Below, in pieces: positions 1-64,000 of a DNA stretch of 64,000 bases. The notes below the pieces were generated by a model, which saw nothing but the letters and a program-made list of their open reading frames with translations, was not told the DNA's origin and did not search any database. The position numbers and the translations under genes are program-made. The number at the start of each line of letters is the position of its first letter. Positions within the stretch are counted from its first letter, which is position 1. Source of the DNA: Paenibacillus sp. P25 (GTDB lineage Bacteria; Bacillota; Bacilli; Paenibacillales; NBRC-103111); the NCBI GenBank assembly GCA_024704175.1, contig CP085629.1, forward strand, positions 7,252,001 to 7,316,000. The letters run 5' to 3'.

Positions 1-1144
1 TGGTCGCGGCCTGGATATACGGATGGTCCGGCGAGATGTAGAAGGGCTTGCCGCGGTGCGTTTGCTGAACCTTGACCGTCACGCCGGCAGGCTTGTGCTT
101 CTCGATGTGCCGCTCGACGGCCTTCATGATGTCGTCCGGGTCCTGCCGGTCGACGAGACGGCAGGATATTTTCGCCGCCGCTGTAGTAGGCACGATTGGC
201 TTCAGACCCTCGCCTTGGTAGCCGCCGTAGATGCCGTTGATCTCGAGCGTGGGCCTTGCCGTCGTCCGTTCGAGGAACGAATAGCCTTCCTCCCCGGTCA
301 GCTCCGGCACTCCGAGCTCCCCGGCCGTCTTGGCGTCGTCGAAGTGAAGCTCGCGGAACGCCTGGCGTTCCTTCTCCGACAGTTCGTTCACGCCGTCATA
401 GAAGCCCTCGATGGCAATGCCGCCGTCCGGCCGCCGCATCGAAGCGAGCAGCTCCACGAGAGCCGTTGCGGGGTTGGCGACACCGCCTCCGTATAGGCCG
501 GAGTGCAGATCGTTCTTCGGTCCCTGCACATCGATCTGGAAGCCGCACAAGCCGCGCAGGCCGTAGCAAATCGAAGGCATGCCCTCGTCGTGCATCGGAC
601 CGTCCGAGATCACGATCGCGTCCGCCTTGAGCAGTTCCGCCTGCTCCTCCAGGAAGGCCGGCAGGCTGGGGCTGGCGATCTCCTCCTCGCCCTCGATGCA
701 GAACTTCACGTTCACGGGCAGCTTGCCGTACGTGGCCAAATAGGCTTCCACCGTCTTCACATGGGTGTACAGCTGCGCCTTATCGTCGGTCGCCCCGCGG
801 CCGTAGAGCTTGCCGTCCTGAATGACAGGCTCGAACGGATCCGTGTTCCACTGCTCGAGCGGATCGGCCGGCTGCACATCATAATGGCCGTAGATCATGG
901 CCGTCGGCTGTCCGGGAGCATGCAGCCAGTCGCCGTAGACGACCGGATGCCCTTTCGTCGGCAGCACCTGCACGTTCTCAAGGCCCGCCTTGCGAAGCGC
1001 CTCCGCCAGCCATTCGGCGGCCCGCGTCATATCCGGCTTATGCTCCGTGCTGGAGCTCACACTGGGAATGCGGACGAACTCGATCACCTCCGCCAAATGG
1101 CGGTCGCGGTGCTCAGCTAGATAAGATTGGAGTCGGGAATCCAT
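1..1144 (-). CDS. M20-family dipeptidase (partial, 3' end outside window)
   Basis: Zinc-dependent M20 peptidase of the dipeptidase type (usual length about 450-460 residues); about 381 residues are visible and the C-terminus runs off the left edge. The start ATG at 1144 has AAGGAGA six bases upstream. Visible landmarks: the metal-binding His in GHYDVQP (about residue 87), the bridging Asp in GRGATDDK (about 120), the catalytic and metal-binding glutamates in EGEEEIAS (about 151-155) and a later ISDG Asp. The family hydrolyses dipeptides or short peptides in the cytoplasm. The exact substrate cannot be told. It is followed on the same strand by nothing visible and preceded by rbsK. Confidence 0.93.
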   Translation of the reverse strand, partial: MDSRLQSYLAEHRDRHLAEVIEFVRIPSVSSSTEHKPDMTRAAEWLAEALRKAGLENVQVLPTKGHPVVYGDWLHAPGQPTAMIYGHYDVQPADPLEQWNTDPFEPVIQDGKLYGRGATDDKAQLYTHVKTVEAYLATYGKLPVNVKFCIEGEEEIASPSLPAFLEEQAELLKADAIVISDGPMHDEGMPSICYGLRGLCGFQIDVQGPKNDLHSGLYGGGVANPATALVELLASMRRPDGGIAIEGFYDGVNELSEKERQAFRELHFDDAKTAGELGVPELTGEEGYSFLERTTARPTLEINGIYGGYQGEGLKPIVPTTAAAKISCRLVDRQDPDDIMKAVERHIEKHKPAGVTVKVQQTHRGKPFYISPDHPYIQAAT

Positions 1145-1281
1145 GGCAGATCTCCTTTACCGGCTTATTTTAAAATCCAAGTTGCTCTGATCTTTACTAT
1201 AGCATAATCTTTTCCAATCACCGAAAGACCTCTGAAAAGGAAAGGGAGCCGGTTGCATGGCGCGGCCGCTTTCCTTTCCGG

Positions 1282-2202
1282 TTAGACAGACAACCGGGCA
1301 GCGACTTCGTCGTAGCTTGGCATGCCGTCCTGTGCGCCGAACCGGGTGACGGACAGCGAAGCGGCGGTTACGGCGAACGTGGCCGCTCTGTCAATCTCCC
1401 AGCCGGAAGCGAGGCCGAAGCCGAACGCGGCGTTCAGCGCATCTCCCGCGCCGGTCGTATCCACGACTTCGACAGCCGGGGCCGGAACCGTCCGGAGCGC
1501 ACCGCCGGGCTCCAGATAGGAGCGACCCTTCGCCCCGCGGGTGACAAGCACCGCCGGCCCGTGCTCCGCCCGGTACTGCTGCAGCGCAGCCTGCCACTCC
1601 GGCTCTGAGCCGGGCGCTTTGCCGGATAGAACGGCGAACTCCGATTCGTTCGGCGTAATCCAATCGGCCAAGGCGAGGATTTCCGCGGGCAGCGGCTGGG
1701 CCGGGGCCGGGTTCAGCACCGTGATGACGCCGGCCTCCCGGGCGATCTCGAGCGCCCTCTGTACCGCGGGCAGCGGAATCTCAAGCTGCACCAGCAGCGA
1801 CCGCGCTTCCCGGATGGCCGCCGCATGCTCCTCTATGTATGCCGCCGTACAAGACGCATTCGCCCCGGGGACAACGGCGATGCAGTTATCCTCCGGCGTA
1901 TGGTAAATGCTGGCGATCCCGGTCGGCGCATCCGGCAGCACCGCCAGAGCGTCGGTCCGCATCCCCAGCGAGCGGAACTTCTCGGCAATCTGACGGCCGA
2001 AGAGGTCGTCCCCGACGGCTCCGATATGGACCACATCGGCTCCCAACCTCGCGCTGCCGACCGACTGGTTGGCGCCCTTTCCTCCGGGCAAATAGCGGAC
2101 GCCGCGGGCGGCTACGGTTTCCCCGGCCGAAGGCATGCGTTCCATCGATACCACAATATCCATGTTCAATTTGCCTGCTACAACGATTTTAGGTGGATTC
2201 AT
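1282..2202 (-). CDS. rbsK: Ribokinase (PfkB family)
   Basis: ATP-dependent sugar kinase that phosphorylates D-ribose to ribose 5-phosphate in the cytoplasm. The 306-residue length is typical. The N-terminal KLNMD segment, the GGKGAN substrate loop at about 40-45 and the C-terminal DTTGAGD motif with the catalytic Asp at about 254 are present. I choose the ATG at 2202 because GGAGGCGAAGGA lies directly upstream; an in-frame ATG 18 bases earlier lacks a better site. No ribose transporter or rbsD is next to it, so it may act in nucleoside salvage; another PfkB substrate is possible. Confidence 0.88.
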   Translation of the reverse strand: MNPPKIVVAGKLNMDIVVSMERMPSAGETVAARGVRYLPGGKGANQSVGSARLGADVVHIGAVGDDLFGRQIAEKFRSLGMRTDALAVLPDAPTGIASIYHTPEDNCIAVVPGANASCTAAYIEEHAAAIREARSLLVQLEIPLPAVQRALEIAREAGVITVLNPAPAQPLPAEILALADWITPNESEFAVLSGKAPGSEPEWQAALQQYRAEHGPAVLVTRGAKGRSYLEPGGALRTVPAPAVEVVDTTGAGDALNAAFGFGLASGWEIDRAATFAVTAASLSVTRFGAQDGMPSYDEVAARLSV

Positions 2203-2479
2203 TCCTTCGCCTCCGCGCAAGTAGGATGTACCCCGCTATTGTAACAGAAAATAACGGGGGCTCCCAACCCGCCCCAAAAAGAAAGAGACCCGCAAGCCTC
2301 AAGGGCGCGGATCTGTCAAGAGATCTATATCAATTAAAAGGGGGTCAAAAAGAAGTATAGACCGTAAACCTTAAGAGAACATGAAAAACAGATTTCATTT
2401 CGATGACAAATTAAGGATGGGCGGGTCGTACGACACCCTTCATTTTGCGTTATAATAGAATGCACGTAAGGACATCTGC

Positions 2480-3295
2480 TTGCTAACAAGGGGGGCCAGT
2501 ATCATACCGACGCTCATGAATATAGATCGTTTGGCGAGGGTTCATCCGCAGGGAGAGCGCCCTTATTTATTTTCGGATATTACCGCCCGGCTGGATCCTC
2601 AGGAGACCGTTGCGGTGCTCGGCATCTCGGGGCAGGGCAAAACCACCTTGCTGCGGACGCTCGCGCGGCTCGAAACGGCTGACGAAGGAGAGCTTTTCCT
2701 AAAAGGCATATCGTCATCGCAGTGGCGACCGAGGGAGTGGAGAAAGAAGGTATGCTACGTACCTCAGCGACCGGTGATGCTGCCGGGGAACGTGGAGGAT
2801 AATCTGCGGACGGTCAGTCAGCTGCACGGGCGACCGTTCGAACGGGACCTGGCCCGCCGGCTCATGCAGGAGTCGGGACTTGAGGGGATCGATTGGGCGA
2901 AGCCGGCGGCCAGCTTGTCCGGAGGGGAGAAGCAGAGATTGCAGCTGATCCGCTCGCTTCTGCTTCATCCGGAGCCGCTGCTGCTGGACGAGGCGACCTC
3001 CGCATTGGATGCGGGAAGCAGGCAGGCTGTGGAGCGGTCGCTGCAGGAATGGAGCCGCAGGGAAGGCACGGCGTGGATCTGGGTCACCCACGATCCGGAG
3101 CAGGCCCGCGGCCTCGGCGGACGCGTCTGGTTTATGGCGGGAGGCACGCTGCTGGAGGATGCGGCGACATCGGCTTTTTTTGCCGGTCCGGCTACGGAAG
3201 AGGGGAGAAATTACTTGAGACATGCTCACAGCGGACGGGAAGAAGCGGACGGATCACACGCCGTGCGGGAAGGGGATGCCGCATGTCCGTCGTAG
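2480..3295 (+). CDS. ABC transporter ATPase, FetA/YbbL-like
   Basis: Nucleotide-binding subunit of an ABC exporter. Walker A GISGQGKTT is at about 48-56, the signature LSGGEKQR at about 146-153, Walker B LLLDE at about 167-171, and the switch His follows in WVTHD. The next gene encodes a UPF0014 membrane protein, the partner of FetA (YbbL) in the iron-export system FetAB, so a metal-export role is inferred. The TTG start at 2480 is chosen because TAAGGA stands seven bases upstream; an ATG at 2516 has no ribosome binding site. A TATAAT sequence is at 2451-2456. The gene overlaps the permease start by 13 bases, which suggests translational coupling. Confidence 0.85.
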   Translation: MLTRGASIIPTLMNIDRLARVHPQGERPYLFSDITARLDPQETVAVLGISGQGKTTLLRTLARLETADEGELFLKGISSSQWRPREWRKKVCYVPQRPVMLPGNVEDNLRTVSQLHGRPFERDLARRLMQESGLEGIDWAKPAASLSGGEKQRLQLIRSLLLHPEPLLLDEATSALDAGSRQAVERSLQEWSRREGTAWIWVTHDPEQARGLGGRVWFMAGGTLLEDAATSAFFAGPATEEGRNYLRHAHSGREEADGSHAVREGDAACPS

Positions 3296-4031
3296 CGCCG
3301 CTGTTCACGCTTACTTTCATTATCATCACAATGTCCGTATCCAAGTGGCAGAAGCTCGGGCTGGAAAAGGAAATCGGCATCGGCACAATCCGTTCCGCGC
3401 TGCAGCCGCTTGCGATCGGTTATGTGCTGCAGTTCGTCTTTAATGCGAAGCATCCGTTATTCATGGCCGGAATTATAGCCGTTATGATTGTTGTGGCTTC
3501 CTGGAACGCAGGCCAGCGGGGCGGGGGCTCCGGGGCATCCATATTCGGATCGGCATCTCCATCGCGGCGACCGAGGCCCTGGTGATGCTGCTGATGCTTG
3601 GGCCGCATATCATTCAGCCGATCCCGCAGTATATCATTCCGATCAGCGGGATGACGGTGGGCAATGCGATGGTGGTGGCCGGGCTGTTCCTGAACGGGAT
3701 GAAAAGGGAGGTCGAATCGTCGCGCGGCGAAATCGAAGCGCTCCTGGCCCTGGGGGCCAGCGCCAGACAGGCCATTCAGCAATCGCTGCAGCGGTCGGTC
3801 AAGGCCAGCATGATCCCGACCATCGACGGAATGAAGACGGTCGGCCTGGTGCAGCCGCCGGGCATGATGACGGGGATGATCGTGGCGGGAGCGAATCCGG
3901 TCGAGGCGGTGCGTTACCAAATCCTGATCATGTTCGCGTTTACCGCCTCCGCCGCGGTTACGAGCATTCTGCTCAGCATGCTGAGCTACCGGCTCTTCTT
4001 TACGAAAGAACTGACGTTAAGGCGGCCCTGA
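3283..4031 (+). CDS. UPF0014 permease, FetB/YbbM-like (frameshifted)
   Basis: Polytopic membrane partner of the upstream ATPase. The first segment (from ATG 3283) and the second (to 4031) are in different frames; the family sequence resumes with GMTVGNAMVVAGLFLN and GLVQPPGMMTGMI, which are hallmark UPF0014 motifs. Adding one G to the GGGGG run at 3523-3527 restores a continuous protein of about 250 residues, the family length. I read this as one gene with a homopolymer error. FetAB of Escherichia coli exports iron; the metal here is not shown by the sequence. Confidence 0.82.
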
Positions 4032-4053
4032 TGCAGCTTCAAGGGGAAAAAGG

Positions 4054-5020
4054 TTATTCGCCGCCGGCTAACAGGTCCAGCATCGCTTGACTCACCTTAA
4101 CCGGGTGCACGGGGATTTTCCGCAGGCTGAATGCTGAAACGAGCTCAGCCGCTCTCATCGGCTCCGGCCGTTCGGTCAGCCCGGCCAGGTGCCCGAGCCA
4201 GCCCACGAGCCGCTCGGGAGCTGTCCCGGCAGCGCGGATGCCGGCCAGGGTGACCGCCTCGCGCCTTTTGGAGAGGCGCTCCCCGTCCGGGCCGTAGAGC
4301 AGCGGGACATGGGCATAGCGCGGCGCCGGCAATCCCAGCGCTTCGAAGAGCAGCAACTGGCGGGGAGTGGAGTCCAACAGATCCGTGCCGCGGAGGACGT
4401 CGGTGATCCGCATCGCCGCGTCGTCCACCACGACCGCCAGCTGGTAGCTGACGATCCCGTCGGCACGCCTTACGACAAAATCCCCGCCGTGCCCCGGAAG
4501 CGACACCTGCGGGCCGGCAACGCCGTCCTCGAGGGCTATGCCGTGATCCGGCAGGGCAAAACGGAGCGACGGCGTTTTCTTCGCCGACTTCATTGCGCGT
4601 TCCTCCGCCGTTAGGTCTGCGGCAGGTTCCTGCGTAGAGGGGTCCTTCGGAAGAGAGCCCGTGCGGGGCGCTGGCGATGGAGAGGAGCTCGGCGCGGCTG
4701 CAGTAGCAGGGATACAAGCGATCCTCCGCCCCAAGCCTCTGCAGCGCATCGGCATACCAGGCGTCCCGTTCGCTCTGAACATAGGGGCCGTAAGGCCCGC
4801 CCAGGTCGGGCCCTTCATCCCAGTCGATCCCGAGCCACTGGAGATCGTCCAGAATTTGCGCGGCATATTCCGGGCGCGACCGGGGCTTGTCGATGTCTTC
4901 CATGCGCAGCACGAATTGCCCGCCCGCCTGCCGGACCTGCAGCCAAGAGAGCAGGGCGGTGAAGGCGTTGCCGATATGGAGCGACCCCGACGGCGTCGGA
5001 GCGAACCTTCCGCGAATCAT
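4054..5020 (-). CDS. gluQ: Glutamyl-Q tRNA(Asp) synthetase (frameshifted)
   Basis: Truncated class I glutamyl-tRNA synthetase paralogue that attaches glutamate to queuosine at position 34 of tRNA-Asp. The N-terminal half has [14 protein letters not shown] with the HIGH-type motif and MEDIDKPR. The zinc-site Cys pattern CYCSRAEL ... YAGTC is present. The C-terminal half, in another frame, has [10 protein letters not shown] and the KLSKR-like ERLSKRRE. The frame changes near 4618. It lacks the anticodon-binding domain, as expected for GluQ. The tRNA-Asp(GTC) gene lies 160 bases upstream on the same strand, separated by a terminator. Confidence 0.9.
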
Positions 5021-5043
5021 AAGCGTTCACCTCGCTGAAATAC

Positions 5044-5071
5044 AAAAAAGAGCAGGGACCTTGTCCTGCTC
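5044..5071 (-). terminator. Terminator after tRNA-Asp
   Basis: On the minus strand a GAGCAGG stem pairs with CCTGCTC and is followed by six T residues. It lies downstream of the tRNA-Asp gene and just before the gluQ start. Confidence 0.8.
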
Positions 5072-5179
5072 GTTCGTTCGATTCAATAAGATGTTCACTG
5101 CTAACGAAGTTGATGCTAACGAAGCTAATGCTCCGACGAACCCAAGGGTTCTCATCCCTAACTAAGGAAGATAATTCAA

Positions 5180-5256
5180 TGGCGGAGCCGACGGGATTCG
5201 AACCCGCGGTCTCCTGCGTGACAGGCAGGCATGTTAGGCCTCTACACCACGGCTCC
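5180..5256 (-). tRNA. tRNA-Asp (GTC)
   Basis: A 77-nt cloverleaf with encoded CCA. The acceptor stem GGAGCCG pairs with CGGCTCC, the anticodon stem CCTGC/GCAGG encloses the loop CTGTCAC with anticodon GTC, and the T arm contains GGTTCGAATCC. GTC decodes aspartate. Tightly placed upstream of gluQ, which modifies queuosine in this tRNA. Confidence 0.97.
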
Positions 5257-5344
5257 ACACGAGATGTCCAAGCTTGGTGAAGCGAGGACATGGACTATAA
5301 TATCACGACAGGGCGGCGCATGCAAGTCTAATTTTGCAAAAAGG

Positions 5345-6226
5345 CTAATGGATATCCTTCTTCTTGAATCTACCGCCTTTGACGTCGTGGATATTGCCGA
5401 CCGCGAGGAAAGCCTCCGAGTCCATTTCATCCACAATCGACTTCAGCTTCGCTTCCTCCAGCCGGGTGATGACACAGAAGATAACCTTCTTGTCGTTGCC
5501 GGAATAAGCCCCTTCTCCTTCCAGATAGGTCACCCCACGGCCCAAACGGCTGACGATCGCATCACCGATATCCCGGTATTGGTCGCTGATGATCCAGACG
5601 GATTTGGACTGGTCCAGCCCCTCGATCGTGATGTCAATCATTTTGAACGCAATGTAGTAGGCAATGAGGGAATACATGGCGTGATCCCAGCCGAATACAA
5701 AACCGGCGCTGCCCAAGATAAAGAAGTTGAAGAACATCACGATTTCCCCAACGGAGAACGGCGTTTTCTTATTAATCAGAATAGCTACGATCTCGGTGCC
5801 GTCCAAGGAACCGCCCGCCCGGATGACAAGCCCTACGCCGACACCCAGAATAATCCCCCCGAAGACCGAGGCGAGCAGCGGATCCAACGTTAACGCCTGA
5901 ACAGGAATCAGCAACTGCGTTCCGATGGACATCATAATAACCGCAAATAGCGTGGATAAGGCAAAGGTTTTCCCAATCTGTTTATAGCCCAGGATTAAGA
6001 AAGGCAGGTTGAGCACCGTCAGGAAGATCCCGAGCGGCAGATGAAGCATATGGGCCAGCATAATGGAAATGCCGGTAATCCCTCCGTCGATGATGTGGTT
6101 GGGAACCAGAAAAATCTCCAGTCCCACCGAGAACAAGGCGGCTCCGATCAGCATGAATGCGATGCGCCGGAGATGCTTGATCCGCGTCGGCTTCGTTTTC
6201 TTAACGAGTTGTTCCGTCAGTTCCAT
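5345..6226 (-). CDS. YitT family membrane protein (DUF161/DUF2179)
   Basis: Integral membrane protein of about 293 residues with roughly five to six hydrophobic segments, followed by a C-terminal cytoplasmic DUF2179 domain (from about GVTYLEGEGAYSG onward). YitT proteins are widespread in Firmicutes and their function is not established. Start ATG at 6226 is chosen because GGGAGGGG lies just upstream; the open frame extends a further 29 codons without a good site. Stand-alone gene between the tRNA and a small convergent ORF. Confidence 0.88.
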   Translation of the reverse strand: MELTEQLVKKTKPTRIKHLRRIAFMLIGAALFSVGLEIFLVPNHIIDGGITGISIMLAHMLHLPLGIFLTVLNLPFLILGYKQIGKTFALSTLFAVIMMSIGTQLLIPVQALTLDPLLASVFGGIILGVGVGLVIRAGGSLDGTEIVAILINKKTPFSVGEIVMFFNFFILGSAGFVFGWDHAMYSLIAYYIAFKMIDITIEGLDQSKSVWIISDQYRDIGDAIVSRLGRGVTYLEGEGAYSGNDKKVIFCVITRLEEAKLKSIVDEMDSEAFLAVGNIHDVKGGRFKKKDIH

Positions 6227-6464
6227 GTTACCCCTCCCGAGTGATGAAGTTATGATTAAGCTTCGGAATCGAAGCCCGTTCGCAGAAGATTCATTCCCGC
6301 CCAAAGCATACATAGACGTGAAAAAAGAGGCTGTTTGAGGACAGTCTCTTCCCTTAACATACCAAATATAATTATTGTTATACGTAATTCCACGGGTAAG
6401 GTTTCAAAAAAATGGACGAACCCTGCTGTGCGCCGCTTGCGAAGACGGGAATCTATCATCTATC

Positions 6465-6740
6465 ATGAGAGAAAGCACTTACGTCAGCCAAAGGGAGGGA
6501 ACGTCGATACACAGCGAGAAAACGCCAATGAACCGGACCTGGGAGAAAAGTACGCCAGAAGCCCTCCGGCGGGAGCTATCGGATTTGGAAATCCGGCTGG
6601 GCGAGCTGCGAAGCGAATTGCTCAGCCTGCCGAAGCATGACCGCCACCGTCGCGCGGTGATCCGTGCCGAGAGACAGTTTGTGAACCAGCGGATAGAACA
6701 ATTACGAAGCCGTATCCAGGCTGATCCTATAATCATCTAA
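6465..6740 (+). CDS. Small charged helical protein, unknown function
   Basis: Short protein of about 91 residues (or 71 if the ATG at 6528 is used). The C-terminal part is rich in Arg, Glu and Leu with heptad-like spacing (LRRELSDLEIRLGELRSEL), which suggests a coiled coil. I recognise no family. No convincing ribosome binding site precedes either ATG. It lies 16 bases before the DUF1294 gene and could be cotranscribed with it. Confidence 0.5.
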   Translation: MRESTYVSQREGTSIHSEKTPMNRTWEKSTPEALRRELSDLEIRLGELRSELLSLPKHDRHRRAVIRAERQFVNQRIEQLRSRIQADPIII

Positions 6741-6756
6741 TTGTGAGGGCCAAATC

Positions 6757-7035
6757 TTGAAATTATTCATTTTATATATGCTTGTAATGAATACGGTAAC
6801 CTTCTGCATGATGGGCTATGATAAAAAGCGGGCGAAGCGGCACGAGCGGAGGGTACCGGAAAAACGGCTGTTCGGCTACTCGGCCATCGGCGGCGCGCTC
6901 GGCGCGTGGATCGGCATGTGGACCTGGCGGCACAAGACGAAGCACGGCTCGTTCGTCTTCGGGATTCCCGCTCTCCTCGTGATGAATATTGCCGTAATCT
7001 ATTTGCTGTACCGGGCGTGGAACTTGGTGGCCTGA
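6757..7035 (+). CDS. DUF1294 family membrane protein
   Basis: A 92-residue protein with an N-terminal hydrophobic segment, the conserved MGYDKKRAK and RVPEKRL motifs, GGALGAWIGM, and a second hydrophobic segment near the C-terminus. This matches DUF1294, small membrane proteins of unknown function. It follows the small coiled-coil ORF by 16 bases. Confidence 0.85.
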   Translation: MKLFILYMLVMNTVTFCMMGYDKKRAKRHERRVPEKRLFGYSAIGGALGAWIGMWTWRHKTKHGSFVFGIPALLVMNIAVIYLLYRAWNLVA

Positions 7036-7043
7036 ATTAAAAA

Positions 7044-7088
7044 CGGCGACCGCCGCTTCCCGGAATAGAAGGAAAACGGCGGTCGCCG
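7044..7088 (-). terminator. Terminator of the DUF2278 gene
   Basis: Perfect inverted repeat (GGCGACCGCCG ... CGGCGGTCGCC) with a T run only on the minus-strand side, so it mainly serves the minus-strand gene ending at 7096. Confidence 0.75.
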
Positions 7089-7095
7089 CCTGAGG

Positions 7096-8151
7096 TCAGA
7101 ACGGAATGGTCCAGCCCGCTTTGACCTGACTCCGCGTATACGATACACCGTGGACTTTTAACCCGGAAGCATTGAGCAGGGTAATAATGTCTCCCTTGTT
7201 CGACAGGAACTCCTGCCCGTTTGCTCCGCGCTCCAGCGCTACCGTCATAAACTGTCCGGGCCCGATCGTCCCGCTTAACCGGTACTTCTGTTTGGATTTG
7301 TTGGCAAGCGACCAGCCGCTCAAATCGACGGGCTTGTCGCCGGCATTAAGCAGAGAGACGGTCTCCTTCGAAGCGACCGTGCCATCGGCCGGCCGGACCA
7401 GGGCCGCCGCTACATAGACCGGCTCGTCGGCCGAAGCGGCCGGCGGCACCGGCTGATGAGGCTCGCTCGGCGTATCCGGTTGATCGGGCCGTTCGGACGG
7501 TGTGCCGCCAATCGTGTGACCCGTAGCGTCATCCGTGTGCCAGCTCTGGGACTGAAAGGCAAGAAACACGGCGATCCAGCGCGCTTCGGAAGGGAAATGG
7601 AGCAGCGGCGCCCCGTCCTGGTATACGCCGTCATCCTTGCGGAACTTGCCCTCATTGCCCTGATTCATATGAATATCATGAATGCCTCGGCCGGGACGGA
7701 ACCCGAACACCTTGTCCGGAACATCCTCGGGCCCCCAGCCTTCTCCGAAAGCATAAATCTCCGCATCCCCCGCCGCCATCGCTTTATTGAGGTAGAAGTC
7801 CATTTTCTCATTCAGATCGTTATCCTGTCCTGGCCGGTCGAACGGCGGCGGCGCCATGGCACGCGGGTCGAACAAATTGCTGCGTATAAAATCCAGCGCA
7901 ATGCCTCCCGGCCGGCTCTCCAGCTTCGTAAAACCGAAAGGAAGCTCTGCAAGCCCCTGGGTGATTTCATGCTCAAAACGCTCATCCGCATAATACAGCA
8001 GATCGTAAGGCCGCGACTGCGATTTGACATTCACCGCCACGCGGTAGTCGGTTCCATCCGCCTCGACATGAATTTGGTAATGCGGGTTCTCTGCGGTTCC
8101 CGGACGTCGGTCGACCGCCTTTCCTTTCAGCACGCCATAACGGATCGGCAT
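7096..8151 (-). CDS. DUF2278 protein with C-terminal lamin-tail domain
   Basis: About 351 residues. The N-terminal two thirds match DUF2278 (YukJ-like): MPIRYGVLKGKAVDRRPG, HYQIHVEADG and a HDIHMNQGN segment. A Pro/Ser-rich linker (about 218-242) leads to a C-terminal lamin-tail-like beta domain with VSLLNAGDKPVDLSGWSLAN and a GDIITLLNASG segment. Such tails usually bind surfaces or nucleic acid. No signal peptide is visible. Function unknown. Ends at a convergent terminator shared with DUF1294. Confidence 0.83.
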   Translation of the reverse strand: MPIRYGVLKGKAVDRRPGTAENPHYQIHVEADGTDYRVAVNVKSQSRPYDLLYYADERFEHEITQGLAELPFGFTKLESRPGGIALDFIRSNLFDPRAMAPPPFDRPGQDNDLNEKMDFYLNKAMAAGDAEIYAFGEGWGPEDVPDKVFGFRPGRGIHDIHMNQGNEGKFRKDDGVYQDGAPLLHFPSEARWIAVFLAFQSQSWHTDDATGHTIGGTPSERPDQPDTPSEPHQPVPPAASADEPVYVAAALVRPADGTVASKETVSLLNAGDKPVDLSGWSLANKSKQKYRLSGTIGPGQFMTVALERGANGQEFLSNKGDIITLLNASGLKVHGVSYTRSQVKAGWTIPF

Positions 8152-8405
8152 CGGTTCAGTTCACTCCTTGTTATATTCGGCGGGATTTACAGCTCACGCT
8201 CCATCCTAGAGACAGCAAGCGGCTTCATCGTAGCATAGAAACAAGGGGAAGCTGTCGAATGCTGGAAATTCGCGCATAGGGCCAAATGCTTATTCTTCTT
8301 CACAATTCCTTTACGTTTCTTGGCCGCACATGGCGTGTCGTTTGCTGTAGAACGGACGATTTTTCAACGGATAAACCGGCGCCGGGAGCCTCTATCATAT
8401 TCGAG

Positions 8406-8461
8406 TTGACATCGGGAATGAGAATCATTATCATATAAGTAATTAGTGAGAACAATTCTCA
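8406..8461 (+). promoter_or_regulatory. Promoter with two Fur-type boxes
   Basis: TTGACA (8406-8411), a 17-base spacer and TATCAT (8429-8434) form a promoter. TGAGAATCATTATCA at 8419-8433 overlaps the spacer and -10; it matches the 7-1-7 Fur box with one mismatch. A second inverted repeat, TGAGAACAATTCTCA, lies at 8447-8461. Repression of the downstream gene by Fur, or its relatives Zur or PerR, is inferred. The remainder of the 330-base gap upstream holds nothing I recognise. Confidence 0.75.
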
Positions 8462-8484
8462 ATTGTTGAAAGGGGTGCGGCGTA

Positions 8485-8793
8485 ATGCCGTCGATATTGG
8501 TGGTGGGGGCCGATCATTTGGGGAATATGCCGGAGCATTTGGCAGGGATCGGCTTTGATGAAGTCATGCATATGTCCGGGCGGAAGTGCCAGGCGGTGCG
8601 TAAGGGTATTCCCGAGAAGGTGGATGCGGTGCTGGTGCTGACGGATTACGTCAACCACAATCTCACGAAGGTGATCAAACAGCGGGCGAAGGAGCAGGAG
8701 TCGCCGATCTATTACGCCAAGCGTTCGTGGTGTTCCGTGAAGCAGGCGCTCTGCTCCTGTGCGGAGGAATGCGAGATTCTGCGTAAGCAGTAA
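8485..8793 (+). CDS. DUF2325 domain protein
   Basis: A 102-residue protein of the DUF2325 family: MPSILVVGADHLGN at the start, a central DAVLVLTDYVNHN strand-loop, and a C-terminal Cys cluster (SWCSVKQALCSCAEECE). The cysteines could bind metal or act in redox. The start has GAAAGGGG upstream. It stands alone behind two Fur-type boxes, suggesting iron- or metal-dependent expression; the biochemical role is unknown. Confidence 0.8.
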   Translation: MPSILVVGADHLGNMPEHLAGIGFDEVMHMSGRKCQAVRKGIPEKVDAVLVLTDYVNHNLTKVIKQRAKEQESPIYYAKRSWCSVKQALCSCAEECEILRKQ

Positions 8794-8881
8794 TCCGAGG
8801 GCTTTAGATAGATCCCAAACATTTTGGCACCTTAAAAATTAAGGTATTGCACATAACGCGATGTTGCTGTAAATTAGTCAT

Positions 8882-9172
8882 ATGACTATTAAACTAACCG
8901 ATGAAGATGAAGTGAGGGTGCGGATTTTCAAGGCCTTGGCCGATCCGACGAGAATCGAGATCATCCGGATGCTGCACCGCAGCAAGCAAGAGAAGAGCTT
9001 TGGCGCCGTCGGCGAACAATGCGAGACGCCTAAAGCGAATATTTCGTATCACTTCCGCACGTTGAGAGAGGCCGGACTCGTCCGAACCCGGCAGGAGGCG
9101 CAGACCAAGTACGTGAGGCTGGATACGGAAGTGTTCGAGAAGTATTTGCCCGGGTTCCTGGATACCCTTTAA
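8882..9172 (+). CDS. ArsR-family transcriptional regulator
   Basis: A 96-residue winged-helix protein: FKALADPTRIEIIRML is the typical ArsR helix, followed by ANISYHFRTLREAGLV as recognition helix and a wing (RTRQEAQTKYVRL). No obvious Cys metal site, so it probably senses something other than a soft metal. It is followed by an oxidoreductase gene 80 bases downstream in the same direction, its likely target. Confidence 0.88.
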   Translation: MTIKLTDEDEVRVRIFKALADPTRIEIIRMLHRSKQEKSFGAVGEQCETPKANISYHFRTLREAGLVRTRQEAQTKYVRLDTEVFEKYLPGFLDTL

Positions 9173-9254
9173 ATTCAGGTTCTTTTTTTGGTAATTAGTC
9201 AAATTGTTGTTTGACTATTATACATATATCCTGAGAAAAGAGGTACATATCGCT

Positions 9255-10245
9255 ATGACACAAGCAAAAGGAATGGAAATTCATTTGGCCCGCCGCCCGT
9301 TGGACCGGATCCGGGAGGAGGATTTCGAACTCGTGACGGTAGAGGTGCCGGAAATCAGGGAAGGGCAGGTGCTGGTGAAAAACAAATTTATATCGCTGGA
9401 TGCGGGCATGCGGATGCGTATGAAAGCTCTGAACATGCCGGTTCCCCTGTATGCCGTCGGCGAACCGATGTACGGCGATGCGATCGGGGAGGTAGCGGCG
9501 TCTATGGATGCTTCCCTGAAGCCGGGGATATCGTTCGTCATTCGCTGGGCTGGCGTGAATATGCGGTCGCCGACGCGAAGCAGTTCCGCCCGGTAGACCC
9601 GGATTTGTTCCCGACGCTGTCGGCGCATCTCAGCCTCGGGTTAACGTCTTATGTCGGTATGCTCGACATAGCAAAGGTGCAGCCGGGCGATACGGTCTTC
9701 GTATCGAACGCCGCGGGCTCGGTCGGGAGCCTGGCCGGACAGATCGCCCGTTTGAAGGGGGCGAAGCGGGTGATCGGATCGGCAGGCTCCGCCGCCAAAC
9801 TCAATTATCTCACCCGGGAACTCAGCTTCGACGCGGCGCTCGATTACCATGACGGCTCGTTCGTGGAGCGGCTCCGCAGTGCGGCGCCGGAAGGCATCGA
9901 TGTCTATTTCGACAACGTCGGAGGCCGGCGCTCGAGGCCGCCATCGACGTCATGAATCCGTTCGGCCGCATCGTGCTGTGCGGGGCGATGGTTTCCCCGG
10001 AGGGCACTTTGGACAGTGTGTCCAACTTGACGCTGGCCATTGGCAAGCGGCTGAGCCTTCAGGGCTTTGTCGTGACGGACCACCTGGACCGGGGGCCGGC
10101 CTTCAACGCGGAATTCAGCGGATGGTCGCGTGAAGGCACGATCAAGTATACCGAAACCGTCATCGACGGACTCGAACGGGCGCCGCAAGCATTTGTTGAG
10201 CTTCTTGCCGGCAAGTACATGGGCAAGGTTGTCGTTAGGATTTGA
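9255..10245 (+). CDS. NADP-dependent MDR oxidoreductase (two frameshifts)
   Basis: Medium-chain reductase of the leukotriene B4 12-hydroxydehydrogenase / YfmJ type, about 330 residues once repaired. The three segments read MTQAKGMEIHLARRPL, then TVFVSNAAGSVGSLAGQIA (NADP-binding AxxGxxG), then MNPFGRIVLCG. Adding one G to GGGG at 9534-9537 and one C near 9922 restores one frame. Members reduce alkenal or quinone double bonds with NADPH in the cytoplasm. Likely regulated by the ArsR gene just upstream. Confidence 0.84.
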
Positions 10246-10307
10246 AGGTTTACCAAAAACTGGTATAATAGTTTCGTCGAATCGGCACTCTTAAATTATG
10301 GGGATTT

Positions 10308-10651
10308 TTGAGGAATCAGAGGTGTTTTATCCTGCTAAACTTCATCGTGGCATGGTTAATTCTTGTTCCGCTGTATGTGCTATGCTGGCTATGGAATATC
10401 AGGAATAAGAAGACCTATTTTAGTCATCTAATATTCACCGGGTTTTACATTTATCTGGCCTTAGTAATAAAAATAACCTTGTTTAGTATTCCAATCGATC
10501 CGACTTATATAGAAGCCATGAAGAATATGGGGCAAGAATCCGTTAACTTCATACCGCTTCACAGTAATTGAACATCGACGACGTCATTCTAAATACCCTT
10601 GGTGGAGGGATCGGGTTTTCCTTCGGGACTCTTGTGCTGAATCGAAGATAG
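10308..10651 (+). pseudogene. VanZ-like membrane protein remnant
   Basis: The open part (87 residues) has two membrane segments and the ITLFSIPID and VNFIPLHS motifs typical of VanZ-like proteins, then a stop. In the next frame NIDDVILNTLGGGIGFSFG resembles the continuation but is far too short and lacks the later helices. Start may be TTG at 10308. The locus looks like an internally deleted VanZ gene. More AT-rich than its neighbours. Confidence 0.5.
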
Positions 10652-10696
10652 CCCACATATGTATGATTCAGGCGGTTTTAGAAGGAGGGCCGAATC

Positions 10697-11266
10697 ATGC
10701 TGTTTCTATACATAAGTCTTGTTGCGGTCGGGGCGCTTACCTTGTACTGCATGCGGTTGACCTACCGGTACCGCGCCAAGCTGACCTGCATGGCGGGGAT
10801 GATGATTGCCATGACGGTTGCGATGATGGCCGGCGTGACGGCGGGGACGATCCTCGGCATTCTGCAGAAGGACATGGTGTCCTCGGCCATGGCCTCCGTG
10901 CTTCTCGGCATGTTGATCGGGTATTGGACGGGGAAACCTATCAGTCTGATGGCTTCACTGGACGGGATGCTCGCTGGGCTGATGGGCGGCATGATGGGGG
11001 CGATGCTGGGCGTGATGGCCGGCTCTAAAACGAACACGATCGTCATGTTCGCCGATGTCATCTTCCTCTTCGTGATGCTGGTGCTGATCCAACTGATCCA
11101 TGAGGAAGCAGGTGTGAAAAAGATCGCCCGAAAGATCGGCGCTGGCGGCTTTGTCACGATTGTGATGGGGATGGCGGTAGTCGGGGTGCTCTTCTATTAT
11201 GTGGAAAAAGACGGCCTGGAAGTCGCGCCGGTGCCGGCTCTGCACGGCCAGGTGCATTCCCGGTAA
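10697..11266 (+). CDS. Met-rich polytopic membrane protein, unknown function
   Basis: A 189-residue protein with about five hydrophobic segments very rich in Met, Gly and Ala (MAGMMIAMTVAMMAGVTAG and MLAGLMGGMMGAMLGVMAG). The clustered methionines could favour metal binding such as copper, but no family is recognised and this is speculation. The start has AGGAGGG about eight bases upstream. Followed by a strong terminator; single-gene unit. Confidence 0.7.
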   Translation: MLFLYISLVAVGALTLYCMRLTYRYRAKLTCMAGMMIAMTVAMMAGVTAGTILGILQKDMVSSAMASVLLGMLIGYWTGKPISLMASLDGMLAGLMGGMMGAMLGVMAGSKTNTIVMFADVIFLFVMLVLIQLIHEEAGVKKIARKIGAGGFVTIVMGMAVVGVLFYYVEKDGLEVAPVPALHGQVHSR

Positions 11267-11281
11267 CGGGCCGGGAAAGGT

Positions 11282-11322
11282 AAAAATCCGATCGCTCCTT
11301 TCATAGGAGGATCGGATTTTTT
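11282..11322 (+). terminator. Terminator after the Met-rich membrane protein
   Basis: AAATCCGATC ... GATCGGATTT hairpin with an inner CTCCTTTCATAGGAG loop and seven T residues. Confidence 0.85.
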
Positions 11323-11331
11323 TGTTATGCG

Positions 11332-12002
11332 TCAGCGCCGGAGCAGCGACCGCCGGCCCCAGCCGGTGCGGTAAAAGCCCCGTTCGGCCAGACTGAACAC
11401 GGTCCCGGTCAGCCAGTACAAGCCGAGCGCGGCCGGCGAACGCCACATGAACGCAAGCGGGATAAGGCCCGCCAGGAGGGCCATCAAGGTCCGGTTGGCG
11501 CCTCCGCCGGGGACGGGAGCGGCCGCTTCGGCCGTCAGCGGAACGAGAGCGGTCAGGAAGCTGAACAATGCAGTGACCGCAGGCACCAGATGGTACGGAT
11601 CCCACTCGGCCAAATTCGCCACCCACGGAATCAGGATGGACGTCATCATACTGCCATGGGTCAGGAACAGGCCGTACATGCCCGCCAGGACAGGCATCTG
11701 CGCCAGCAGGACGCCGAAGGGCAGCAGACGGACTGATTCCGTGCTCGCGGTTCACCTTCATCGTTTCGGCAACCAGCTTCTCGGGGGCCGCTGCCGTGGC
11801 GCTCTCGAAGCTCTTTCAACCGGGGCTGTGCCTGGATGCTGCGGATTTGCTGCCGGGCGGCCAGCAGATTGAAATAAAACAAGCCTGTCTTCACAAGCAG
11901 CGTAAGCGCGATAACGGCAAGACCCCAGTCCTGCGTGAACCGGAATAATCCGGCCAGCACCGGCAGCAGCAGGGAAGAAACCGAATGAAACCAGGTGTAC
12001 AT
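11332..12002 (-). CDS. Short YidC/Oxa1-type membrane insertase (two frameshifts)
   Basis: Three consecutive frames together give a protein of about 220 residues. The first has SLLLPVLAGLFRFTQDWGLA and VIALTLLVKTGLFYFNLLAA, the middle one MKVNREHGIS, and the third MPVLAGMYGLFLTHGS and ALGLYWLTGTVFSLAE. This order and these motifs match YidC/Oxa1 proteins, which insert proteins into the membrane. It is shorter than a housekeeping SpoIIIJ/YidC, lacks the typical signal peptide region, and sits far from rpmH/rnpA, so it is probably an accessory paralogue. Shifts lie near 11790 and 11715. Confidence 0.78.
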
Positions 12003-12019
12003 AGAAATTCCTCCTTAGC

Positions 12020-12292
12020 TTATGGTTCTAAACTTCGATTGACACCATAAGCCAAGGAAGGCTCGTCTTCGCTGTGAGCGGAATCCGCCGGGGAGGGTCG
12101 CTTGCGCCGGAACGGCGATACAGGCCTGCGCCGCATCCGGGCGGAAGGCGGCGGGAGCGGGAGGCAGTGCTCCTTCGCGGCGCTCTGCGCGGGAATAGCA
12201 CGAGGCAGGGGAAGCAGGCACCAGACGCCTGCGGCGAGCCCGGCCAAGCCGGCCAAAACCAGCAGCGACGATATATCGAAAGACAGCTCCAC
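12020..12292 (-). CDS. Small membrane protein upstream of the YidC-like gene
   Basis: About 90 residues: one strong N-terminal membrane helix (LLVLAGLAGLAAGVWCLL) followed by a basic, proline-rich cytoplasmic-looking tail. I prefer the GTG start at 12292 because AGGAGG lies seven bases upstream; the ATG two codons earlier is too close. It ends 17 bases before the YidC-like start, so the two are probably one operon and may work together. No family recognised. Confidence 0.55.
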   Translation of the reverse strand: MELSFDISSLLVLAGLAGLAAGVWCLLPLPRAIPAQSAAKEHCLPLPPPSARMRRRPVSPFRRKRPSPADSAHSEDEPSLAYGVNRSLEP

Positions 12293-12478
12293 CTGCATAC
12301 CTCCTAACGTTATGAAGTAATACTCTGTAACGCGGAAAAGGTTTCATCCCGGTAGGCTTGCCTGACGGGAGGTATATCGCCCTTGGTTGAATATAAATCT
12401 TATAGGCTCTTCCCAGTCTCCTTGATTTGTGCTACATTAATTATAATTTGTGTTACGATTCGGGGAGGAACAACGCGA

Positions 12479-13499
12479 ATGAATACCGGACGGAAAGCTT
12501 CATGGTGGGGATACGGGGCGGTTGTAGCCGTTTTACATATCCTTGGCCTTCTATTTCTATGGATAACGAGCCGCAGTCATCCGGGGCTCTGGGGTCTCGG
12601 GTCGCTGGCGTATACGCTGGGGTCGCGGCATGCCTTTGACGTGGACCATATCGCCGCGATCGACAATACGGTCCGCAAGCTCGTCCAACAGAACAAGAAC
12701 CCGCTTGGCGTGGGCTTTTATTTTTCGCTCGGGCATTCGTCCGTCGTCTTCATTATGGCGATCGTCACCGCACTGTCGGTGCAGTGGGTGCAGAAGGAAA
12801 TGCCTCAGATGCAGGAGATCGGCGGCATGATCGGAGCTTCCGTCTCCGGCTTGTTTCTGGTCGTGATCGGCGTGATTAATTTGGTGATTTTGGCACAGCT
12901 TGTCCGGATATTCCTCCAGTTCCGCCGGGGCGAGCACCGGCAGGATGAGTTCGAGCGGTTGCTGGAATCCCGCGGCTTCTTCTCCCGCATTGCCCGTCCG
13001 CTCTACAAATTCATTGGCCGCAACTGGCACGTGTATCCGCTGGGCTTCCTGTTCGGTCTCGGCTTCGATACGGCGAGCGAAATTTCGCTTCTCGCCATCT
13101 CGGCCGGTGCGGCCAAGGACGCGCTTCCTTTCATCGGCATCCTGGCGTTCCCAGCCGCTGTTCGCCGCCGGCATGAGCCTGATGGATACCGCGGACGGGA
13201 TCTTCATGACGAAGGCTTACCGCTGGGCTTTCTCAACGCCGCTGCGCAAGCTGTATTACAACCTTTCCGTAACTATGCTGGCCGTTGTTGCCGCGCTCCT
13301 CATCGGAATGGTGGAGCTGGCTCAGGTGCTGTCCGAGAAGCTGGGGTGGGAAGGCGGGTTCTGGAGCTGGATTCAGGAGCTGGACTTCGGTATGCTCGGC
13401 TACATTCTGGTCGCGCTGTTCGTGCTGGCCTGGGCCATGTCGGTCTTCGTGTGGAAACGGCTCAAGCTGGAGGAGCGCTGGGCGCAGGCGGACGCCTGA
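12479..13499 (+). CDS. NiCoT-family nickel/cobalt permease (frameshifted)
   Basis: High-affinity Ni/Co uptake permease of the HoxN/NixA type. The signature RHAFDVDHIAAIDN (HX4DH) and LGFDTASE are present in the first part; the second frame continues with FAAGMSLMDTADGIFM. About 340 residues with eight membrane segments, usual for the family. Frame changes near 13150. The start ATG at 12479 has GGGAGGAA eight bases upstream. No urease or hydrogenase genes are in the window, so the metal's use is unknown. Confidence 0.87.
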
Positions 13500-13779
13500 A
13501 GGGCAGGCACAATGACGTACGCAATCTGATGTTTATTAGGTCGGCCTCCTAAGGGCCGGCTTTTTTTATGCTCAGATAATACAACCAGAATCTTGTTGTA
13601 CAATTCATGGCTTGTGGTTGTGTCTGCAAAAGGGAATTCCCGCGCGAAAGTCAGTGCGGCGAAGAAACCCGTATCCTGTCCCTGCAGCGTAAAGAATTCG
13701 TTTAATGGTAAACGCATCAGCGATTTCTGTATCACGGCCTACATGTGCAGTTATCCTCGCGGTTCGGTGTCGGCTTCCT
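13500..13779 (+). other. Intergenic region with terminator
   Basis: Contains a GTCGGCC/GGCCGGC hairpin followed by seven T residues (13540-13568) that ends the permease transcript. The rest can be read on the minus strand as about 58 codons of protein-like sequence (LNEFFTLQGQDTGFFAAL) but without a supported start or family; possibly a remnant. Confidence 0.6.
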
Positions 13780-14313
13780 CTACTTTTCTCCTCTAAGAAG
13801 CAGCAATAGCTCCTGAATAGCGGGAGCCAGCCGACCGCTATCGTTCATAATGGAAAGGAAAACGGGTTCCGCCTCCTTAAGCAGGGAATGACTGTAATAG
13901 TAATAGCTGAAAAAGGGCTGGGGTTCATAGCTCGGCGGCTCCTCTTCTTCCCATAACAGCTCATCTTCCTCTTCATTCTCCGGCCATAAATACTGTTCGT
14001 CCAGCAATTCGTTCATGGTGCCTGCAGGAGGACCGGCTTCGTAATAATCGGCGGTTATGGAGGAAGCCACGGCCAGATACAGGTTTATCTCTTCGGAAGT
14101 TACTTTATCCGGTTCCCGCTTGGGAAGCTCCCGGAGCAGTATCAGCAGAACCCACGGCGTTACTTGCCACAAGGTGCTCTGATGCTCGATCAAATCGGCC
14201 AGTTCCCTGAACTGTCCTGTCTGTATCAGCCTTGGAATGTCCGTCCCTCTTCCGTAGGCGGTCGTTAACCGCCGCCACGGAATGCCATCGATCGTTTGAG
14301 GCAAAGCGTTCAC
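13780..14313 (-). CDS. Acidic protein, unknown function
   Basis: A 177-residue protein with GGAGGGG upstream of its ATG. The N-terminal half is a mixed helical region (IPRLIQTGQFRELADLIEHQ); the middle holds a very acidic stretch (ENEEEDELLWEEEEPP) and a run of tyrosines (FFSYYYYS). No signal peptide or membrane segment. I recognise no family. Single gene between two terminators. Confidence 0.65.
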   Translation of the reverse strand: MNALPQTIDGIPWRRLTTAYGRGTDIPRLIQTGQFRELADLIEHQSTLWQVTPWVLLILLRELPKREPDKVTSEEINLYLAVASSITADYYEAGPPAGTMNELLDEQYLWPENEEEDELLWEEEEPPSYEPQPFFSYYYYSHSLLKEAEPVFLSIMNDSGRLAPAIQELLLLLRGEK

Positions 14314-14473
14314 AAAGTTTTCCCCTCCTTCTGGATTCGGATTATTGTCCTATAACAATCGTTGCTGCATCTTTGGCTTCCAGCGGATCAGCTCTTTTCG
14401 GAGATGAGCCGCCGCCCATTAGAGTACCCTGCGATACTTGTAAATTAAACCATATCCGGATACATGAAAATAG

Positions 14474-14515
14474 AAAGACCGGAACGCCGCCGTAGGCGGC
14501 GATTCCGGTCTTTTT
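14474..14515 (-). terminator. Bidirectional terminator after asparaginase
   Basis: Strong hairpin (AAAGACCGGAA/ttCCGGTCTTT with inner GCCGCC/GGCGGC) flanked by A and T runs on both sides. Confidence 0.85.
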
Positions 14516-14527
14516 CTGCGGTCGGAC

Positions 14528-15667
14528 TTATTTATCGAGCACGACCTGCGGTGCGCCGTAACGTTCATACCAGTCCTTGATGGTATCGTAGCTGCTCGAG
14601 AACGACAGCGCCAGGAGAAGGAAAATGCGCGCGTGAGCGGCGTTCAGGTTGTCTCCGGCGATGATGCCCGGGCTGCTGCCGTAGATGCCTCCCGATCCGG
14701 TACGGGTCGTCGTGACGAAGATGACGCCTTGGTCGACGGCGCGTTTGCGCGCTTCCGACATGGCCTTCGAGATGCCTCCAGCGCCGGTTCCGGCCGTAAC
14801 AATCCCTTTGGCGCCTCCGGCTACGAACCCGTCGATCGCTTCGCCGCCGGCATCCTGATAGGAATAGGCAATGTCGACCTTGGCCAAGTCTTCTTTTTTA
14901 ATAGCGGTGAGGTCAAACGGTGTGTTCCATTCATACCCTTCCCTCAGTGCCCTGGCCGGGGCGCGGTAAATACGGATGTTGTTCTCGTCGATGTATCCGA
15001 GCATTCCGAGCATCGGCGTCTCGAACGTATCCGTGCGGTAGTCGTTCGTCTTCGTCACTTCTCTGACGGCATGAATCGTATCGTTCAGCATGAGGACGGT
15101 ACCGAAGCTTTTGGTTTTGCCGCTGGCCGCCAGCTTGATCGCATTATACAGGTTGGCCGGGGCATCCGTGCCGATAACGGTCCAGGGCCGCATCGATCCC
15201 GTAATGACGACCGGCTTCTGGTCGCGGACCGTCAAATCGAGGAAATAGCCGATTTCCTCCATCGTATCCGTCCCCGTGGTGACCACCACCCCGTCATTCT
15301 CCTTCAGCGCTTCGTCAACTTTTAAAGATAAATCGTATAAGTCCTTGATCGAATAAGAGGAGGAACCGGCGTTACCGAATTGGTAGGTGCTGACATCGGC
15401 GATTTTGTCCTTGTTCGGCGGCTCTTTGACCATATCCTCGATGAGCAGGGAGCCGGATTTGTAGTTCTGGAAGCTGGTGGCGTCTACCGATTTGCCGGAG
15501 ATCGTTCCGCCTGTGCCGATCACCATGACCTTGGGCAGCGCTTTTGGAGCTTCCTCGGCATAGGCCGGGGAGACCGGAGGTAAGGAAACGGCGGCCGTCG
15601 CCAGCCAGCTGAAGGAAAAGATCGTTAGCAAACCGCGAACGGCCCATTTTGACATGCTTTTATTCAT
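14528..15667 (-). CDS. Type II L-asparaginase, exported
   Basis: Hydrolyses L-asparagine to aspartate and ammonia. About 379 residues with a Sec signal peptide (MNKSMSKWAVRGLLTIFSF ... SPAYAEEA). Catalytic motifs are GTGGTISG near the mature N-terminus and VVTTGTDTMEE, with conserved TGSMRP. The start ATG at 15667 has GGAGGGG six bases upstream. A second asparaginase (25786-26945) is a lipoprotein, so the strain carries two exported enzymes of different anchoring. No transporter is nearby. Confidence 0.93.
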   Translation of the reverse strand: MNKSMSKWAVRGLLTIFSFSWLATAAVSLPPVSPAYAEEAPKALPKVMVIGTGGTISGKSVDATSFQNYKSGSLLIEDMVKEPPNKDKIADVSTYQFGNAGSSSYSIKDLYDLSLKVDEALKENDGVVVTTGTDTMEEIGYFLDLTVRDQKPVVITGSMRPWTVIGTDAPANLYNAIKLAASGKTKSFGTVLMLNDTIHAVREVTKTNDYRTDTFETPMLGMLGYIDENNIRIYRAPARALREGYEWNTPFDLTAIKKEDLAKVDIAYSYQDAGGEAIDGFVAGGAKGIVTAGTGAGGISKAMSEARKRAVDQGVIFVTTTRTGSGGIYGSSPGIIAGDNLNAAHARIFLLLALSFSSSYDTIKDWYERYGAPQVVLDK

Positions 15668-15682
15668 CTTGCACCCCTCCAT

Positions 15683-16086
15683 AATGTAATGTATATGTAC
15701 GAATATATGACATATTATAGAGAAGGGAGAAAGGGAGGGTCAACCGGCGAAATGTACATAAAATTCCTCATTATCTTCAGTATGCTTTTGATTAGGAGTC
15801 TTTTTCGAGCGGAGACACAAGGTATTTATGTAATATAAATTAACAAACATATAACATAATGGCTGGGGATCTTGAACTCAATAATTCACTTCTTCTATAG
15901 ATAGAGAGGTTGTATCCGGAGAAAAGGGGAGAAAACGCGAGTAACGATCCTGTTACAGCGCTTTCATCGCCGTCTGCGGCGCTGAAAATTGTAGGCGGTT
16001 TGTTTATAATCGAAAACAGTGAATATCGGCCCGACAATCCTGAGAGTGGAGCGTCAACTTACAACTGCATAAGGAGAGGATACTTC
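15683..16086. other. 404-base gap, no gene recognised
   Basis: Holds the divergent promoters of the asparaginase and SulP genes. The region 15910-16086 is open in the SulP frame but has no start or family similarity, so I treat it as leader sequence. I see no riboswitch or palindrome. Confidence 0.5.
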
Positions 16087-17543
16087 TTGTTTTTTCAGCG
16101 GCTCCAACAAGGGTTCTTTGGCAATGTCCGGAAAGATATTTTGTCGGGTCTGACCGTTGCCTTTGCCTTGATTCCGGAGGCGATCGCCTTCTCAATTATG
16201 GCGGGCGTGGACCCGATGATCGGCTTGTACGCCTCGTTCACCATTGCGGTGACCATCTCGTTCTTCGGCGGTAGACCCGGGATGATCTCGGCGGCCACCG
16301 GCGCGATGGCCTCGCTCATGGGACCGCTCGTAGCGGCGCACGGAGTGGAATATTTGTTTGCCGCGACGGTGCTGACCGGGATTCTTCAATGGCTGCTCGG
16401 CGTCGTCAAATTCGGCCGTTTTATTACTTTCGTTCCTCAATCGGTGATCGTCGGCTTCGTGAACGCGCTTGCGATCATCATCTTCATGGCTCAGGTTGCC
16501 GAACTTCGCAGGAGAATCATGGCCGATGTACCTGATGGTGGCGGGAACGCTGCTGATCATATATCTGCTGCCGCGAGTGACCAAAGCCGTTCCGTCGGCG
16601 CTGGTCGCGATCATTGTGATGACGGTGATCGCCGTCCTGACCGGGGCTGACGTGCGGACCGTAGGAGATATGGGTGAAATCCGCCAGGCGCTCGCCTTTC
16701 TTCCATCTGCCCGAGGTGCCGTTCTCCCTGGACATGCTGCTTACGGTGCTGCCTTATTCGCTGGCGCTGGCTGTCGTCGGCATTACGGAATCGCTGCTCA
16801 CGGCCACGCTGGTAGATGAATTGACGGAAACGAAGAGCGACAAGAACCGCGAGATCCGCGGACAAGGCATCGCCAATGTCATTACCGGTTTCTTCGGCGG
16901 GATGGCGGGGTGTGCCATGATCGGGCAGACGGTCATTAACGTCAAATCCGGTGGGAGGAAGCGGTTGTCCACTTTTGTGGCGGGGGCGTTTCTGCTGTTC
17001 CTGATCCTGGTGCTGGGCAGCGTCGTCAAGCAAATCCCGATGTCCGCTTTGGTCGGTGTGATGTTTATGGTGTCGATCGGGACTTTCGACTGGAATTCTT
17101 TGCGTACGCTGAATAAGATTCCGCGCGGCGATGCCGTAGTGATGGTGGTGACCGTAGCTGTCGTCGTCTATACGTCCAATCTGGCGATCGGTGTCGTATG
17201 CGGCGTCGTTCTAAGCGCGCTGAACTTCGGCTGGAACATGGCCCAGCTGAAGGTGAACACGTCGGTGGACGGGAGCGGGCCTAAGGTTTATGAGATATCA
17301 GGCCAGCTGTTCTTCGGAACGATGCTGCATTTTATCGATTTGTTCGAAGCGCACCGCGATCCGCAGCAGGTGATCATCGACTTCAGCCGTTCGCACGTGT
17401 GGGATCAGTCAGCCGTGAACGCGATTGCCAAAGTGCTCGAGAAATATGAGAAGCTAGGTAAAAAAGTGAGCATTGCAGGCCTGAATGCCGAGAGCCGGAA
17501 GGTCATCGATCGGGTTGGGTTAACCGTAACTTCTACGCACTAA
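16087..17543 (+). CDS. SulP-family anion permease with STAS domain (two frameshifts)
   Basis: Sulfate/bicarbonate-type permease. The TTG start at 16087 follows AAGGAGAGG. Family motifs: [39 protein letters not shown], then in the second frame [15 protein letters not shown] and in the third [14 protein letters not shown]. The C-terminal STAS domain runs from about [11 protein letters not shown] to the end, including [14 protein letters not shown]. Frames change near 16500 and 16695; the joined protein of about 485 residues is normal for bacterial SulP. The anion carried is not known. Confidence 0.88.
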
Positions 17544-17561
17544 TTTAGGCCCAAATCCGAC

Positions 17562-17598
17562 AAAGCCCCTGCAGACACTGTGGTCAGCAGGGGCTTTT
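17562..17598 (+). terminator. Terminator between SulP and MerR genes
   Basis: AAAGCCCCTGC ... GCAGGGGCTTTT hairpin, usable from both strands. Confidence 0.85.
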
Positions 17599-17608
17599 CC
17601 AGCCGGCA

Positions 17609-18372
17609 CTATTTTCCCAGCCGGTCGCAGTAGAGGTGCATGGCGTCCCGCAGGAAGAGGGCGAGCCCCTCTTTATGCTTGTCGATGTTTGCGGTGAAGC
17701 GCTCATCCTGAACGTATAAATCGCCGAGTCCGCGGAAGATTTCGGGCGTGCAGTCGTAGAAATAATCGGTAATATCTTGCCGCGGCTCGTGAACGGCCTC
17801 CTGCACCTCGGGATCGGCCGGGCCCCGGTCCATGGCGGCGATGACCTTGTTATAAATCTCCTCCCACCGGGTCATAATGGACGCCCAATCCTCCTTCGTG
17901 TAGGCGGACGTTCTTTGTTCGGTCCGGTCCATGATGTCGCGCCGTACCGTTGCCTTGCTTCCTCGGCGTATTTCGCCTTATGCTCCTCAATCGCGCTCAT
18001 GTCGAACGCCTCGAACATTTCATTTTTTTCCATTTGTGTTCCTCCTTCGATCGAATCGATGGTTTTGTCAACCGTCTGAATAATGTCTTCGAGCCTTTTC
18101 TTCTTCTGCAGCAGCGGCTCCTTATGGGATCGAAGCGCCTGCTTGCGGTCAAATCCGGGGCGGTCCAGAATCTCCTTGATTTCCTGCAGGGAAAACCCGA
18201 TCTCTTTGTAAAACAAAATTTGTTGAAGCCTTTCGAGGTCGCGGTCCGTATAAAGGCGGTAGCCGGCCGGACTGACGGTCTCCGGCTTGAGCAGGCCGAC
18301 TTGATCATAATGATGAAGTGTGCGCACGCTGATGCCTACTAAGCCGGCAACCTCTTTGACCATATAAGTCAT
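17609..18372 (-). CDS. MerR-family regulator, TipA-like (frameshifted)
   Basis: N-terminal MerR domain (VKEVAGLVGISVRTLHHYDQ, PAGYRLYTDRDLERLQQI), coiled-coil helix (LQKKKRLEDIIQTVDKTIDS), then a TipAS-like antibiotic-recognition domain (TKEDWASIMTRWEEIYNKV ... DITDYFYDCTPEIFRGLG). Frame changes near 17943. Length about 254 residues matches Mta/TipAL. The start ATG at 18372 has GGAGGTG upstream. The promoter at 18393-18423 has the 19-base spacer typical of MerR targets, so autoregulation is likely. Confidence 0.88.
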
Positions 18373-18392
18373 GTTCTCACCTCCACAATCCG

Positions 18393-18423
18393 ATCTTAAG
18401 GGATCACGCAACGTTAGGGTCAA
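18393..18423 (-). promoter_or_regulatory. MerR-type promoter with 19-base spacer
   Basis: On the minus strand TTGACC (18418-18423), a 19-base spacer that contains CTAACGTTGCGTG, and TAAGAT (18393-18398). A long spacer and this core are typical of promoters activated by Mta/TipAL-type MerR proteins. Confidence 0.8.
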
Positions 18424-18575
18424 CCGTTCGTCGAAAAAAATAATCGGCAGCGGAATACAAATTTGGCAAAAGATCTTGCTTCTCACAGCATTGGCATATT
18501 TTAACGTGCCATTCGATGGCCGGTCCTTGTATAATGAATACAACACATTAACCGTAAGAGGAGAAGGTGCCCGCG

Positions 18576-19208
18576 ATGAAAAAGTTTGTGTTAGGCCTGT
18601 TCTGCGGAATGGCGCTGGCTGCGACAACAACGATTTATGCGGCCGATGAAATTCGGGCGGTGCTGTTTCCGGTCAATATAGAATTTAACGGGGTGGACAA
18701 GCCGCTCGGCTCCGGCTACTCCGTATTGAATTATGAAGGACATACTTACGTCCCGCTGCGCTACATGGCGGAGAATTTGGGGGCCGGCGCCTTGTATGAC
18801 GCCGCGAACAAGAAAGTGTCGGTGGCGTCCGAACCGAAGAACGGCACGGATGCCGAGAAGAAGGTGTGGGCCGTCAAATACCGGCTGGAACGGGGCATGG
18901 AGAGCAAGGACGTCAAAGCGGTGCTCGGCGATCCCGCTTTCGTCACCTGGATCGGCGACTCCCAGCAGCAGGTTTCGCGGTTTGACTTCGGGGCCAAGGC
19001 GGATTACCAGTACGGCGGGCTCAATTCCGACGTGCAGGGGCTGGAGCAGGGGGCTCTGGATGCGCAGCTGTTCATCCGCTGGACGTCCGGCGGGCAAATC
19101 GACCGCTACGATCTGTGGTATGTTCAGAAGGGGACGGACGGCACTCGTCATATTTATACTTATATTGTGTACCCGGACGGATCGACCGCGGGAGCGCTGT
19201 ACGAATAA
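18576..19208 (+). CDS. Exported stalk-domain protein
   Basis: About 210 residues. Signal peptide MKKFVLGLFCGMALAATTT, then a copper-amine-oxidase-N-like stalk domain (GHTYVPLRYMAENLGAGALY, typical YVPLRxxAExLGA), then an unclassified domain with a LERGMESKDVKAVLGDPAF segment that resembles the DNA-uptake/SmpA-type helix-turn. Stalk domains occur on Paenibacillus cell-surface proteins and probably bind cell wall. The ATG at 18576 is preceded by AGAAGG. Ends at a terminator (19217-19247). Confidence 0.75.
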   Translation: MKKFVLGLFCGMALAATTTIYAADEIRAVLFPVNIEFNGVDKPLGSGYSVLNYEGHTYVPLRYMAENLGAGALYDAANKKVSVASEPKNGTDAEKKVWAVKYRLERGMESKDVKAVLGDPAFVTWIGDSQQQVSRFDFGAKADYQYGGLNSDVQGLEQGALDAQLFIRWTSGGQIDRYDLWYVQKGTDGTRHIYTYIVYPDGSTAGALYE

Positions 19209-19216
19209 GCTTGCAA

Positions 19217-19247
19217 GAAGGCATCCTACCAAGGTGCCTTCTTTTTC
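19217..19247 (+). terminator. Terminator of stalk-domain gene
   Basis: AGAAGGCA ... TGCCTTCT hairpin followed by T residues. Confidence 0.8.
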
Positions 19248-19307
19248 TTTACAAAACATTTACACCGGCTTAATACATCCCTGCATCTGCCTTAAAGCTG
19301 CGTTGAC
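19248..19307 (+). promoter_or_regulatory. Pho-box-like repeats and promoter of phoX-like gene
   Basis: TTTACA at 19248-19253 and 19259-19264 and TTAATA at 19270-19275 are spaced exactly 11 bases apart, the arrangement of Bacillus PhoP boxes (TTAACA-like hexamers with five-base spacers). A TTGACA -35 lies at 19302-19307. Activation under phosphate starvation is inferred. Confidence 0.65.
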
Positions 19308-19372
19308 AATACAGGCGTATGCTTGTCTCGATAAGACTCGAACGATGTAAGAAAATATGAGACGAAAGGCAG

Positions 19373-21537
19373 ATGTTTCCTTTGAAGAGAAAGAACCAAC
19401 GCAGCAAGAAATGGATGGCATACGCTTTAGGCTTGTCCCTGCTCGCTCCCAATGTATTGGCCGGTTCCGTGTTCGCGGCGGAAGACGTGAAGGTGAAATC
19501 CGTCGAGTTCGTAGGCATGTCCGCGCCCGCAACCGCCCAGGATATGGCCCGTGTGTACTCCTCAGCTTCCGTGCATGTAACCTATACGGACGGCGGCGTC
19601 AAGTCCTTCCCGCTCGTCTATAAAACGCTCTTCAAATCCACCGACAAAGTGAACGGTACGCAAGCGGGTGTATCGGTTGACGTATACGGCAAGCCGGTTA
19701 TGGACAACAGCATTCCTTCTAACCCGGTACCGTTCGTCTCCGACGATCCGGACTCCAACAGCCTTCTGAAGGTCGATGGCGCCGCACCGACGGGCAAAGG
19801 CGGCAATCCGCTGTCGTCGCTGACGCATTATGAATATATTACGACCGACAATTCCGGCAAATCCGCCTACGGTCTCGTCCCGGCTTCCATGAGCCTCACG
19901 ACGCTCGACCAGAATAAAACGACAGGCGAGCTGACTCCGGTCGATCTGAAAAAGGTGGACTTCTCCGGCGTGGGCGGCCTGTGGATCCCCTGTAACGGCT
20001 CGCTGACTCCGTGGAACACCCACCTGAGCAGCGAGGAATATGAGGCCGATGCCCGTGACTTCGAAGCGGACAATTCGAAGACCTATGTCGCTTCTTTTGC
20101 AAAGAACTTCTTCCAGGATCCGAATAAAAAAGGCAACCCGTATGCATACGGCTACATTCCGGAAGTGACGGTGAACAAAGATAACTCGACAACCGTGGTG
20201 AAGCACTACAGCATGGGACGCTTCTCCCATGAGCTGGGCCGTGTGGCGCCGGACAGCAAAACCGTCTTCTTCGGTGACGACGGCGGCAATACGATGCTGT
20301 TCATGTATGTAGCGGACAAGGCTCAAGACTTGTCGGCGGGTACGCTGTATGCCGCCAAGTGGCTGCAGACGAGCGACGAGAACGGCGGCTCCGCGAACCT
20401 GCAGTGGATTCAGCTGGGCCATGCGACCGACGGCGAGATCAAGCAGTATATCGATAAGGGTCTGAAGTTCAGCGATATTTTCGAGACGGCGGATAAGGAT
20501 ACCGAGGGCTTTACGAAGATCAAGACGTACCCGAGCGGCAAGATCGAATGGCTGAAGGTGAAGCCGGGCATGGAGCAGGCGGTCGCCTTTCTGGAAGCCC
20601 GCCGCTATGGCGCGATCAAGGGCGCAACGGCCGAGTTCAACAAAATGGAAGGCGTAGCCATCAACTCGAAGGATAAGAAGGTTTACGTCGCCATGTCCTA
20701 CGTCGAGAAATCGATGGAGAAGGACACGAAGGGCGCAGATCCGGTCGACGATATCCAGGTGAAAAAGATTAAAGCCGGCGTAACCTACGAGCTCGCGATG
20801 CAGGGCGGGCAGAAGGACAGCAGCTGGCGCGCGCCATCAATAGCGACTATGTAGCGGCTACGATGAAGGGTCTTGTGGCCGGCGAAGATTTGGCGAAGCC
20901 GGATGCCCTCGGCAATACGGCCAATCCGGATAAAGTGGCGAATACGGACAATCTCTCTTATTCCGAAGCGCTCCGCACGCTGTTCATCGGCGAAGACAGC
21001 GGCATGCATGTGAACAACTTCGTATGGGCGTACAATATCGATACGAAGCGACTGTCCCGCATTCTGAGCACGCCGTCCGGCGCGGAGGCGACAGGGTCGC
21101 AGGCGGTGGACAACCTGAACGGCTTCAGCTATATCATGAGCAACTTCCAGCATCCGGGCGATGAAATGATTTTGACCGAGCCGCTCAAGACGGAAGTGGA
21201 AAGTCTCATCAAGCAGAACTTTGACAATAAAAAGGCCGGCTCCGTCGGCTACCTGAGCGGACTTCCGTCCGTAAGCCAAATGGTCGAGTGGAAAGACACC
21301 GATAACGCTTCGGACCTTCTTCGCGATGCAGCGGAGAAGAAAGGTGCCAAGGTGACTTGGAACGAAGCCGACCGCAGCGTTACCATCACGAAAGGAAGCA
21401 ATACGCTGATCGTGAAAATCGGCGAATCGACGGCAATCCTGAACGGTCAGACGGTCAAGTCGCCGAGAGCGGCTGTGATTGAAAACGAACGCGCCGTGTT
21501 CCCATCCGGCATTTTGAACTCTTTCCTTAACAAATAA
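19373..21537 (+). CDS. PhoX-like alkaline phosphatase (DUF839) with C-terminal stalk domain (frameshifted)
   Basis: Exported protein of about 720 residues: signal peptide (ALGLSLLAPNVLAGSVFAAED), then a DUF839/PhoX domain with GLWIPCNGSLTPWNTHLSSEE, GRFSHELGRVAPDSKTVFFG, EGVAINSKDKKVYVAMS and GEDSGMHVNNFVWAYNI. PhoX enzymes are Ca/Fe-dependent phosphomonoesterases. The last 70 residues form a stalk-like domain (KKGAKVTWNEADRSVTITKG) that may anchor it to the wall. The frame changes near 20830. Upstream Pho-box-like repeats support a role in phosphate scavenging. Confidence 0.87.
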
Positions 21538-21555
21538 GACAGCTGTACAGGGTGA

Positions 21556-21586
21556 AACGGTCCTCTTTGCGAGGGCCGTTTTTTTT
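21556..21586 (+). terminator. Terminator after phoX-like gene
   Basis: AACGGTCCTC ... GAGGGCCGTT hairpin and eight T residues. Confidence 0.85.
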
Positions 21587-21710
21587 CGTTGGGGCCAATT
21601 GTTAAAAAAGTGTTAGCGAAATTAACTGCTTTTTTCCAGCCGGCCTAACATTTCCTTAAAAACGATTTGGCATAATAAAGGGTACAAACGAAGGTCTGAG
21701 GAGGATAGCG

Positions 21711-22073
21711 ATGGCCAAGGTTATGGTTGTGGACGACGCGGCATTCATGCGCATGCTGCTGAAAACAATGCTGTCGGAGGCTGGGCATGAAATTGTCGCG
21801 GAAGCGACCAACGGACTGGAGGCGGTAAAAGCCTATATGACGGTGCGCCCGGACGTGGTGACCATGGATATTACAATGCCCGAAATGGACGGCGTGGCGA
21901 CCGTGAAGGAAATCCGTAAACTGGACCCCCAGGCCAAAATCATCATGTGTTCGGCGATGGGGCAGAAGGCCATGGTGGTGGACGCCATCTCCTCAGGCGC
22001 GAAGGATTTTGTAGTGAAGCCGTTTCAAAAAGACCGCGTCCTGGAATCGCTTAACAACGTACTCGGATCATAG
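21711..22073 (+). CDS. cheY: Chemotaxis response regulator CheY
   Basis: Single-domain receiver of 120 residues, closely resembling Bacillus CheY (VDDAAFMRMLLKTML, VTMDITMPEMDG, IIMCSAMGQKAMVVDAI). Phosphorylation site D53, acidic pocket D8/D9, and conserved K103 are present. It would relay CheA signals to the flagellar switch. It is alone, outside a che operon. GAGGATAG upstream; terminator downstream at 22150-22181. Confidence 0.92.
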   Translation: MAKVMVVDDAAFMRMLLKTMLSEAGHEIVAEATNGLEAVKAYMTVRPDVVTMDITMPEMDGVATVKEIRKLDPQAKIIMCSAMGQKAMVVDAISSGAKDFVVKPFQKDRVLESLNNVLGS

Positions 22074-22149
22074 ACGACATCGGAATAGGATCGAGGCGGG
22101 GTAACGCTTCCGTATCCTGCATTCTTGTAAATGACGCCTTCTCAGGCAC

Positions 22150-22181
22150 TGCAACCGGCAACATGGCCGGTTGCTTTTTTT
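22150..22181 (+). terminator. Terminator after cheY
   Basis: GCAACCGGC aacatg GCCGGTTGC hairpin followed by seven T residues. Confidence 0.88.
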
Positions 22182-22222
22182 GTTCATCTGGATTTTTTTG
22201 GAACCATTTGCTATTTTAAATC

Positions 22223-22245
22223 GTAAGTAGTAAGTAGTAAGTAAG
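22223..22245. repeat. Short tandem repeat (GTAAGTA heptamer)
   Basis: Three tandem copies of a GTAAGTA-like heptamer in an AT-rich leader before the GPP34 gene. Possibly a slippage-prone tract; no function shown. Confidence 0.6.
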
Positions 22246-22310
22246 AAGTGATAAGTAATAAATGGCAAGTTGCTAATTCATCTGAGTTTATTCCATTGGA
22301 GGGGACCAAT

Positions 22311-22990
22311 ATGCAAGAGATATACACGCTTCCGCAGGAATTCGTGCTGCTTGCTTCCGACAGGGAAACCCACAAGTGGAGGAAGCCGTTGCAGGCTTAC
22401 CTGGAAACCTATGCCGCGGGAGCGACCCTGATTGAACTGTTGTCCGAGGAGGCCATCCGGCTGGGAGACAAGGGGAAGCTGGAAGTGAACCGGCGGGAAG
22501 AGGATGAAGACGATGCCGCCCGATTCCTGTTGAATCATCTGGAGCAAGCCAAGCCGCAAACGCTGAAAAAGTGGGTTCAATCGTTCTATTCACGGGGAAA
22601 GTAAGATCTGCGCTGTTTCAGACGATCATAAGCCCGCTTATCGCCAGCGGTGCTCTGAAGGAGGAGCGTTATCGGGTTATGTTCCTGTTCACCGCACGCC
22701 GCTATGTACCGTCGGCCGCCGCCAAGGACCGGATCGTTCAGCGGATTCGCGCAGAGCCGCTGGAGAACGGCCCGGTAACCCCGCAGACCGCCATGCTTGC
22801 CATGATGCTGGGTATGAGCAAGCCGCTTCGAAACTATTTTTCCGAATACGAGAGCCGTGAACTCAAGGCACGTCTGCAGCGGATGCACGAAGAAGAGGGC
22901 GAGCAGTGGGAGTCGATTCGTCTCATCCGTAAAGCGATTGAAGAGATTGATGCCGTCATGACCACCGTTGTTGTCACGGCGTCCGTGTAA
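22311..22990 (+). CDS. GPP34-domain protein (frameshifted)
   Basis: Two abutting frames form one protein of about 226 residues that fits the GPP34 family (the fold of eukaryotic GOLPH3/Vps74). First part: LPQEFVLLASDRET, GATLIELLSEEAI, KKWVQSFYSRGK. Second: ALKEERYRVMFLFTARRYVPS and PQTAMLAMMLGMSKPLRNYFS, a typical LA-L-xxxxGL-like region. Adding one base near 22599 joins them at the first stop. Bacterial GPP34 proteins are of unknown function; eukaryotic ones bind phosphoinositide. Followed 13 bases later by a MerR-like gene. Confidence 0.72.
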
Positions 22991-23003
22991 TCAGGGGATT
23001 GCC

Positions 23004-23273
23004 ATGTCCAGAAAAAGAAGCTTGGAGAAAATCATGCAATCGGAGCTGGTGACGGTAAGCGAACTGGTGCAGCTTTCCGGCTCGCGCTACAGCACCTTAA
23101 AATACTATACGGAAATCGGGCTTCTCCCCTTCGTGCAGCTGGATGCGGGGCTTGTCCGCCGATATCCGCGGGTTCCGTCCTTGGAGCGGCTGGAAGCCAT
23201 TCAAGCGATGAAAGCGAGTGGGCTCACCATCCAGCAAATCGTCGACCATTACAAAGACCATCCCGCCGATTAG
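23004..23273 (+). CDS. MerR-like HTH protein
   Basis: An 89-residue protein with a MerR N-terminal domain (VSELVQLSGSRYSTLKYYTEIGLLPF, then RRYPRVPSLERLEAIQAMKASG) and no effector domain. It starts just after the GPP34 gene and may be cotranscribed and regulate it. Ends at a terminator at 23318-23345. Confidence 0.8.
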   Translation: MSRKRSLEKIMQSELVTVSELVQLSGSRYSTLKYYTEIGLLPFVQLDAGLVRRYPRVPSLERLEAIQAMKASGLTIQQIVDHYKDHPAD

Positions 23274-23317
23274 GCCGGAAGGGAAAATCGAACGTACCCC
23301 GGTACTAAGCTTCATGC

Positions 23318-23345
23318 ACCGTCTTCTTTGGAAGGCGGTTTTTTG
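23318..23345 (+). terminator. Terminator after MerR-like gene
   Basis: ACCGTCTTC tttg GAAGGCGGT hairpin followed by six T residues. Confidence 0.8.
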
Positions 23346-23484
23346 TTTTTCTATTTGTCTACTGAAGTAAGCATCTAATGACAATTTTCGAGACTTAAGA
23401 ACTAATTTTTATATAAATTGAAACATTTTCCTGTATGAATACGTCTAATTTTGGTAAATTATAGATTTTTTCATCGGATTCCAA

Positions 23485-24423
23485 ATGGATAGGAGGTATT
23501 CCCCATTTATATTTCAAGCTCAAAATGGATCAGGCCCGCCGCCGATACAAGCAACCCGTCACGCGCTCAGCTCTTATGGATGGAGTCTGCGGCCGAAACA
23601 GTGGACCAAGAATCTGCTGGTGTTCGCCGCTCTATTATTTTCGTTTGGGCAATTGGATGTCCGTAACTTACTCGTTACTTTGGCAGGTTTCTTATTGTTC
23701 TGTTTTATATCCGGTCGCGTGTATATCTTGAACGATTATATCGATCGGGAAGCGGACAGAGTTCATCCGGTCAAGAGGCTCCGGCCTATCGCTTCAGGGA
23801 GATTGAACCCTAAGACGGCGCTGTCTTTCGGGGGCTTCCTGCTTGTGCTCTCCCTGGGCCTCGCTTATTTGCTTCAGCCGCTGTTCAGTCTTCTTCTGCT
23901 TCTGTTTTTTGTGATCAATGTCTCGTATTCGCTGCGGTTAAAGCATATCGTCATTATCGATATTATGGCCATCGCTTCTGGCTTTGTGTTAAGGGCGCTC
24001 GGCGGAGGGCTTATCATAGGGGTTACTTTTACCCCTGGTTTCTGCTCTGTACGTTTGCTGCTATCGCTCTTCCTGGCTATCGGCAAAAGGAGAAACGAGC
24101 TGTCGCCGCTGCGGAACGATAAAGGCACCCACCGGAAGGTGCTGGAAAAATACTCGATTCCTTTGCTCGATCATTTGAATGCCATCGTAACGACGGCAAC
24201 GATTATTTGTTATTCCTTATTTACGTTTACCTCCGGGCGCACGATCAACCTGATGTGGACCATTCCTTTCGTGATCTACGGCGTGTTCCGGTATTTATAT
24301 TTGATTCATATGGAAAATAAAGGAGGTGCACCCGACCGGGTACTGCTCGAGGACAAGCCTATTCGGACGACGGTGATTCTCTACGTGGTAAGCGTCATTG
24401 TCATCTTGGCCTGTTTTGAATAA
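23485..24423 (+). CDS. UbiA-type prenyltransferase, decaprenyl-phosphate phosphoribosyltransferase-like
   Basis: About 312 residues with eight to nine membrane helices. The signature NDYIDREADRVHPVKRLRPI and the LRPKQWTKNLLVFAALLFS start match DPPR-synthase-like UbiA proteins, which join polyprenyl phosphate and PRPP. A local run TPGFCSVRLLLSLFLAIGKRR differs from the family pattern PWFLLCTF...; reading 24031-24066 in the next frame gives PWFLLCTFAAIA, so two compensating indels are likely. The start is uncertain: AGGAGG lies inside the first codons. Followed by a membrane protein gene 37 bases downstream. Confidence 0.82.
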   Translation: MDRRYSPFIFQAQNGSGPPPIQATRHALSSYGWSLRPKQWTKNLLVFAALLFSFGQLDVRNLLVTLAGFLLFCFISGRVYILNDYIDREADRVHPVKRLRPIASGRLNPKTALSFGGFLLVLSLGLAYLLQPLFSLLLLLFFVINVSYSLRLKHIVIIDIMAIASGFVLRALGGGLIIGVTFTPGFCSVRLLLSLFLAIGKRRNELSPLRNDKGTHRKVLEKYSIPLLDHLNAIVTTATIICYSLFTFTSGRTINLMWTIPFVIYGVFRYLYLIHMENKGGAPDRVLLEDKPIRTTVILYVVSVIVILACFE

Positions 24424-24460
24424 AGCCGGTAGTTGTGCTCGCTTAGGTAACGGGGGTTTT

Positions 24461-25742
24461 ATGACTTTTTTCAGCTATCTTTTTCACTCGCGGCGCGATA
24501 ATCGGCTCGCTCTCTCCATCTGGGCGCTCCTCAGCCTGTTTTACATAGCATTCAATTGGCCTTACGTAAGCTTTATGAGCCGACAGGCCGATCAACTGGT
24601 GGAGCTGAGCCCTTTCTATAAGGTACCTTTTACGTTAAACCTGTTTAATTTTGATCCAAGCATGTATTATGGATACACCAACGTGTCCGTCATTCATCCG
24701 CTCCTGAGCCTGCCCAGCGGTTTGCTTGCATCCGCGGCCGCATGGGCGGGGGCAACCTGATGTTCCTGTCCGTTCAGTCGGCAATGAATGCGGCGAGCGC
24801 AGTGATGATCTTTTATTACCTCCGCCGAAGCGGGAAGGGGTTGGCGAGCGCCTGCTGCTATGGTCGGTATGGTTCGGAGTGAGCTCCTACACCTTATTTA
24901 CCTCCCTTATTCCCGATTCTTATGCCTATGCCGAGTTTTTTCTTATTCTCTCGGTCCTCTATCTGCAGTATATAAAGGCGCAGGGGAGGATACCCATTCT
25001 TCCGGTTGCGTCGCTGGCGGCGACCAATTTCGGAATTACGTCAACGAATCTGATTACCTTTCTGTTTGCTTTTGTTATCATGACATTCGAGCGTCCGCTG
25101 TCCCATTATTTTAAAAGATTGCTGATGATCGGCGGTGCGGCTTTGGGAATCGTGGCGGTACTGACCTTCGTGCAGGCTTGGACAAACCACGGAATCAGCT
25201 GGATTCATAACTGGGGTGCGGGGCTTGCGAACGGCGGGTTTAAATATATGGCCCCGTTCTCCCTGATGCACCATTGGAAAATCGTCTATATGCTCTTCAT
25301 TCATCCGGTTCTGACCCCTGCGACTGCTTTCATGGATCCCAATCTTGTGGCCTTCGCCACGGATTTGCACGCTCCACTTCCCTGGTATGTATCGATCGTT
25401 GGCTGTGGGCTGATGTTCCTGGCTCTGCTGGGATTTATGCGTATGGGAAGAAGCCGCGAAGGCTGGATGCTTGCCGGGTTTATCCTATTTGCCCTATGGC
25501 TGCATATTGGCCTGGGCTTCGGGCTGGAGGCTTTTGAGTATGATATGTATCTTTACGCGGGGCATTTTCTGTTTGCTCTGTTTCTGCTGGGCGGCCGCTG
25601 CACGATAGAACTGAAGAGTCCCTTGCTCCGCAGATGGCTGTTGGCCGGCGTCGGTTTAAGTGCATGCGTGACTCTCGTTCATAACGCCGTTCGTCATGCG
25701 CATATTCTCGCATTCATTAACGCCGCTTATGCGAATATGTAA
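24461..25742 (+). CDS. Polytopic membrane protein, GT-C-like (two frameshifts)
   Basis: Reading three frames in turn gives about 425 residues with nine to eleven membrane segments: MTFFSYLFHSRRDNRLALS, then GGGNLMFLSVQSAMNAASAV, then ERLLLWSVWFGVSSYTLF and DSYAYAEFFLILSVLYLQYI. Shifts lie near 24748 and 24838. The layout resembles membrane glycosyltransferases using polyprenyl-phosphate sugars, which would fit the adjacent DPPR-synthase-like gene, but I cannot name the family. Probably one operon with it. Confidence 0.62.
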
Positions 25743-25744
25743 AT

Positions 25745-25776
25745 TAAAAAGCGCCGCCCCTTGAACGGAGCGGCGC
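25745..25776 (-). terminator. Terminator of lipoprotein asparaginase
   Basis: On the minus strand GCGCCGC ... GCGGCGC hairpin followed by TTTTT. Confidence 0.8.
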
Positions 25777-25785
25777 AGTCATTGC

Positions 25786-26945
25786 CTAGTACTGGTTAAA
25801 ATACTCCTGAACCTTCTGCGGGTCCGCGGTTTGGGTGAGAGCCAGCATCAACAAGATCCGTGCCTTTTGCGGGCTGAGATTGTCGGATGTGACAAAATGA
25901 TTGTCGTCATCGATTTTTTCCCGGGTTACGATGCCTTCAGGCACGCGGGTGCCGCGAACGACGACAACCCCTTTCTTCACGGCATCCTGCAGACCCGGAA
26001 GCGTTTGTTCATGAACGGAGCCGTCGCCGGTACCGGCGTGAATAATGCCCTTCGCTCCGGCGGATACCGCGGCGTCCACAAGGACACGGTCGTCACTAGC
26101 ATGGGAGTAGACGATATCTACCCGCTTCAATTGGTCTTCCGTTAGGGTTTGCGGATGTCAAATTCGGACTGGCTGGTATGTTTACGAACCGGCAGGTTGT
26201 AAAAGTAAGGTTTGCCGCCCTGCATGTAGCCGAGGTAGCCCAGCTCCGGATTTTTGAAGGTATCGACGCCGGTCGTGCTGGTTTTAAACGTATCACGGGC
26301 GTTACCAATCTTGTCGTTCAAGGAAATCAGGACACCCTTCCCTTGGGCTTCCTTCGAACCGGCCAACGCTACGGCGTTGTACAGGTTTAACGGGCCGTCG
26401 GCGGACATGGCCGTAGAGGGACGCATGGAACCGACGATCACGATCGGTTTATCGGAATGCACGGTCAAGTCGAGGAAGTAAGCCGTTTCCTCCAAGGTAT
26501 CCGTACCGTGGGTGATGACCACGCCGTCACACTTGGGATCGTCCAATGTCTTCTGGACTTCCTTCGCCAACTTGACCATGACGGCATCGGTATTGGAGGT
26601 GCCCGAGTCGATTTTCGCCACTTGAGCGGCGGACAGGTTGGCAATATCTTTCAGTGACGGCACCGCTTCAATGAGTTGATCCGGCGTAAGCACTCCCGCC
26701 TGGTAACCGGTCGTTTGAGCAGCAGTAGAGCCGGTACCGGCGATCGTGCCGCCCATGGCCAGAATTTCAATGTTGGGCAATTTGGGATTGACCGCATTGC
26801 TCGATTTTGTGACGGAAGCGGATTCATTTGGAGCCGCATTTTTAGTTTGAGCATTCGATTGGTTTTTTACCCCGCATCCTGAAAATACGAGAGATAATGC
26901 CAGTACGGTAACAGCCGTGATTTTCTTTCCGGTTGCTTGCTTCAC
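25786..26945 (-). CDS. Type II L-asparaginase lipoprotein (frameshifted)
   Basis: Second exported asparaginase. The signal peptide ends in a lipobox (LVFSGCG), so the mature enzyme is membrane-anchored by its Cys. Catalytic motifs: AMGGTIAGTGS, VVITHGTDTLEETAYFLDL and GSMRPSTAMSADGPLNLYNA. The C-terminal part (KGIIHAGTGDGSVHE) is in another frame; the change is near 26145. About 385 residues joined. It diverges clearly from the 14528-15667 enzyme, so it is not a recent duplicate. Confidence 0.9.
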
Positions 26946-27114
26946 TTGAATAACTCCCCCTTATTGATCATTGGCCCAACTTTAGATCGAATTAAACCGC
27001 TTACATTTTTCAGTATAAATCTCGACTATAAAAATCTATATGAACCTACAAAACTTAGTTCGATACTTTTTACAAATGGCGCAAGTTCACAGCACAAGAC
27101 TGCCGCGGCAGGGA

Positions 27115-27152
27115 AAAGCTCCCCTTCTAAGTGATGCTCGAAGGGGAGCTTT
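27115..27152. terminator. Bidirectional terminator
   Basis: AAAGCTCCCCTTC ... GAAGGGGAGCTTT hairpin, 16 bases downstream of the oxidoreductase stop. Confidence 0.8.
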
Positions 27153-27168
27153 CTTGTCCGGTACGCTA

Positions 27169-28230
27169 TTATGGCTTAAGCACGACGTATCCCAATCCGC
27201 GGGCTTCAGAAGCCGCTGCAATGGCCTCGTTGATTTGATCCAAGCCGTAAGGTTTCGGTTCGAATGCATTTAGATCCAAGAGACCCGCTGCAATCATATT
27301 GGCGATGTCCCGAGGCGCTGAGCCGGGGTACATGGAAGACCCTTTGAAGTTCAGCTCTTTCACGATTGAGGTTAAATACGGTACCGGAACGTCCGTCATC
27401 ACCCCTCCGAGGAAAACGGCCGTTCCGTGCCGGCGAAGAACGGATAGCCCGGCTTGTACGAGACTTGAATCGGTCATGATGCCGGCTGCGTCAACCAGGA
27501 GGTCCGCTTCGCCGATTTGTTGGGAAAACACGGAGCTGTATTCCTCCGTCCGGGCGGGAAGCGCAATCGTTGTAATCCGTTGGGAGTCCAGCGTCTGTAA
27601 TTGGTGAAGTACGGATGGGTTTCGTCCGACGGCATAAATTTGGGATGCTCCCATCGCCAGAGCCACAAGGATGGAGGCTGTCCCCAAATTGCCGGTAGCA
27701 CCATTGATGACAACGGATTGCCCAATGGCGAAATCGCCCCGGAGAAAAGCGCCATAGGCGATACAAAGATAGTACATGCAGGCGAGCCGGGCAGGGTCAT
27801 GTTCCCCGATGAAATCAATAGGGGTCACGCATTCGACCGGATAAACGGCGTATTCGGCAAAAGCCCCGTCCTTCCATTGATGCAGCAGCTTTTCGCAGTT
27901 CGGTGTCATTCCGATCCAACCCTTTAGAATGCGTTCCGGAGCTTCCGAATTCGTTCTGGATTCGATGAGCGGGCTGCAGAACACCTTCTGTCCGGGCTGT
28001 ATGCCGGTGACGTCATCCGCGATCTCCTCCACGATCCCAATTGCGCTCAATCCGGGAATATAAGGGGTCGGGAGGGGAAACGGGAACTGGCCTCCCACAA
28101 CCTGACTTGTGAATGATAAGATATGAGTAGATAACACGCGGACACGAACACTGGAAGCATGCAATGTTGGTAGTGGGACTTCCATCACCTCCAGCGGTGA
28201 TCCTGCTTGATGCAGCATAGCGGCTTTCAT
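27169..28230 (-). CDS. Alcohol dehydrogenase-like MDR oxidoreductase
   Basis: A 353-residue medium-chain reductase. N-terminal GroES-like domain (PLPTLHASSVRVRVLS, PYIPGLSAIGIVEEIADDV), then a nucleotide-binding domain with VVINGATGNLGTASILVALAMGA. The catalytic zinc ligands of classical ADHs are not evident, so it is probably of the zinc-free quinone oxidoreductase type. Divergent to the XRE regulator at 28368, with a shared operator in between. Confidence 0.85.
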   Translation of the reverse strand: MKAAMLHQAGSPLEVMEVPLPTLHASSVRVRVLSTHILSFTSQVVGGQFPFPLPTPYIPGLSAIGIVEEIADDVTGIQPGQKVFCSPLIESRTNSEAPERILKGWIGMTPNCEKLLHQWKDGAFAEYAVYPVECVTPIDFIGEHDPARLACMYYLCIAYGAFLRGDFAIGQSVVINGATGNLGTASILVALAMGASQIYAVGRNPSVLHQLQTLDSQRITTIALPARTEEYSSVFSQQIGEADLLVDAAGIMTDSSLVQAGLSVLRRHGTAVFLGGVMTDVPVPYLTSIVKELNFKGSSMYPGSAPRDIANMIAAGLLDLNAFEPKPYGLDQINEAIAAASEARGLGYVVLKP

Positions 28231-28269
28231 TCGTCTTCCTCCTTCGTTAATAGGTTACAAGGTTATCGT

Positions 28270-28309
28270 AAACGAACTTTTCGTTTCGAAGAAGGCGAGC
28301 GTTTATAAT
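28270..28309 (+). promoter_or_regulatory. Operator and promoter in divergent MDR/XRE region
   Basis: A perfect 7-3-7 palindrome AAACGAActtTTCGTTT at 28270-28286, whose right half overlaps the -35 position of a promoter with TATAAT at 28304-28309 (17-base spacer). Likely binding site of the XRE regulator. Confidence 0.6.
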
Positions 28310-28367
28310 AAGACATATAGTCGTGGTAGTGGCACTACTAGTTAATTTGGTCGGAGGAGGAACTCTG

Positions 28368-29201
28368 TTGACGGATTCGAAAAGACACAAGGAGCTTGCG
28401 GATTTTCTGAGAACGCGGCGCTTGCGCCTTTCTCCGCAAGCGGCGGGATTGCCGCTTCAGCCTGGAAGACGGCGTACCCAAGGATTACGCAGGGAAGAGG
28501 TGGCCGCCTTATCCGGCGTTTCTCTGGCGTGGTACACCTATTTGGAGCAAGGACGCCCTATTCGGGTGTCCGAACAAGTGTTGGAAAGCATAGCCAGAAC
28601 TTTGCAGCTCGACACCGACGAGCGAAACTATATGTTTGTCCTGGCCGGTCCGTTGATGATGAACGGGGCTCCCCGGAAGATGGCGGAGTTCCGCCTTCCT
28701 TGCAAAGGATGCTGGATGATATGGAATCCTGCCCCGCCTATCTCACCGACAACCGGTGGAATATCATCGCCTGGAACCGGCCCGCCTGCGAAGTTTTCGG
28801 AGACTTCCCCGCAATGGAGGAACTGGGTAGGAACCTGGTATGGCGGACTTTTATGGTCCCGGAGTATCGGCGACTGTTTCAGGATTGGGAAGGGATTGCG
28901 AAGAGGTCGCTGGCACAGTTTCGGATCCATTACGCCAAGAACATGAACGATCCTTGGTATAACGAAATGGTGGCGAGACTGAAGCAGGCCAGCCCGGAGT
29001 TTGCAGCATGGTGGCAAGCAGCATGAAGTCTTCGGCATCCCCGCGGGTAGGAAAGAAATTGTTCATCCCCGGGCCGGCCTGCTGGCCTTCCAATATCATA
29101 GTTTCTCCCTGGTGGAGCGACCGGATTGGATCCTTACTGTGTTTATCCCCGATCCAACTACGGACACCGGTAGTAAGCTGGGAGAGTTATTAATGGCCTA
29201 A
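28368..29201 (+). CDS. XRE regulator with MmyB-like ligand-binding domain (two frameshifts)
   Basis: N-terminal HTH (LADFLRTRRLRLSPQAAGL, QGLRREEVAALSGVSLAWYTYLEQGR), then the MmyB-like domain (SLQRMLDDMESCPAYLTDNRWNIIAWNRPA, FPAMEELGRNLVWRTFM) and a C-terminus in the first frame again (HPRAGLLAFQYHSFSLVERPD). Shifts near 28660 and 29015. About 277 residues. TTG start at 28368 after GGAGGAGG. Such regulators usually control a neighbouring short- or medium-chain oxidoreductase, here the divergent gene at 27169. Confidence 0.87.
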
Positions 29202-29278
29202 GTATTTTACGGGAAGGATCGTTGCCGTTGTGAAAAGAACAACATAACCGCGCAAGCAGCGGCCGGAGGGAGAATGAC

Positions 29279-29986
29279 ATGACTGTAAATAAATTTACAG
29301 GAATATTTATGGCGATTTTCATAGCTGGCGTGCTTACGGTATCCTTGATACAAGACGCAGCGAAGCATAAAACCGGGGAACAGCCGTTTGCAGCGACAAA
29401 TACAATAACAGACGCTTCTGCCTGGCTGGTTTCCCCGGAGCCTTTAATTGAGGGGAAGAACAACGAGAAGATTAGGCCGCTAATCGGTTCTATGTCAGGG
29501 GCGGTTGCCGTTCATTACCGAGGGCCCAAAAATATAGTAGCAATCGGCCTGGAGTATTGGAAGGGAGGCGTCAAAACAGGAACATCCAACGGTCTGTCCA
29601 TGACGCTAATGGATCAGGAGAAAGACAAACAAGGCAATTATATATTTGACGGTCATATCGTTTATTCGCTTCAGGATCGATCCGATCCGAACCGAAGCGG
29701 AATCGCTTATAGGGAGCTAGTATATGCTATTGTCTCTCCAAACGGTTACGTGAGTTCCACTTTTAAAGTGGATATACCGGAGGGCATCAAAATGTGGAGC
29801 GGAATACAGCTTCCTCAGGAAACGAAGGTCCCTCTTGATGAAAGTACAACCGTATGGGGGGTGCAGGGTACGGATCAACAGCAGATGTCGTCTTACTCGT
29901 CCCCAACCGAGACGCTGCAAAGGGCGGATTGGGCGATGAGCGTCCGACTTGGATTTAACGATTCCGATCACACCGCGGCCAAATAA
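29279..29986 (+). CDS. Exported or membrane-anchored protein, unknown function
   Basis: A 235-residue protein with an N-terminal hydrophobic helix (GIFMAIFIAGVLTVSLI), signal or anchor. The body is beta-rich with a repeated aromatic-Gly pattern (VAIGLEYWKGGVKTGTSNG; FDGHIVYSLQDRSDPN). GGAGGGAG precedes the ATG. I recognise no family. It stands between the XRE and HxlR genes. Confidence 0.65.
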   Translation: MTVNKFTGIFMAIFIAGVLTVSLIQDAAKHKTGEQPFAATNTITDASAWLVSPEPLIEGKNNEKIRPLIGSMSGAVAVHYRGPKNIVAIGLEYWKGGVKTGTSNGLSMTLMDQEKDKQGNYIFDGHIVYSLQDRSDPNRSGIAYRELVYAIVSPNGYVSSTFKVDIPEGIKMWSGIQLPQETKVPLDESTTVWGVQGTDQQQMSSYSSPTETLQRADWAMSVRLGFNDSDHTAAK

Positions 29987-30012
29987 TTTATAGCGAAAAG
30001 GAGAGTGTGACT

Positions 30013-30365
30013 ATGCGCGAAACCTGCGTACCGAGTGGCGTGAAGCTCCAAGACACCGGCTTTGGATACACCTTGTCCGTATTGGACGGCAAATATAAAA
30101 TGATCATCATGTATTGGCTGTCCGAAAACAAAGTGATGCGGTTTAATGAACTGAAGCGAAGTATCGGTACCATTTCCTTTAAAACGCTAAGCCTCATGTT
30201 AAAAGAGCTGGAGGCGGACGGTCTGGTCATACGCCGGGAATTTCCCCAGGTGCCTCCCAAAGTCGAATATTCATTAACCGAACGCGGTCTATCGCTCATG
30301 CCGATACTGAATCTGATGTGCGAGTGGGGGAGGCCCACATGCCGGCTTTGGAGGCCGTACAGTAA
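30013..30365 (+). CDS. HxlR-family regulator (frameshifted at the end)
   Basis: Winged-helix protein with the HxlR pattern: LSVLDGKYKMIIMYWLSENKVMRFNELKRSIGTISFKTLSLMLKELEADGLVIRREFPQ (shown in full family order but read here in parts), then YSLTERGLSLMPILNLMCEWG. Adding one G to the GGGGG at 30326-30330 gives the usual ending with stop at 30365. It lacks a clear Cys near the N-terminus apart from ETCVP, a possible redox sensor. Convergent with the quinone reductase gene it may control. Confidence 0.84.
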
Positions 30366-30438
30366 TCGGCACAGTTGCTCTGCGGAAGCTCAAAGAAGTA
30401 TCTCCTGAACAAGGAAATACTTCTTTTTTTGCCCGCGA

Positions 30439-30999
30439 TTACAGGTTGTCGATAAAATTCAAATAAGCTTGGGCGCTTATGTCCAGTGCGTTTGCAGACG
30501 TCTCCGCTTCGGCGCCCGGTACATTCTCACCCGGTTCATTTTCCGTGCCATAAAACGCAAAGAACGAACGGTAATCCGCATTGCAGTAGCGGAAGGTGGT
30601 TTCAAAAGGAACCAAGATTTGTTCAAGCGTATACCGGTACCTCCCGGTTTCACTGTAATTGCTTTTTTTGATTCCCGCGGAAACCCCCAGCGCCACTTTG
30701 CGGTGTTTAAATTTATCGCCCTTGGAGCCATACGCCCAACCGTAAGCCAGTACGTCGTCAAGCCATTTTTTCAGGAGAGGCGGGCAGTTAAACCAAAAGA
30801 TGGGGAACTGCAAAACCAGATGGCCATGGGATTCCACCAGGTTTTGTTCTCTTTCCACGTCGATGTTTCCATCGGGGTAAGCTTTATGCAATTCGTGAAC
30901 GGTATATTTCTCCGGATATTGGCCCAGCTCTTCCACCCAACGCTTATTGACGACGGATGTTTCCAGGCTCGGGTGGGTTACGATAACTAGCGTTTTCAT
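30439..30999 (-). CDS. NAD(P)H oxidoreductase, flavodoxin-like (KefF/YwrO type)
   Basis: A 186-residue FMN-binding quinone reductase: MKTLVIVTHPSLETSVVNKR, LVLQFPIFWFNCPPLLKKWLD, and the YGWAYGSKGDKFKHRKVALG segment are diagnostic. It detoxifies quinones or electrophiles with NAD(P)H. ATG at 30999 after GGAGGACC. Upstream, at 31065-31078, is a GTACGCACTT element shared with the MFS pump promoter. Confidence 0.87.
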   Translation of the reverse strand: MKTLVIVTHPSLETSVVNKRWVEELGQYPEKYTVHELHKAYPDGNIDVEREQNLVESHGHLVLQFPIFWFNCPPLLKKWLDDVLAYGWAYGSKGDKFKHRKVALGVSAGIKKSNYSETGRYRYTLEQILVPFETTFRYCNADYRSFFAFYGTENEPGENVPGAEAETSANALDISAQAYLNFIDNL

Positions 31000-31064
31000 A
31001 GTAATGGTCCTCCTCGTAAATCCGATTTCTGTATATGAGTATAAAAAGGGCGCCGTGATTTGGT

Positions 31065-31078
31065 AAGTACGCACTTTT
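31065..31078. promoter_or_regulatory. HxlR-type operator candidate
   Basis: AAGTACGCACTTTT, nearly palindromic, 66 bases upstream of the quinone reductase start. Closely resembles the perfect palindrome at 35299-35314. Confidence 0.5.
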
Positions 31079-31127
31079 ATTACAGGTACTGGTCTAAAGG
31101 TAAGTATCACCTCGGGAAAAACAGATC

Positions 31128-31192
31128 TTCATCAAATCTTCATGATATCCTCATCGTAGCTTCATGATCCCATGGGCGGTCTGCGGTATCAT
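31128..31192 (+). promoter_or_regulatory. ahpC promoter with four 11-base phased repeats
   Basis: TTCAT-like elements begin at 31128, 31139, 31150 and 31161, exactly 11 bases apart. A TATCAT -10 lies at 31187-31192; no good -35 exists, and the fourth repeat covers its position. This geometry fits activation by an OmpR/PhoB-type regulator. No PerR box was seen. Confidence 0.6.
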
Positions 31193-31243
31193 TTTCTACA
31201 TGAACGAAATATCACCCCCAAAAATTGAAGGAGGAACATCATT

Positions 31244-31807
31244 ATGTCTCTTATCGGAACAGAAGTGAAACCATTCAAAGCATCGGCGTACCACAACGGC
31301 AAGTTTATCGATGTTACGGAAGCAGACTTCAAAGGGAAATGGAGTATCGTATGCTTCTATCCGGCGGACTTCACGTTCGTATGCCCGACGGAGCTGGAGG
31401 ATCTGCAGAATCAATATGAAACGCTGAAGAGCCTCGGCGTTGAGGTATACTCCGTATCCACGGATACTCACTTCACGCACAAAGCATGGCACGACAGCTC
31501 CGAGACGATCGGCAAAATCACTTATATCATGATCGGGGACCCTTCCCATACGATCTCCCGCAATTTCGACGTATTGATCGAAGCCGACGGCCTGGCGGAT
31601 CGCGGTACGTTCATTATCGATCCGGACGGTGTCATCCAAGCGATCGAGATCAATGCCGGCGGTATCGGCCGCGATGCAAGCATTCTGGTGAACAAGGTCA
31701 AGGTCGCCCAATACGTACGGAACAATCCGGGCGAGGTATGCCCTGCGAAATGGCAAGAAGGTTCCGCAACGCTGAAGCCGAGCCTGGATCTTGTCGGAAA
31801 AATCTAA
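31244..31807 (+). CDS. ahpC: Alkyl hydroperoxide reductase, peroxiredoxin subunit
   Basis: Typical 2-Cys peroxiredoxin of 187 residues that reduces H2O2 and organic peroxides. Peroxidatic Cys47 in DFTFVCPTE and resolving Cys166 in EVCPAKW are present. GAAGGAGGAA precedes the ATG. The ahpF gene starts 14 bases downstream, forming the ahpCF operon. Confidence 0.97.
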
Positions 31808-31820
31808 GGAGCGGAATCTT

Positions 31821-33350
31821 ATGGCACTGGACGCAGAGATCAGAGATCAACTAAGTCAATACCTGCGGCTCATGGAAGGCGATGTGCAGATCCAAGTGAG
31901 TGCGGGGTCCGATGCCGTATCCCATGAAATGCTGGAGCTGGTGGATGAAATCGCCGGGCTATCCTCCCGAATTACGGTGGAGCGAACCGAGTTGTCCCGA
32001 ACGCCGAGCTTTAGTGTGAACCGCGCGGGCGAAGACACGGGTGTTGCTTTTGCCGGTATCCCCTTGGGACATGAGTTCACTTCCTTGGTGCTCGCCCTGC
32101 TGCAAGCCAGCGGCAGGCCTCCCAAGGTGGAGCAGCATCTCATCGATCAGGTGAAGAGCATCCGCGGCGAATATCGCTTCGAGACTTACGTCAGCCTCAG
32201 TCGCCACAACTGTCCCGATGTCGTCCAGGCGTTGAACATCATGAGCATTCTCAACCCCGGCATCTCGCATACCATGATCGACGGTGCGGCTTACAAAGAT
32301 GAGGTCGAGAGAAACAATATCATGGCGGTGCCTTCGGTCTACCTCAACGGCGAATTCTTCGGCGGCGGCCGTATGTCGCTTGAGGAGATTCTGGCCAAGC
32401 TGGGAACGGCTCCCGACGCATCTGAGCTATCGGATAAAGAGCCGTACGACGTACTCGTCGTCGGAGGCGGCCCGGCCGGCGCCAGCGCGGCGATCTATGC
32501 GGCTCGCAAAGGCATTCGCACCGGGATTGTCGCCGAGCGTTTCGGCGGACAGGTCATGGATACGATGGGTATCGAGAACTTCATCAGCGTCAAATATACC
32601 GAAGGTCCGAAGCTGGTGGCGAGCCTGGAAGAGCATGTCAAAGAATACGGCATAGACGTGATGAAGCTCCAGCGTGCCAAGCGGTTGGATAAGAAGGAGC
32701 TCGTCGAAGTCGAGCTCGAAAACGGTGCTGTGCTGAGGAGCAAAACCGTTATTCTGTCCACTGGTGCGCGCTGGCGAAATGTGGGCGTTCCCGGCGAAGC
32801 GGAGTTCAAGAACAAGGGCGTAGCCTACTGCCCTCACTGCGACGGTCCCTTGTTTGTTGGGAAGGACGTAGCCGTCATCGGCGGCGGCAATTCCGGTATT
32901 GAGGCGGCCATTGATCTGGCAGGGATCGTGAAGCATGTGACCGTGCTGGAGTTCATGCCCGAGCTGAAGGCCGATGCCGTCCTGCAGGACCGGCTCTACA
33001 GCCTCCCGAACGTGACGGTTCTGAAGAACGTTCAGACTAAAGAGATCACCGGCACGGACAAAGTCAACGGGATCACCTACGTCGAGCGCGATTCGGGAGC
33101 GGAACATCATATCGAATTACAGGGCGTGTTTGTTCAGATCGGTCTTGTTCCCAATACCGACTGGCTCGCCGACACGGTGGAACGCACGCGCTTCGGCGAG
33201 ATCGTCGTAGACCGTCATGGCGCTACGAACGTACCCGGCGTGTTTGCTGCAGGGGACTGTACCAACAGCCCTTACAAGCAAATCATCATTTCGATGGGAT
33301 CGGGTGCCAATGCAGCCTTAGGTGCATTCGATTATCTCATCCGAAATTAA
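31821..33350 (+). CDS. ahpF: Alkyl hydroperoxide reductase flavoprotein subunit (N-terminal redox Cys missing)
   Basis: NADH-dependent flavoprotein that reduces AhpC; about 509 residues. Two N-terminal thioredoxin folds, FAD/NAD domain ([20 protein letters not shown]) and the catalytic CPHC of the C-terminal domain are intact. The N-terminal-domain centre, normally Cys-His-Asn-Cys, reads R128-H-N-C131 (codon CGC instead of TGC). That Cys pair passes electrons to AhpC in known AhpF proteins. AAGGAGCGG precedes the ATG. Ends at a terminator. Confidence 0.95.
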
Positions 33351-33372
33351 ACATATATTTGTAATACAAAGA

Positions 33373-33397
33373 AAAGGCCCCTGACTCAGGGGCCTTT
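33373..33397 (+). terminator. ahpCF terminator
   Basis: AAAGGCCCC tgactca GGGGCCTTT hairpin. Confidence 0.85.
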
Positions 33398-33400
33398 ATC

Positions 33401-33792
33401 CTTGGTTGTAAAGTTAAGATTCATCTTGTAATCACCTGTTCCATTTTGATGGCCTCGCGAGGCGTGCCCGATTTGCTCATCTGGTATTAACCGGATCATG
33501 GCAGCAAGTACGAAAAGGAAGCCGGATATCCAAGGACTCACATCGCCAGAACCGTACGGTGAAGTCGGTAAGAGCGCCTCGGTACCGGCAAGGCTCGGGC
33601 CTGGGCTAAAGGTCGCCTGTGCAACAGCCGGCGTGGCCGGACATTTGGGTCAGGACGAGAACGGACGGCCGAATTCGGCCGTCCATCACTCAGGGTTATG
33701 CAGTTGGCTCCAGCGCCCAGTCGAAGAAACCCGCGTCACTGCCCGTGTATCGCAGAACGCACGGCCAGGGCGAGCCGGCCGGCCCGGCAAAA
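33401..33792 (-). other. Gap with decayed coding fragments
   Basis: About 390 bases without an intact gene. On the minus strand 33700-33790 reads PWPCVLRYTGSDAGFFDWALEPTA then stop, which looks like the natural end of a lost enzyme. It is followed by a perfect palindromic hairpin at 33662-33683 (GGACGGCCGAA/TTCGGCCGTCC). I cannot name the family. Confidence 0.4.
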
Positions 33793-35208
33793 TTAATGGT
33801 TCACATACTGGGCCGAAGCGCGCCTCCGAAGTCCAAGCGCAGTGATGCTTATACCGAGAATGGTTGCTGCGATCGGTACAATCATAGCTATGCGGTATCC
33901 GTCAAGCAGCGCTTGCGGTGATTTGTCCAAACCTGTGGCGGCGATATTTACAGCGGTTACTACGGCCAAACCGAGAGCGGCGCCAAATTGGAAAGAAGTG
34001 TTCAGCAGACCGCTGGCCAGCCCTTGTTCTTCTTCCGAGATTCCGTCTGTAGCGGCAATGGTGAGTGGTCCGTAGGTTAGGGAAAAGGCGATGCCTGTCA
34101 AGATCATGGTCGGAAACATAGCCGCATAGGTCCAATCCAGGCCGATAGGCAGGAATAGGGCGTAAGCCGCCGCTGCAAGGCAGAAACCTCCGAAAATCAC
34201 CGGTATGTTGCCGAAACGATTGACCAGCTTCGGGGTTAAGGTTGGTGCGAGCACGGAATCCACACCGACAGCAAGTAAGGCAAGACCGGTTTCAAGAGAG
34301 GACCAGCCGCGCAGCTCTTGCAGGTAAAGAACCGTCACGAATTGAAATCCGAAGAAGGACCCTGCGAATAACATCGCACCGAGGTTAGCGCGCACCAGCG
34401 AACTGGAAGCGAAGATGCCCAGACGCACCAAAGGGGAAGCCGAACGTCGTTCAATCATTACGAAGATCCCAAGAAGCACGGCACTGCAGGCAAGGACTCC
34501 AATCGTCCAATTCCAGCCCAAGTTGGACGCCTCTACCACCCCGTAGACAAGAAGCAGCATGGCCGCTGTAACGCTGAGTGCTCCGGCCAGATCAAAGCCT
34601 TGGCGGGACGATTCCGGCCGGCCCGAGACTGGGATGAGACGGAGGGCGGCGAGGAGAATCAGGAAGGCTAATAGGACCGGGCCATAAAAAACCCACCGCC
34701 AGCTGAATTCACTTAATATCCCTCCGACAACGAGTCCGAGAGAGAAGCCGGCGACCGCTGTTCCGGCGTATACCAGCAGCGCTTTGTTACGGGCCGGACC
34801 TTCCGCAAAGCTCGTCGTGATAATGGATAAGCCGGCGGGGGTCATGAACGCCGCACTGATGCCTGTAACGAATCGGGCGACGATCAGCATCCATCCTTCG
34901 GTCGATAGTCCTCCAAGCCCGGAGAAGACGAGGAATACCGTGAGCCAAGTCAAAAACATCCTTCTCCGTCCGAACAGGTCCGCGGCACGCCCTCCCAGCA
35001 GCATGAAGCCGCCGTAGCCTAATACATAAGCACTTACTACCCATTGCAGCGAACCGGTCGACATGCCGAGTTCAGCGCGGATGGAAGGGAGAGCCACGCC
35101 CATCATCGACACATCGATTCCTTCCAAAAAGATGGCACCACACAAAACGAACAGTAAACCCCATGACATATTCCCGGCAGTTCGGGGCTTTTGACCGTTA
35201 TTCTTCAC
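33793..35208 (-). CDS. MFS drug:H+ antiporter, DHA2-like (14 helices)
   Basis: About 471 residues and 14 predicted membrane segments. Motif A GGRAADLFGRRRMF and motif C-like GPARNKALLVYAGTAVAG are visible. Exports toxic compounds with proton exchange. GTG start at 35208 is chosen since AAGGAGG lies eight bases upstream. Divergent HxlR gene at 35535 and palindrome at 35299 suggest HxlR control. Confidence 0.87.
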   Translation of the reverse strand: MKNNGQKPRTAGNMSWGLLFVLCGAIFLEGIDVSMMGVALPSIRAELGMSTGSLQWVVSAYVLGYGGFMLLGGRAADLFGRRRMFLTWLTVFLVFSGLGGLSTEGWMLIVARFVTGISAAFMTPAGLSIITTSFAEGPARNKALLVYAGTAVAGFSLGLVVGGILSEFSWRWVFYGPVLLAFLILLAALRLIPVSGRPESSRQGFDLAGALSVTAAMLLLVYGVVEASNLGWNWTIGVLACSAVLLGIFVMIERRSASPLVRLGIFASSSLVRANLGAMLFAGSFFGFQFVTVLYLQELRGWSSLETGLALLAVGVDSVLAPTLTPKLVNRFGNIPVIFGGFCLAAAAYALFLPIGLDWTYAAMFPTMILTGIAFSLTYGPLTIAATDGISEEEQGLASGLLNTSFQFGAALGLAVVTAVNIAATGLDKSPQALLDGYRIAMIVPIAATILGISITALGLRRRASAQYVNH

Positions 35209-35298
35209 TTGGATAACCTCCTTCAATATTCATCCTCTTACGGAAGGGCTGACTTCCGTATCGGCACAAGGAGATTATCTAGCATATATCCGGGGATG

Positions 35299-35314
35299 AA
35301 AAGTACGTACTTTT
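35299..35314. promoter_or_regulatory. Perfect palindrome, likely HxlR operator
   Basis: AAAAGTACGTACTTTT, a perfect 16-base palindrome between the divergent MFS and HxlR genes. Related sequences occur at 35426-35440 (GTACGCACT) and 35471 onward (GTACTAAAAGGTAC). Confidence 0.65.
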
Positions 35315-35534
35315 CTGTGACATTGTCACTAAAAAGTAACATACAAATTAAATAGCACCTATGTATCCTCCGTTATTTTTCTGCTATGCTGGCAAAAGGA
35401 AATTAGGTATCCTATAATGAAACTGAAAAAGTACGCACTGATTAGTAGCATAATCACCTAAAAGCATCATAGGTACTAAAAGGTACCTGTTTATTCAGGC
35501 AAACAAGCGCTTTTACTGATGGGAGGGACGAAGC

Positions 35535-35895
35535 ATGAAACCGAATCCGGAACGGCAATATAATATCCCGGTGGAAGCTACGCTGGATGTCATCGGGGGC
35601 AAGTGGAAAGCGCTGATTTTATGTCACTTGACGTACGGACCCAAACGAACAGGCGAATTGCAAAGGGTGATACCGACCATAACGCGAAAAATGCTGACCC
35701 AGCAAACTAAGGGAATTGGAAGTGGACGGTGTTATTACAAGAACGGTTTACGACCAAGTCCCGCCGAAAGTCGTTTACGAATTGAGTGGTCTAGGAGAAT
35801 CGCTTAAACCGATTATCGACATCATGTGCGAGTGGGGCGACCGATATATCAAGGGAGAGCCGCAGGAGAAATCGACAAGTTCACGTGCGCTGTGA
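35535..35895 (+). CDS. HxlR-family regulator (frameshifted)
   Basis: First frame: YNIPVEATLDVIGGKWKALILCHLTYGPKRTGELQRVIPTITRKMLTQQ (typical HxlR HTH; described, not a new motif); second frame: ELEVDGVITRTVYDQVPPKV and LGESLKPIIDIMCEWGDRYI. Removing one A from AAA near 35706 joins them. About 120 residues. Divergent to the MFS pump, its probable target. GGGAGGGACG precedes the ATG. Confidence 0.86.
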
Positions 35896-35918
35896 CCGAA
35901 CTAACAGGGAACGATAGC

Positions 35919-36443
35919 TTAATAAAGGATTAGGACGCGGTCGCCGGCATGTACCGGCGACCGCGCTGCGCTAAAGGGGATATTGTATCTAACAGATCGA
36001 TGACGGCGGTAATACATCCATACTGTAAGGCTTGCGGAAAGGAAGAGGATCTGCATTAAGGTGCGCGGAATCAATGCATCCTCCGGACTTGTCGCTAGGC
36101 CATTAATAGCTATATAAAGATTGGCAGGGAACATGGCAATCAGTAGAAGTGAGAGTCCGCCGGTCGCCCATGTAACAGTGGGATACCATAGTAAACCTAT
36201 GGCCCCGGCCAACTCCAGTACACCGGTAATTGTTACAATCAGGTCGGGATTTGGCAAGATAGGAGGAACCATTGCAATGATCTCCGTCCGCATATAAACG
36301 AAATGAACGGAGCCGGTTAAAATGAACATCGCTGCAAGGCCGCCTCGAAGCGCAACGGGCCATGGGCGCAAACGGCTGACCCCGGCAATTCCTGCAATGA
36401 GAATGACAACCGAGACGACAACGAGCACAATAAGGGGTTCCAT
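35919..36443 (-). CDS. DoxX-like membrane protein
   Basis: About 174 residues with five hydrophobic segments. GGLAAMFILTGSVHFVYMRTEIIAMVPPILP and ITGVLELAGAIGLLWYPTV match the DoxX/MauE-like superfamily. ATG at 36443 after GGAGG. The last codons overlap an inverted repeat (35936-35963) that may also end transcription. A MarR-type operator lies at 36473-36491, identical in design to one in front of the marR gene. Confidence 0.8.
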   Translation of the reverse strand: MEPLIVLVVVSVVILIAGIAGVSRLRPWPVALRGGLAAMFILTGSVHFVYMRTEIIAMVPPILPNPDLIVTITGVLELAGAIGLLWYPTVTWATGGLSLLLIAMFPANLYIAINGLATSPEDALIPRTLMQILFLSASLTVWMYYRRHRSVRYNIPFSAARSPVHAGDRVLILY

Positions 36444-36472
36444 AAAATACCTCCACAACATTAATTGTTAGT

Positions 36473-36491
36473 GTGTATAGATACTAAACAC
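36473..36491. promoter_or_regulatory. MarR operator copy 1 (DoxX promoter)
   Basis: GTGTATAG-ATA-CTAAACAC, an 8-3-8 near-perfect palindrome 30 bases upstream of the DoxX-like start. Same half-sites as at 36978-36996. Confidence 0.75.
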
Positions 36492-36512
36492 TTTATCCAA
36501 AAAAAGATGCTA

Positions 36513-36969
36513 TCATTTTCCAATTTGTTTTTCCAGCTGCATTAAAAAATCTTTAATAAATTGAACCTTATCGGCTGGAGCATCCCCTAATACTTCCACA
36601 ACCATTTTTTTGAATTGGTTCTGATAATCCAAATGGTGAGCGTATGCAATTTCACCTTTGGGGGGTTACCTGTAGAATCAACCTTGATTGGTTGCGGATA
36701 TCCTTTTCTTTTGTGATTAGCCCTTTCTGTTCGAGTTTTTTCAGTACTTGGGATATTGCGCCCTTCGTAACTCCACAACGTTCAGCCAACGCTGTAATAT
36801 GGATGCCTCTATGCTCTCTTATTTCATTAAGCGTATAGATCTCAGAATGAAATAAAGGCTCGCCAACACCATAATCTCTATTTTTTCTATCCTGTTTAGC
36901 GAACGTTTTGAGCACATCCAAGAGGAGGTTGCCAATTTTCTCTTTTGAAAGTTCATCATTATTCATCAT
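36513..36969 (-). CDS. MarR-family regulator (frameshifted)
   Basis: Winged-helix protein: SEIYTLNEIREHRGIHITAL, AERCGVTKGAISQVLKKLEQKGLITKE, RLILQVTPQ, continuing in the next frame with GEIAYAHHLDYQNQFKKMVV to the stop at 36513. Removing one C from the CCCCCC near 36663 joins the frames; about 151 residues. AT-rich compared with flanking genes. Its own promoter and that of the downstream DoxX-like gene share one operator, so it probably represses both. Confidence 0.85.
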
Positions 36970-36977
36970 AGAAGAAA

Positions 36978-36996
36978 GTGTATAGCGCCTAAACAC
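36978..36996. promoter_or_regulatory. MarR operator copy 2 (marR promoter)
   Basis: GTGTATAG-CGC-CTAAACAC just upstream of the marR start; half-sites identical to the copy at 36473-36491. Confidence 0.75.
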
Positions 36997-37158
36997 TATT
37001 GTCAAATGATTTTTTGAGTCGGATGCTTCAGTGTGCGAACGGGCGGGATAACGCAATATACATGTTACAGATTGTGGTAAAATATTGAAATAAACCAAGG
37101 TTAATGAGTGCATCACGTCTGATGAAAAGTGTTTTTTTAAAAGGGGAGATCAGATCAT

Positions 37159-37788
37159 ATGAGTATTTTTGAAAATGTTATTTCAAGTGAAGATGAACTA
37201 CGTTCTCTGTTAGGTTTCCCAAGCGAACTTGTACAAAATAAAGTCATTTCTCATTTAGACCAGCATTGCCTTGAATTTATCTCCAAGTCTCCATTTTTAG
37301 TAATGGCTACTTCAGATAACCAAGGGATGTGTGATGTTTCCCCTCGAGGTGATGCCCCTGGTTTTGTAGAAGTTCTGGATGAAACCCATATACTTATTCC
37401 AGAAAGACCAGGAAATCGAAAGTTAGATTCTTTGAGAAACATTTTATCAAACCCTAAAGTAGGGCTTGTTTTTATTATTCCAGGTTTAGAAGAAACATTA
37501 CGCATCAATGGGAATGCTTGCATCATTCGTGATGAAGATTTGTTAGAGCGGATGGAGGTTAACGGTAAAATACCTGTTGTAGGCATTGGGGTTGCAGTTG
37601 AAGAATGTTTCGTTCATTGTGCTAAAGCCTTTAAACGTTCAAATCTGTGGAATCCGCAAATGTGGTTGCATGAGGAAGGATTACCCAACATAGCAAAGAT
37701 GATAGCAGACCACGTAAAACTCCCTGGAATCGATGCTGAGAAAGTTGATAAAGCACTTCAAGATAGCTACTTAAATCGCTTATATTGA
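37159..37788 (+). CDS. Pyridoxamine 5'-phosphate oxidase-like FMN-binding protein
   Basis: A 209-residue split-barrel flavoprotein of the MSMEG_1061-like type: FISKSPFLVMATSDNQGMCDVSPRGDAPGF is diagnostic, with ILIPERPGNRKLDSLRNI and VGLVFIIPGLEETLRINGNA. Members bind FMN or F420; the substrate is unknown. Strongly AT-rich. GGGGAGATCAG precedes the ATG. Single gene at the left side of the AT-rich island. Confidence 0.88.
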   Translation: MSIFENVISSEDELRSLLGFPSELVQNKVISHLDQHCLEFISKSPFLVMATSDNQGMCDVSPRGDAPGFVEVLDETHILIPERPGNRKLDSLRNILSNPKVGLVFIIPGLEETLRINGNACIIRDEDLLERMEVNGKIPVVGIGVAVEECFVHCAKAFKRSNLWNPQMWLHEEGLPNIAKMIADHVKLPGIDAEKVDKALQDSYLNRLY

Positions 37789-37882
37789 ACCGGATGCTTC
37801 GCACTTTCAATATTTCAAGAATATCAGTCTTCCAACCAACGCCCCAGAATGTTCGAAGATTTTGCATGGATTAATAATAAGC

Positions 37883-37910
37883 TTGATAAATAAAAAGAGT
37901 TGTGTATAAT
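37883..37910 (+). promoter_or_regulatory. Promoter of guanidine riboswitch
   Basis: TTGATA (37883-37888), 16-base spacer, TATAAT (37905-37910), about 30 bases upstream of the riboswitch. Confidence 0.75.
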
Positions 37911-37940
37911 TTGAGTGAGAATTTGAATTAAAAATGTTAT

Positions 37941-38029
37941 CTAGGGTTCCGCGATTGCTAAATCGGCTGGTCCGAGAGATAACTCACAACCGATAGGTTG
38001 TGTCACGGAGGGATAAAAGCCCGGGAGAT
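37941..38029 (+). ncRNA. Guanidine-I riboswitch (ykkC/yxkD leader)
   Basis: The conserved blocks of the ykkC aptamer occur in order: CTAGGGTTCCG, CGGCTGGTCCGAGAG, and CACGGAGGGATAAAAGCC followed by CGGGAGA. The variable hairpin between them is ACAACCgatagGTTGT. Guanidinium binding prevents the downstream terminator and turns on guanidine exporters or carboxylases. Its natural targets, ykkC and ykkD, now lie 2.2 and 4 kb away because of two insertions. Confidence 0.95.
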
Positions 38030-38067
38030 GAACTGTTAACGACAGTTTGTTTCCTAGGCTTTTTTTA
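38018..38067 (+). terminator. Riboswitch-controlled terminator, interrupted by ISL3 insertion
   Basis: Stem AGCC-GGGA-AACTGT pairs with ACAGTT-TCC-GGCT, followed by seven T residues. The ascending strand overlaps the aptamer end, as in ykkC expression platforms. The ISL3 target duplication (38063-38070) lies within the T tract. Confidence 0.85.
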
Positions 38068-38135
38068 TTTGGCTCTTCGTAAAACTGTGTTGAAATAGAT
38101 ACTTTGTTCAAACTATATAAAATCGTAAAAGTGTG

Positions 38136-38163
38136 TTGAAATCACCTCCTAAAATAGTATAAT
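38136..38163 (+). promoter_or_regulatory. Transposon internal promoter
   Basis: TTGAAA (38136-38141), 16-base spacer, TATAAT (38158-38163). The -35 lies inside the internal copy of the terminal repeat, so transposase binding could autorepress the operon. Confidence 0.75.
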
Positions 38164-38187
38164 AGTAATAAAAAGGAGGATGAAAAA

Positions 38188-38568
38188 ATGGTAAGAGATA
38201 TTAAGTTTCGTGGGTGGGATACCCTCCATAAAACCATGACCACTAACCTTCATGATGATTACATCATTGGTGAATGGGCAAGAGACCCTAGATTCGTTGT
38301 CTTGCAATACACAGGGCTCAAGGACAAACAAGGCGTTGAGATATATGAGGGAGATGTTGTTGAAGTTACCGAGATGCCTAACAGCCCTGACGAACGACAC
38401 TATGTTGCGGAAATCATTTATAAAGATGCTTGTTTTTTGATCAAAGAATCAGGCAAGAGCGAAATACCATTAAGAGAGATTACTTACGAGCCTTATTCTA
38501 ACGGGTATCATCCATTGACATGCTCAGTCATCGGAAACAAATACGAAAACCCAGAGTTGATAGCCTAA
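38188..38568 (+). CDS. YopX-family protein (transposon passenger)
   Basis: A 126-residue YopX protein: KFRGWDTLHKTM at the N-terminus and VVLQYTGLKDKQGVEIYEGDVVEV are the family hallmarks. YopX proteins are common in Bacillus phages such as SPbeta; their function is unknown. AAGGAGG stands eight bases before the ATG. Its stop overlaps the next ATG (TAATG). Finding it between the ends of an ISL3 element is unusual. Confidence 0.9.
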   Translation: MVRDIKFRGWDTLHKTMTTNLHDDYIIGEWARDPRFVVLQYTGLKDKQGVEIYEGDVVEVTEMPNSPDERHYVAEIIYKDACFLIKESGKSEIPLREITYEPYSNGYHPLTCSVIGNKYENPELIA

Positions 38569-38867
38569 TGAACATAATCAAACTACCAAAATATCCATGT
38601 TCCTTTTGCAAGAAGAATGAAGCTACTCAGCTATGTGATTTCGTTGTCGGTTATGCCTGGACCAGCATGAAGGATGAAAAGGGACGAATGATCGGTCGCT
38701 ATCATGAAACTTGTAATAATCAGATTTGTAAATCGTGTGCAACGAATCATGCAGGATATGACCTCTGCCCTTCGTGCAATGAGCTGTACAAATTGATACA
38801 GAAAAAACGCGATAGGCGTATAGGGAACTTCCTTATTGATTTAGTGTCTGGCAGGGTTTCGCAATGA
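38568..38867 (+). CDS. Cys-rich zinc-finger-like protein (transposon passenger)
   Basis: About 99 residues with CSFCKKNEATQLC, CNNQICKSCATNH and LCPSCNELY, three CxxC-type pairs that could form two zinc sites. Similar small proteins occur in phages; I cannot name the family. The ATG overlaps the YopX stop, and its TGA overlaps the transposase ATG (ATGA), so all three are translationally coupled. Confidence 0.78.
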   Translation: MNIIKLPKYPCSFCKKNEATQLCDFVVGYAWTSMKDEKGRMIGRYHETCNNQICKSCATNHAGYDLCPSCNELYKLIQKKRDRRIGNFLIDLVSGRVSQ

Positions 38868-40173
38868 ACATACTGAACATCCCTTCACTGAAAGTCACCA
38901 AAACAGAGCTAAAAGATCATGGCTACGAAATATGGGCAGAGGTTGCGTATCCTCCAGACTTCTGCCCTAATTGTGGCTCCATGGAAGCGAAGTTCTCTAA
39001 GTTCGGAACCAAGCGGCAGTTATTCATGGATTTGCCTATGCACGGAAAGCGGGTAGGTATCATCATTAACCGCCAGCGTTATTTGTGCAAAAACTGTGGA
39101 TCAACCTTCCGTGAGATCCTCTGGGACATCGACGACGACCATATGTGTACCGTTCGCTTTACCGAGTACGTTCAAGAGCAATCGTTAAGGCGTACATTCA
39201 CCAGCATTGCAGATGAACTTGGAATAAGTGAAGGTACTGTGCGAAACATCTTCAACAAGTACATTGACTTCCTTGAAACATCTCATCAGTTTGTTACGCC
39301 AAGATGGTTGGGTATCGATGAAATCCATATACTCGGCAAACCCAGAGGCGTAATCGCCAATGTAGAAGAGAACGTCTTAGTTGATCTTCTGGTGGACCGC
39401 AATAAAGAGACCATTATACGCTATTTAAGCCATCTGCCTGACCGCGTAGGCGTTGAAATCGTCACGATGGATATGTGGCAACCTTACCGCGATGCAGTCC
39501 GCCAGACGCTTCCCAATGCCGTTATTGTCGTCGATAAGTTTCATGTCGTTCGAATGGCTAATCAAGCAGTCGAAACGATCCGCAAGAACATTCGCAAAGA
39601 ACTGGATGCAAAGCAACGCAGGCAGTTAAAGAATGACCGATTCTTGATGCTCAAACGCCGCAAGGACTTAACTCCAATGGAACAGATGATCCTTGAGACC
39701 TGGACGCTTAATTTCCCCGTCTCAAGCAAGCCTACGAGCTTAAAGAAGCGTTCTATGAGATATGGGATGCATCCGACGCAAAGGAAGCACAAGAGCGTTA
39801 CATAGCTTGGCAAGCATCCATTCCAGATGGAATGAAATCGGCATTTAGCGACATTATGAAGGCTTATAGCAACTGGCATCATGAGATCAATAACTACTTC
39901 ACGCATAGGGTTACAAACGCCTATACAGAATCCATAAACGGCTTAACACGGGTGGTGAACCGTATGGGACGTGGTTACTCCTTCAAAGCTCTAAGAGCCA
40001 AAATGCTGTATTCAGAAGGATTACACAAAAAAGCCAAAGTCAACTACAAGAAATCAATTGAACTGATGTACAGCATGTTGGGCAATTCGTTTAAGGAGAA
40101 TGAGGAGCAAACCGTCATCCTTGGTGCGGACATTTCAATCCTCACCAAACGTATCGAAGAGGGGTCGTTATGA
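38864..40173 (+). CDS. ISL3-family transposase (frameshifted)
   Basis: N-terminal zinc ribbon (CPNCGS ... CKNCGSTF), HTH (DELGISEGTVRNIFNKY), then the DDE core: Asp in WLGIDEIHI, Asp in VTMDMWQPYRDAV followed by VVDKFHVVRMANQ, and the Glu in NAYTESINGL of the second frame. Adding one C to CCCC at 39715-39718 restores a single protein of about 436 residues, normal for ISL3. If the shift is real, the copy is inactive. Confidence 0.9.
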
Positions 40174-40268
40174 CCCTTTTTCAATACACTTTTACGAATA
40201 CCCTTTTATTTTTGCTGCATTTGGAATGACTAAGTGCAGCGTAATTTTAAAGAGGAGAGTGAAAAGAA

Positions 40269-40604
40269 ATGAACAAAACTTGGTTGTCCGTAATTATTGC
40301 TGCTTTATTTGAGGTGGGATGGGTCATTGGATTGAAACATGCAAATGGGTTTATGGAATGGGGAGCTACAACGATTGCTATTATTGTAAGTTTCATAATG
40401 ATGATTATGGCTTCTCGCTCACTTCCTGTCGGTACGGTTTATGCTGTTTTTGTTGGCCTGGGTACAGCCGGTACAGTATTAGCGGACATCATTTTGTTCG
40501 CCGCTCCAGTTCAAATAGGCAAGATGGTGCTTATCGGTACTCTGTTATTGGGTGTTATGGGGCTAAAAATGTTAAGCCAAGATAAGAAAAAAGAGGTGGC
40601 GTAA
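40269..40604 (+). CDS. ykkC: SMR-family guanidinium/multidrug exporter subunit YkkC
   Basis: A 111-residue four-helix SMR protein. The membrane Glu essential for proton-coupled export is E15 (AALFEVGW). Motifs SLPVGTVYAVFVGLGTAGTV and GVMGLKML are typical. YkkC and YkkD form a paired transporter under guanidine-I control in Bacillus. AGAGGAG precedes the ATG. It was originally directly downstream of the riboswitch; an ISL3 element now intervenes. Its stop is three bases before the original ykkD start. Confidence 0.93.
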   Translation: MNKTWLSVIIAALFEVGWVIGLKHANGFMEWGATTIAIIVSFIMMIMASRSLPVGTVYAVFVGLGTAGTVLADIILFAAPVQIGKMVLIGTLLLGVMGLKMLSQDKKKEVA

Positions 40605-40613
40605 CATATGGAT

Positions 40614-42075
40614 TAAACTGGACCCCTTGTCAAGGACACTTGAAAAAGAGGATTAAGCAGCACTCAAGAGATGATTCCTGTATTGCACAGGAGTCATCTT
40701 TTTTAATCCCCATTGGTACCTGTAGTGGTTGTAGTAGCGAATGTATCGCTTAATTTCACGTTCTAACTCTGCGAGATTCTTGCAGTCCCGGCTTTTTACA
40801 TGGTCTTTCATATGACCGAAGAAAGATTCTTGAGGGGCATTATCCCAGCAGTTTCCTCGCCTGGACATGGATTGTCCGAGCCCTTTGGATTTTAATAGAT
40901 TCTGGTAGATAGGGCTGGTGTAGTGGTCGCCTTGATCGGAATGGATGAAGGCCTCCTTATGGAGCTTAAAACGCTTCTGTTTCATTAGCGGCTCCACGGT
41001 TTCAGTGGCCAGAGGCAGATGAAGGGTGGGGGATAGATTTTGAGCCAGAAGCTCACCTGTGGATGCATCCAGAATGGTCGAAAAATACGCCATCTGAGAA
41101 TTGCCGTACGGAAGGTATGTAATATCGGTTAGCAGTGCGAGGCCGGGAATGCCTTTCTTGAAATCCCTCTGCAGCATGTTTTCAAGTGTGCGGTGCTCTT
41201 GAGTAGCCTTGGCCATCCGGCGGTAAGGATTCGCTCTCCGATGCGGGCATACAAGGTTAAACTTGCGCATCAGTCTTCGAATCCGCTTCAGATTGTAAAC
41301 CGTATGGTACTCCTGCTCCAGGGTCATCTTAATGGACCGAGAGCCCTTCTTAAAGCCCCGCTTATGAAACGCCTTTTTGATCAGGTCGCCTGCCTTCTCG
41401 TCCGCCTGCTTACGCGCCAGTCGTTTGTCTGCGGAACGGAGGTAGTTATAATATCCCGAACGAGACACGCCAAGCAGGTCACAAAAATAACGTGTCATTC
41501 GCTCACGGCCATTCTTCACCACATGCCGGATCAGCTCAAAACACTCACTCGGGTTTAGGTCTTTTCCGTTTGCTAACAGCCTCCTTTCGTTCTTGTCTAA
41601 CTTTTTTACGTATGCCAGTTGCTCCTCCAGGAGCCTGATTTTGGCCTCCTGCTTCGCGATGATCTCCTCTTTGGACAAGGGGCGTTTTGAAGGACGCAGG
41701 GCGGCTTCCTTGCGCGAGTCCGCCAATCCGATGATACCGTCCTTCTCGTACGCTTTCTTCCACCGGTCGGCACATTGCTCCACCCGTTTCATTCCGAGCA
41801 TCTCTACATCGAATCCGTTCGCTTCGAAAATCTCCCTGGGTGTCCGGCCCAGTAAATATTGATCGATAAACAGACGCTTGAATTCATCGGCATAAGTGAT
41901 CGACTTCTCGCTTACCCGCAGAACATATGGGTTTGCTGATAATTGTTCCCGTTCGCTTGGATTAAAATGTTTCTTGCTCATTTTGCCCGCCCCCTATAGC
42001 TAATTCCAGTATACAAAAAGGCCCCCACAGCCTAAACACTTTTTTCAAAGTGTCTAGACTATGGGGACCAGTTTA
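40614..42075 (-). mobile_element. IS3-family insertion sequence in codon 2-3 of ykkD
   Basis: 1,462 bases. Ends are TAAACTGGACCCC on the left and the complement of TAAACTGGTCCCC on the right, with similarity extending to about 30 bases (GTC..GACACTT-GAAAAA). GAT is duplicated at 40611-40613 and 42076-42078. Left of it the original ykkD start reads ATG GAT and then an immediate TAA from the IS. The element lies in opposite orientation to ykkCD. Confidence 0.92.
40653..41981 (-). CDS. IS3-family transposase, single fused ORF
   Basis: A 442-residue protein combining the HTH/OrfA part (N-terminal, with leucine-zipper-like RLLEEQLAYVKKL) and the OrfB rve catalytic part. Catalytic residues: D286 (LALLTDITYL), D349 (FIHSDQGDHY) and E385 (NAPQESFFGHMK), a DD(35)E arrangement. 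The GNCWDNAPQESFF motif is a family hallmark. Intact, so the element could be active. Confidence 0.94.
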   Translation of the reverse strand: MSKKHFNPSEREQLSANPYVLRVSEKSITYADEFKRLFIDQYLLGRTPREIFEANGFDVEMLGMKRVEQCADRWKKAYEKDGIIGLADSRKEAALRPSKRPLSKEEIIAKQEAKIRLLEEQLAYVKKLDKNERRLLANGKDLNPSECFELIRHVVKNGRERMTRYFCDLLGVSRSGYYNYLRSADKRLARKQADEKAGDLIKKAFHKRGFKKGSRSIKMTLEQEYHTVYNLKRIRRLMRKFNLVCPHRRANPYRRMAKATQEHRTLENMLQRDFKKGIPGLALLTDITYLPYGNSQMAYFSTILDASTGELLAQNLSPTLHLPLATETVEPLMKQKRFKLHKEAFIHSDQGDHYTSPIYQNLLKSKGLGQSMSRRGNCWDNAPQESFFGHMKDHVKSRDCKNLAELEREIKRYIRYYNHYRYQWGLKKMTPVQYRNHLLSAA

Positions 42076-42387
42076 GATTGGGTATTTCTTGTTTTAGCGG
42101 GGCTATTTGAAATGTTCGGAGTCCTAATGATTAATAAGTTGAACAAAGATCGTAACGCAGCATCGCTCCTCCTATTGCTTACAGGCTTTGGATCAAGCTT
42201 TTTGTTCTTGTCTTTAGCAATGAAAACCCTGCCGATGGGAACCGCATATGCCGTATGGACAGGAATAGGAGCATCAGGAGGAGCTATTCTCGGAATGATC
42301 TTTTATGGCGAACCAAGAAATATCCTTAGAATTGTATTTATTGCCATGGTGCTTGGATCTGCTGTTGGCTTGAAGCTAATCAGCTAA
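42061..42387 (+). CDS. ykkD: SMR-family exporter subunit YkkD with IS-derived N-terminus
   Basis: Four-helix SMR protein of 108 residues; membrane Glu in GLFEMFGV, then PMGTAYAVWTGIGASGGAILG. The original protein began M-D-W-V-F at 40608. The IS3 element split codon 2 from codon 3 (GAT duplicated); its right end supplies ATGGGGACCAGTTTA, so the new protein begins M-G-T-S-L-D-W-V-F in frame. No ribosome binding site precedes the new ATG and the transcript from ykkC is broken, so expression is doubtful. Confidence 0.9.
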   Translation: MGTSLDWVFLVLAGLFEMFGVLMINKLNKDRNAASLLLLLTGFGSSFLFLSLAMKTLPMGTAYAVWTGIGASGGAILGMIFYGEPRNILRIVFIAMVLGSAVGLKLIS

Positions 42388-43040
42388 ATTTTTATCTTTA
42401 TCATAATTTGGTGAGATGCTAGAGTGTGTTAATATGCGTCCAAATGCTTTTTTGGTAAGCGGCATAAAGCAATTAAGTATTAGCCCCCTAAACAAACGGT
42501 TAGTAAAGTTCCAACGCCGATAGGTCCATTTAAAATCAATGCCATGATCAAGAATACGAGGTAAATGAAGGTTCTTGAAATAAATAAATTGGTTCCGGTT
42601 AATTCTTGGATGATTAATGTTAATCGGTCAATTGGAATCGGTGCAACATTTGTGTGTAAGTATGTGGAGGTCCCTAATCCTATAACAACTAAACCGATCC
42701 CGAAGCAAACAGCTTTGCTGTACCCTAATTCAGGCGTTATCCAATGGTGCAATAAGAAAAGCCACATATCAATGCCAATACCCGTAATAAATGCTGTTAA
42801 CAACCCCGAAACTTCGGGCTTTTGTCTTTTTAAAAGCGCATTACAACATATCAATATCAAAGCAATAATGATTTCCCAACTTCCCACAGTCAGCCCCACA
42901 TTTACGGACAATCCAACCAATAATGCATCAAAAGGTGAAGTTCCAAGGCCGGATTGTATCGTGAAAGAAATCCCAAGGGTTAGTATGATAATTCCTAGTA
43001 CATAAAACACATATTTCACTTTACTCAGCCTCTTTTTCAA
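42376..43040 (-). CDS. YczE/YitT-like membrane protein (frameshifted near C-terminus)
   Basis: About 220 residues with five hydrophobic segments: ILTLGISFTIQSGLGTSPFDAL, GTSTYLHTNVAPIPIDRLTL and GPIGVGTLLTVCLGG. The open frame stops at 42480, but adding one G to the GGGGG there continues with LILNCFMPLTKKAFG to a stop at 42376, as in YczE homologues. Divergent from a marR gene. It would overlap the end of ykkD by about 12 bases, convergently. Confidence 0.82.
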
Positions 43041-43133
43041 TTTTTTATTGCAAATACAACAAAATAAAGTTAAATTTAATGTATACCGTTTTTATTGCAT
43101 TTGCAACAAAAATGATGCGTTAAGGAGTAAAGG
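43041..43133. promoter_or_regulatory. Divergent operator region of yczE-like and marR
   Basis: Two related elements: TTGCAAATACAACAAAA near 43047 and TTGCATTTGCAACAAAA near 43096. The second contains TTGCA-ttTGCAA, a palindrome suited to a MarR dimer, the first a degenerate copy. Confidence 0.55.
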
Positions 43134-44872
<1,739 letters not shown>

Positions 44873-45040
44873 TCCCACAGCCGATCCCTTCTCTCACCTG
44901 ATATTTGTCTTGCACTTTGGATTATAGGAAATATCAAATGAAACCCGGTAGACGATTCCCGCGCGTTCCTTGCCTATTCCCGTCCGGCATCGGTTATAAT
45001 ATCCTTATCGGATTGAACGAAAAGGGTTGGGTGAATAAAC

Positions 45041-45931
45041 TTGTACCAACTTGTTTCCGAGTTAGCTCGGCAAATTGCACGTCATACGCCTGGGGAAGGT
45101 ACGCACACTACAGTGATTCCGGAGCTTTGTTTCAGGCGTGCATCCCAGGAATCGGAACCGTCGCATACCCTTAGCCTGCCCTCCCTGTACATCATTGCCC
45201 AAGGCTCCAAGGTCGCTGCATTAGCCGGAGAAAGCTTCCAGATCGATCCGGGCACCTATATGGTTGCCTCCGTTCATCTGCCGGCCATCGGAAAAATTAC
45301 TCATGCCTCACCGCAGATTCCGTACTTAAGCTTACAATTAACGCTCACTCCGGATGTCATATTGGATATAAGCAAGAAATCCAGTCCTGGGAAAAGGGGA
45401 GAGACGGGAAGGGGGATTATCGTCAATCCGTCCACCCCTCCCTTGCTGGATGCGGTTCTGCGCCTCGTCCATCTTTTAGATACACCCTCGGATATCGAGA
45501 TCCTAGCTCCGCTCTTCATCCGAGAAATCTTTTATAGAGTCCTGCAAGGTGAGCAAGGGGAGTTGATCAGGCCGTTTGCCGTAATCGGAAGCTATGCACA
45601 AGGCATTTCAAATGCAATACATATGATCAACCGTGATTATTCTAAGCCTCTGGTCATCGAAGAGTTAGCGAAAAAAGTCAGCATGAGCCCAAGATCCTTG
45701 CACAAGCATTTCAAAAGAGTAACGGCCATGAGCCCCATTCAGTATCAAAAGATGATTCGATTGCAAACGGCGCGCCGTTTGCTTCTCACGGAAGGCTTGG
45801 ATGCTGCAACGGCAGGATTTCGCGTCGGTTACGAAAGCCCTTCCCAGTTTAACCGGGAATACGCCCGCTTATTTGGACGCCCGCCGATGAAAGATATCCA
45901 TCACCTGCGCGGTTCTTTATTGGACCCTTAG
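45041..45931 (+). CDS. AraC-family regulator
   Basis: About 296 residues: an AraC N-terminal-type cupin (LPSLYIIAQGSKVAALAGESFQ, YMVASVHLPAIGKIT; LAPLFIREIFYRVLQGEQGEL) and a C-terminal double HTH (IEELAKKVSMSPRSLHKHFK; AGFRVGYESPSQFNREYARLFG). TTG start at 45041. Divergent to the SDR gene. Such YqhC-like regulators usually control neighbouring aldehyde or alcohol dehydrogenases. Confidence 0.9.
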   Translation: MYQLVSELARQIARHTPGEGTHTTVIPELCFRRASQESEPSHTLSLPSLYIIAQGSKVAALAGESFQIDPGTYMVASVHLPAIGKITHASPQIPYLSLQLTLTPDVILDISKKSSPGKRGETGRGIIVNPSTPPLLDAVLRLVHLLDTPSDIEILAPLFIREIFYRVLQGEQGELIRPFAVIGSYAQGISNAIHMINRDYSKPLVIEELAKKVSMSPRSLHKHFKRVTAMSPIQYQKMIRLQTARRLLLTEGLDAATAGFRVGYESPSQFNREYARLFGRPPMKDIHHLRGSLLDP

Positions 45932-45951
45932 AGTATTAAAAAGAAGGGATT

Positions 45952-47073
45952 ATGAGGGGAAAAATGATCTATTTTTTTATATTTTTATTTGCTGTATGTG
46001 CTATAGCAGCATGGTTTATAAACATGCACCCGGCATTCGGCGGAAGCCCCGATACCAAGCAGAAAGAACGATACGCTCAGTTTGATAATTATGTTAACGG
46101 GAAATTTATTAACCAGGTACCTACCAGGATGGACATGAGTGTATCTGATTACTTCTCCATGATTAAGGATGCTATTTCAGGTGCAAAAGACCGCAAACCT
46201 CCCGGGCAATTGCCTGTTTCCAGAATGGATTGGAACAAAATCAAAAGTGAAGAAGATAGTTTAATTTGGTTTGGGCATTCCGCTTTTTTGCTCACTCTCG
46301 ACAATAAAAAGTTACTTGTTGACCCGATGCTCGGACCCGTTGCTTCGCCTGTTTCTTTCGTAGGAAGTAAACGCTACAGTGTAGATATGCTGCATCTTAT
46401 TGACGAAATGCCGCCTATTGATGCTGTTTTTATTACCCACGATCATTACGACCACTTGGATTATCCGTCTATACGCAAGTTGCGGGACAAGGTGGGCCAT
46501 TTCTTCGTTCCTTACGGTGTAAGTGCACACTTGATCCGTTGGGGAGTTGCAAAGGAAAGAATCACAGAATTCAATTGGTGGGATGAAACGGAGTTCCAAG
46601 GTTTAACCGTCGCTTTGACTCCATCCAAACACTTCTCGGGAAGGGGGCTATTTAATCGAGATGCGACTCTATGGGGCGGTTGGGTTATTCTTGGAAAACG
46701 AACTCGTTTCTATACCAGTGGAGATGGCGGCTATGGGGCACATTTTAAAGAAATTGGCGAAAAATACGGGCCGTTTGATATTGCCTTAATTGAAGGAGGT
46801 CAATATGACCGGCGCTGGCCTTGGGTCCATATGACACCTGAAGAGGCAGTACAGGCTCATATCGATGTAAATGGGGGAAATATGATGCTCATTCACTGGG
46901 GAGCCTTTACTCTTGCTTACCATGGCTGGACAGAGCCGATCGAACGAGCATTAGCAGAGGCCATCAAAGCAAATGTGGGTCTTGTTGCCCCTCAAATTGG
47001 CGAGATGATCGCATTAAACGGAGAGCTGACAGCCGCTAATCCTCCATGGTGGAAACAAGCCCTTAATCCATAG
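45952..47073 (+). CDS. Metallo-beta-lactamase-fold hydrolase, membrane-anchored (NAPE-PLD/UlaG-like)
   Basis: A 373-residue protein with an N-terminal anchor (MIYFFIFLFAVCAIAAWFI). The MBL motif THDHYDHLD, then FVPYGVSAHL, LTPSKHFSGRG, and MLIHWGAF give the metal ligands. It resembles NAPE-PLD-type phospholipases/L-ascorbate lactonase-like enzymes. The substrate is unknown. Lower GC than its neighbours. Twenty bases after the AraC gene. Confidence 0.88.
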   Translation: MRGKMIYFFIFLFAVCAIAAWFINMHPAFGGSPDTKQKERYAQFDNYVNGKFINQVPTRMDMSVSDYFSMIKDAISGAKDRKPPGQLPVSRMDWNKIKSEEDSLIWFGHSAFLLTLDNKKLLVDPMLGPVASPVSFVGSKRYSVDMLHLIDEMPPIDAVFITHDHYDHLDYPSIRKLRDKVGHFFVPYGVSAHLIRWGVAKERITEFNWWDETEFQGLTVALTPSKHFSGRGLFNRDATLWGGWVILGKRTRFYTSGDGGYGAHFKEIGEKYGPFDIALIEGGQYDRRWPWVHMTPEEAVQAHIDVNGGNMMLIHWGAFTLAYHGWTEPIERALAEAIKANVGLVAPQIGEMIALNGELTAANPPWWKQALNP

Positions 47074-47360
47074 CAATTATATACGGTCATGAAGGGAGCC
47101 AGCCGCGGCTGGCTTCTTTCGTATTTCTTGACGTTATGACCGTTAACCCAGGAGCAGTTTGCCGCCAAAATCTTATTTTATCAACCAGCCACGCAGGCAT
47201 TTCGATAGCATTGCAGATAAATTTTGGGAATTATACGAAAAGCGTGATGTCCATGAGATTTTTTATTAATTCATTTTGGTAATAAAGAAAACTCGCCAAC
47301 ACTACGGCGAGTTTTTGATTTTTCTATATCCATGCGAAGTCAAAACAAGGGTCATCGTAA
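47074..47360. other. Intergenic with two terminators and a coding remnant
   Basis: A GGAGCCAGCC/GGCTGGCTTC hairpin at 47095-47119 ends the MBL gene; AAACTCGCC/GGCGAGTTT at 47288-47317 serves the SDR on the other strand. Between them, HFDSIADKFWELYEKRDVHEIFY then stop (about 47196-47270, plus strand) looks like the end of a lost gene. Confidence 0.5.
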
Positions 47361-48122
47361 TTATTCGATTGTGTGTTTCGTGGCCTTGTACATATTTTCC
47401 ACGTATTTGTCGACTTCATCTCGCGACATGCGTAAGCGATTCACCGAAGTGCCATATCCGATTTCCTGTTGACCCTCCTCCAATCCTTTGAAAATTCCAT
47501 CCGCGAAAGCATCCAAGGGTTCTCCCTGAGTATGCAACCCCGTTCCGCCCAAATCGGTATTCACTGCCGGAGGGGCAACTTCAATAACTTCTACAGACGT
47601 GTCCGAAAGTTGATGTCTTAGACTCATGGTAAATGAATGAAGCGCCGCTTTCGTTGCGGAATAAATCGGAGCAATCGCAAACGGTGTAAAAGCTAGCCCG
47701 GACGTCACGTTAATGATCGCCGCCTCTTCTTTTGCTGCAAAGAAAGGAGCGAACAGCATAGCAAGATGGAAAGGTGCTTCTATATTGGTTGTGATTTCTT
47801 TACTGAAGTAGCTCCAGTTGTTCTTCGCATCCGCTTTTAACACATTAAAGCGTTGTTGAATCCCTGCATTGTTCACTAACACATTCACTTCCGGATAGTT
47901 CGCTGTTACCCACTCAAACAATGCCAAACGCTCGGATTCAACATTCAAATCACTTACATGAGTAATCAGGCTGGGGAATTTTTCTTTCGCATTTTGAAGT
48001 ACATTTTCACGCCGTCCGGAAACAATGACTTGATTTCCAGCTTTGATGAAGCGCTCTGCAAAAGCTAATCCGATTCCGGATCCTCCGCCGGTAATCAATA
48101 TTGTATTTCCTGAAAGTTTCAT
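47361..48122 (-). CDS. SDR-family oxidoreductase, DltE-like
   Basis: About 253 residues: ITGGGSGIGLAFAERFIKAGN, VNVLVNNAGIQQRF, INVTSGLAFTPFAIAPIYSATKAAL (catalytic Ser, Tyr, Lys). DltE-like SDRs have unclear substrates. It follows a MerR gene by 31 bases, forming an operon behind a MerR-type promoter. Start at 48122 has GAGGA seven bases upstream. Confidence 0.88.
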   Translation of the reverse strand: MKLSGNTILITGGGSGIGLAFAERFIKAGNQVIVSGRRENVLQNAKEKFPSLITHVSDLNVESERLALFEWVTANYPEVNVLVNNAGIQQRFNVLKADAKNNWSYFSKEITTNIEAPFHLAMLFAPFFAAKEEAAIINVTSGLAFTPFAIAPIYSATKAALHSFTMSLRHQLSDTSVEVIEVAPPAVNTDLGGTGLHTQGEPLDAFADGIFKGLEEGQQEIGYGTSVNRLRMSRDEVDKYVENMYKATKHTIE

Positions 48123-48153
48123 AATCATTCCTCTTCTCCGTTATTTTTTCATC

Positions 48154-48533
48154 TTAATGTTCTTCTTTTCTTTCCTGAATACGTTTGATATAACGTTCAA
48201 TTTTTATGTCAATTCCTTTTAAGGCTTCGGTCATTAGTGAAATTTCAGCCAGCACTGCTTGCTTGTGATTCTTCATCATTTCAAGTCGGAGCTCAGTGGT
48301 TTTATCTCCTTCTACGACCCAATCAATATATTGCTTGATACTGCTTATCGGCATGTGCGTGTTTTTTAAACGAATCACGGTTTCAAGGAGCGCCATTTGA
48401 TTTTCTGAAAATAACCGCCTGCCGGCTTCATCACGCTCGATTAGGGGAGCAGTCCTTTTTTTCATAATAACGTAACGTGGATTCCGGGATATTGAATTGG
48501 GCTGAAGCTTCACTAATGGTACAGTACTTCATC
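48154..48533 (-). CDS. MerR-family regulator (frameshifted twice)
   Basis: Starts at ATG 48533 with MKYCTISEASAQFNIPESTL RYYEKK (MerR HTH), then LIERDEAGRRLFSENQMALLETV and a coiled-coil tail. The run of seven A and the run of four C near 48440-48460 each lack one base; restoring them gives YEKKGLLPLIERDE, the family pattern. About 127 residues. Heads an operon with the SDR and has a perfect palindrome in its promoter. Confidence 0.87.
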
Positions 48534-48571
48534 TGGAGGCCTCCAATTTATCTTTCATTGTCGACAAGAAT

Positions 48572-48602
48572 AGGATACGACTTAAACCATGGTTTAAGTC
48601 AA
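48572..48602 (-). promoter_or_regulatory. MerR-type promoter with perfect 22-base palindrome
   Basis: On the minus strand TTGACT (48597-48602), 19-base spacer, TATCCT (48572-48577). The spacer is filled by a perfect palindrome (GACTTAAACCA/TGGTTTAAGTC, 48579-48600), the standard MerR activation geometry. Confidence 0.88.
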
Positions 48603-48727
48603 TAACAAACCGAAAAAATATCTTAATCTTGCAGTTGTATCCAAAAAGCGAAGCTCGCATGAATATTTCATGGGGACTTCGCTTTTTTTGTCAGGATTCC
48701 GGTAAGAACAGTGAGTCGCCTACCGCA

Positions 48728-49326
48728 TTAGCGGTCGCGGGGTAAAATATATGCACTTAGATGGGTAAGAAATGCCGACCATCTCGCTTGAAATTCGGGG
48801 TCGGTCGACTCGCAGCCGGTAATAACCTCGGTGATATTACTGAAGATAATGGGATACGTCGTTAGAGCGGTGAATGCCAGTGTCAGTAGTTCAGGATCAA
48901 GTTCCGGCGGCACAATCCCTTTTTCCTTTTGGGCCTTCCAATACGCCGTATAGGACTGAAGGGCGAGTTCTCCCCTTTATTCCATGACGTCTGTTCTGCC
49001 CGCGACTCAAGCGCTTCCCAAGCAGCGAATTTAATAAAGTCCGCCCGTGCCTGGCTATTGACCTTGTATCGATGCTCGGCAATATGCAGCGGATTCTCAG
49101 GAATTTGAGAGACCCACTCCGGTTCACCGGTTGCCGAATAAGAAAGAACGGCTTCAAGTAACTCCGCTTTTCCTTTGAAGTAATGATAGATCAGCTGCTT
49201 CTTCACCCCGGCGTTTTCCGCTATCGCCTCGATACGGGCTCCCTTAAACCCCTTATCGAAAAACTCCCTTCTCGCAGCTTCGAGAATATTCTTTTGCGTG
49301 CGTTCCGCATTGCGAATTTCACCCAT
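48728..49326 (-). CDS. TetR-family regulator (frameshifted)
   Basis: HTH segment TQKNILEAARREFFDKGFKGARIEAIAENAGVKKQLIYHYF; ligand domain continues in another frame with ELDPELLTLAFTALTTYP. Adding one G to GGGG near 48973 joins them; about 199 residues. ATG at 49326 after GGAGG. Next to it on the other side lies a DoxX-like remnant, possibly its former target. Confidence 0.86.
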
Positions 49327-49360
49327 TCGGCAGTACCTCCATACCAACTAGTAATATCAT

Positions 49361-49558
49361 CGTATAATCGGAGCCGCGGTACTTATCATCGGCTATTGGT
49401 ATGCGGAGGCGGTGCTGTGGGGCAGCATATGGCTTGGAATTACGATGCTGGCGGCGTGCCTTGCGCATCTTAGGGTCAAGGATTCCATCGGCAAAACCAT
49501 GCCGGCCATGGTGTTCCTTGTATTGGTCGTCCTTCTAACATTCATGCAGACGGTCTGA
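49361..49558 (+). pseudogene. DoxX-like gene remnant (C-terminal half)
   Basis: Sixty-six codons read RIIGAAVLIIGYWYAEAVLW, IWLGITMLAACLAHLRVKDS and a final hydrophobic helix, matching the C-terminal half of DoxX-like proteins. There is no start codon or N-terminal half; sequence upstream is the TetR promoter. Confidence 0.6.
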
Positions 49559-49560
49559 CG

Positions 49561-49880
49561 TATTAATTTACTGGGCGGAGAAACCACCAGACCCATCATC
49601 CGAGGGCGGAGCCACGGCGGGATTCCTGCTGCGGCTCCTTTGTCATTAGAACCAAAAATAACGAGGTGCCGGAACTTATTATTCGTTCTTACAATACCCC
49701 CAGTTTTCTTTAGGAACTCTTTAGCGATACCGACATGATTCGCGTTTACCGCCAGGCTTGTATATAGTAATATGGATTCAAACCAAAGTGGGCGCGATGA
49801 ATTCGAATATGTACATTGGGCACTTGTATTCGAGGGAGCGAGTAGTGCAACCGACCATCTTTCGAATAGGAGAGAGAAGG
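49561..49880. other. 320-base gap, nothing recognised
   Basis: No ORF with family similarity, no palindrome of note. Contains the leader of the small ORF at 49881. Confidence 0.5.
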
Positions 49881-49997
49881 ATGGAACAATTGAACATTGA
49901 TTTGGACAAACTTGTAGAGCAACTTGGGATCAGCCCGGAGACGTTCGACAGATGGAAGAAAGAGCAGTTGAATCGGGAACTGATGGAAGCCAGTTAA
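49881..49997 (+). CDS. Small protein of 38 residues
   Basis: MEQLNIDLDKLVEQLGISPE followed by TFDRWKKEQLNRELMEAS: amphipathic and HTH-like in character, but too short to place. GGAGAGAGAAGG precedes the ATG and a strong terminator (50057-50086) follows, which supports a real gene. Unknown function. Confidence 0.6.
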   Translation: MEQLNIDLDKLVEQLGISPETFDRWKKEQLNRELMEAS

Positions 49998-50056
49998 ATA
50001 GGAAATCGGTGATAGCAATCCGGTTTGCGGCCATCGGCAAGTCGTTGCATCTAATC

Positions 50057-50086
50057 GAAACCCAGCTTCTATGGAGGCTGGGTTTC
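50057..50086 (+). terminator. Terminator of the small ORF
   Basis: GAAACCCAGC ... GCTGGGTTTC hairpin with TTTC tail. Confidence 0.8.
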
Positions 50087-50238
50087 TGCTGTAACAAGGA
50101 TTTTTTTATCAAACTGAAATAGCAATCAAAAAGAAATCCGGCGTTTGATAGAATGCTATAATAGATTTAAGAGCTCTCTCTAAGTAAAGCATCCAGGTAT
50201 TTCCTTAAACCCTATATTCATAACAGGAGGTTATGTAA

Positions 50239-50673
50239 ATGGAAACAAGTAACCCGGTCACGATTACGGTAGAAGCGCTCGTTCATTGTCCCGTCGAAAA
50301 GGTGTGGGACTATTGGACGGAACCGAAGCATATCACGCAATGGAATCAGGCTTCCGATGACTGGCATACGCCGTTCGCCGAGAATGATTTGAGGGCCGGC
50401 GGTAAATTCGTCTCGAGGATGGAAGCCAAGGACGGCGACTTCGGATTTGATTTCGGCGGGGTGTACGACGAGGTAAAACTGTATGAGAACATCTCCTATA
50501 CGCTGGGCGACGGCAGGAAAGTGAAGATCGCTTTTATTCGGCAAGCCGACGATACGCAAATTGTCGAATCGTTCGAAGCGGAAGGAACCCACCCCGCCGA
50601 GATGCAGCAAGCCGGATGGCAGGCGATTTTAGACAATTTCAAAAAATACGCGGAAACGGCTAAAGAAGATTAA
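50239..50673 (+). CDS. SRPBCC/AHSA1-like protein
   Basis: A 144-residue START-like fold: VEALVHCPVEKVWDYWTEPKHITQWNQASDDW, then GGVYDEVKLYENISYTLGDGR and GWQAILDNFKKYAET. Members bind hydrophobic ligands or act as Hsp90-activator-like proteins; role unknown. GGAGG lies upstream. Ends at a terminator (50705-50749). Confidence 0.88.
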   Translation: METSNPVTITVEALVHCPVEKVWDYWTEPKHITQWNQASDDWHTPFAENDLRAGGKFVSRMEAKDGDFGFDFGGVYDEVKLYENISYTLGDGRKVKIAFIRQADDTQIVESFEAEGTHPAEMQQAGWQAILDNFKKYAETAKED

Positions 50674-50704
50674 AAAACTTCGGCGACCTCAAGTTTCAGC
50701 CAAG

Positions 50705-50749
50705 AAGCTTCCAACAACCACCGTGACAGCGGGGATGGAAGCTTTTTTT
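50705..50749 (+). terminator. Terminator after SRPBCC gene
   Basis: AAGCTTCC ... GGAAGCTT hairpin with seven T residues; long loop of 24 bases. Confidence 0.65.
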
Positions 50750-51013
50750 GTTGTAACGACAGCAGGAACAAGAGATCCTTGACGAATATCACAAAATGGT
50801 AACGGAACAAGCTCTCGAGCTGTTGTACTAATCCTTTTTGGAGCGGAAACAGGGCACCCTGCCGTTTGTGCATGGTCGCCGAACAAGGGCGAATTGTTTG
50901 ATGACATCCTGAAGAACTCGGTATATGATCTCACGGACCGCATACGGCGCCAGCACCGGTATGTTCCATGCGCTTTGAAAATAATCCGCCCTTGACATTC
51001 GAAATCTAAACAA
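50750..51013 (-). pseudogene. AraC-type regulator fragment
   Basis: On the minus strand 50880-51013 reads SAWNIPVLAPYAVREIIYRVLQ, which resembles the LAPLFIREIFYRVLQ segment of the AraC gene at 45041. No HTH and no start remain. A plus-strand tail QEQEILDEYHKMVTEQALELLY then stop (50762-50832) is a separate unexplained fragment. Confidence 0.4.
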
Positions 51014-51030
51014 TTATATTTAGTTTTAAA

Positions 51031-51047
51031 TAGCCGGCAAAGTAAAA
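51031..51047 (+). repeat. Inverted repeat copy 1 flanking marR
   Basis: TAGCCGGCAAAGTAAAA, an exact reverse complement of 51515-51531. It lies between the marR promoter and the ribosome binding site. Confidence 0.85.
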
Positions 51048-51065
51048 ATCCAAGGAGCAGTACCT

Positions 51066-51488
51066 ATGAACTCATTTAAAGAAGATGTATCTTACGCTCT
51101 CATTCAATTGATCAAAGAGCACCGCAGGCAGGCGGATGAAGCACTTAAGCGGTTGGGTCTGCATGCAGGGCAAGAGTTTGTACTTTTTTTGCTCCGGGAA
51201 GAAGATGGCCTATCTCAATCTCAACTCGCGGCTCGCCTCAAGCTGGAGCTTCCGACTATCACCAAATCGGTGCAGCGAATGGAACGGATCGGCTTGGTAA
51301 GACGCCATGTTGACGAGCAGGACACACGGATTTCGCGTGTCTATCTTACCGAACTCGGGCGCGAACTCTATGAGCCGGCCATGCAAGTATGGAAACATCT
51401 TGACGACCGCATTTGTCTCAATATGACTGAGCTTGAACAAGCGCCGCTTCGCCGTCTGCTTCACCAGGGTTTGGCGAACCTTTCCTAA
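51066..51488 (+). CDS. MarR-family regulator
   Basis: A 140-residue winged-helix protein: LHAGQEFVLFLLREEDGLSQSQLAARLKLELPTITKSVQRMERIGLVRRHVDEQDTRISRVYLTELG is the canonical MarR core (quoted only to show order; wing is DEQDTRISRVYLT). AAGGAGCAG precedes the ATG. An SDR gene follows. Upstream, CTAAAcaattataTTTAG near 51006-51023 is a candidate operator. The gene is flanked by a 17-base exact inverted repeat. Confidence 0.9.
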   Translation: MNSFKEDVSYALIQLIKEHRRQADEALKRLGLHAGQEFVLFLLREEDGLSQSQLAARLKLELPTITKSVQRMERIGLVRRHVDEQDTRISRVYLTELGRELYEPAMQVWKHLDDRICLNMTELEQAPLRRLLHQGLANLS

Positions 51489-51514
51489 AGGGAGAGATTC
51501 GCTTTTTTAAGGGA

Positions 51515-51531
51515 TTTTACTTTGCCGGCTA
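51515..51531 (-). repeat. Inverted repeat copy 2 flanking marR
   Basis: TTTTACTTTGCCGGCTA, exact reverse complement of 51031-51047; with one extra base allowed the match extends to about 21 bases. Confidence 0.85.
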
Positions 51532-51541
51532 ACTATAAAAG

Positions 51542-52369
51542 ATGGGATGGATGGGTATGAATATGGAATTTCCGTTAATGAAAGATCGTATCGCCTTGGT
51601 GACAGGAGGTAGTCGTGGCATCGGTGCAGCAACAGCGATTCAGCTTGGACAGCACGGTGCCCGTGTAGCCGTCAACTACTACCGCAATAAAACGGTCGCT
51701 CAAGAAGTGGTGGAAGCCATTGAGAGCAGCGGAGGCAAGGCACTTGCCGTTCAAGCGGATGTCACGAAGCAGGAGGACGTTGAACAAATGGTTTCGCACG
51801 TTCGTGAGGCTCTCGGACCGATTGACACACTGGTTCTCAATGCTCCAGCTTCAAGCGGCTCTACTTCCGAGATTCCTGCCCACAAACAGCTTCAAGCGAT
51901 CCTCGCTCCTTTCAGTGCAAGTCATTGGGGTATTTTGGACTCATTCGTTCGAGGTCAATTACAAGCGGCATACTATCCGAGCCAGGCGGTTCTTCCGGAT
52001 ATGATGAAGCAGCAGCGGGGAAGTATCATTTTCGTCAGTGCTACCCATGCCCGCCGGCCCAATGAGGGAGGAATCGCTGTAGCCGTTGCCGTAGCCAAGG
52101 CCGCCGTGGAGGCGATGATACAGCATATGGCGCTGGAACTGGGACCCGCCGGCATTAGGGTCAATACGGTGGGCGGAGGAATGATTCTTACCGATCTAAA
52201 CGCCGGAGCGCCGCAGGAGATTAAAAACCAGATAGCTCAAATGACTCCTTTGCGAAGGAATGGCCGGCCTGAAGATATGGCTTCTGCCATTACTTATCTG
52301 GCCTCCAATCAAGCCTCCTTTGTAACGGGGGCCTATCTCACTGTGGATGGCGGTAACTTTATCATCTAA
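51542..52369 (+). CDS. SDR-family protein with unusual active site
   Basis: About 270 residues; the start may be the ATG at 51542 or 51557. NAD(P) site ALVTGGSRGIGAATAIQLG, LVLNAPASS instead of NNAG, catalytic Ser in IIFVSATHARRP, but the YxxxK motif reads V-A-V-A-K: the Tyr is replaced by Val. The C-terminal VTGAYLTVDGGNFI is typical of enoyl-ACP-reductase-like SDRs. Without Tyr it may be catalytically different. Cotranscribed with marR. Confidence 0.87.
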   Translation: MGWMGMNMEFPLMKDRIALVTGGSRGIGAATAIQLGQHGARVAVNYYRNKTVAQEVVEAIESSGGKALAVQADVTKQEDVEQMVSHVREALGPIDTLVLNAPASSGSTSEIPAHKQLQAILAPFSASHWGILDSFVRGQLQAAYYPSQAVLPDMMKQQRGSIIFVSATHARRPNEGGIAVAVAVAKAAVEAMIQHMALELGPAGIRVNTVGGGMILTDLNAGAPQEIKNQIAQMTPLRRNGRPEDMASAITYLASNQASFVTGAYLTVDGGNFII

Positions 52370-52497
52370 GGGACATGAATGGAACGGTGATTTAATAAGC
52401 ATAAGGCGCCGATTGTTCGCCCCAGCAGCGGCAAAGACATTATTTTTCTGATAACGAAAGATTAGCCCCTTAATCAACATGATGCTGACTTTTATTT

Positions 52498-52518
52498 ACA
52501 TACATACTGTATGTATGT
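52498..52518. promoter_or_regulatory. Perfect 21-base palindrome, TetR operator
   Basis: ACATACATAC-t-GTATGTATGT, a perfect palindrome upstream of the VOC-AlkD-TetR operon; typical of TetR-family operators. TetR is the last gene of the operon, implying feedback. Confidence 0.85.
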
Positions 52519-52556
52519 TAAAGTATAGCTATCATGACAGAGAGGGGTTTTTTATT

Positions 52557-52985
52557 GTGAAAGTCTCCAGTTTCTATCCCGTCATATTAACAGATCAAGT
52601 TGTAGCTACGGCCGCATTTTACACGGAGCACTTTGGATTCGAGAAGGTCTTCGAAGCGGACTGGTATGTAAGCTTGAAAATGTCCGGCAAAGACAGCCCG
52701 TTCGAGCTGGCCATTCTCGATTCGACTCATCCGACTATTCCCCAAGCGTATAGAACGAAAGTAAAGGGGCTGATCCTTAACTTTGAGGTAGACGACGTTG
52801 ATGCGGAATACGAACGTCTAATACGGGGGGCCAAGCTTCCCCTTGAGCTTGAGATCCGGAGCGAGGATTTTGGACAGCGGCATTTCATTACTTCCGACCC
52901 CAACGGGATCTTGATTGATGTCATCACCGTTATCCCTCCGACAGGCGACTTCAGCGGCCAATATGTCGAAGAGATTTGGAAGTAA
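52557..52985 (+). CDS. VOC-family (glyoxalase-like) protein
   Basis: A 142-residue glyoxalase/bleomycin-resistance fold: [36 protein letters not shown], then [19 protein letters not shown] and [23 protein letters not shown] start after GAGAGG. First gene of a three-gene operon with an AlkD-like protein and a TetR regulator. Confidence 0.87.
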
Positions 52986-52996
52986 GAGGAGCCTTC

Positions 52997-53776
52997 ATGG
53001 GATCATATCAGCCACTTAAGAATTACTTTGGAGAAGAGCTGGCTAGGCGGCTAGCCGAATTAATCAAGCCCATTTATCCTGATTTCCCGGGGGCCCATTT
53101 TGTTAATGAATTGAAGAAGAATGTGGGTCCGCTGGAACTGAAGGCGAGAGTCCGACTGATGGCAGAGGAGCTTCATCGTACATTACCTTTTGGATACCCC
53201 GATCAGATTGCGGTCTTGTTAAAGATTCTCGGTCCGGAAAATGAAAATGAGCATGGAATATTCACCGAGGGTTACTTCCTCATGCCTGTCGCCAATTTCG
53301 TGGAACGATATGGAGTGGAACACTTCCGGATTTCTATGGACGCGTTGTATGAGATTACAAAACGCCATACCTCGGAATATGCGATCCGCCCCTATCTCCT
53401 CTACTATCCTGAAGAGTGTATGGAGACACTAATAACCTGGTCTTACGATTCCAATTTCCACGTGCGCCGCTTGGTCAGTGAGGGGACTCGCCCTCGTCTT
53501 CCTTGGGCGAAGCGGATAAACGTATTGGGCGGGGATCCCTTGCGCAATCTTGCCTTGCTTGAGCCGTTGCTGGATGACAATTCAGGTTACGTCAGGCGGT
53601 CTGTGGCCAATCATTTGAATGATTTGACGAAGGATCACAAACAGGTCACGATCAAATGGATGGCCGACAAGCTAAGCAGGGGTTGGAAGCATGGCCCGAA
53701 GATGGTTCGCCATGCATTAAGGTCATTAGCGAAGTCCGGGGATCCGGATGCGTTGGCAATGATGAAGGAGCTTTAG
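52997..53776 (+). CDS. DNA alkylation repair protein, AlkC/AlkD-like HEAT-repeat
   Basis: About 259 residues of alpha-helical HEAT-like repeats: YFGEELARRLAELIKPIYPDF, then RRLVSEGTRPRLPWAKRINVLGGDPLRNLALLEPLLDD (AlkC-like WxRRLASEGxRPRLPW core) and YVRRSVANHLNDLTKDHKQ. Such proteins excise alkylated purines. GAGGAGCCTTC precedes the ATG; it is 11 bases after the VOC stop. With the VOC and TetR genes this may be an alkylating-agent response unit (inference). Confidence 0.88.
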   Translation: MGSYQPLKNYFGEELARRLAELIKPIYPDFPGAHFVNELKKNVGPLELKARVRLMAEELHRTLPFGYPDQIAVLLKILGPENENEHGIFTEGYFLMPVANFVERYGVEHFRISMDALYEITKRHTSEYAIRPYLLYYPEECMETLITWSYDSNFHVRRLVSEGTRPRLPWAKRINVLGGDPLRNLALLEPLLDDNSGYVRRSVANHLNDLTKDHKQVTIKWMADKLSRGWKHGPKMVRHALRSLAKSGDPDALAMMKEL

Positions 53777-53821
53777 TGATTTAGGGCGCATACAGTTTGA
53801 TGAATGGAGAACTTGCCGGTC

Positions 53822-54431
53822 ATGAGGAGAAGCAAAGCAGAGACAACGGAAACGGTACATAAATTAATCGCAGTCGCCAGAACCCATTTTACCGAGTACG
53901 GTTACGCGGATGCGGCACTGGAATCGATCGTTCATGAAGCGAATTTGACGCGGGGCGCGGTTTACCATCATTTTCGCAGCAAGAAGGAATTGTTTCGCGT
54001 CGTACTGGAGGATGTCCAGAGAGAGGTTGCCGAAAGGGTGGAGAGGGAAGCTTCGACAAGCGAAGATTTGTGGCAGACTCTTCCTAGGTTGCCGCGCCTT
54101 CATTATGGTCGCTGTTGAGAAGCGAAATAGGCGAATTATGTTGATTGATGGTCCGGCGATTCTAGGCTGGGAAACTTGGAGGGAAATGGATAAGAACCAC
54201 TCCATGCGTTTGTTGAGAGAGCAGCTTGGAATCATGCAGGAGCAAGGGCACTTTCGAATGATTCCTCTCGATGTTCTAACCCATTTTATTTCGGGCGGGT
54301 TGAATGAGATGGCTCTCTGGCTTGCCAATGAGTCCTTGCAGCCAGGCTCGCTGGATGAAACTACGAAGGTTATTAGCGTATTCTTGGAAGGATTTAAACA
54401 AAGTACAAGGTGCTCCTCCGATGAGATGTGA
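53822..54431 (+). CDS. TetR-family regulator (frameshifted)
   Basis: HTH: KLIAVARTHFTEYGYADAALESIVHEANLTRGAVYHHFRSKKELF; the ligand domain continues in another frame (FIMVAVEKRNRRIMLIDGPAILGWETWREMDKNH). Shift near 54090. About 200 residues. Last gene of the VOC-AlkD-TetR operon and probable ligand of the palindrome at 52498. The start could also be the ATG at 53804. Confidence 0.87.
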
Positions 54432-54915
54432 AGCAGCATATGGTAGGGCAAGACGATTTGCTGGTGCGGGAGGGGCAAGCGGATGTTGAACAAAGCATTG
54501 CTGATCGGAGGGATCCCCGAAACAGGAACCGCCCGTTAAACATCCAATCCAATGGGGCCGGTCCTCTCACGTGGATCCGGGGTCATAGACCCGGTACCGG
54601 GGGTAGGCTGTCCGCTTTACGGCCTGCTTTATGTTTTTTGTTCCTCACCCGATGATTTGCATCTTTCCGTTATTGCTTGCCGCTTGTAGAGCGGTTAGGC
54701 ACCGAGGACATTCATGAGTCCGATCTGGCGGATGATATGATTATGGCGCAGTATATGAGGATAGGACCTGCCTCCGACATCTTCCCCATGATTTACCGGA
54801 ATATTTGCTTGCGTGGAATGAGTGGGGATAAAATGGCTTTGCCAGAGTCGCCGGGGGCATAGTACAATGAATAGATGTCACTTTTCCACAAAAATCCATG
54901 GTTAGGAGCGCTTTG
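54432..54915. other. 484-base gap, no gene recognised
   Basis: An open stretch at 54677-54862 (LVERLGTEDIHESDLADDMI) has no start signal or family. I see no clear terminator or repeat. Confidence 0.5.
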
Positions 54916-55322
54916 ATGGATTCCATCGTGGTATTTATGGCGTTTATTATTCTATTCGTTCTCATCCTGGTCATCCGGGCCGCCCGTAAACCGGATGACC
55001 TCCGCAGACGGCGGGGGAGGGACGACGGCTGGGACAGCACGTCTGCCGCCAGCTCGACGGATGATTTCATACCGTCCGGGTGGAATGGAGATGACGATTC
55101 GAACCGACGTTCCCATCATCATCACCACCATCACCATGACGGAGGCGGCGGAAGCTCCGGACACAGCCATTCTCACAGCTACTCCCACAGTCACTCGGAC
55201 TCCTCGCACGGACACAGCCACTCCGACTCGGGCTCTTCCGGCGGGGGGACAGTGGAGGAAGCAGCGACAGCGGCGGCGGCGGAGGAGACAGCGGAGGGGA
55301 GGAGATTGAAGGCGATGGCTGA
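54916..55322 (+). CDS. Small membrane protein with His/Ser/Asp/Gly-rich tail (frameshifted)
   Basis: One N-terminal membrane helix (SIVVFMAFIILFVLILVI), a basic segment, then a low-complexity tail with eight consecutive histidines and repeated HSHSHS and GGSSDSGGGGG units. The open frame runs falsely into the next gene; adding one G to the GGGGGG at about 55237-55242 continues the tail as GDSGGSSDSGGGGGDSGGEE to a TGA at 55320. The tail could bind metal ions. Its stop overlaps the start of the HD gene. Confidence 0.72.
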
Positions 55323-56008
55323 ACATGAGGCTTTATTGGAGGAAGCGAAGGCGTTCGCCCGAGCCGAGCTCGGCGGCGACAGCGGCGGCCACGATTGGTG
55401 GCATGTGGCGCGCGTGGCCGGGATGGCCAAGCGGCTCGCGGCGCTCGAAGGGGCGGACGCGGCCGTATGCGAGCTGGCCGCATGGCTGCATGACGTGGCG
55501 GATGAGAAGCTCAATGTCAGCAAGGAAGCGGGGCTATCCAAGGTGGAGGCCTGGCTCGTCGAACGGCGGGTGGAAGATATGGTCATCCGGCATGTAATGG
55601 AGATCATCTCGACCATGTCCTATGGCGGCGGCAAAGGCGACCCTATGCGAACCGCGGAGGGCAAGATTGTGCAGGATGCCGACCGTCTGGATGCGCTGGG
55701 CGCGGTAGGCATTGCGCGCACGTTCGCCTATTCGGGCTGGAAGGGGCAGGCGATGTACGACCCGGAGCCGCCGGTGCGCGAGAGCATGACCGCCGAGCAG
55801 TACCGCAAGGAGAAAAGCACGGCGGTGAATCATTTTTACGAGAAGCTCGCTGAAGCTGAAGGAGCTCATGAACACGGAGGCGGCACGTGCCATTGCGGAG
55901 GAAAGACACCGGTTCATGGAACAGTTCCTGGCGCAGTTTTATAGCGAATGGGAGGCGAAGGACGCCGATTTTGCCGCTGCGGAGAGCGGCGTCCGCCGGG
56001 AGGAATAA
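55315..56008 (+). CDS. HD-domain phosphohydrolase, YedJ-like (frameshifted)
   Basis: About 231 residues. HD motif residues: HDWWHVARV, AAWLHDVADEK, and QDADRLDALGAVGIARTFAYSG. The frame changes near 55850; after it NTEAARAIAEERHRFMEQFL leads to the stop at 56008. YedJ-like enzymes are metal-dependent phosphohydrolases of poorly known substrate. ATG at 55315 overlaps the upstream gene's stop region. Ends before a bidirectional terminator. Confidence 0.87.
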
Positions 56009-56056
56009 ACCGGACCCCCGCCCAATGAACGACTTGCTCCGCATGGACCGGCGGGG

Positions 56057-56101
56057 AAAAAAGCGCAAGGAGCCGTCTTGAAACAGCTCTTTGCGCTTTT
56101 T
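56057..56101. terminator. Bidirectional terminator
   Basis: AAGCGCAAgGAGC ... GCTCtTTGCGCTT hairpin with A and T runs, between convergent HD and FAD oxidoreductase genes. Confidence 0.85.
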
Positions 56102-56134
56102 CGTATGGCTTCTAACCAACTGCTGCTGATTGCC

Positions 56135-57793
56135 CTATCCGTTCAGGACGCCGCCGAATATTTTTCCGTCCCACGGCAGACCTTCCTCGAAACGCTTCTT
56201 ATCGTGAAGCCGGTAGGCGAACAGAAGGGGAACTGGTACATCTCCCAAATTTTACACTTCCGCGCATCCGCTCCGGAGCGGTCGATGATGGCGTTGACGG
56301 CATGGCGGGCCGCTTCGTTCGCCCCTTCCATCGTGGCAAGGTCGGTGTTCGTCCGGACATAGTCGGAGGCCAGGAACAGATTCGGAATGGCGGTTTCCGC
56401 CGTCGGCCGCAGCGACCAGGTGTGAATTTTGTTCACCAGCGGCGGTTCTAGGTTAACGGCCGCACCCTCGGGGTTCGGGGTCCGGATATCTTCGTCCAGG
56501 AACCAATCATGCAGGTTGTCATCCTCCAGAACGACCTCGCCGTTCACATTCAGGCTTTGCTTCAGCTGGGCCCAAACCTCATTCTTGATCTCTTCCCTCG
56601 TACACAGCTTGGCCGGCTTACCGTAAAGAAGACCCGGCTTCTCCCAATCGGATACGTCGACCGAAATAATGCCTTTTACCTCTCCGTCGCCGTAATCGCT
56701 GAGATCGAATTCCGGCCAGAACTGCCTTTGAGACACGCTGGTCAGTGCCCAGGGCGAGTCCATATAGATCATATGCCCGTGAATGATCGGCACGTCTTCC
56801 TTCAAATAAAACTGGATGCCGTTCATCCAATCGACAGCCGCCGGCCAGCTGCTTGATGCCGGCGAGCGTCGGGTCGGCTGCGATCATGTCGTCCGTTAGG
56901 AAGCGTGCCATCACTTCGACGGGGAATGCCGCTATGTAATAGTCGCCCTGTACCTCGAAGGTTTCGCCGTTCTCCGTCACGGTGGCTCCGGTAATCACGC
57001 CGTTCTCGCAGCGGATTGCTTCCACCCTGGCTTCCAGATGATAGTCCACGCCGAGCTGAAGCAGATACTCGTACCACGGACGAAGCCATACTTCGTTGGT
57101 CGGACCGTCCAGGAGCCGGTCGGCGGCGCCTCCGGGCGTCACCATATCCAGCATAATTTGTGCGCCGATGCAGCCTACGGTAGCGACATTGGCTTCACGG
57201 GCTTTGGTCGCCACCAGCACCCGGGTCATGCCCGTAAACACACGGCGGAAATTCTCGGACTGATTGTCCGCATCGATGAAATCCCACCAGGCCATGTTCT
57301 GGTATTCCGCAGTCCGGCGCTCATCGCAGCTTGTCATGACCTGCCACAGCCGCGCGATATACAGTTCGACCTCTTCTTCCGTCAGTCCAAGATGGTTATC
57401 GAAGATCGATTTCCACATATCGACGAAATCGGGCGCCGAGGTTGGAAACTCCGTCAGGAATTCGACCGGCGGACCGTCCGTCCGGGCCAGCCCGAGACGC
57501 GAGCCTTCGATCAGATTGTCCGCCACGCCGCGCAGGTTGTCGCCGTAGGGAATCCGTTCCATGGTATCGATAATATGCTTATAAAATCTCGGAAAAAAGC
57601 GGAAGCCATGCTCCCCCGGCAGAGGCTTCCTCCCCTTCTCCGCACTGTCCGGCACGGGCATGGAACGCGCCTTCCCTCCGGGCAGTCCCCGCATTTCGTA
57701 CACCGACACGTCAAAACCGCGTTCCGCGAGCTCGTGGGCGGCACTCATTCCGGCGACGCCGCCCCCCAAGATCACAACTTTCTTCGTAATCAT
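56135..57793 (-). CDS. FAD-dependent oxidoreductase, phytoene desaturase/hydroxysqualene dehydroxylase-like (two frameshifts)
   Basis: About 550 residues. N-terminal FAD site VVILGGGVAGMSAAHELAERGFDVSVYE, then GGKARSMPVPDS and GEHGFRFFPRFYKHIIDTMERIP, diagnostic for the family. The second frame has SPWALTSVSQRQFWPEFDLSDYG and the C-terminal FAD-binding LFLASDYVRTNTDLATMEGANEAARHAVNAI. Shifts lie near 56830 and 56225. Possible role in isoprenoid or hopanoid metabolism; no squalene genes are nearby, so it is uncertain. Confidence 0.85.
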
Positions 57794-58047
57794 GAATCCA
57801 TTTCCTCTCCCTTGGAAATTTGTCTTCCCATTTCCAGTTATAACATGAAAACGTGGGCCTAAAGTATTAAATTTAAGTCAAAAGGCACTGAAATTCGACG
57901 AAATCCGAGCGATCTTTCGGTAAATGGCGGCTTCCCTTCCGGCCGGGCACAATTCCATACAAAATGCGCAGAATGCGATAAAGACATCGGACGCCGGGTC
58001 GGTTATAGTTGAGGTTAAGATGGAGATTGAGAGGAGCGGAAGAGCTG

Positions 58048-59059
58048 ATGTATAAAATCGTTGTCGCCGGTCGCGGCGGCATGTCCAAAGCCTGGATTGA
58101 TTATGCTCTGAAACGGGAGGATGCCCGGATTGTCGGTCTCGTCGATCTGAGGAAAGAGCAGGCGGAAGCGGCGGCGGAGAAATACGGACTTCGCTGCGGG
58201 ACTTATACCGATGTGAGGGAGGCCATCACGTCGGAGGGGCGAATCTCGTCTTCGACGTAACGATTCCGGACAGCCATGCAGCCGTCACGACGGCCGCCCT
58301 GGAGCTGGGCTGCGACGTCTTCGGCGAGAAGCCGATGTCGACCTCGATGGCCGAGGCGCACCGGCTGGTGGAGCTGGCCGGTAAGCGGGGACGTACCTAT
58401 GCCGTTATGCAGAACCGCAGATATCTCCCGCAAATCCGCGCGTTCCGGGATTTGGTGGTTTCCGGTGCGATCGGACAGGTCGGCTTCGTGAATGCCGATT
58501 TCTTCCTCGGACCGCATTTCGGGGGCTTCCGGGATGCGATGGAAAGCCCGTCGCTGCTCGATATGGCGATCCATACGTTCGACCAGGCCCGGCTGATCAC
58601 CGGCAAGGATCCGGTATCGGTGTACTGCCATGAATTCAACCCGCCGGGGTCGTGGTATGCCGGGAATGCGTCGGCCGTGTGTATCTTCGAATATGAGGAC
58701 GGCGGCGTCTTCTGCTACCGCGGTTCCTGGTGCTCGGAGGGTTCCCCGACCTCCTGGGAGGCCGATTGGCGCATCTCCGGCAGCAAAGGAACCGCCCGCT
58801 GGGACGGAACGACGGCGCCTTACGCCGAAGTGACGGAGCCGTCTGCGGAGCCCTCGTTCATGAGCCGGTTCCGTCGGATTGAGGCGGAGGTGAACTGGCC
58901 GGGGCAATCCGGACATGCGGGTCACGCCTGGACGAAATGTTCGCCGCCCTTCGCGAAGGGCGAAAGCCGGAAACGGACTGCACGGACAATATCAAGAGTA
59001 TGGCGATGGTGTACGGCGCGCTGGAGAGCGCAGCAAGCGGACGGAAGGTCCGGCTGTAA
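58048..59059 (+). CDS. Gfo/Idh/MocA-family oxidoreductase (two frameshifts)
   Basis: About 337 residues. N-terminal Rossmann domain MYKIVVAGRGGMSKAWIDYALK, DLRKEQAEAAAEKY; second frame DVFGEKPMSTSMAEAHRLVELA (EKP motif with catalytic Lys), then MESPSLLDMAIHTFDQARLI. Third part DEMFAALREGRKPETDCTDN is again shifted. Shifts near 58235 and 58922. Oxidises sugar or inositol-like substrates with NAD(P). GAGGAGCGG precedes the ATG. Confidence 0.88.
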
Positions 59060-59093
59060 ACGAGGAAGGACGGTAAGGCTAGGAAGGGATAAG

Positions 59094-59160
59094 GGGGACG
59101 CCTTACGGCGCCATGCAGGGCAAGGCGGAATGCATGGCGCCGGGGAGCGTCCCCTTTTTG
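59094..59160 (+). terminator. Long terminator after Gfo/Idh gene
   Basis: Outer stem GGGGACG/CGTCCCC and inner stem GGCGCCATGCA/TGCATGGCGCC, followed by five T residues. Confidence 0.8.
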
Positions 59161-59161
59161 G

Positions 59162-59414
59162 GTGATCGAGCTGCATGCGGCGGACGGCTATTCGAATTTC
59201 TTATCGCCGCTGACGAATAAGAGGAAGGACCGCTATGGCGGTTCGAGGGAAACAGGTATCGGTTCCCCTGGAAATTATCGATAACGTTCGCAGCGTATGG
59301 GACGATCCGCATTCGGTAAGGGTGTTGGCCGTGAATATGAAGAGGGCGGACCGGCTGGAGGATCCTGTATTTCAAGGAAAAGCCGGTCGAGGTCGCCGGC
59401 TGATTGAAGGCTGA
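59162..59414 (+). pseudogene. Old yellow enzyme (NamA/YqjM-like) remnant
   Basis: [20 protein letters not shown] and, in a shifted frame, [20 protein letters not shown] match the internal part of NADPH dehydrogenase NamA (IELHAAHGY...[16 protein letters not shown]). N- and C-terminal parts are missing, and the rest diverges, so this is an internal fragment. Confidence 0.7.
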
Positions 59415-59474
59415 GGTCGGGCGCCAAAAACCAAGCCGCCGGCGGGCGCCGTGCGGCTTGGTTGGCGAAAGCTT

Positions 59475-59987
59475 TTAGCGCTGCAAGGACTGCACATGCT
59501 CTTCGAGACGATCCCAAGTTTCGGTGATGCCCTGCTCCATGCCCATTTCCATGACGGTTTTCAGCGCTTCTTCGGAAGCGTACAGCGCGCGGCTTACGAG
59601 CTTCGTCTTGCCCTCGTATTCTTCGAAGGTCATCGTAATATCGGACGAGGGCATTCCCTCCGCCACATTGCCTTCGGCATCCGAGAAATAGTCGACATAG
59701 GCGATCTTCTCCGGCGCTTCGATTTCGCGGTAGACCGCTTTGCCCCAAGATTCGAATCCGTAGAAGTCGCCCTGCTTCTCATCGATGCACTTCATGCAGT
59801 AATGCCACACACCGCCCGGACGGAAGTCGACGTTGCATACCGTCAGCGTCCAACCGCGGGGCCCCACCAATGCTTCAGATGCTCGGCTTCGGAGAATGCC
59901 TTGAACACCAGCTCGCGCGGCGCGTCGAATACGCGCTCCAGAATAAGCTCCCGGCCTTCAACTTTGGTCAACATTTTGTTCGTCATG
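59475..59987 (-). CDS. SRPBCC/AHSA1-like protein (frameshifted)
   Basis: About 171 residues. The start ATG at 59987 begins MTNKMLTKVEGRELILERVF, then DAPRELVFKAFSEAEHLKHWWG; adding one C to CCCC near 59860 leads to PRGWTLTVCNVDFRPGGVWH and the rest. Typical AHSA1 protein. Twenty-two bases after the ArsR gene on the same strand; ArsR-SRPBCC pairs are common, usually with ArsR as regulator. Confidence 0.88.
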
Positions 59988-60009
59988 GAAATTCCTCCTG
60001 AAATTTGGT

Positions 60010-60333
60010 TTATTTGTTTTCTTTCGTCCGAAGCTTCCGCAAATAATTCTCCAAAGCGTCGAGCCGTTCATCCCAGACGCCCCGATAGCTCTCGAGCCAT
60101 GCGTCGAGCGCTTGGAACGGCTCCAGCCGCAGCTTGTAATTCCGGCGGTTGGCGGCCGCCTGCACCTCGACCAGCCCGGCGTCCAGCAAAACGCGCAGAT
60201 GCTTCGAAGCTTGGGGTCGCCGGAGTTCCAGCCGGTCGGCGATCTCCCCTACGGTCAAGGGACCTTCCATCAGAAGTTCGACGATGCGCAGGCGGGTGGG
60301 TTCGGCCAGAGCACTGAAAGTCGTTATATCCAT
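60010..60333 (-). CDS. ArsR-family regulator
   Basis: A 107-residue HTH: FSALAEPTRLRIVELLMEGPLTVGEIADRLELRRPQASKHLRVLLDAGLVEV is the full ArsR core (HTH at EIADRLELRRPQASKHLRVL). No metal Cys. First gene of the operon with the SRPBCC gene. Promoter at 60455-60484. Confidence 0.9.
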   Translation of the reverse strand: MDITTFSALAEPTRLRIVELLMEGPLTVGEIADRLELRRPQASKHLRVLLDAGLVEVQAAANRRNYKLRLEPFQALDAWLESYRGVWDERLDALENYLRKLRTKENK

Positions 60334-60454
60334 GGTGCGGATGTTCCCTCATGGAAGCGGTTGACGGCATACGGTACGGCGCGGGCGTTTCCTCCAGTTC
60401 CGGGCAAATCGGGTCACCTCGTTTCATTTTTTGGGTTACCGTACTCACAGTCTT

Positions 60455-60484
60455 AATATACCTTAATGGGAATATTCCTGTCAA
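60455..60484 (-). promoter_or_regulatory. Promoter of arsR-SRPBCC operon
   Basis: On the minus strand TTGACA (60479-60484), 18-base spacer, TATATT (60455-60460). Confidence 0.75.
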
Positions 60485-60610
60485 GGTATATTGCTGTTTT
60501 ATTTTTCAGGGCCGGGGGAAAGCATGGTTTTATTTGATTCATCCCTGGAAGCAGGTGGAAATCCATGGGACAATATAGGTAGTCTGTAAAACCATTCGGT
60601 GAGGTGTAGG

Positions 60611-61600
60611 ATGACCATTCATATTCGTAAGGTCCGACTTCCTGAAGATTACCCGGCGATTGCGGCCGTGCTGAGCGCCCACCGGCCGGAGCCGACAACC
60701 GTGCAGCGACTGCAGGACGAGGACGCGAAAATTCCGGCCCAAGGCCGTTTGGAGAAGAATGAGGAAGGACTGCTTGCAGGCTTTGACCGGCATAAAATCG
60801 TGGCGGAAACGGCGGACGTCCTTGTCATCGGATACGGGGTCGCCTGGCGGGCACCCTGGACGCCGCCCGGCGAGCTGCACCACACCTTGGCCGTGCTGCC
60901 CGGACATGAAAAGCGAGGAGCCGGAAGCGCCTTATACGCGGACCTGGAACGGTGGGCGGAACAGGTGGAAGCGGCCAAGCTGGTCTACATGGTGAAGGAT
61001 GACCGGCCGGACGATGTCCGCTTTGCCGAGCGGAGAGGTTTCACGAAGGAGAGGCATGTATACGAGTCGGTGCTGTCCCTGGCGGAAACCCCGGCCAGCC
61101 GGGAGGAGCCGGTGCTGGAGCGCACGAGGCGGGCGGGCATCCGCTTCACGACGCTGGCGCAGCTTCCCCGGGAAGAGGGCGAACGGCGCCTGTATGAGCT
61201 GTACCGCCGCACGACGCCGGATATTCCCGGCAACCGCGAGACGATGCCGGCATTCGGCGAATGGCGCAAGTGGTGCCTGGAGCTGCCCGGCTCGAAGCCC
61301 AAATACACGCTTCTGGCTATGGACGGCGACCGAATCGTTGGCGTGGCAAATCTGGTGCATCAAGCGGCGACGAACAGCTTTTACCATGAGTATACCGGGG
61401 TACTGCGCGATTACCGGGGCCGGGGCATTGCGCTTTCGCTGAAACGGCTTGCCATCCGGCTGGCCGCTCAAGAAGGGGCGGCGTATCTTAGGACGAACAA
61501 CGATTCGCAGAATGGTCCCATGCTGAGCATCAATTTGGAGCTGCTGGGGTACCGGCCGGTTCCGGGATATTTTAAAATGGTGAAAACAATCGGGCGGTAG
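60611..61600 (+). CDS. Tandem GNAT acetyltransferase
   Basis: About 329 residues with two GNAT folds: the first from MTIHIRKVRLPEDY with LAVLPGHEKRGAGSALYADLE; the second from VLERTRRAGI with EYTGVLRDYRGRGIALSLKRLAI (Gly-rich acetyl-CoA loop) and NNDSQNGPMLSINLELLGY. Double-GNAT proteins often acetylate aminoglycosides or small amines; the substrate is unknown. Confidence 0.88.
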   Translation: MTIHIRKVRLPEDYPAIAAVLSAHRPEPTTVQRLQDEDAKIPAQGRLEKNEEGLLAGFDRHKIVAETADVLVIGYGVAWRAPWTPPGELHHTLAVLPGHEKRGAGSALYADLERWAEQVEAAKLVYMVKDDRPDDVRFAERRGFTKERHVYESVLSLAETPASREEPVLERTRRAGIRFTTLAQLPREEGERRLYELYRRTTPDIPGNRETMPAFGEWRKWCLELPGSKPKYTLLAMDGDRIVGVANLVHQAATNSFYHEYTGVLRDYRGRGIALSLKRLAIRLAAQEGAAYLRTNNDSQNGPMLSINLELLGYRPVPGYFKMVKTIGR

Positions 61601-61674
61601 GCAGGGCGCGGATGTTCCGCTAAGGGACGTCCGCTTTTCTCTTCTTAAGAATCATGATCAGGAGGTTGGTTAAC

Positions 61675-62165
61675 GTGTTGACTTACGAAGTTCGGCCGAT
61701 TCACGGCGTGAAGGATAGACCTTTTCTGTGGGATATGCTGTACGAAATGATTCACATCCCTAAAGATAAACCCCCTAAAGAACTGCTGCTGCGGCTCCCG
61801 GAGATCCGCAAATATCTGGAGGGCTGGGGCAGAGCGGGGACGGCGGCTTCGTCGCCGAGACGGCGGGAGGCAAGGCCCTTGGGGCCGCCTGGTACCGGTT
61901 GACGGATGAGTCGGCCCCCGGCTACGGCTTCGTCGACCGCTTCACGCCGGAGCTGTCGGTCGCGGTGCTGCCGGAGCATACCGGGCGGGGCATCGGCTCC
62001 CGGTCGCTGCAGGCCCTTATTCGGCAAGCCCAGGCCGAAGGCTACCCGGGTCTGTCTCTCAGCGTTGATCCGGCCAACCAGGCTTTGCAGCTGTATCGGC
62101 GGCTTGGTTTTGAGCGCTGCGGCGAATCGGGCACCTCGTGGACGATGCTTCTGCGGTTCCGGTAA
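61675..62165 (+). CDS. GNAT acetyltransferase (frameshifted)
   Basis: About 164 residues. GTG start at 61675 after AGGAGG: YEVRPIHGVKDRPFLWDMLYEMIH; then, after a shift near 61835, ESAPGYGFVDRFTPELSVAV and EHTGRGIGSRSLQALIRQAQA, ending PANQALQLYRRLGFERCG. Adding one G to GGGG restores the frame. Its end overlaps the convergent MFS gene by about 100 bases. Confidence 0.86.
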
Positions 62166-63393
62166 GCCGCAGGCACAGCCACGCGCCCGCGAGAAGCGCC
62201 GTCACGGCGGCGCAGGAGCCGGCCAGGGCCCCGGGCCCGGCCGCTCCCAGCAGCGCGAAGGCGGCCAGCGGGCCGAGCGCCGCCCCGACATCGACGACGG
62301 TCGTATACGTCGTCATGTAGGCGACGGCGGAGCGTCCGGCGGCGGCTGTCGGCGGCGAGCGCGTCCGTGAGCGTGGTGATGGCGGTATTCGCCAGCATCA
62401 CGCAGGCCAGGACGGCGAGCCACGGCGCGAAGGGCGCTGGCGGCGCAAGCAGGCTGAGCGTGAGGGCGGCGATGCCGAGCGCGGCGAGGTACAGCGGCGA
62501 CCGCCCGCGCCGGCCGTCCGACTGTCTCCCGATCCAGGGAGACAGGAAGGGCGACCACGCCCAGCGGGCGGCCTGCACCGCGCCGGCCAGCGAGGCCGCG
62601 CCGAACGCGGCGCCGAAGAGGCGGAGCTCGCCGCCGGGCGGCAGGTGGTCTTCGGCCAGCGGGCTCAGCCCGGAGAGCAGCATGCCGAAGAACACGAGCC
62701 CGACGGCGAAGCCGGACGCAAGCGTGAGCCAGCCGCGGGCGGACAGGCTGCGCCAAAGGCGCGCAGGATAGTCTGCCCCCGGTGCGGACGGAGCGGCGGC
62801 GCGGACGGCGGGAACGTAGCGCAGCACGAACGGCGACGCCAGCGGCATGACCGCGCCGAGCAGCAGTGCTACGGGGCGGGTGCCGAGCCTTTCGGCGAGC
62901 ACGCCTCCGGCCAGCATGCCCGCGAGGTCGCCGAGGCCGATCAGGCCGTTGTAGGTGCCGAGCAGCCTCCCGCGCTGCGAGTCTCCCCCTTTAGCGTTCA
63001 GCACGGTCAAGAATCCGCCGATCCGAAGCAGCGACCAGGCCGCGCCCCATAGGATGCGGGCTGTCAGCAGCGCGATGAACCCTTGCAGCAGGCCGAAAGC
63101 GAGCGTGGTGCCGCAGGCGAGCAGGACGGCGGCGGCCATTCCGCTGCGCTTGGGGATCCGGGCGTAGAGCCAGCCGATCAGCGGGTTGAGCGGCGACCGC
63201 ACGAACCGGTTGGCCGACAGCAAGCACGCCGACCTGCCAGAGCGCATCCAAGGCGAATTCCCGCCAGTACAGGGGCAGAACGATATACAGCATGGAATCG
63301 CCGAGCAGGCAAACCGCGGTTACCCAGGAGACGGCCAGGACCGGGAACGGGGTGGACCCGGCGGAATTGCTTTTGAATAGCGCTCGCAGGAGA
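62059..63393 (-). CDS. MFS transporter (frameshifted)
   Basis: About 445 residues read in three frames: PFPVLAVSWVTAVCLLGDSM and LPLYWREFALDALWQVGVL, then SANRFVRSPLNPLIGWLYAR, AAWSLLRIGGFLTVLNAKGG, LGTYNGLIGLGDLAGMLAGG, and finally TVVDVGAALGPLAAFALLG. Eleven to twelve membrane segments. Shifts near 63228 and 62340. The exact start and stop are uncertain; the start is near 63390. Divergent from an SgrR-like gene, as seen for sugar-efflux or siderophore-related MFS genes. Confidence 0.75.
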
Positions 63394-63439
63394 AACCACT
63401 CCTTTCTTTGCCTCTCATTGTAGGTGGAAAAAGAGGAAA

Positions 63440-63470
63440 GAAAAAGGTAAAATCAATGACAATCATTTCC
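63440..63470. promoter_or_regulatory. Possible Fur-like box
   Basis: AATGACAATCATTTCC resembles half of a Fur box (TGAtAATcATT). One half-site is good, the other poor. It lies between the divergent MFS and SgrR-like genes. Confidence 0.35.
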
Positions 63471-63498
63471 CCTTTTTGCGGAGAGGAGGAGCCGTTCC

Positions 63499-64000
63499 AT
63501 GCAGTTGCTGGAACATTATGTCCGGCTGTACAGCCGGCTAACCCGGCGTTCGCCGGAATCGGCGGCGGAGGGTGCTTACGGGGTGACGCTGCCCGAGCTG
63601 GCGGAGCCGCTTCACTGTTCGGAGCGGAATGTCAAGCTGCTGCTTCAGGGCATGCGGCGGGAGAGCTGGATTGCCTGGCAGCCCGGCCGGGGCCGGGGGC
63701 GGCGCTCGCGTCTGCGTCTGCTGTCCGAGCCCGCGGAGCTTCTTAAGGAGCATACGCTCCGTTTGCTGCGCGAAGGCCGCCAAGGAGGGCTGATCGAGTC
63801 GCTTCGGTTTCTGGCGGATCAAGCGGAACCGTTCGCGGAGGAGGAAGGCGGGAAGGGGGCGGTGCAGCACCAGCTGCAATCGCTCTTCGGCGCGGCCTTC
63901 GGTTACCGGAAAGAGACGCCCGTCTCGGCCGGCGCCTCCGGTCGCCGGGAGGAGCTGGAGGTACTGCGTTTTCCCGCTTACCGCTCCCTCGGCTCGCTGG
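63499..64000 (+). CDS. SgrR-like transcriptional regulator (partial)
   Basis: The first 167 codons are seen; the gene continues past the right edge. N-terminal DNA-binding SgrR-type wHTH: MQLLEHYVRLYSRLTRRSPE, TLPELAEPLHCSERNVKLLL and MRRESWIAWQPGRGRGRRSR. A solute-binding-protein domain normally follows. GAGAGGAGGA precedes the ATG. Divergent to an MFS pump it probably regulates. Confidence 0.85.
   Translation, partial: MQLLEHYVRLYSRLTRRSPESAAEGAYGVTLPELAEPLHCSERNVKLLLQGMRRESWIAWQPGRGRGRRSRLRLLSEPAELLKEHTLRLLREGRQGGLIESLRFLADQAEPFAEEEGGKGAVQHQLQSLFGAAFGYRKETPVSAGASGRREELEVLRFPAYRSLGSL

Follow-up and report, generated by a model that had tools for sequence, protein, structure and literature searches.

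The locus and its features

The window analysed here, a 64,000-nucleotide stretch of Paenibacillus sp. P25, carries in succession a guanidine-I riboswitch, an ISL3-family element, ykkC, an IS3-family element and ykkD (Table 1). The aptamer match covered the full RF00442 model (1-107) and exceeded its gathering score of 63 bits, and the predicted terminator hairpin overlapped the 3' end of the aptamer; by family score the two together are a guanidine-I riboswitch, in line with the complete ykkC aptamer and terminator that the original prediction had read from the letters. In the available text of PMC12186494, the guanidine-I riboswitch is described as an ON switch that prevents a terminator. 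The promoter-like site upstream is taken as a lead only: the scan found eight such sites against 8.9 in shuffled sequences. Elsewhere in the genome, another guanidine-I-like aptamer (G000:C1:2387944; 51.9 bits, under the cut-off) was not accepted as a guanidine switch, because the frames flanking it resemble, by eye, xanthine phosphoribosyltransferase and a purine permease.

Table 1. Coordinates of features at the ykkCD locus, in window positions
Feature	Position	Strand	Evidence
Candidate sigma-70-like promoter of the riboswitch transcript, TTGATA-16-TATAAT	37883..37910	+	11/12 consensus positions
Guanidine-I (ykkC) riboswitch aptamer	37930..38029	+	RF00442, 88 bits, E 2.1e-14
Predicted riboswitch terminator hairpin, then T-tract	38017..38061	+	fold -25.1 kcal/mol, z -6.57
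ISL3 target duplication, left copy TTTTATTT, within terminator T-tract	38063..38070	+	
ISL3-family element, 2133 bp, with phage-type passenger genes	38071..40203	+	ends 18/22, TSD 8/8
ISL3 passenger, YopX-family protein	38188..38568	+	PF09643, E 1.9e-19
ISL3 passenger, small cysteine-rich protein	38568..38867	+	phrog_26165, E 1.4e-47
ISL3 transposase, two pieces in different frames (38864-39805, 39832-40173)	38864..40173	+	DDE_Tnp_ISL3 in both
Terminator-like hairpin with T-run at ISL3 3' end, facing ykkC	40156..40182	+	fold -16.4 kcal/mol, z -5.36
ISL3 target duplication, right copy TTTTATTT	40204..40211	+	
Hairpin in ykkC leader, native to operon	40213..40241	+	scan; fold of 40204-40268 -18.3 kcal/mol, z -3.95
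ykkC, SMR exporter subunit, frame open	40269..40604	+	PF00893
Native ykkD ATG and codon 2 (GAT, the left TSD copy of the IS3 element), severed from remainder	40608..40613	+	
IS3-family element, 1462 bp; transposase 40653-41981	40614..42075	-	NF033516
Terminator-like hairpin with T-run inside IS3 element, between ykkC and ykkD	40666..40702	+	fold -21.7 kcal/mol, z -5.39
Hairpin at IS3 end; plus strand includes IS-supplied ATG at 42061	42020..42069	.	folds
ykkD frame, open from ATG in IS3 end	42061..42387	+	PF00893, E 4.8e-26

Both members of the gene pair matched PF00893 (Multi_Drug_Res), with scores of 67.6 and 91.5 bits (cut-off 23.7). The open ykkD frame begins with five IS-encoded codons, and its native codons run from 42076 to 42387. 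Paired SMR exporters form heterodimers according to the available part of PMC9574504, in which YkkC is not named; that YkkC/YkkD may be selective for guanidinium we infer solely from the riboswitch association. The genome holds a further SMR pair (C1:4679747-4680354; 43% and 37.5% identical to YkkC and YkkD), and no Rfam match above threshold was found in the 10 kb around it.

Both insertions bear the marks that had been predicted for them: the ISL3-like element has ISL3 Pfam domains (PF01610, PF14690 and PF13542) and an exact 8-bp duplication, and the IS3 element, whose transposase scored 274.8 bits against NF033516 (cut-off 160), sits directly behind the ykkD start codon with the 3-bp duplication GAT. 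They are recent, since identical or near-identical copies lie elsewhere in the genome: the ISL3 element recurs without a difference over 2133 bp at G000:C1:22366-24498, and four further full IS3 copies are 99.8-99.9% identical. The target duplications of three of those IS3 copies are CTC, GAC and TAA; at the fourth (L011) the duplication is CTTC by eye, and a 3-base comparison gave TTC and CTT. In plasmid searches, neither element was matched over 80% of its length at any place.

The terminator-like hairpins at 40156..40182 and 40666..40702 were found by folding, and a simple terminator scan listed neither of them. The hairpin at the IS3 end folded at -40.6 kcal/mol (z -9.82) on the minus strand and at -22.4 kcal/mol (z -4.13) on the plus strand. 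For the small cysteine-rich passenger of the ISL3 element, no Pfam match was obtained at E up to 0.001. All three ISL3 copies of the genome share the split transposase frame. The split falls at a heptamer of slippery form, and a programmed -1 frameshift was considered; it was set aside, as the transposase of a relative (L161) is one open frame. Given the 84.5% completeness of the genome, systematic indel error is an equally likely cause of the split.

The uninterrupted operon and its origin

Comparison with related genomes, as the original prediction had proposed, placed ykkD directly 3' of ykkC in 79 of the 80 closest named loci, and the guanidine-I aptamer was present in all 20 of these 80 loci that were submitted to Rfam. 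With the IS3 insertion undone, the ykkC stop and the native ykkD ATG are separated by the predicted 3 bases, a gap shared by 20/80 relatives. Removal of the ISL3 element and one duplication places the motif GGTCCGAGAG 159 nt upstream of the ykkC ATG, against 157-163 nt in eight relatives; the aptamer-to-gene distance is 91-108 nt, and inverted repeats like the ykkC-leader hairpin are visible by eye in the eight relatives compared. The 83-base leader from terminator to ATG was not reproduced: the ATG lies 66 nt beyond the terminator stem and 98 nt beyond the aptamer match. Moreover, both flanks of each element match contiguous operons of relatives. The predicted pair of independent insertions in an otherwise normal guanidine-I/ykkCD operon is supported.

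The operon was probably acquired horizontally, as judged from several sequence features: i) YkkC is 90% identical to that of Paenibacillus plantiphilus and at most 62% identical to those within its own genus; ii) in a YkkC tree (113 columns, poorly resolved) it groups with other Paenibacillus and not with its own genus; iii) the GC content of the operon is 42%, against 53% for the window. Against this, the low-GC stretch has no sharp right edge, most bins out to 55 kb having a GC of 43-50%. Within the genus, just 9 of the 25 genomes carry a riboswitch over the cut-off.

Target sites of the two elements

Each of the four other IS3 copies of the genome is placed within an A-tract palindrome whose arms measure 8-11, a setting found at 0.04% of 25,530 positions. 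Under a stricter rule, with noncoding positions no more than 120 nt behind a stop as background, terminator-like palindromes held 3/4 of the own copies (2.7% of 2313 background positions) and 7/16 of the homologues (1.1% of 787); together, 10 of the 20 IS3 sites outside the window were within predicted terminator-like palindromes, against a background of 1-3%. At the sites that passed, the element lies between the arms of the palindrome. These arm-length and A/T-tract tests replaced an energy-based duplex score, and their rules were fixed after the sites had been inspected. The energy-based score did not separate five IS3 sites from background (0.06 to 0.97 of background positions were as good or better), which we put down to the GC-rich background and which, under that measure, counts against the preference. 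On the palindrome counts, the IS3 group prefers sites with predicted terminator-like palindromes. The site in the window itself failed the palindrome tests: its best arm was 4, it gave no match under the stricter rule, and it has only the left A-tract half-site.

The ISL3 copy in the window (hairpin z -6.6) and a copy in genome G023 (hairpin z -3.0) both sit in a T-tract directly behind a hairpin. One of the three other close ISL3 copies thus sits in a terminator T-tract, or two of four when that of the window is included; the second copy of the genome (L004) has no target duplication and a hairpin further off, and copy L005 has no stable hairpin at its site (z +0.9). Neither of two distant ISL3 elements with an 8-bp duplication is in a T-tract, and ends with a full duplication were located for these two only, so that no general claim on ISL3 preference is made. 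A literature search on ISL3, terminator and duplication returned no match.

Origin of the double insertion and related systems

We favour, with a probability of roughly 0.7, the reading that a guanidine-I/ykkCD operon, probably horizontally acquired, recently received insertions of two unrelated IS elements and was uncoupled without selection for loss. The ISL3 element went into the terminator T-tract of the riboswitch, and its genes, together with a terminator-like hairpin, now separate the switch from ykkC; the IS3 element lies directly behind the ykkD start codon, with its terminator-like hairpin between ykkC and ykkD. If so, guanidine could no longer switch on ykkC, and ykkD would be nearly silent, its sole ATG falling in a hairpin with no Shine-Dalgarno sequence evident by eye, so that the paired transporter would not be made in a regulated way. 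The terminator-like hairpins of both elements face the export genes, and therefore regulated co-expression of ykkC and ykkD has probably been lost. In this sense the locus, described in the original prediction as broken, appears broken for regulation and co-transcription but not for the reading frames, both of which are open.

These open frames bear on a different, unlikely reading, in which ykkC and ykkD have been rewired to IS-borne promoters or read-through, with translation of ykkD beginning at the ATG of the IS3 end. This ATG is in frame, the ISL3 genes are co-directional with ykkC, and promoter-like sites lie within the IS3 element, on its plus strand side (10/12 at 41425-41452), where the site might drive ykkD, and at 38136-38163 (11/12). 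On the other hand, such sites did not exceed the shuffles, the scan listed none on the plus strand in 40204-40268 or 41453-42075, the two terminator-like hairpins of the elements stand in the path of read-through, and the new ykkD ATG falls within the IS-end hairpin. A chimeric join at the IS repeats is very improbable: for one contig the completeness is low, and split frames occur, making base-level errors likely, but the 8-bp and 3-bp duplications match and the element flanks agree with the contiguous operons of relatives.

The original prediction also suggested that export is dispensable or that its loss was favoured. Dispensability in this lineage is plausible, given the 9/25 genomes with the riboswitch and the YkkC tree, while favoured loss found no support. 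That selection fixed both insertions is decidedly unlikely, even though two independent hits fell in one short operon, both probably uncoupling regulation, and the incomplete terminator palindrome at the IS3 site means that site preference is not the full explanation. Against it stand the single genome, the two open frames, the low GC of the operon, the YkkC unlike that of the genus, the strong site preference of the IS3 group and the ISL3 copy in a terminator T-tract; moreover, a second hit would be cheap once the first had silenced the operon. The IS3 group tends to land in gene-end stop signals, so that two hits can be explained without special pressure for loss of export. Under uncoupling without selection, the double hit would reflect the landing tendencies of the elements and the expendability of the operon, although from one genome drift and selection for loss are indistinguishable.

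Thus the locus is an ordinary IS disruption of a known operon, of small import beyond a caution against inferring adaptive loss from clustered insertions, and the preference of the IS3 group is the more interesting result. We tentatively propose, at somewhat less than even odds, that a Bacillales IS3-family group homes on intrinsic terminators, which would turn the terminators of riboswitches and attenuators into standing landing pads for elements that seek terminators. Leader terminators under regulation would in that case be hot spots of insertion at which switches are uncoupled from their genes without selection, as here. Should intrinsic terminators be sought out by some IS groups, the leader terminators of riboswitches would be weak points in gene regulation that could be predicted, and tallies of independent hits would need correction for target preference before selection is claimed. 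A literature search that covered full texts in part returned no account of terminator homing by an IS3-family group, and the available portion of PMC6211511 contains nothing on target choice at terminators.

The operon is of the Bacillus subtilis ykkCD type: it shares the aptamer over the cut-off, the terminator platform and the tandem SMR genes of a guanidine-I riboswitch with paired Gdx-type exporters, but in the window two insertion sequences, each with a terminator-like hairpin, part the switch from ykkC and ykkC from ykkD. The ISL3 element shares the Zn-ribbon, HTH and DDE domains and the 8-bp duplication of its family, and differs in its phage-type passengers, which differ between copies, and in the transposase frame split in the copies of this genome. 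Among IS3-family elements, IS1397, ISKpn1 and ISPsy8 insert into extragenic REP palindromes (PMC1525189, available part); the window group likewise chooses palindromic extragenic DNA, but its targets share an A-tract/T-tract terminator architecture, with no common repeat apparent by eye. IS1272/TnSha1, of the IS1182 family, prefers hairpins, several of them confirmed terminators, and is reported to make a blunt cut in the stem with deletion of part of the target (PMC4923244, available part). The IS3 group of the window similarly favours predicted terminator-like hairpins, yet belongs to another family and leaves 3-4 bp duplications instead of a blunt cut and deletion; in target choice it may work like IS1272, though it is not filed with it.

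Architecture of the locus and its relatives

The window spans 7,252,001-7,316,000 of a single-contig genome (8.48 Mb; estimated completeness 84.5%), and the original prediction of two insertions into a riboswitch-ykkC-ykkD operon proved careful and right. The ISL3-family element carries TTTTATTT on both flanks (target duplication 8/8; element ends matching at 18/22), and the IS3-family element is flanked by a GAT duplication that is codon 2 of ykkD. The IS3 transposase is a single open frame of 442 aa, whereas two frames are usual in the family according to PMC1525189.

Features of the interrupted operon, in plus-strand order
Feature	Position	Strand	Remark
Promoter-like site			first, before aptamer
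Guanidine-I aptamer	37930-38029	+	
Riboswitch terminator hairpin	38017-38061	+	
ISL3-family element	38071-40203		between riboswitch terminator and ykkC
ykkC	40269-40604	+	open frame
IS3-family element	40614-42075		between ykkC and remaining ykkD
Remaining ykkD	up to 42387	+	

The predicted 3-base ykkC-ykkD spacing was correct, and the same gap occurs in 20 of 80 named loci, chosen by YkkC similarity as the best 80 of at least 537 matches. The predicted 83-base leader was not reproduced: from the terminator stem end to the ykkC ATG there are 66 nt. Among these best 80, ykkD lies directly downstream of ykkC in 79 (gaps -4 to +3 bases); the other locus, L075, has no called ykkD match, and the bases past its stop resemble those of locus L072. 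A literal aptamer motif was found up to 700 nt upstream of ykkC in 71 of the same 80, and an Rfam search of the first 20 gave every one of them a guanidine-I match over threshold, with its end 91-108 nt ahead of ykkC. Among the matches listed, the named loci with the most similar YkkC come from Paenibacillus. After removal of the ISL3 element and one duplication, the window motif lies 159 nt from the ykkC ATG, compared with 157-163 nt in eight printed relatives. Behind the riboswitch terminator the ykkC leader holds a second hairpin (40213-40241), and similar inverted repeats were seen by eye in eight printed relatives.

The ISL3 elements of the window, of L005 (another own copy, 1501-3907) and of L161 (from a relative, 1501-3634) share ends and related transposases and differ in phage-type passenger genes: the window copy, its twin and the copy in genome G023 have YopX and a small Cys-rich protein, and L005 has an AAA ATPase spread over two frames (PF00004, phrog_3757). 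The transposase frame (window 38864-40173) is broken at the identical place in the three own copies (window, L004 and L005), two of them identical over 2133 bp, and one relative has a single open frame; the element may be mobilised in trans, or the split may be a systematic sequence error. A GNAT acetyltransferase (43609-44195) is possibly also in two frames, with a Pfam match in the second piece only, and this may be another base-level assembly error.

Age of the insertions and expected effect on expression

Judged by sequence, both insertions are recent, because identical or near-identical copies of each element occur elsewhere in the genome: an ISL3 copy identical over 2133 bp (L004 1501-3633; G000:C1:22366-24498), and four further full IS3 copies that are 99.8-99.9% identical. 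A third ISL3 copy (C1:2993555-2995961) is 94% identical over 1339 bp with a differing inner part, and one IS3 remnant has diverged to ~70% identity. L004 has no target duplication, and its near-inverted flanks, TTTTTGTA and ACAAAAAG, may point to rearrangement.

The ykkC and ykkD frames are both open. Folding placed two hairpins with T-runs, one at the ISL3 end that faces ykkC (-16.4 kcal/mol, z -5.4) and one inside the IS3 element that faces ykkD (-21.7 kcal/mol, z -5.4); neither was among the hairpins that a simple scan listed. An ATG within the IS3 end could serve as the start of ykkD, adding five codons; this ATG sits in a plus-strand hairpin (-22.4 kcal/mol, z -4.1), and no Shine-Dalgarno sequence was seen for it by eye. 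The promoter scan listed no plus-strand site in 40204-40268 or 41453-42075; it did list a 10/12 site on the plus strand inside the IS3 element (41425-41452) and an 11/12 site in the leader of the ISL3 element (38136-38163), such sites being equally frequent in shuffled sequence. We infer that ykkC is probably no longer under guanidine control and that ykkD is probably near-silent; the most that guanidine would still do is increase the transcription that enters the ISL3 passenger genes.

Origin of the operon

Of 25 genomes of the genus, 9 have a guanidine-I riboswitch scoring over the cut-off, as do 25 of 60 relatives, and YkkC-like proteins (E up to 1e-15) were found in 20 of 25 genus genomes, own included. 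The closest same-genus YkkC outside the own genome is 62% identical, compared with 90% for that of P. plantiphilus. A tree of 104 rows, to which the own genus contributes 23, has few columns and many open forks; in it the window YkkC falls in a supported 59-row set (97/86) holding no own-genus row. GC is 42% in ykkC and ykkD vs 53% in the window; it is below 47% in 7 of 8 1-kb bins at 36-44 kb and 43-50% in most bins out to 55 kb, so that the low-GC stretch has no sharp right edge. Among the best 80 of at least 537 loci (flanks up to 3 kb), 4 have one of the three flanking proteins (that at 42480-43040) near ykkCD; the other two were found at none. The stretch 36000-44000 is likely an acquired segment, and horizontal acquisition of the operon is likely, not proven.

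That stretch holds two MarR-type regulators, a PNPOx-type flavoprotein and ykkCD. Elsewhere the window has a c-di-GMP-II aptamer (49782-49865, 66.4 bits), and the genome a ykkC-like aptamer under the guanidine-I cut-off (L002, G000:C1:2387944-2388052, 51.9 bits) beside frames resembling, by eye, xpt and a purine permease; weak ykkC-like matches (33-39 bits) recur across the genus.

Site preference and the adaptive reading

All four other own IS3 copies sit within A-tract/T-tract palindromes whose arms match perfectly over 8-11 bp, a kind of site found at 0.04% of 25,530 sampled background positions. A search of 392 genomes sampled from a larger set across the order, with two candidates scored per genome, found 33 matches outside the own genome, spread over 26 genomes; 16 near-full-length matches with both flanks uncut formed the homologue set (excluded: 12 loci with partial matches or cut flanks, 5 rows without loci). 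Under rules set after the sites had been inspected, arms of at least 7 plus an A-tract occurred at 7/16 homologue sites vs 0.5% of 8640 positions in the homologues' flanks, and a stricter palindrome that must also contain two G/C pairs, scored against noncoding positions up to 120 nt behind a stop codon, at 3/4 other own sites vs 2.7% of 2313 own-genome positions and 7/16 homologous sites vs 1.1% of 787 positions in the homologues' flanks. Arms of at least 7 alone, likewise a rule set after inspection, occurred at 8/16 vs 4.2%. Across this Bacillales group (window element, L008-L011, L193-L219), 10 of 20 non-window sites have terminator-like palindromes. The window site fails every palindrome test in which it was scored; it keeps a left half-site, an A6 tract then G in the last ykkC codons, and a half-site on either side, also a rule set after inspection, occurs at 15/21 sites (window included) vs 1.2% of own background. 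An energy-based score did not separate IS3 sites from background.

Two of four close ISL3 copies lie in a T-tract right behind a hairpin: the window copy (TTTTATTT, z -6.6) and that of G023 (TTTTTTTC, z -3.0). L005, at CCTTAATT, has no stable hairpin (z +0.9), L004 lies ~25 nt beyond a strong hairpin, and two less closely related elements, both with complete target duplications, lie outside T-tracts. These sites are only suggestive of an ISL3 preference for terminator T-tracts.

The original prediction had proposed that guanidine export is dispensable or that its loss was favoured in this lineage. Adaptive loss is not supported, because i) a single genome is involved; ii) both frames are open; iii) the IS3 group has a site preference, although site preference accounts for the two hits only in part; and iv) the operon has the look of a recent and dispensable acquisition. 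What the locus shows is ordinary disruption by insertion sequences. Among the papers that literature searches listed, none was seen to report such a preference in this IS3 group. As described in PMC4923244 and PMC1525189, IS1272 and REP-seeking IS3 elements, respectively, have a similar preference but differ from this group in family, cut or target.
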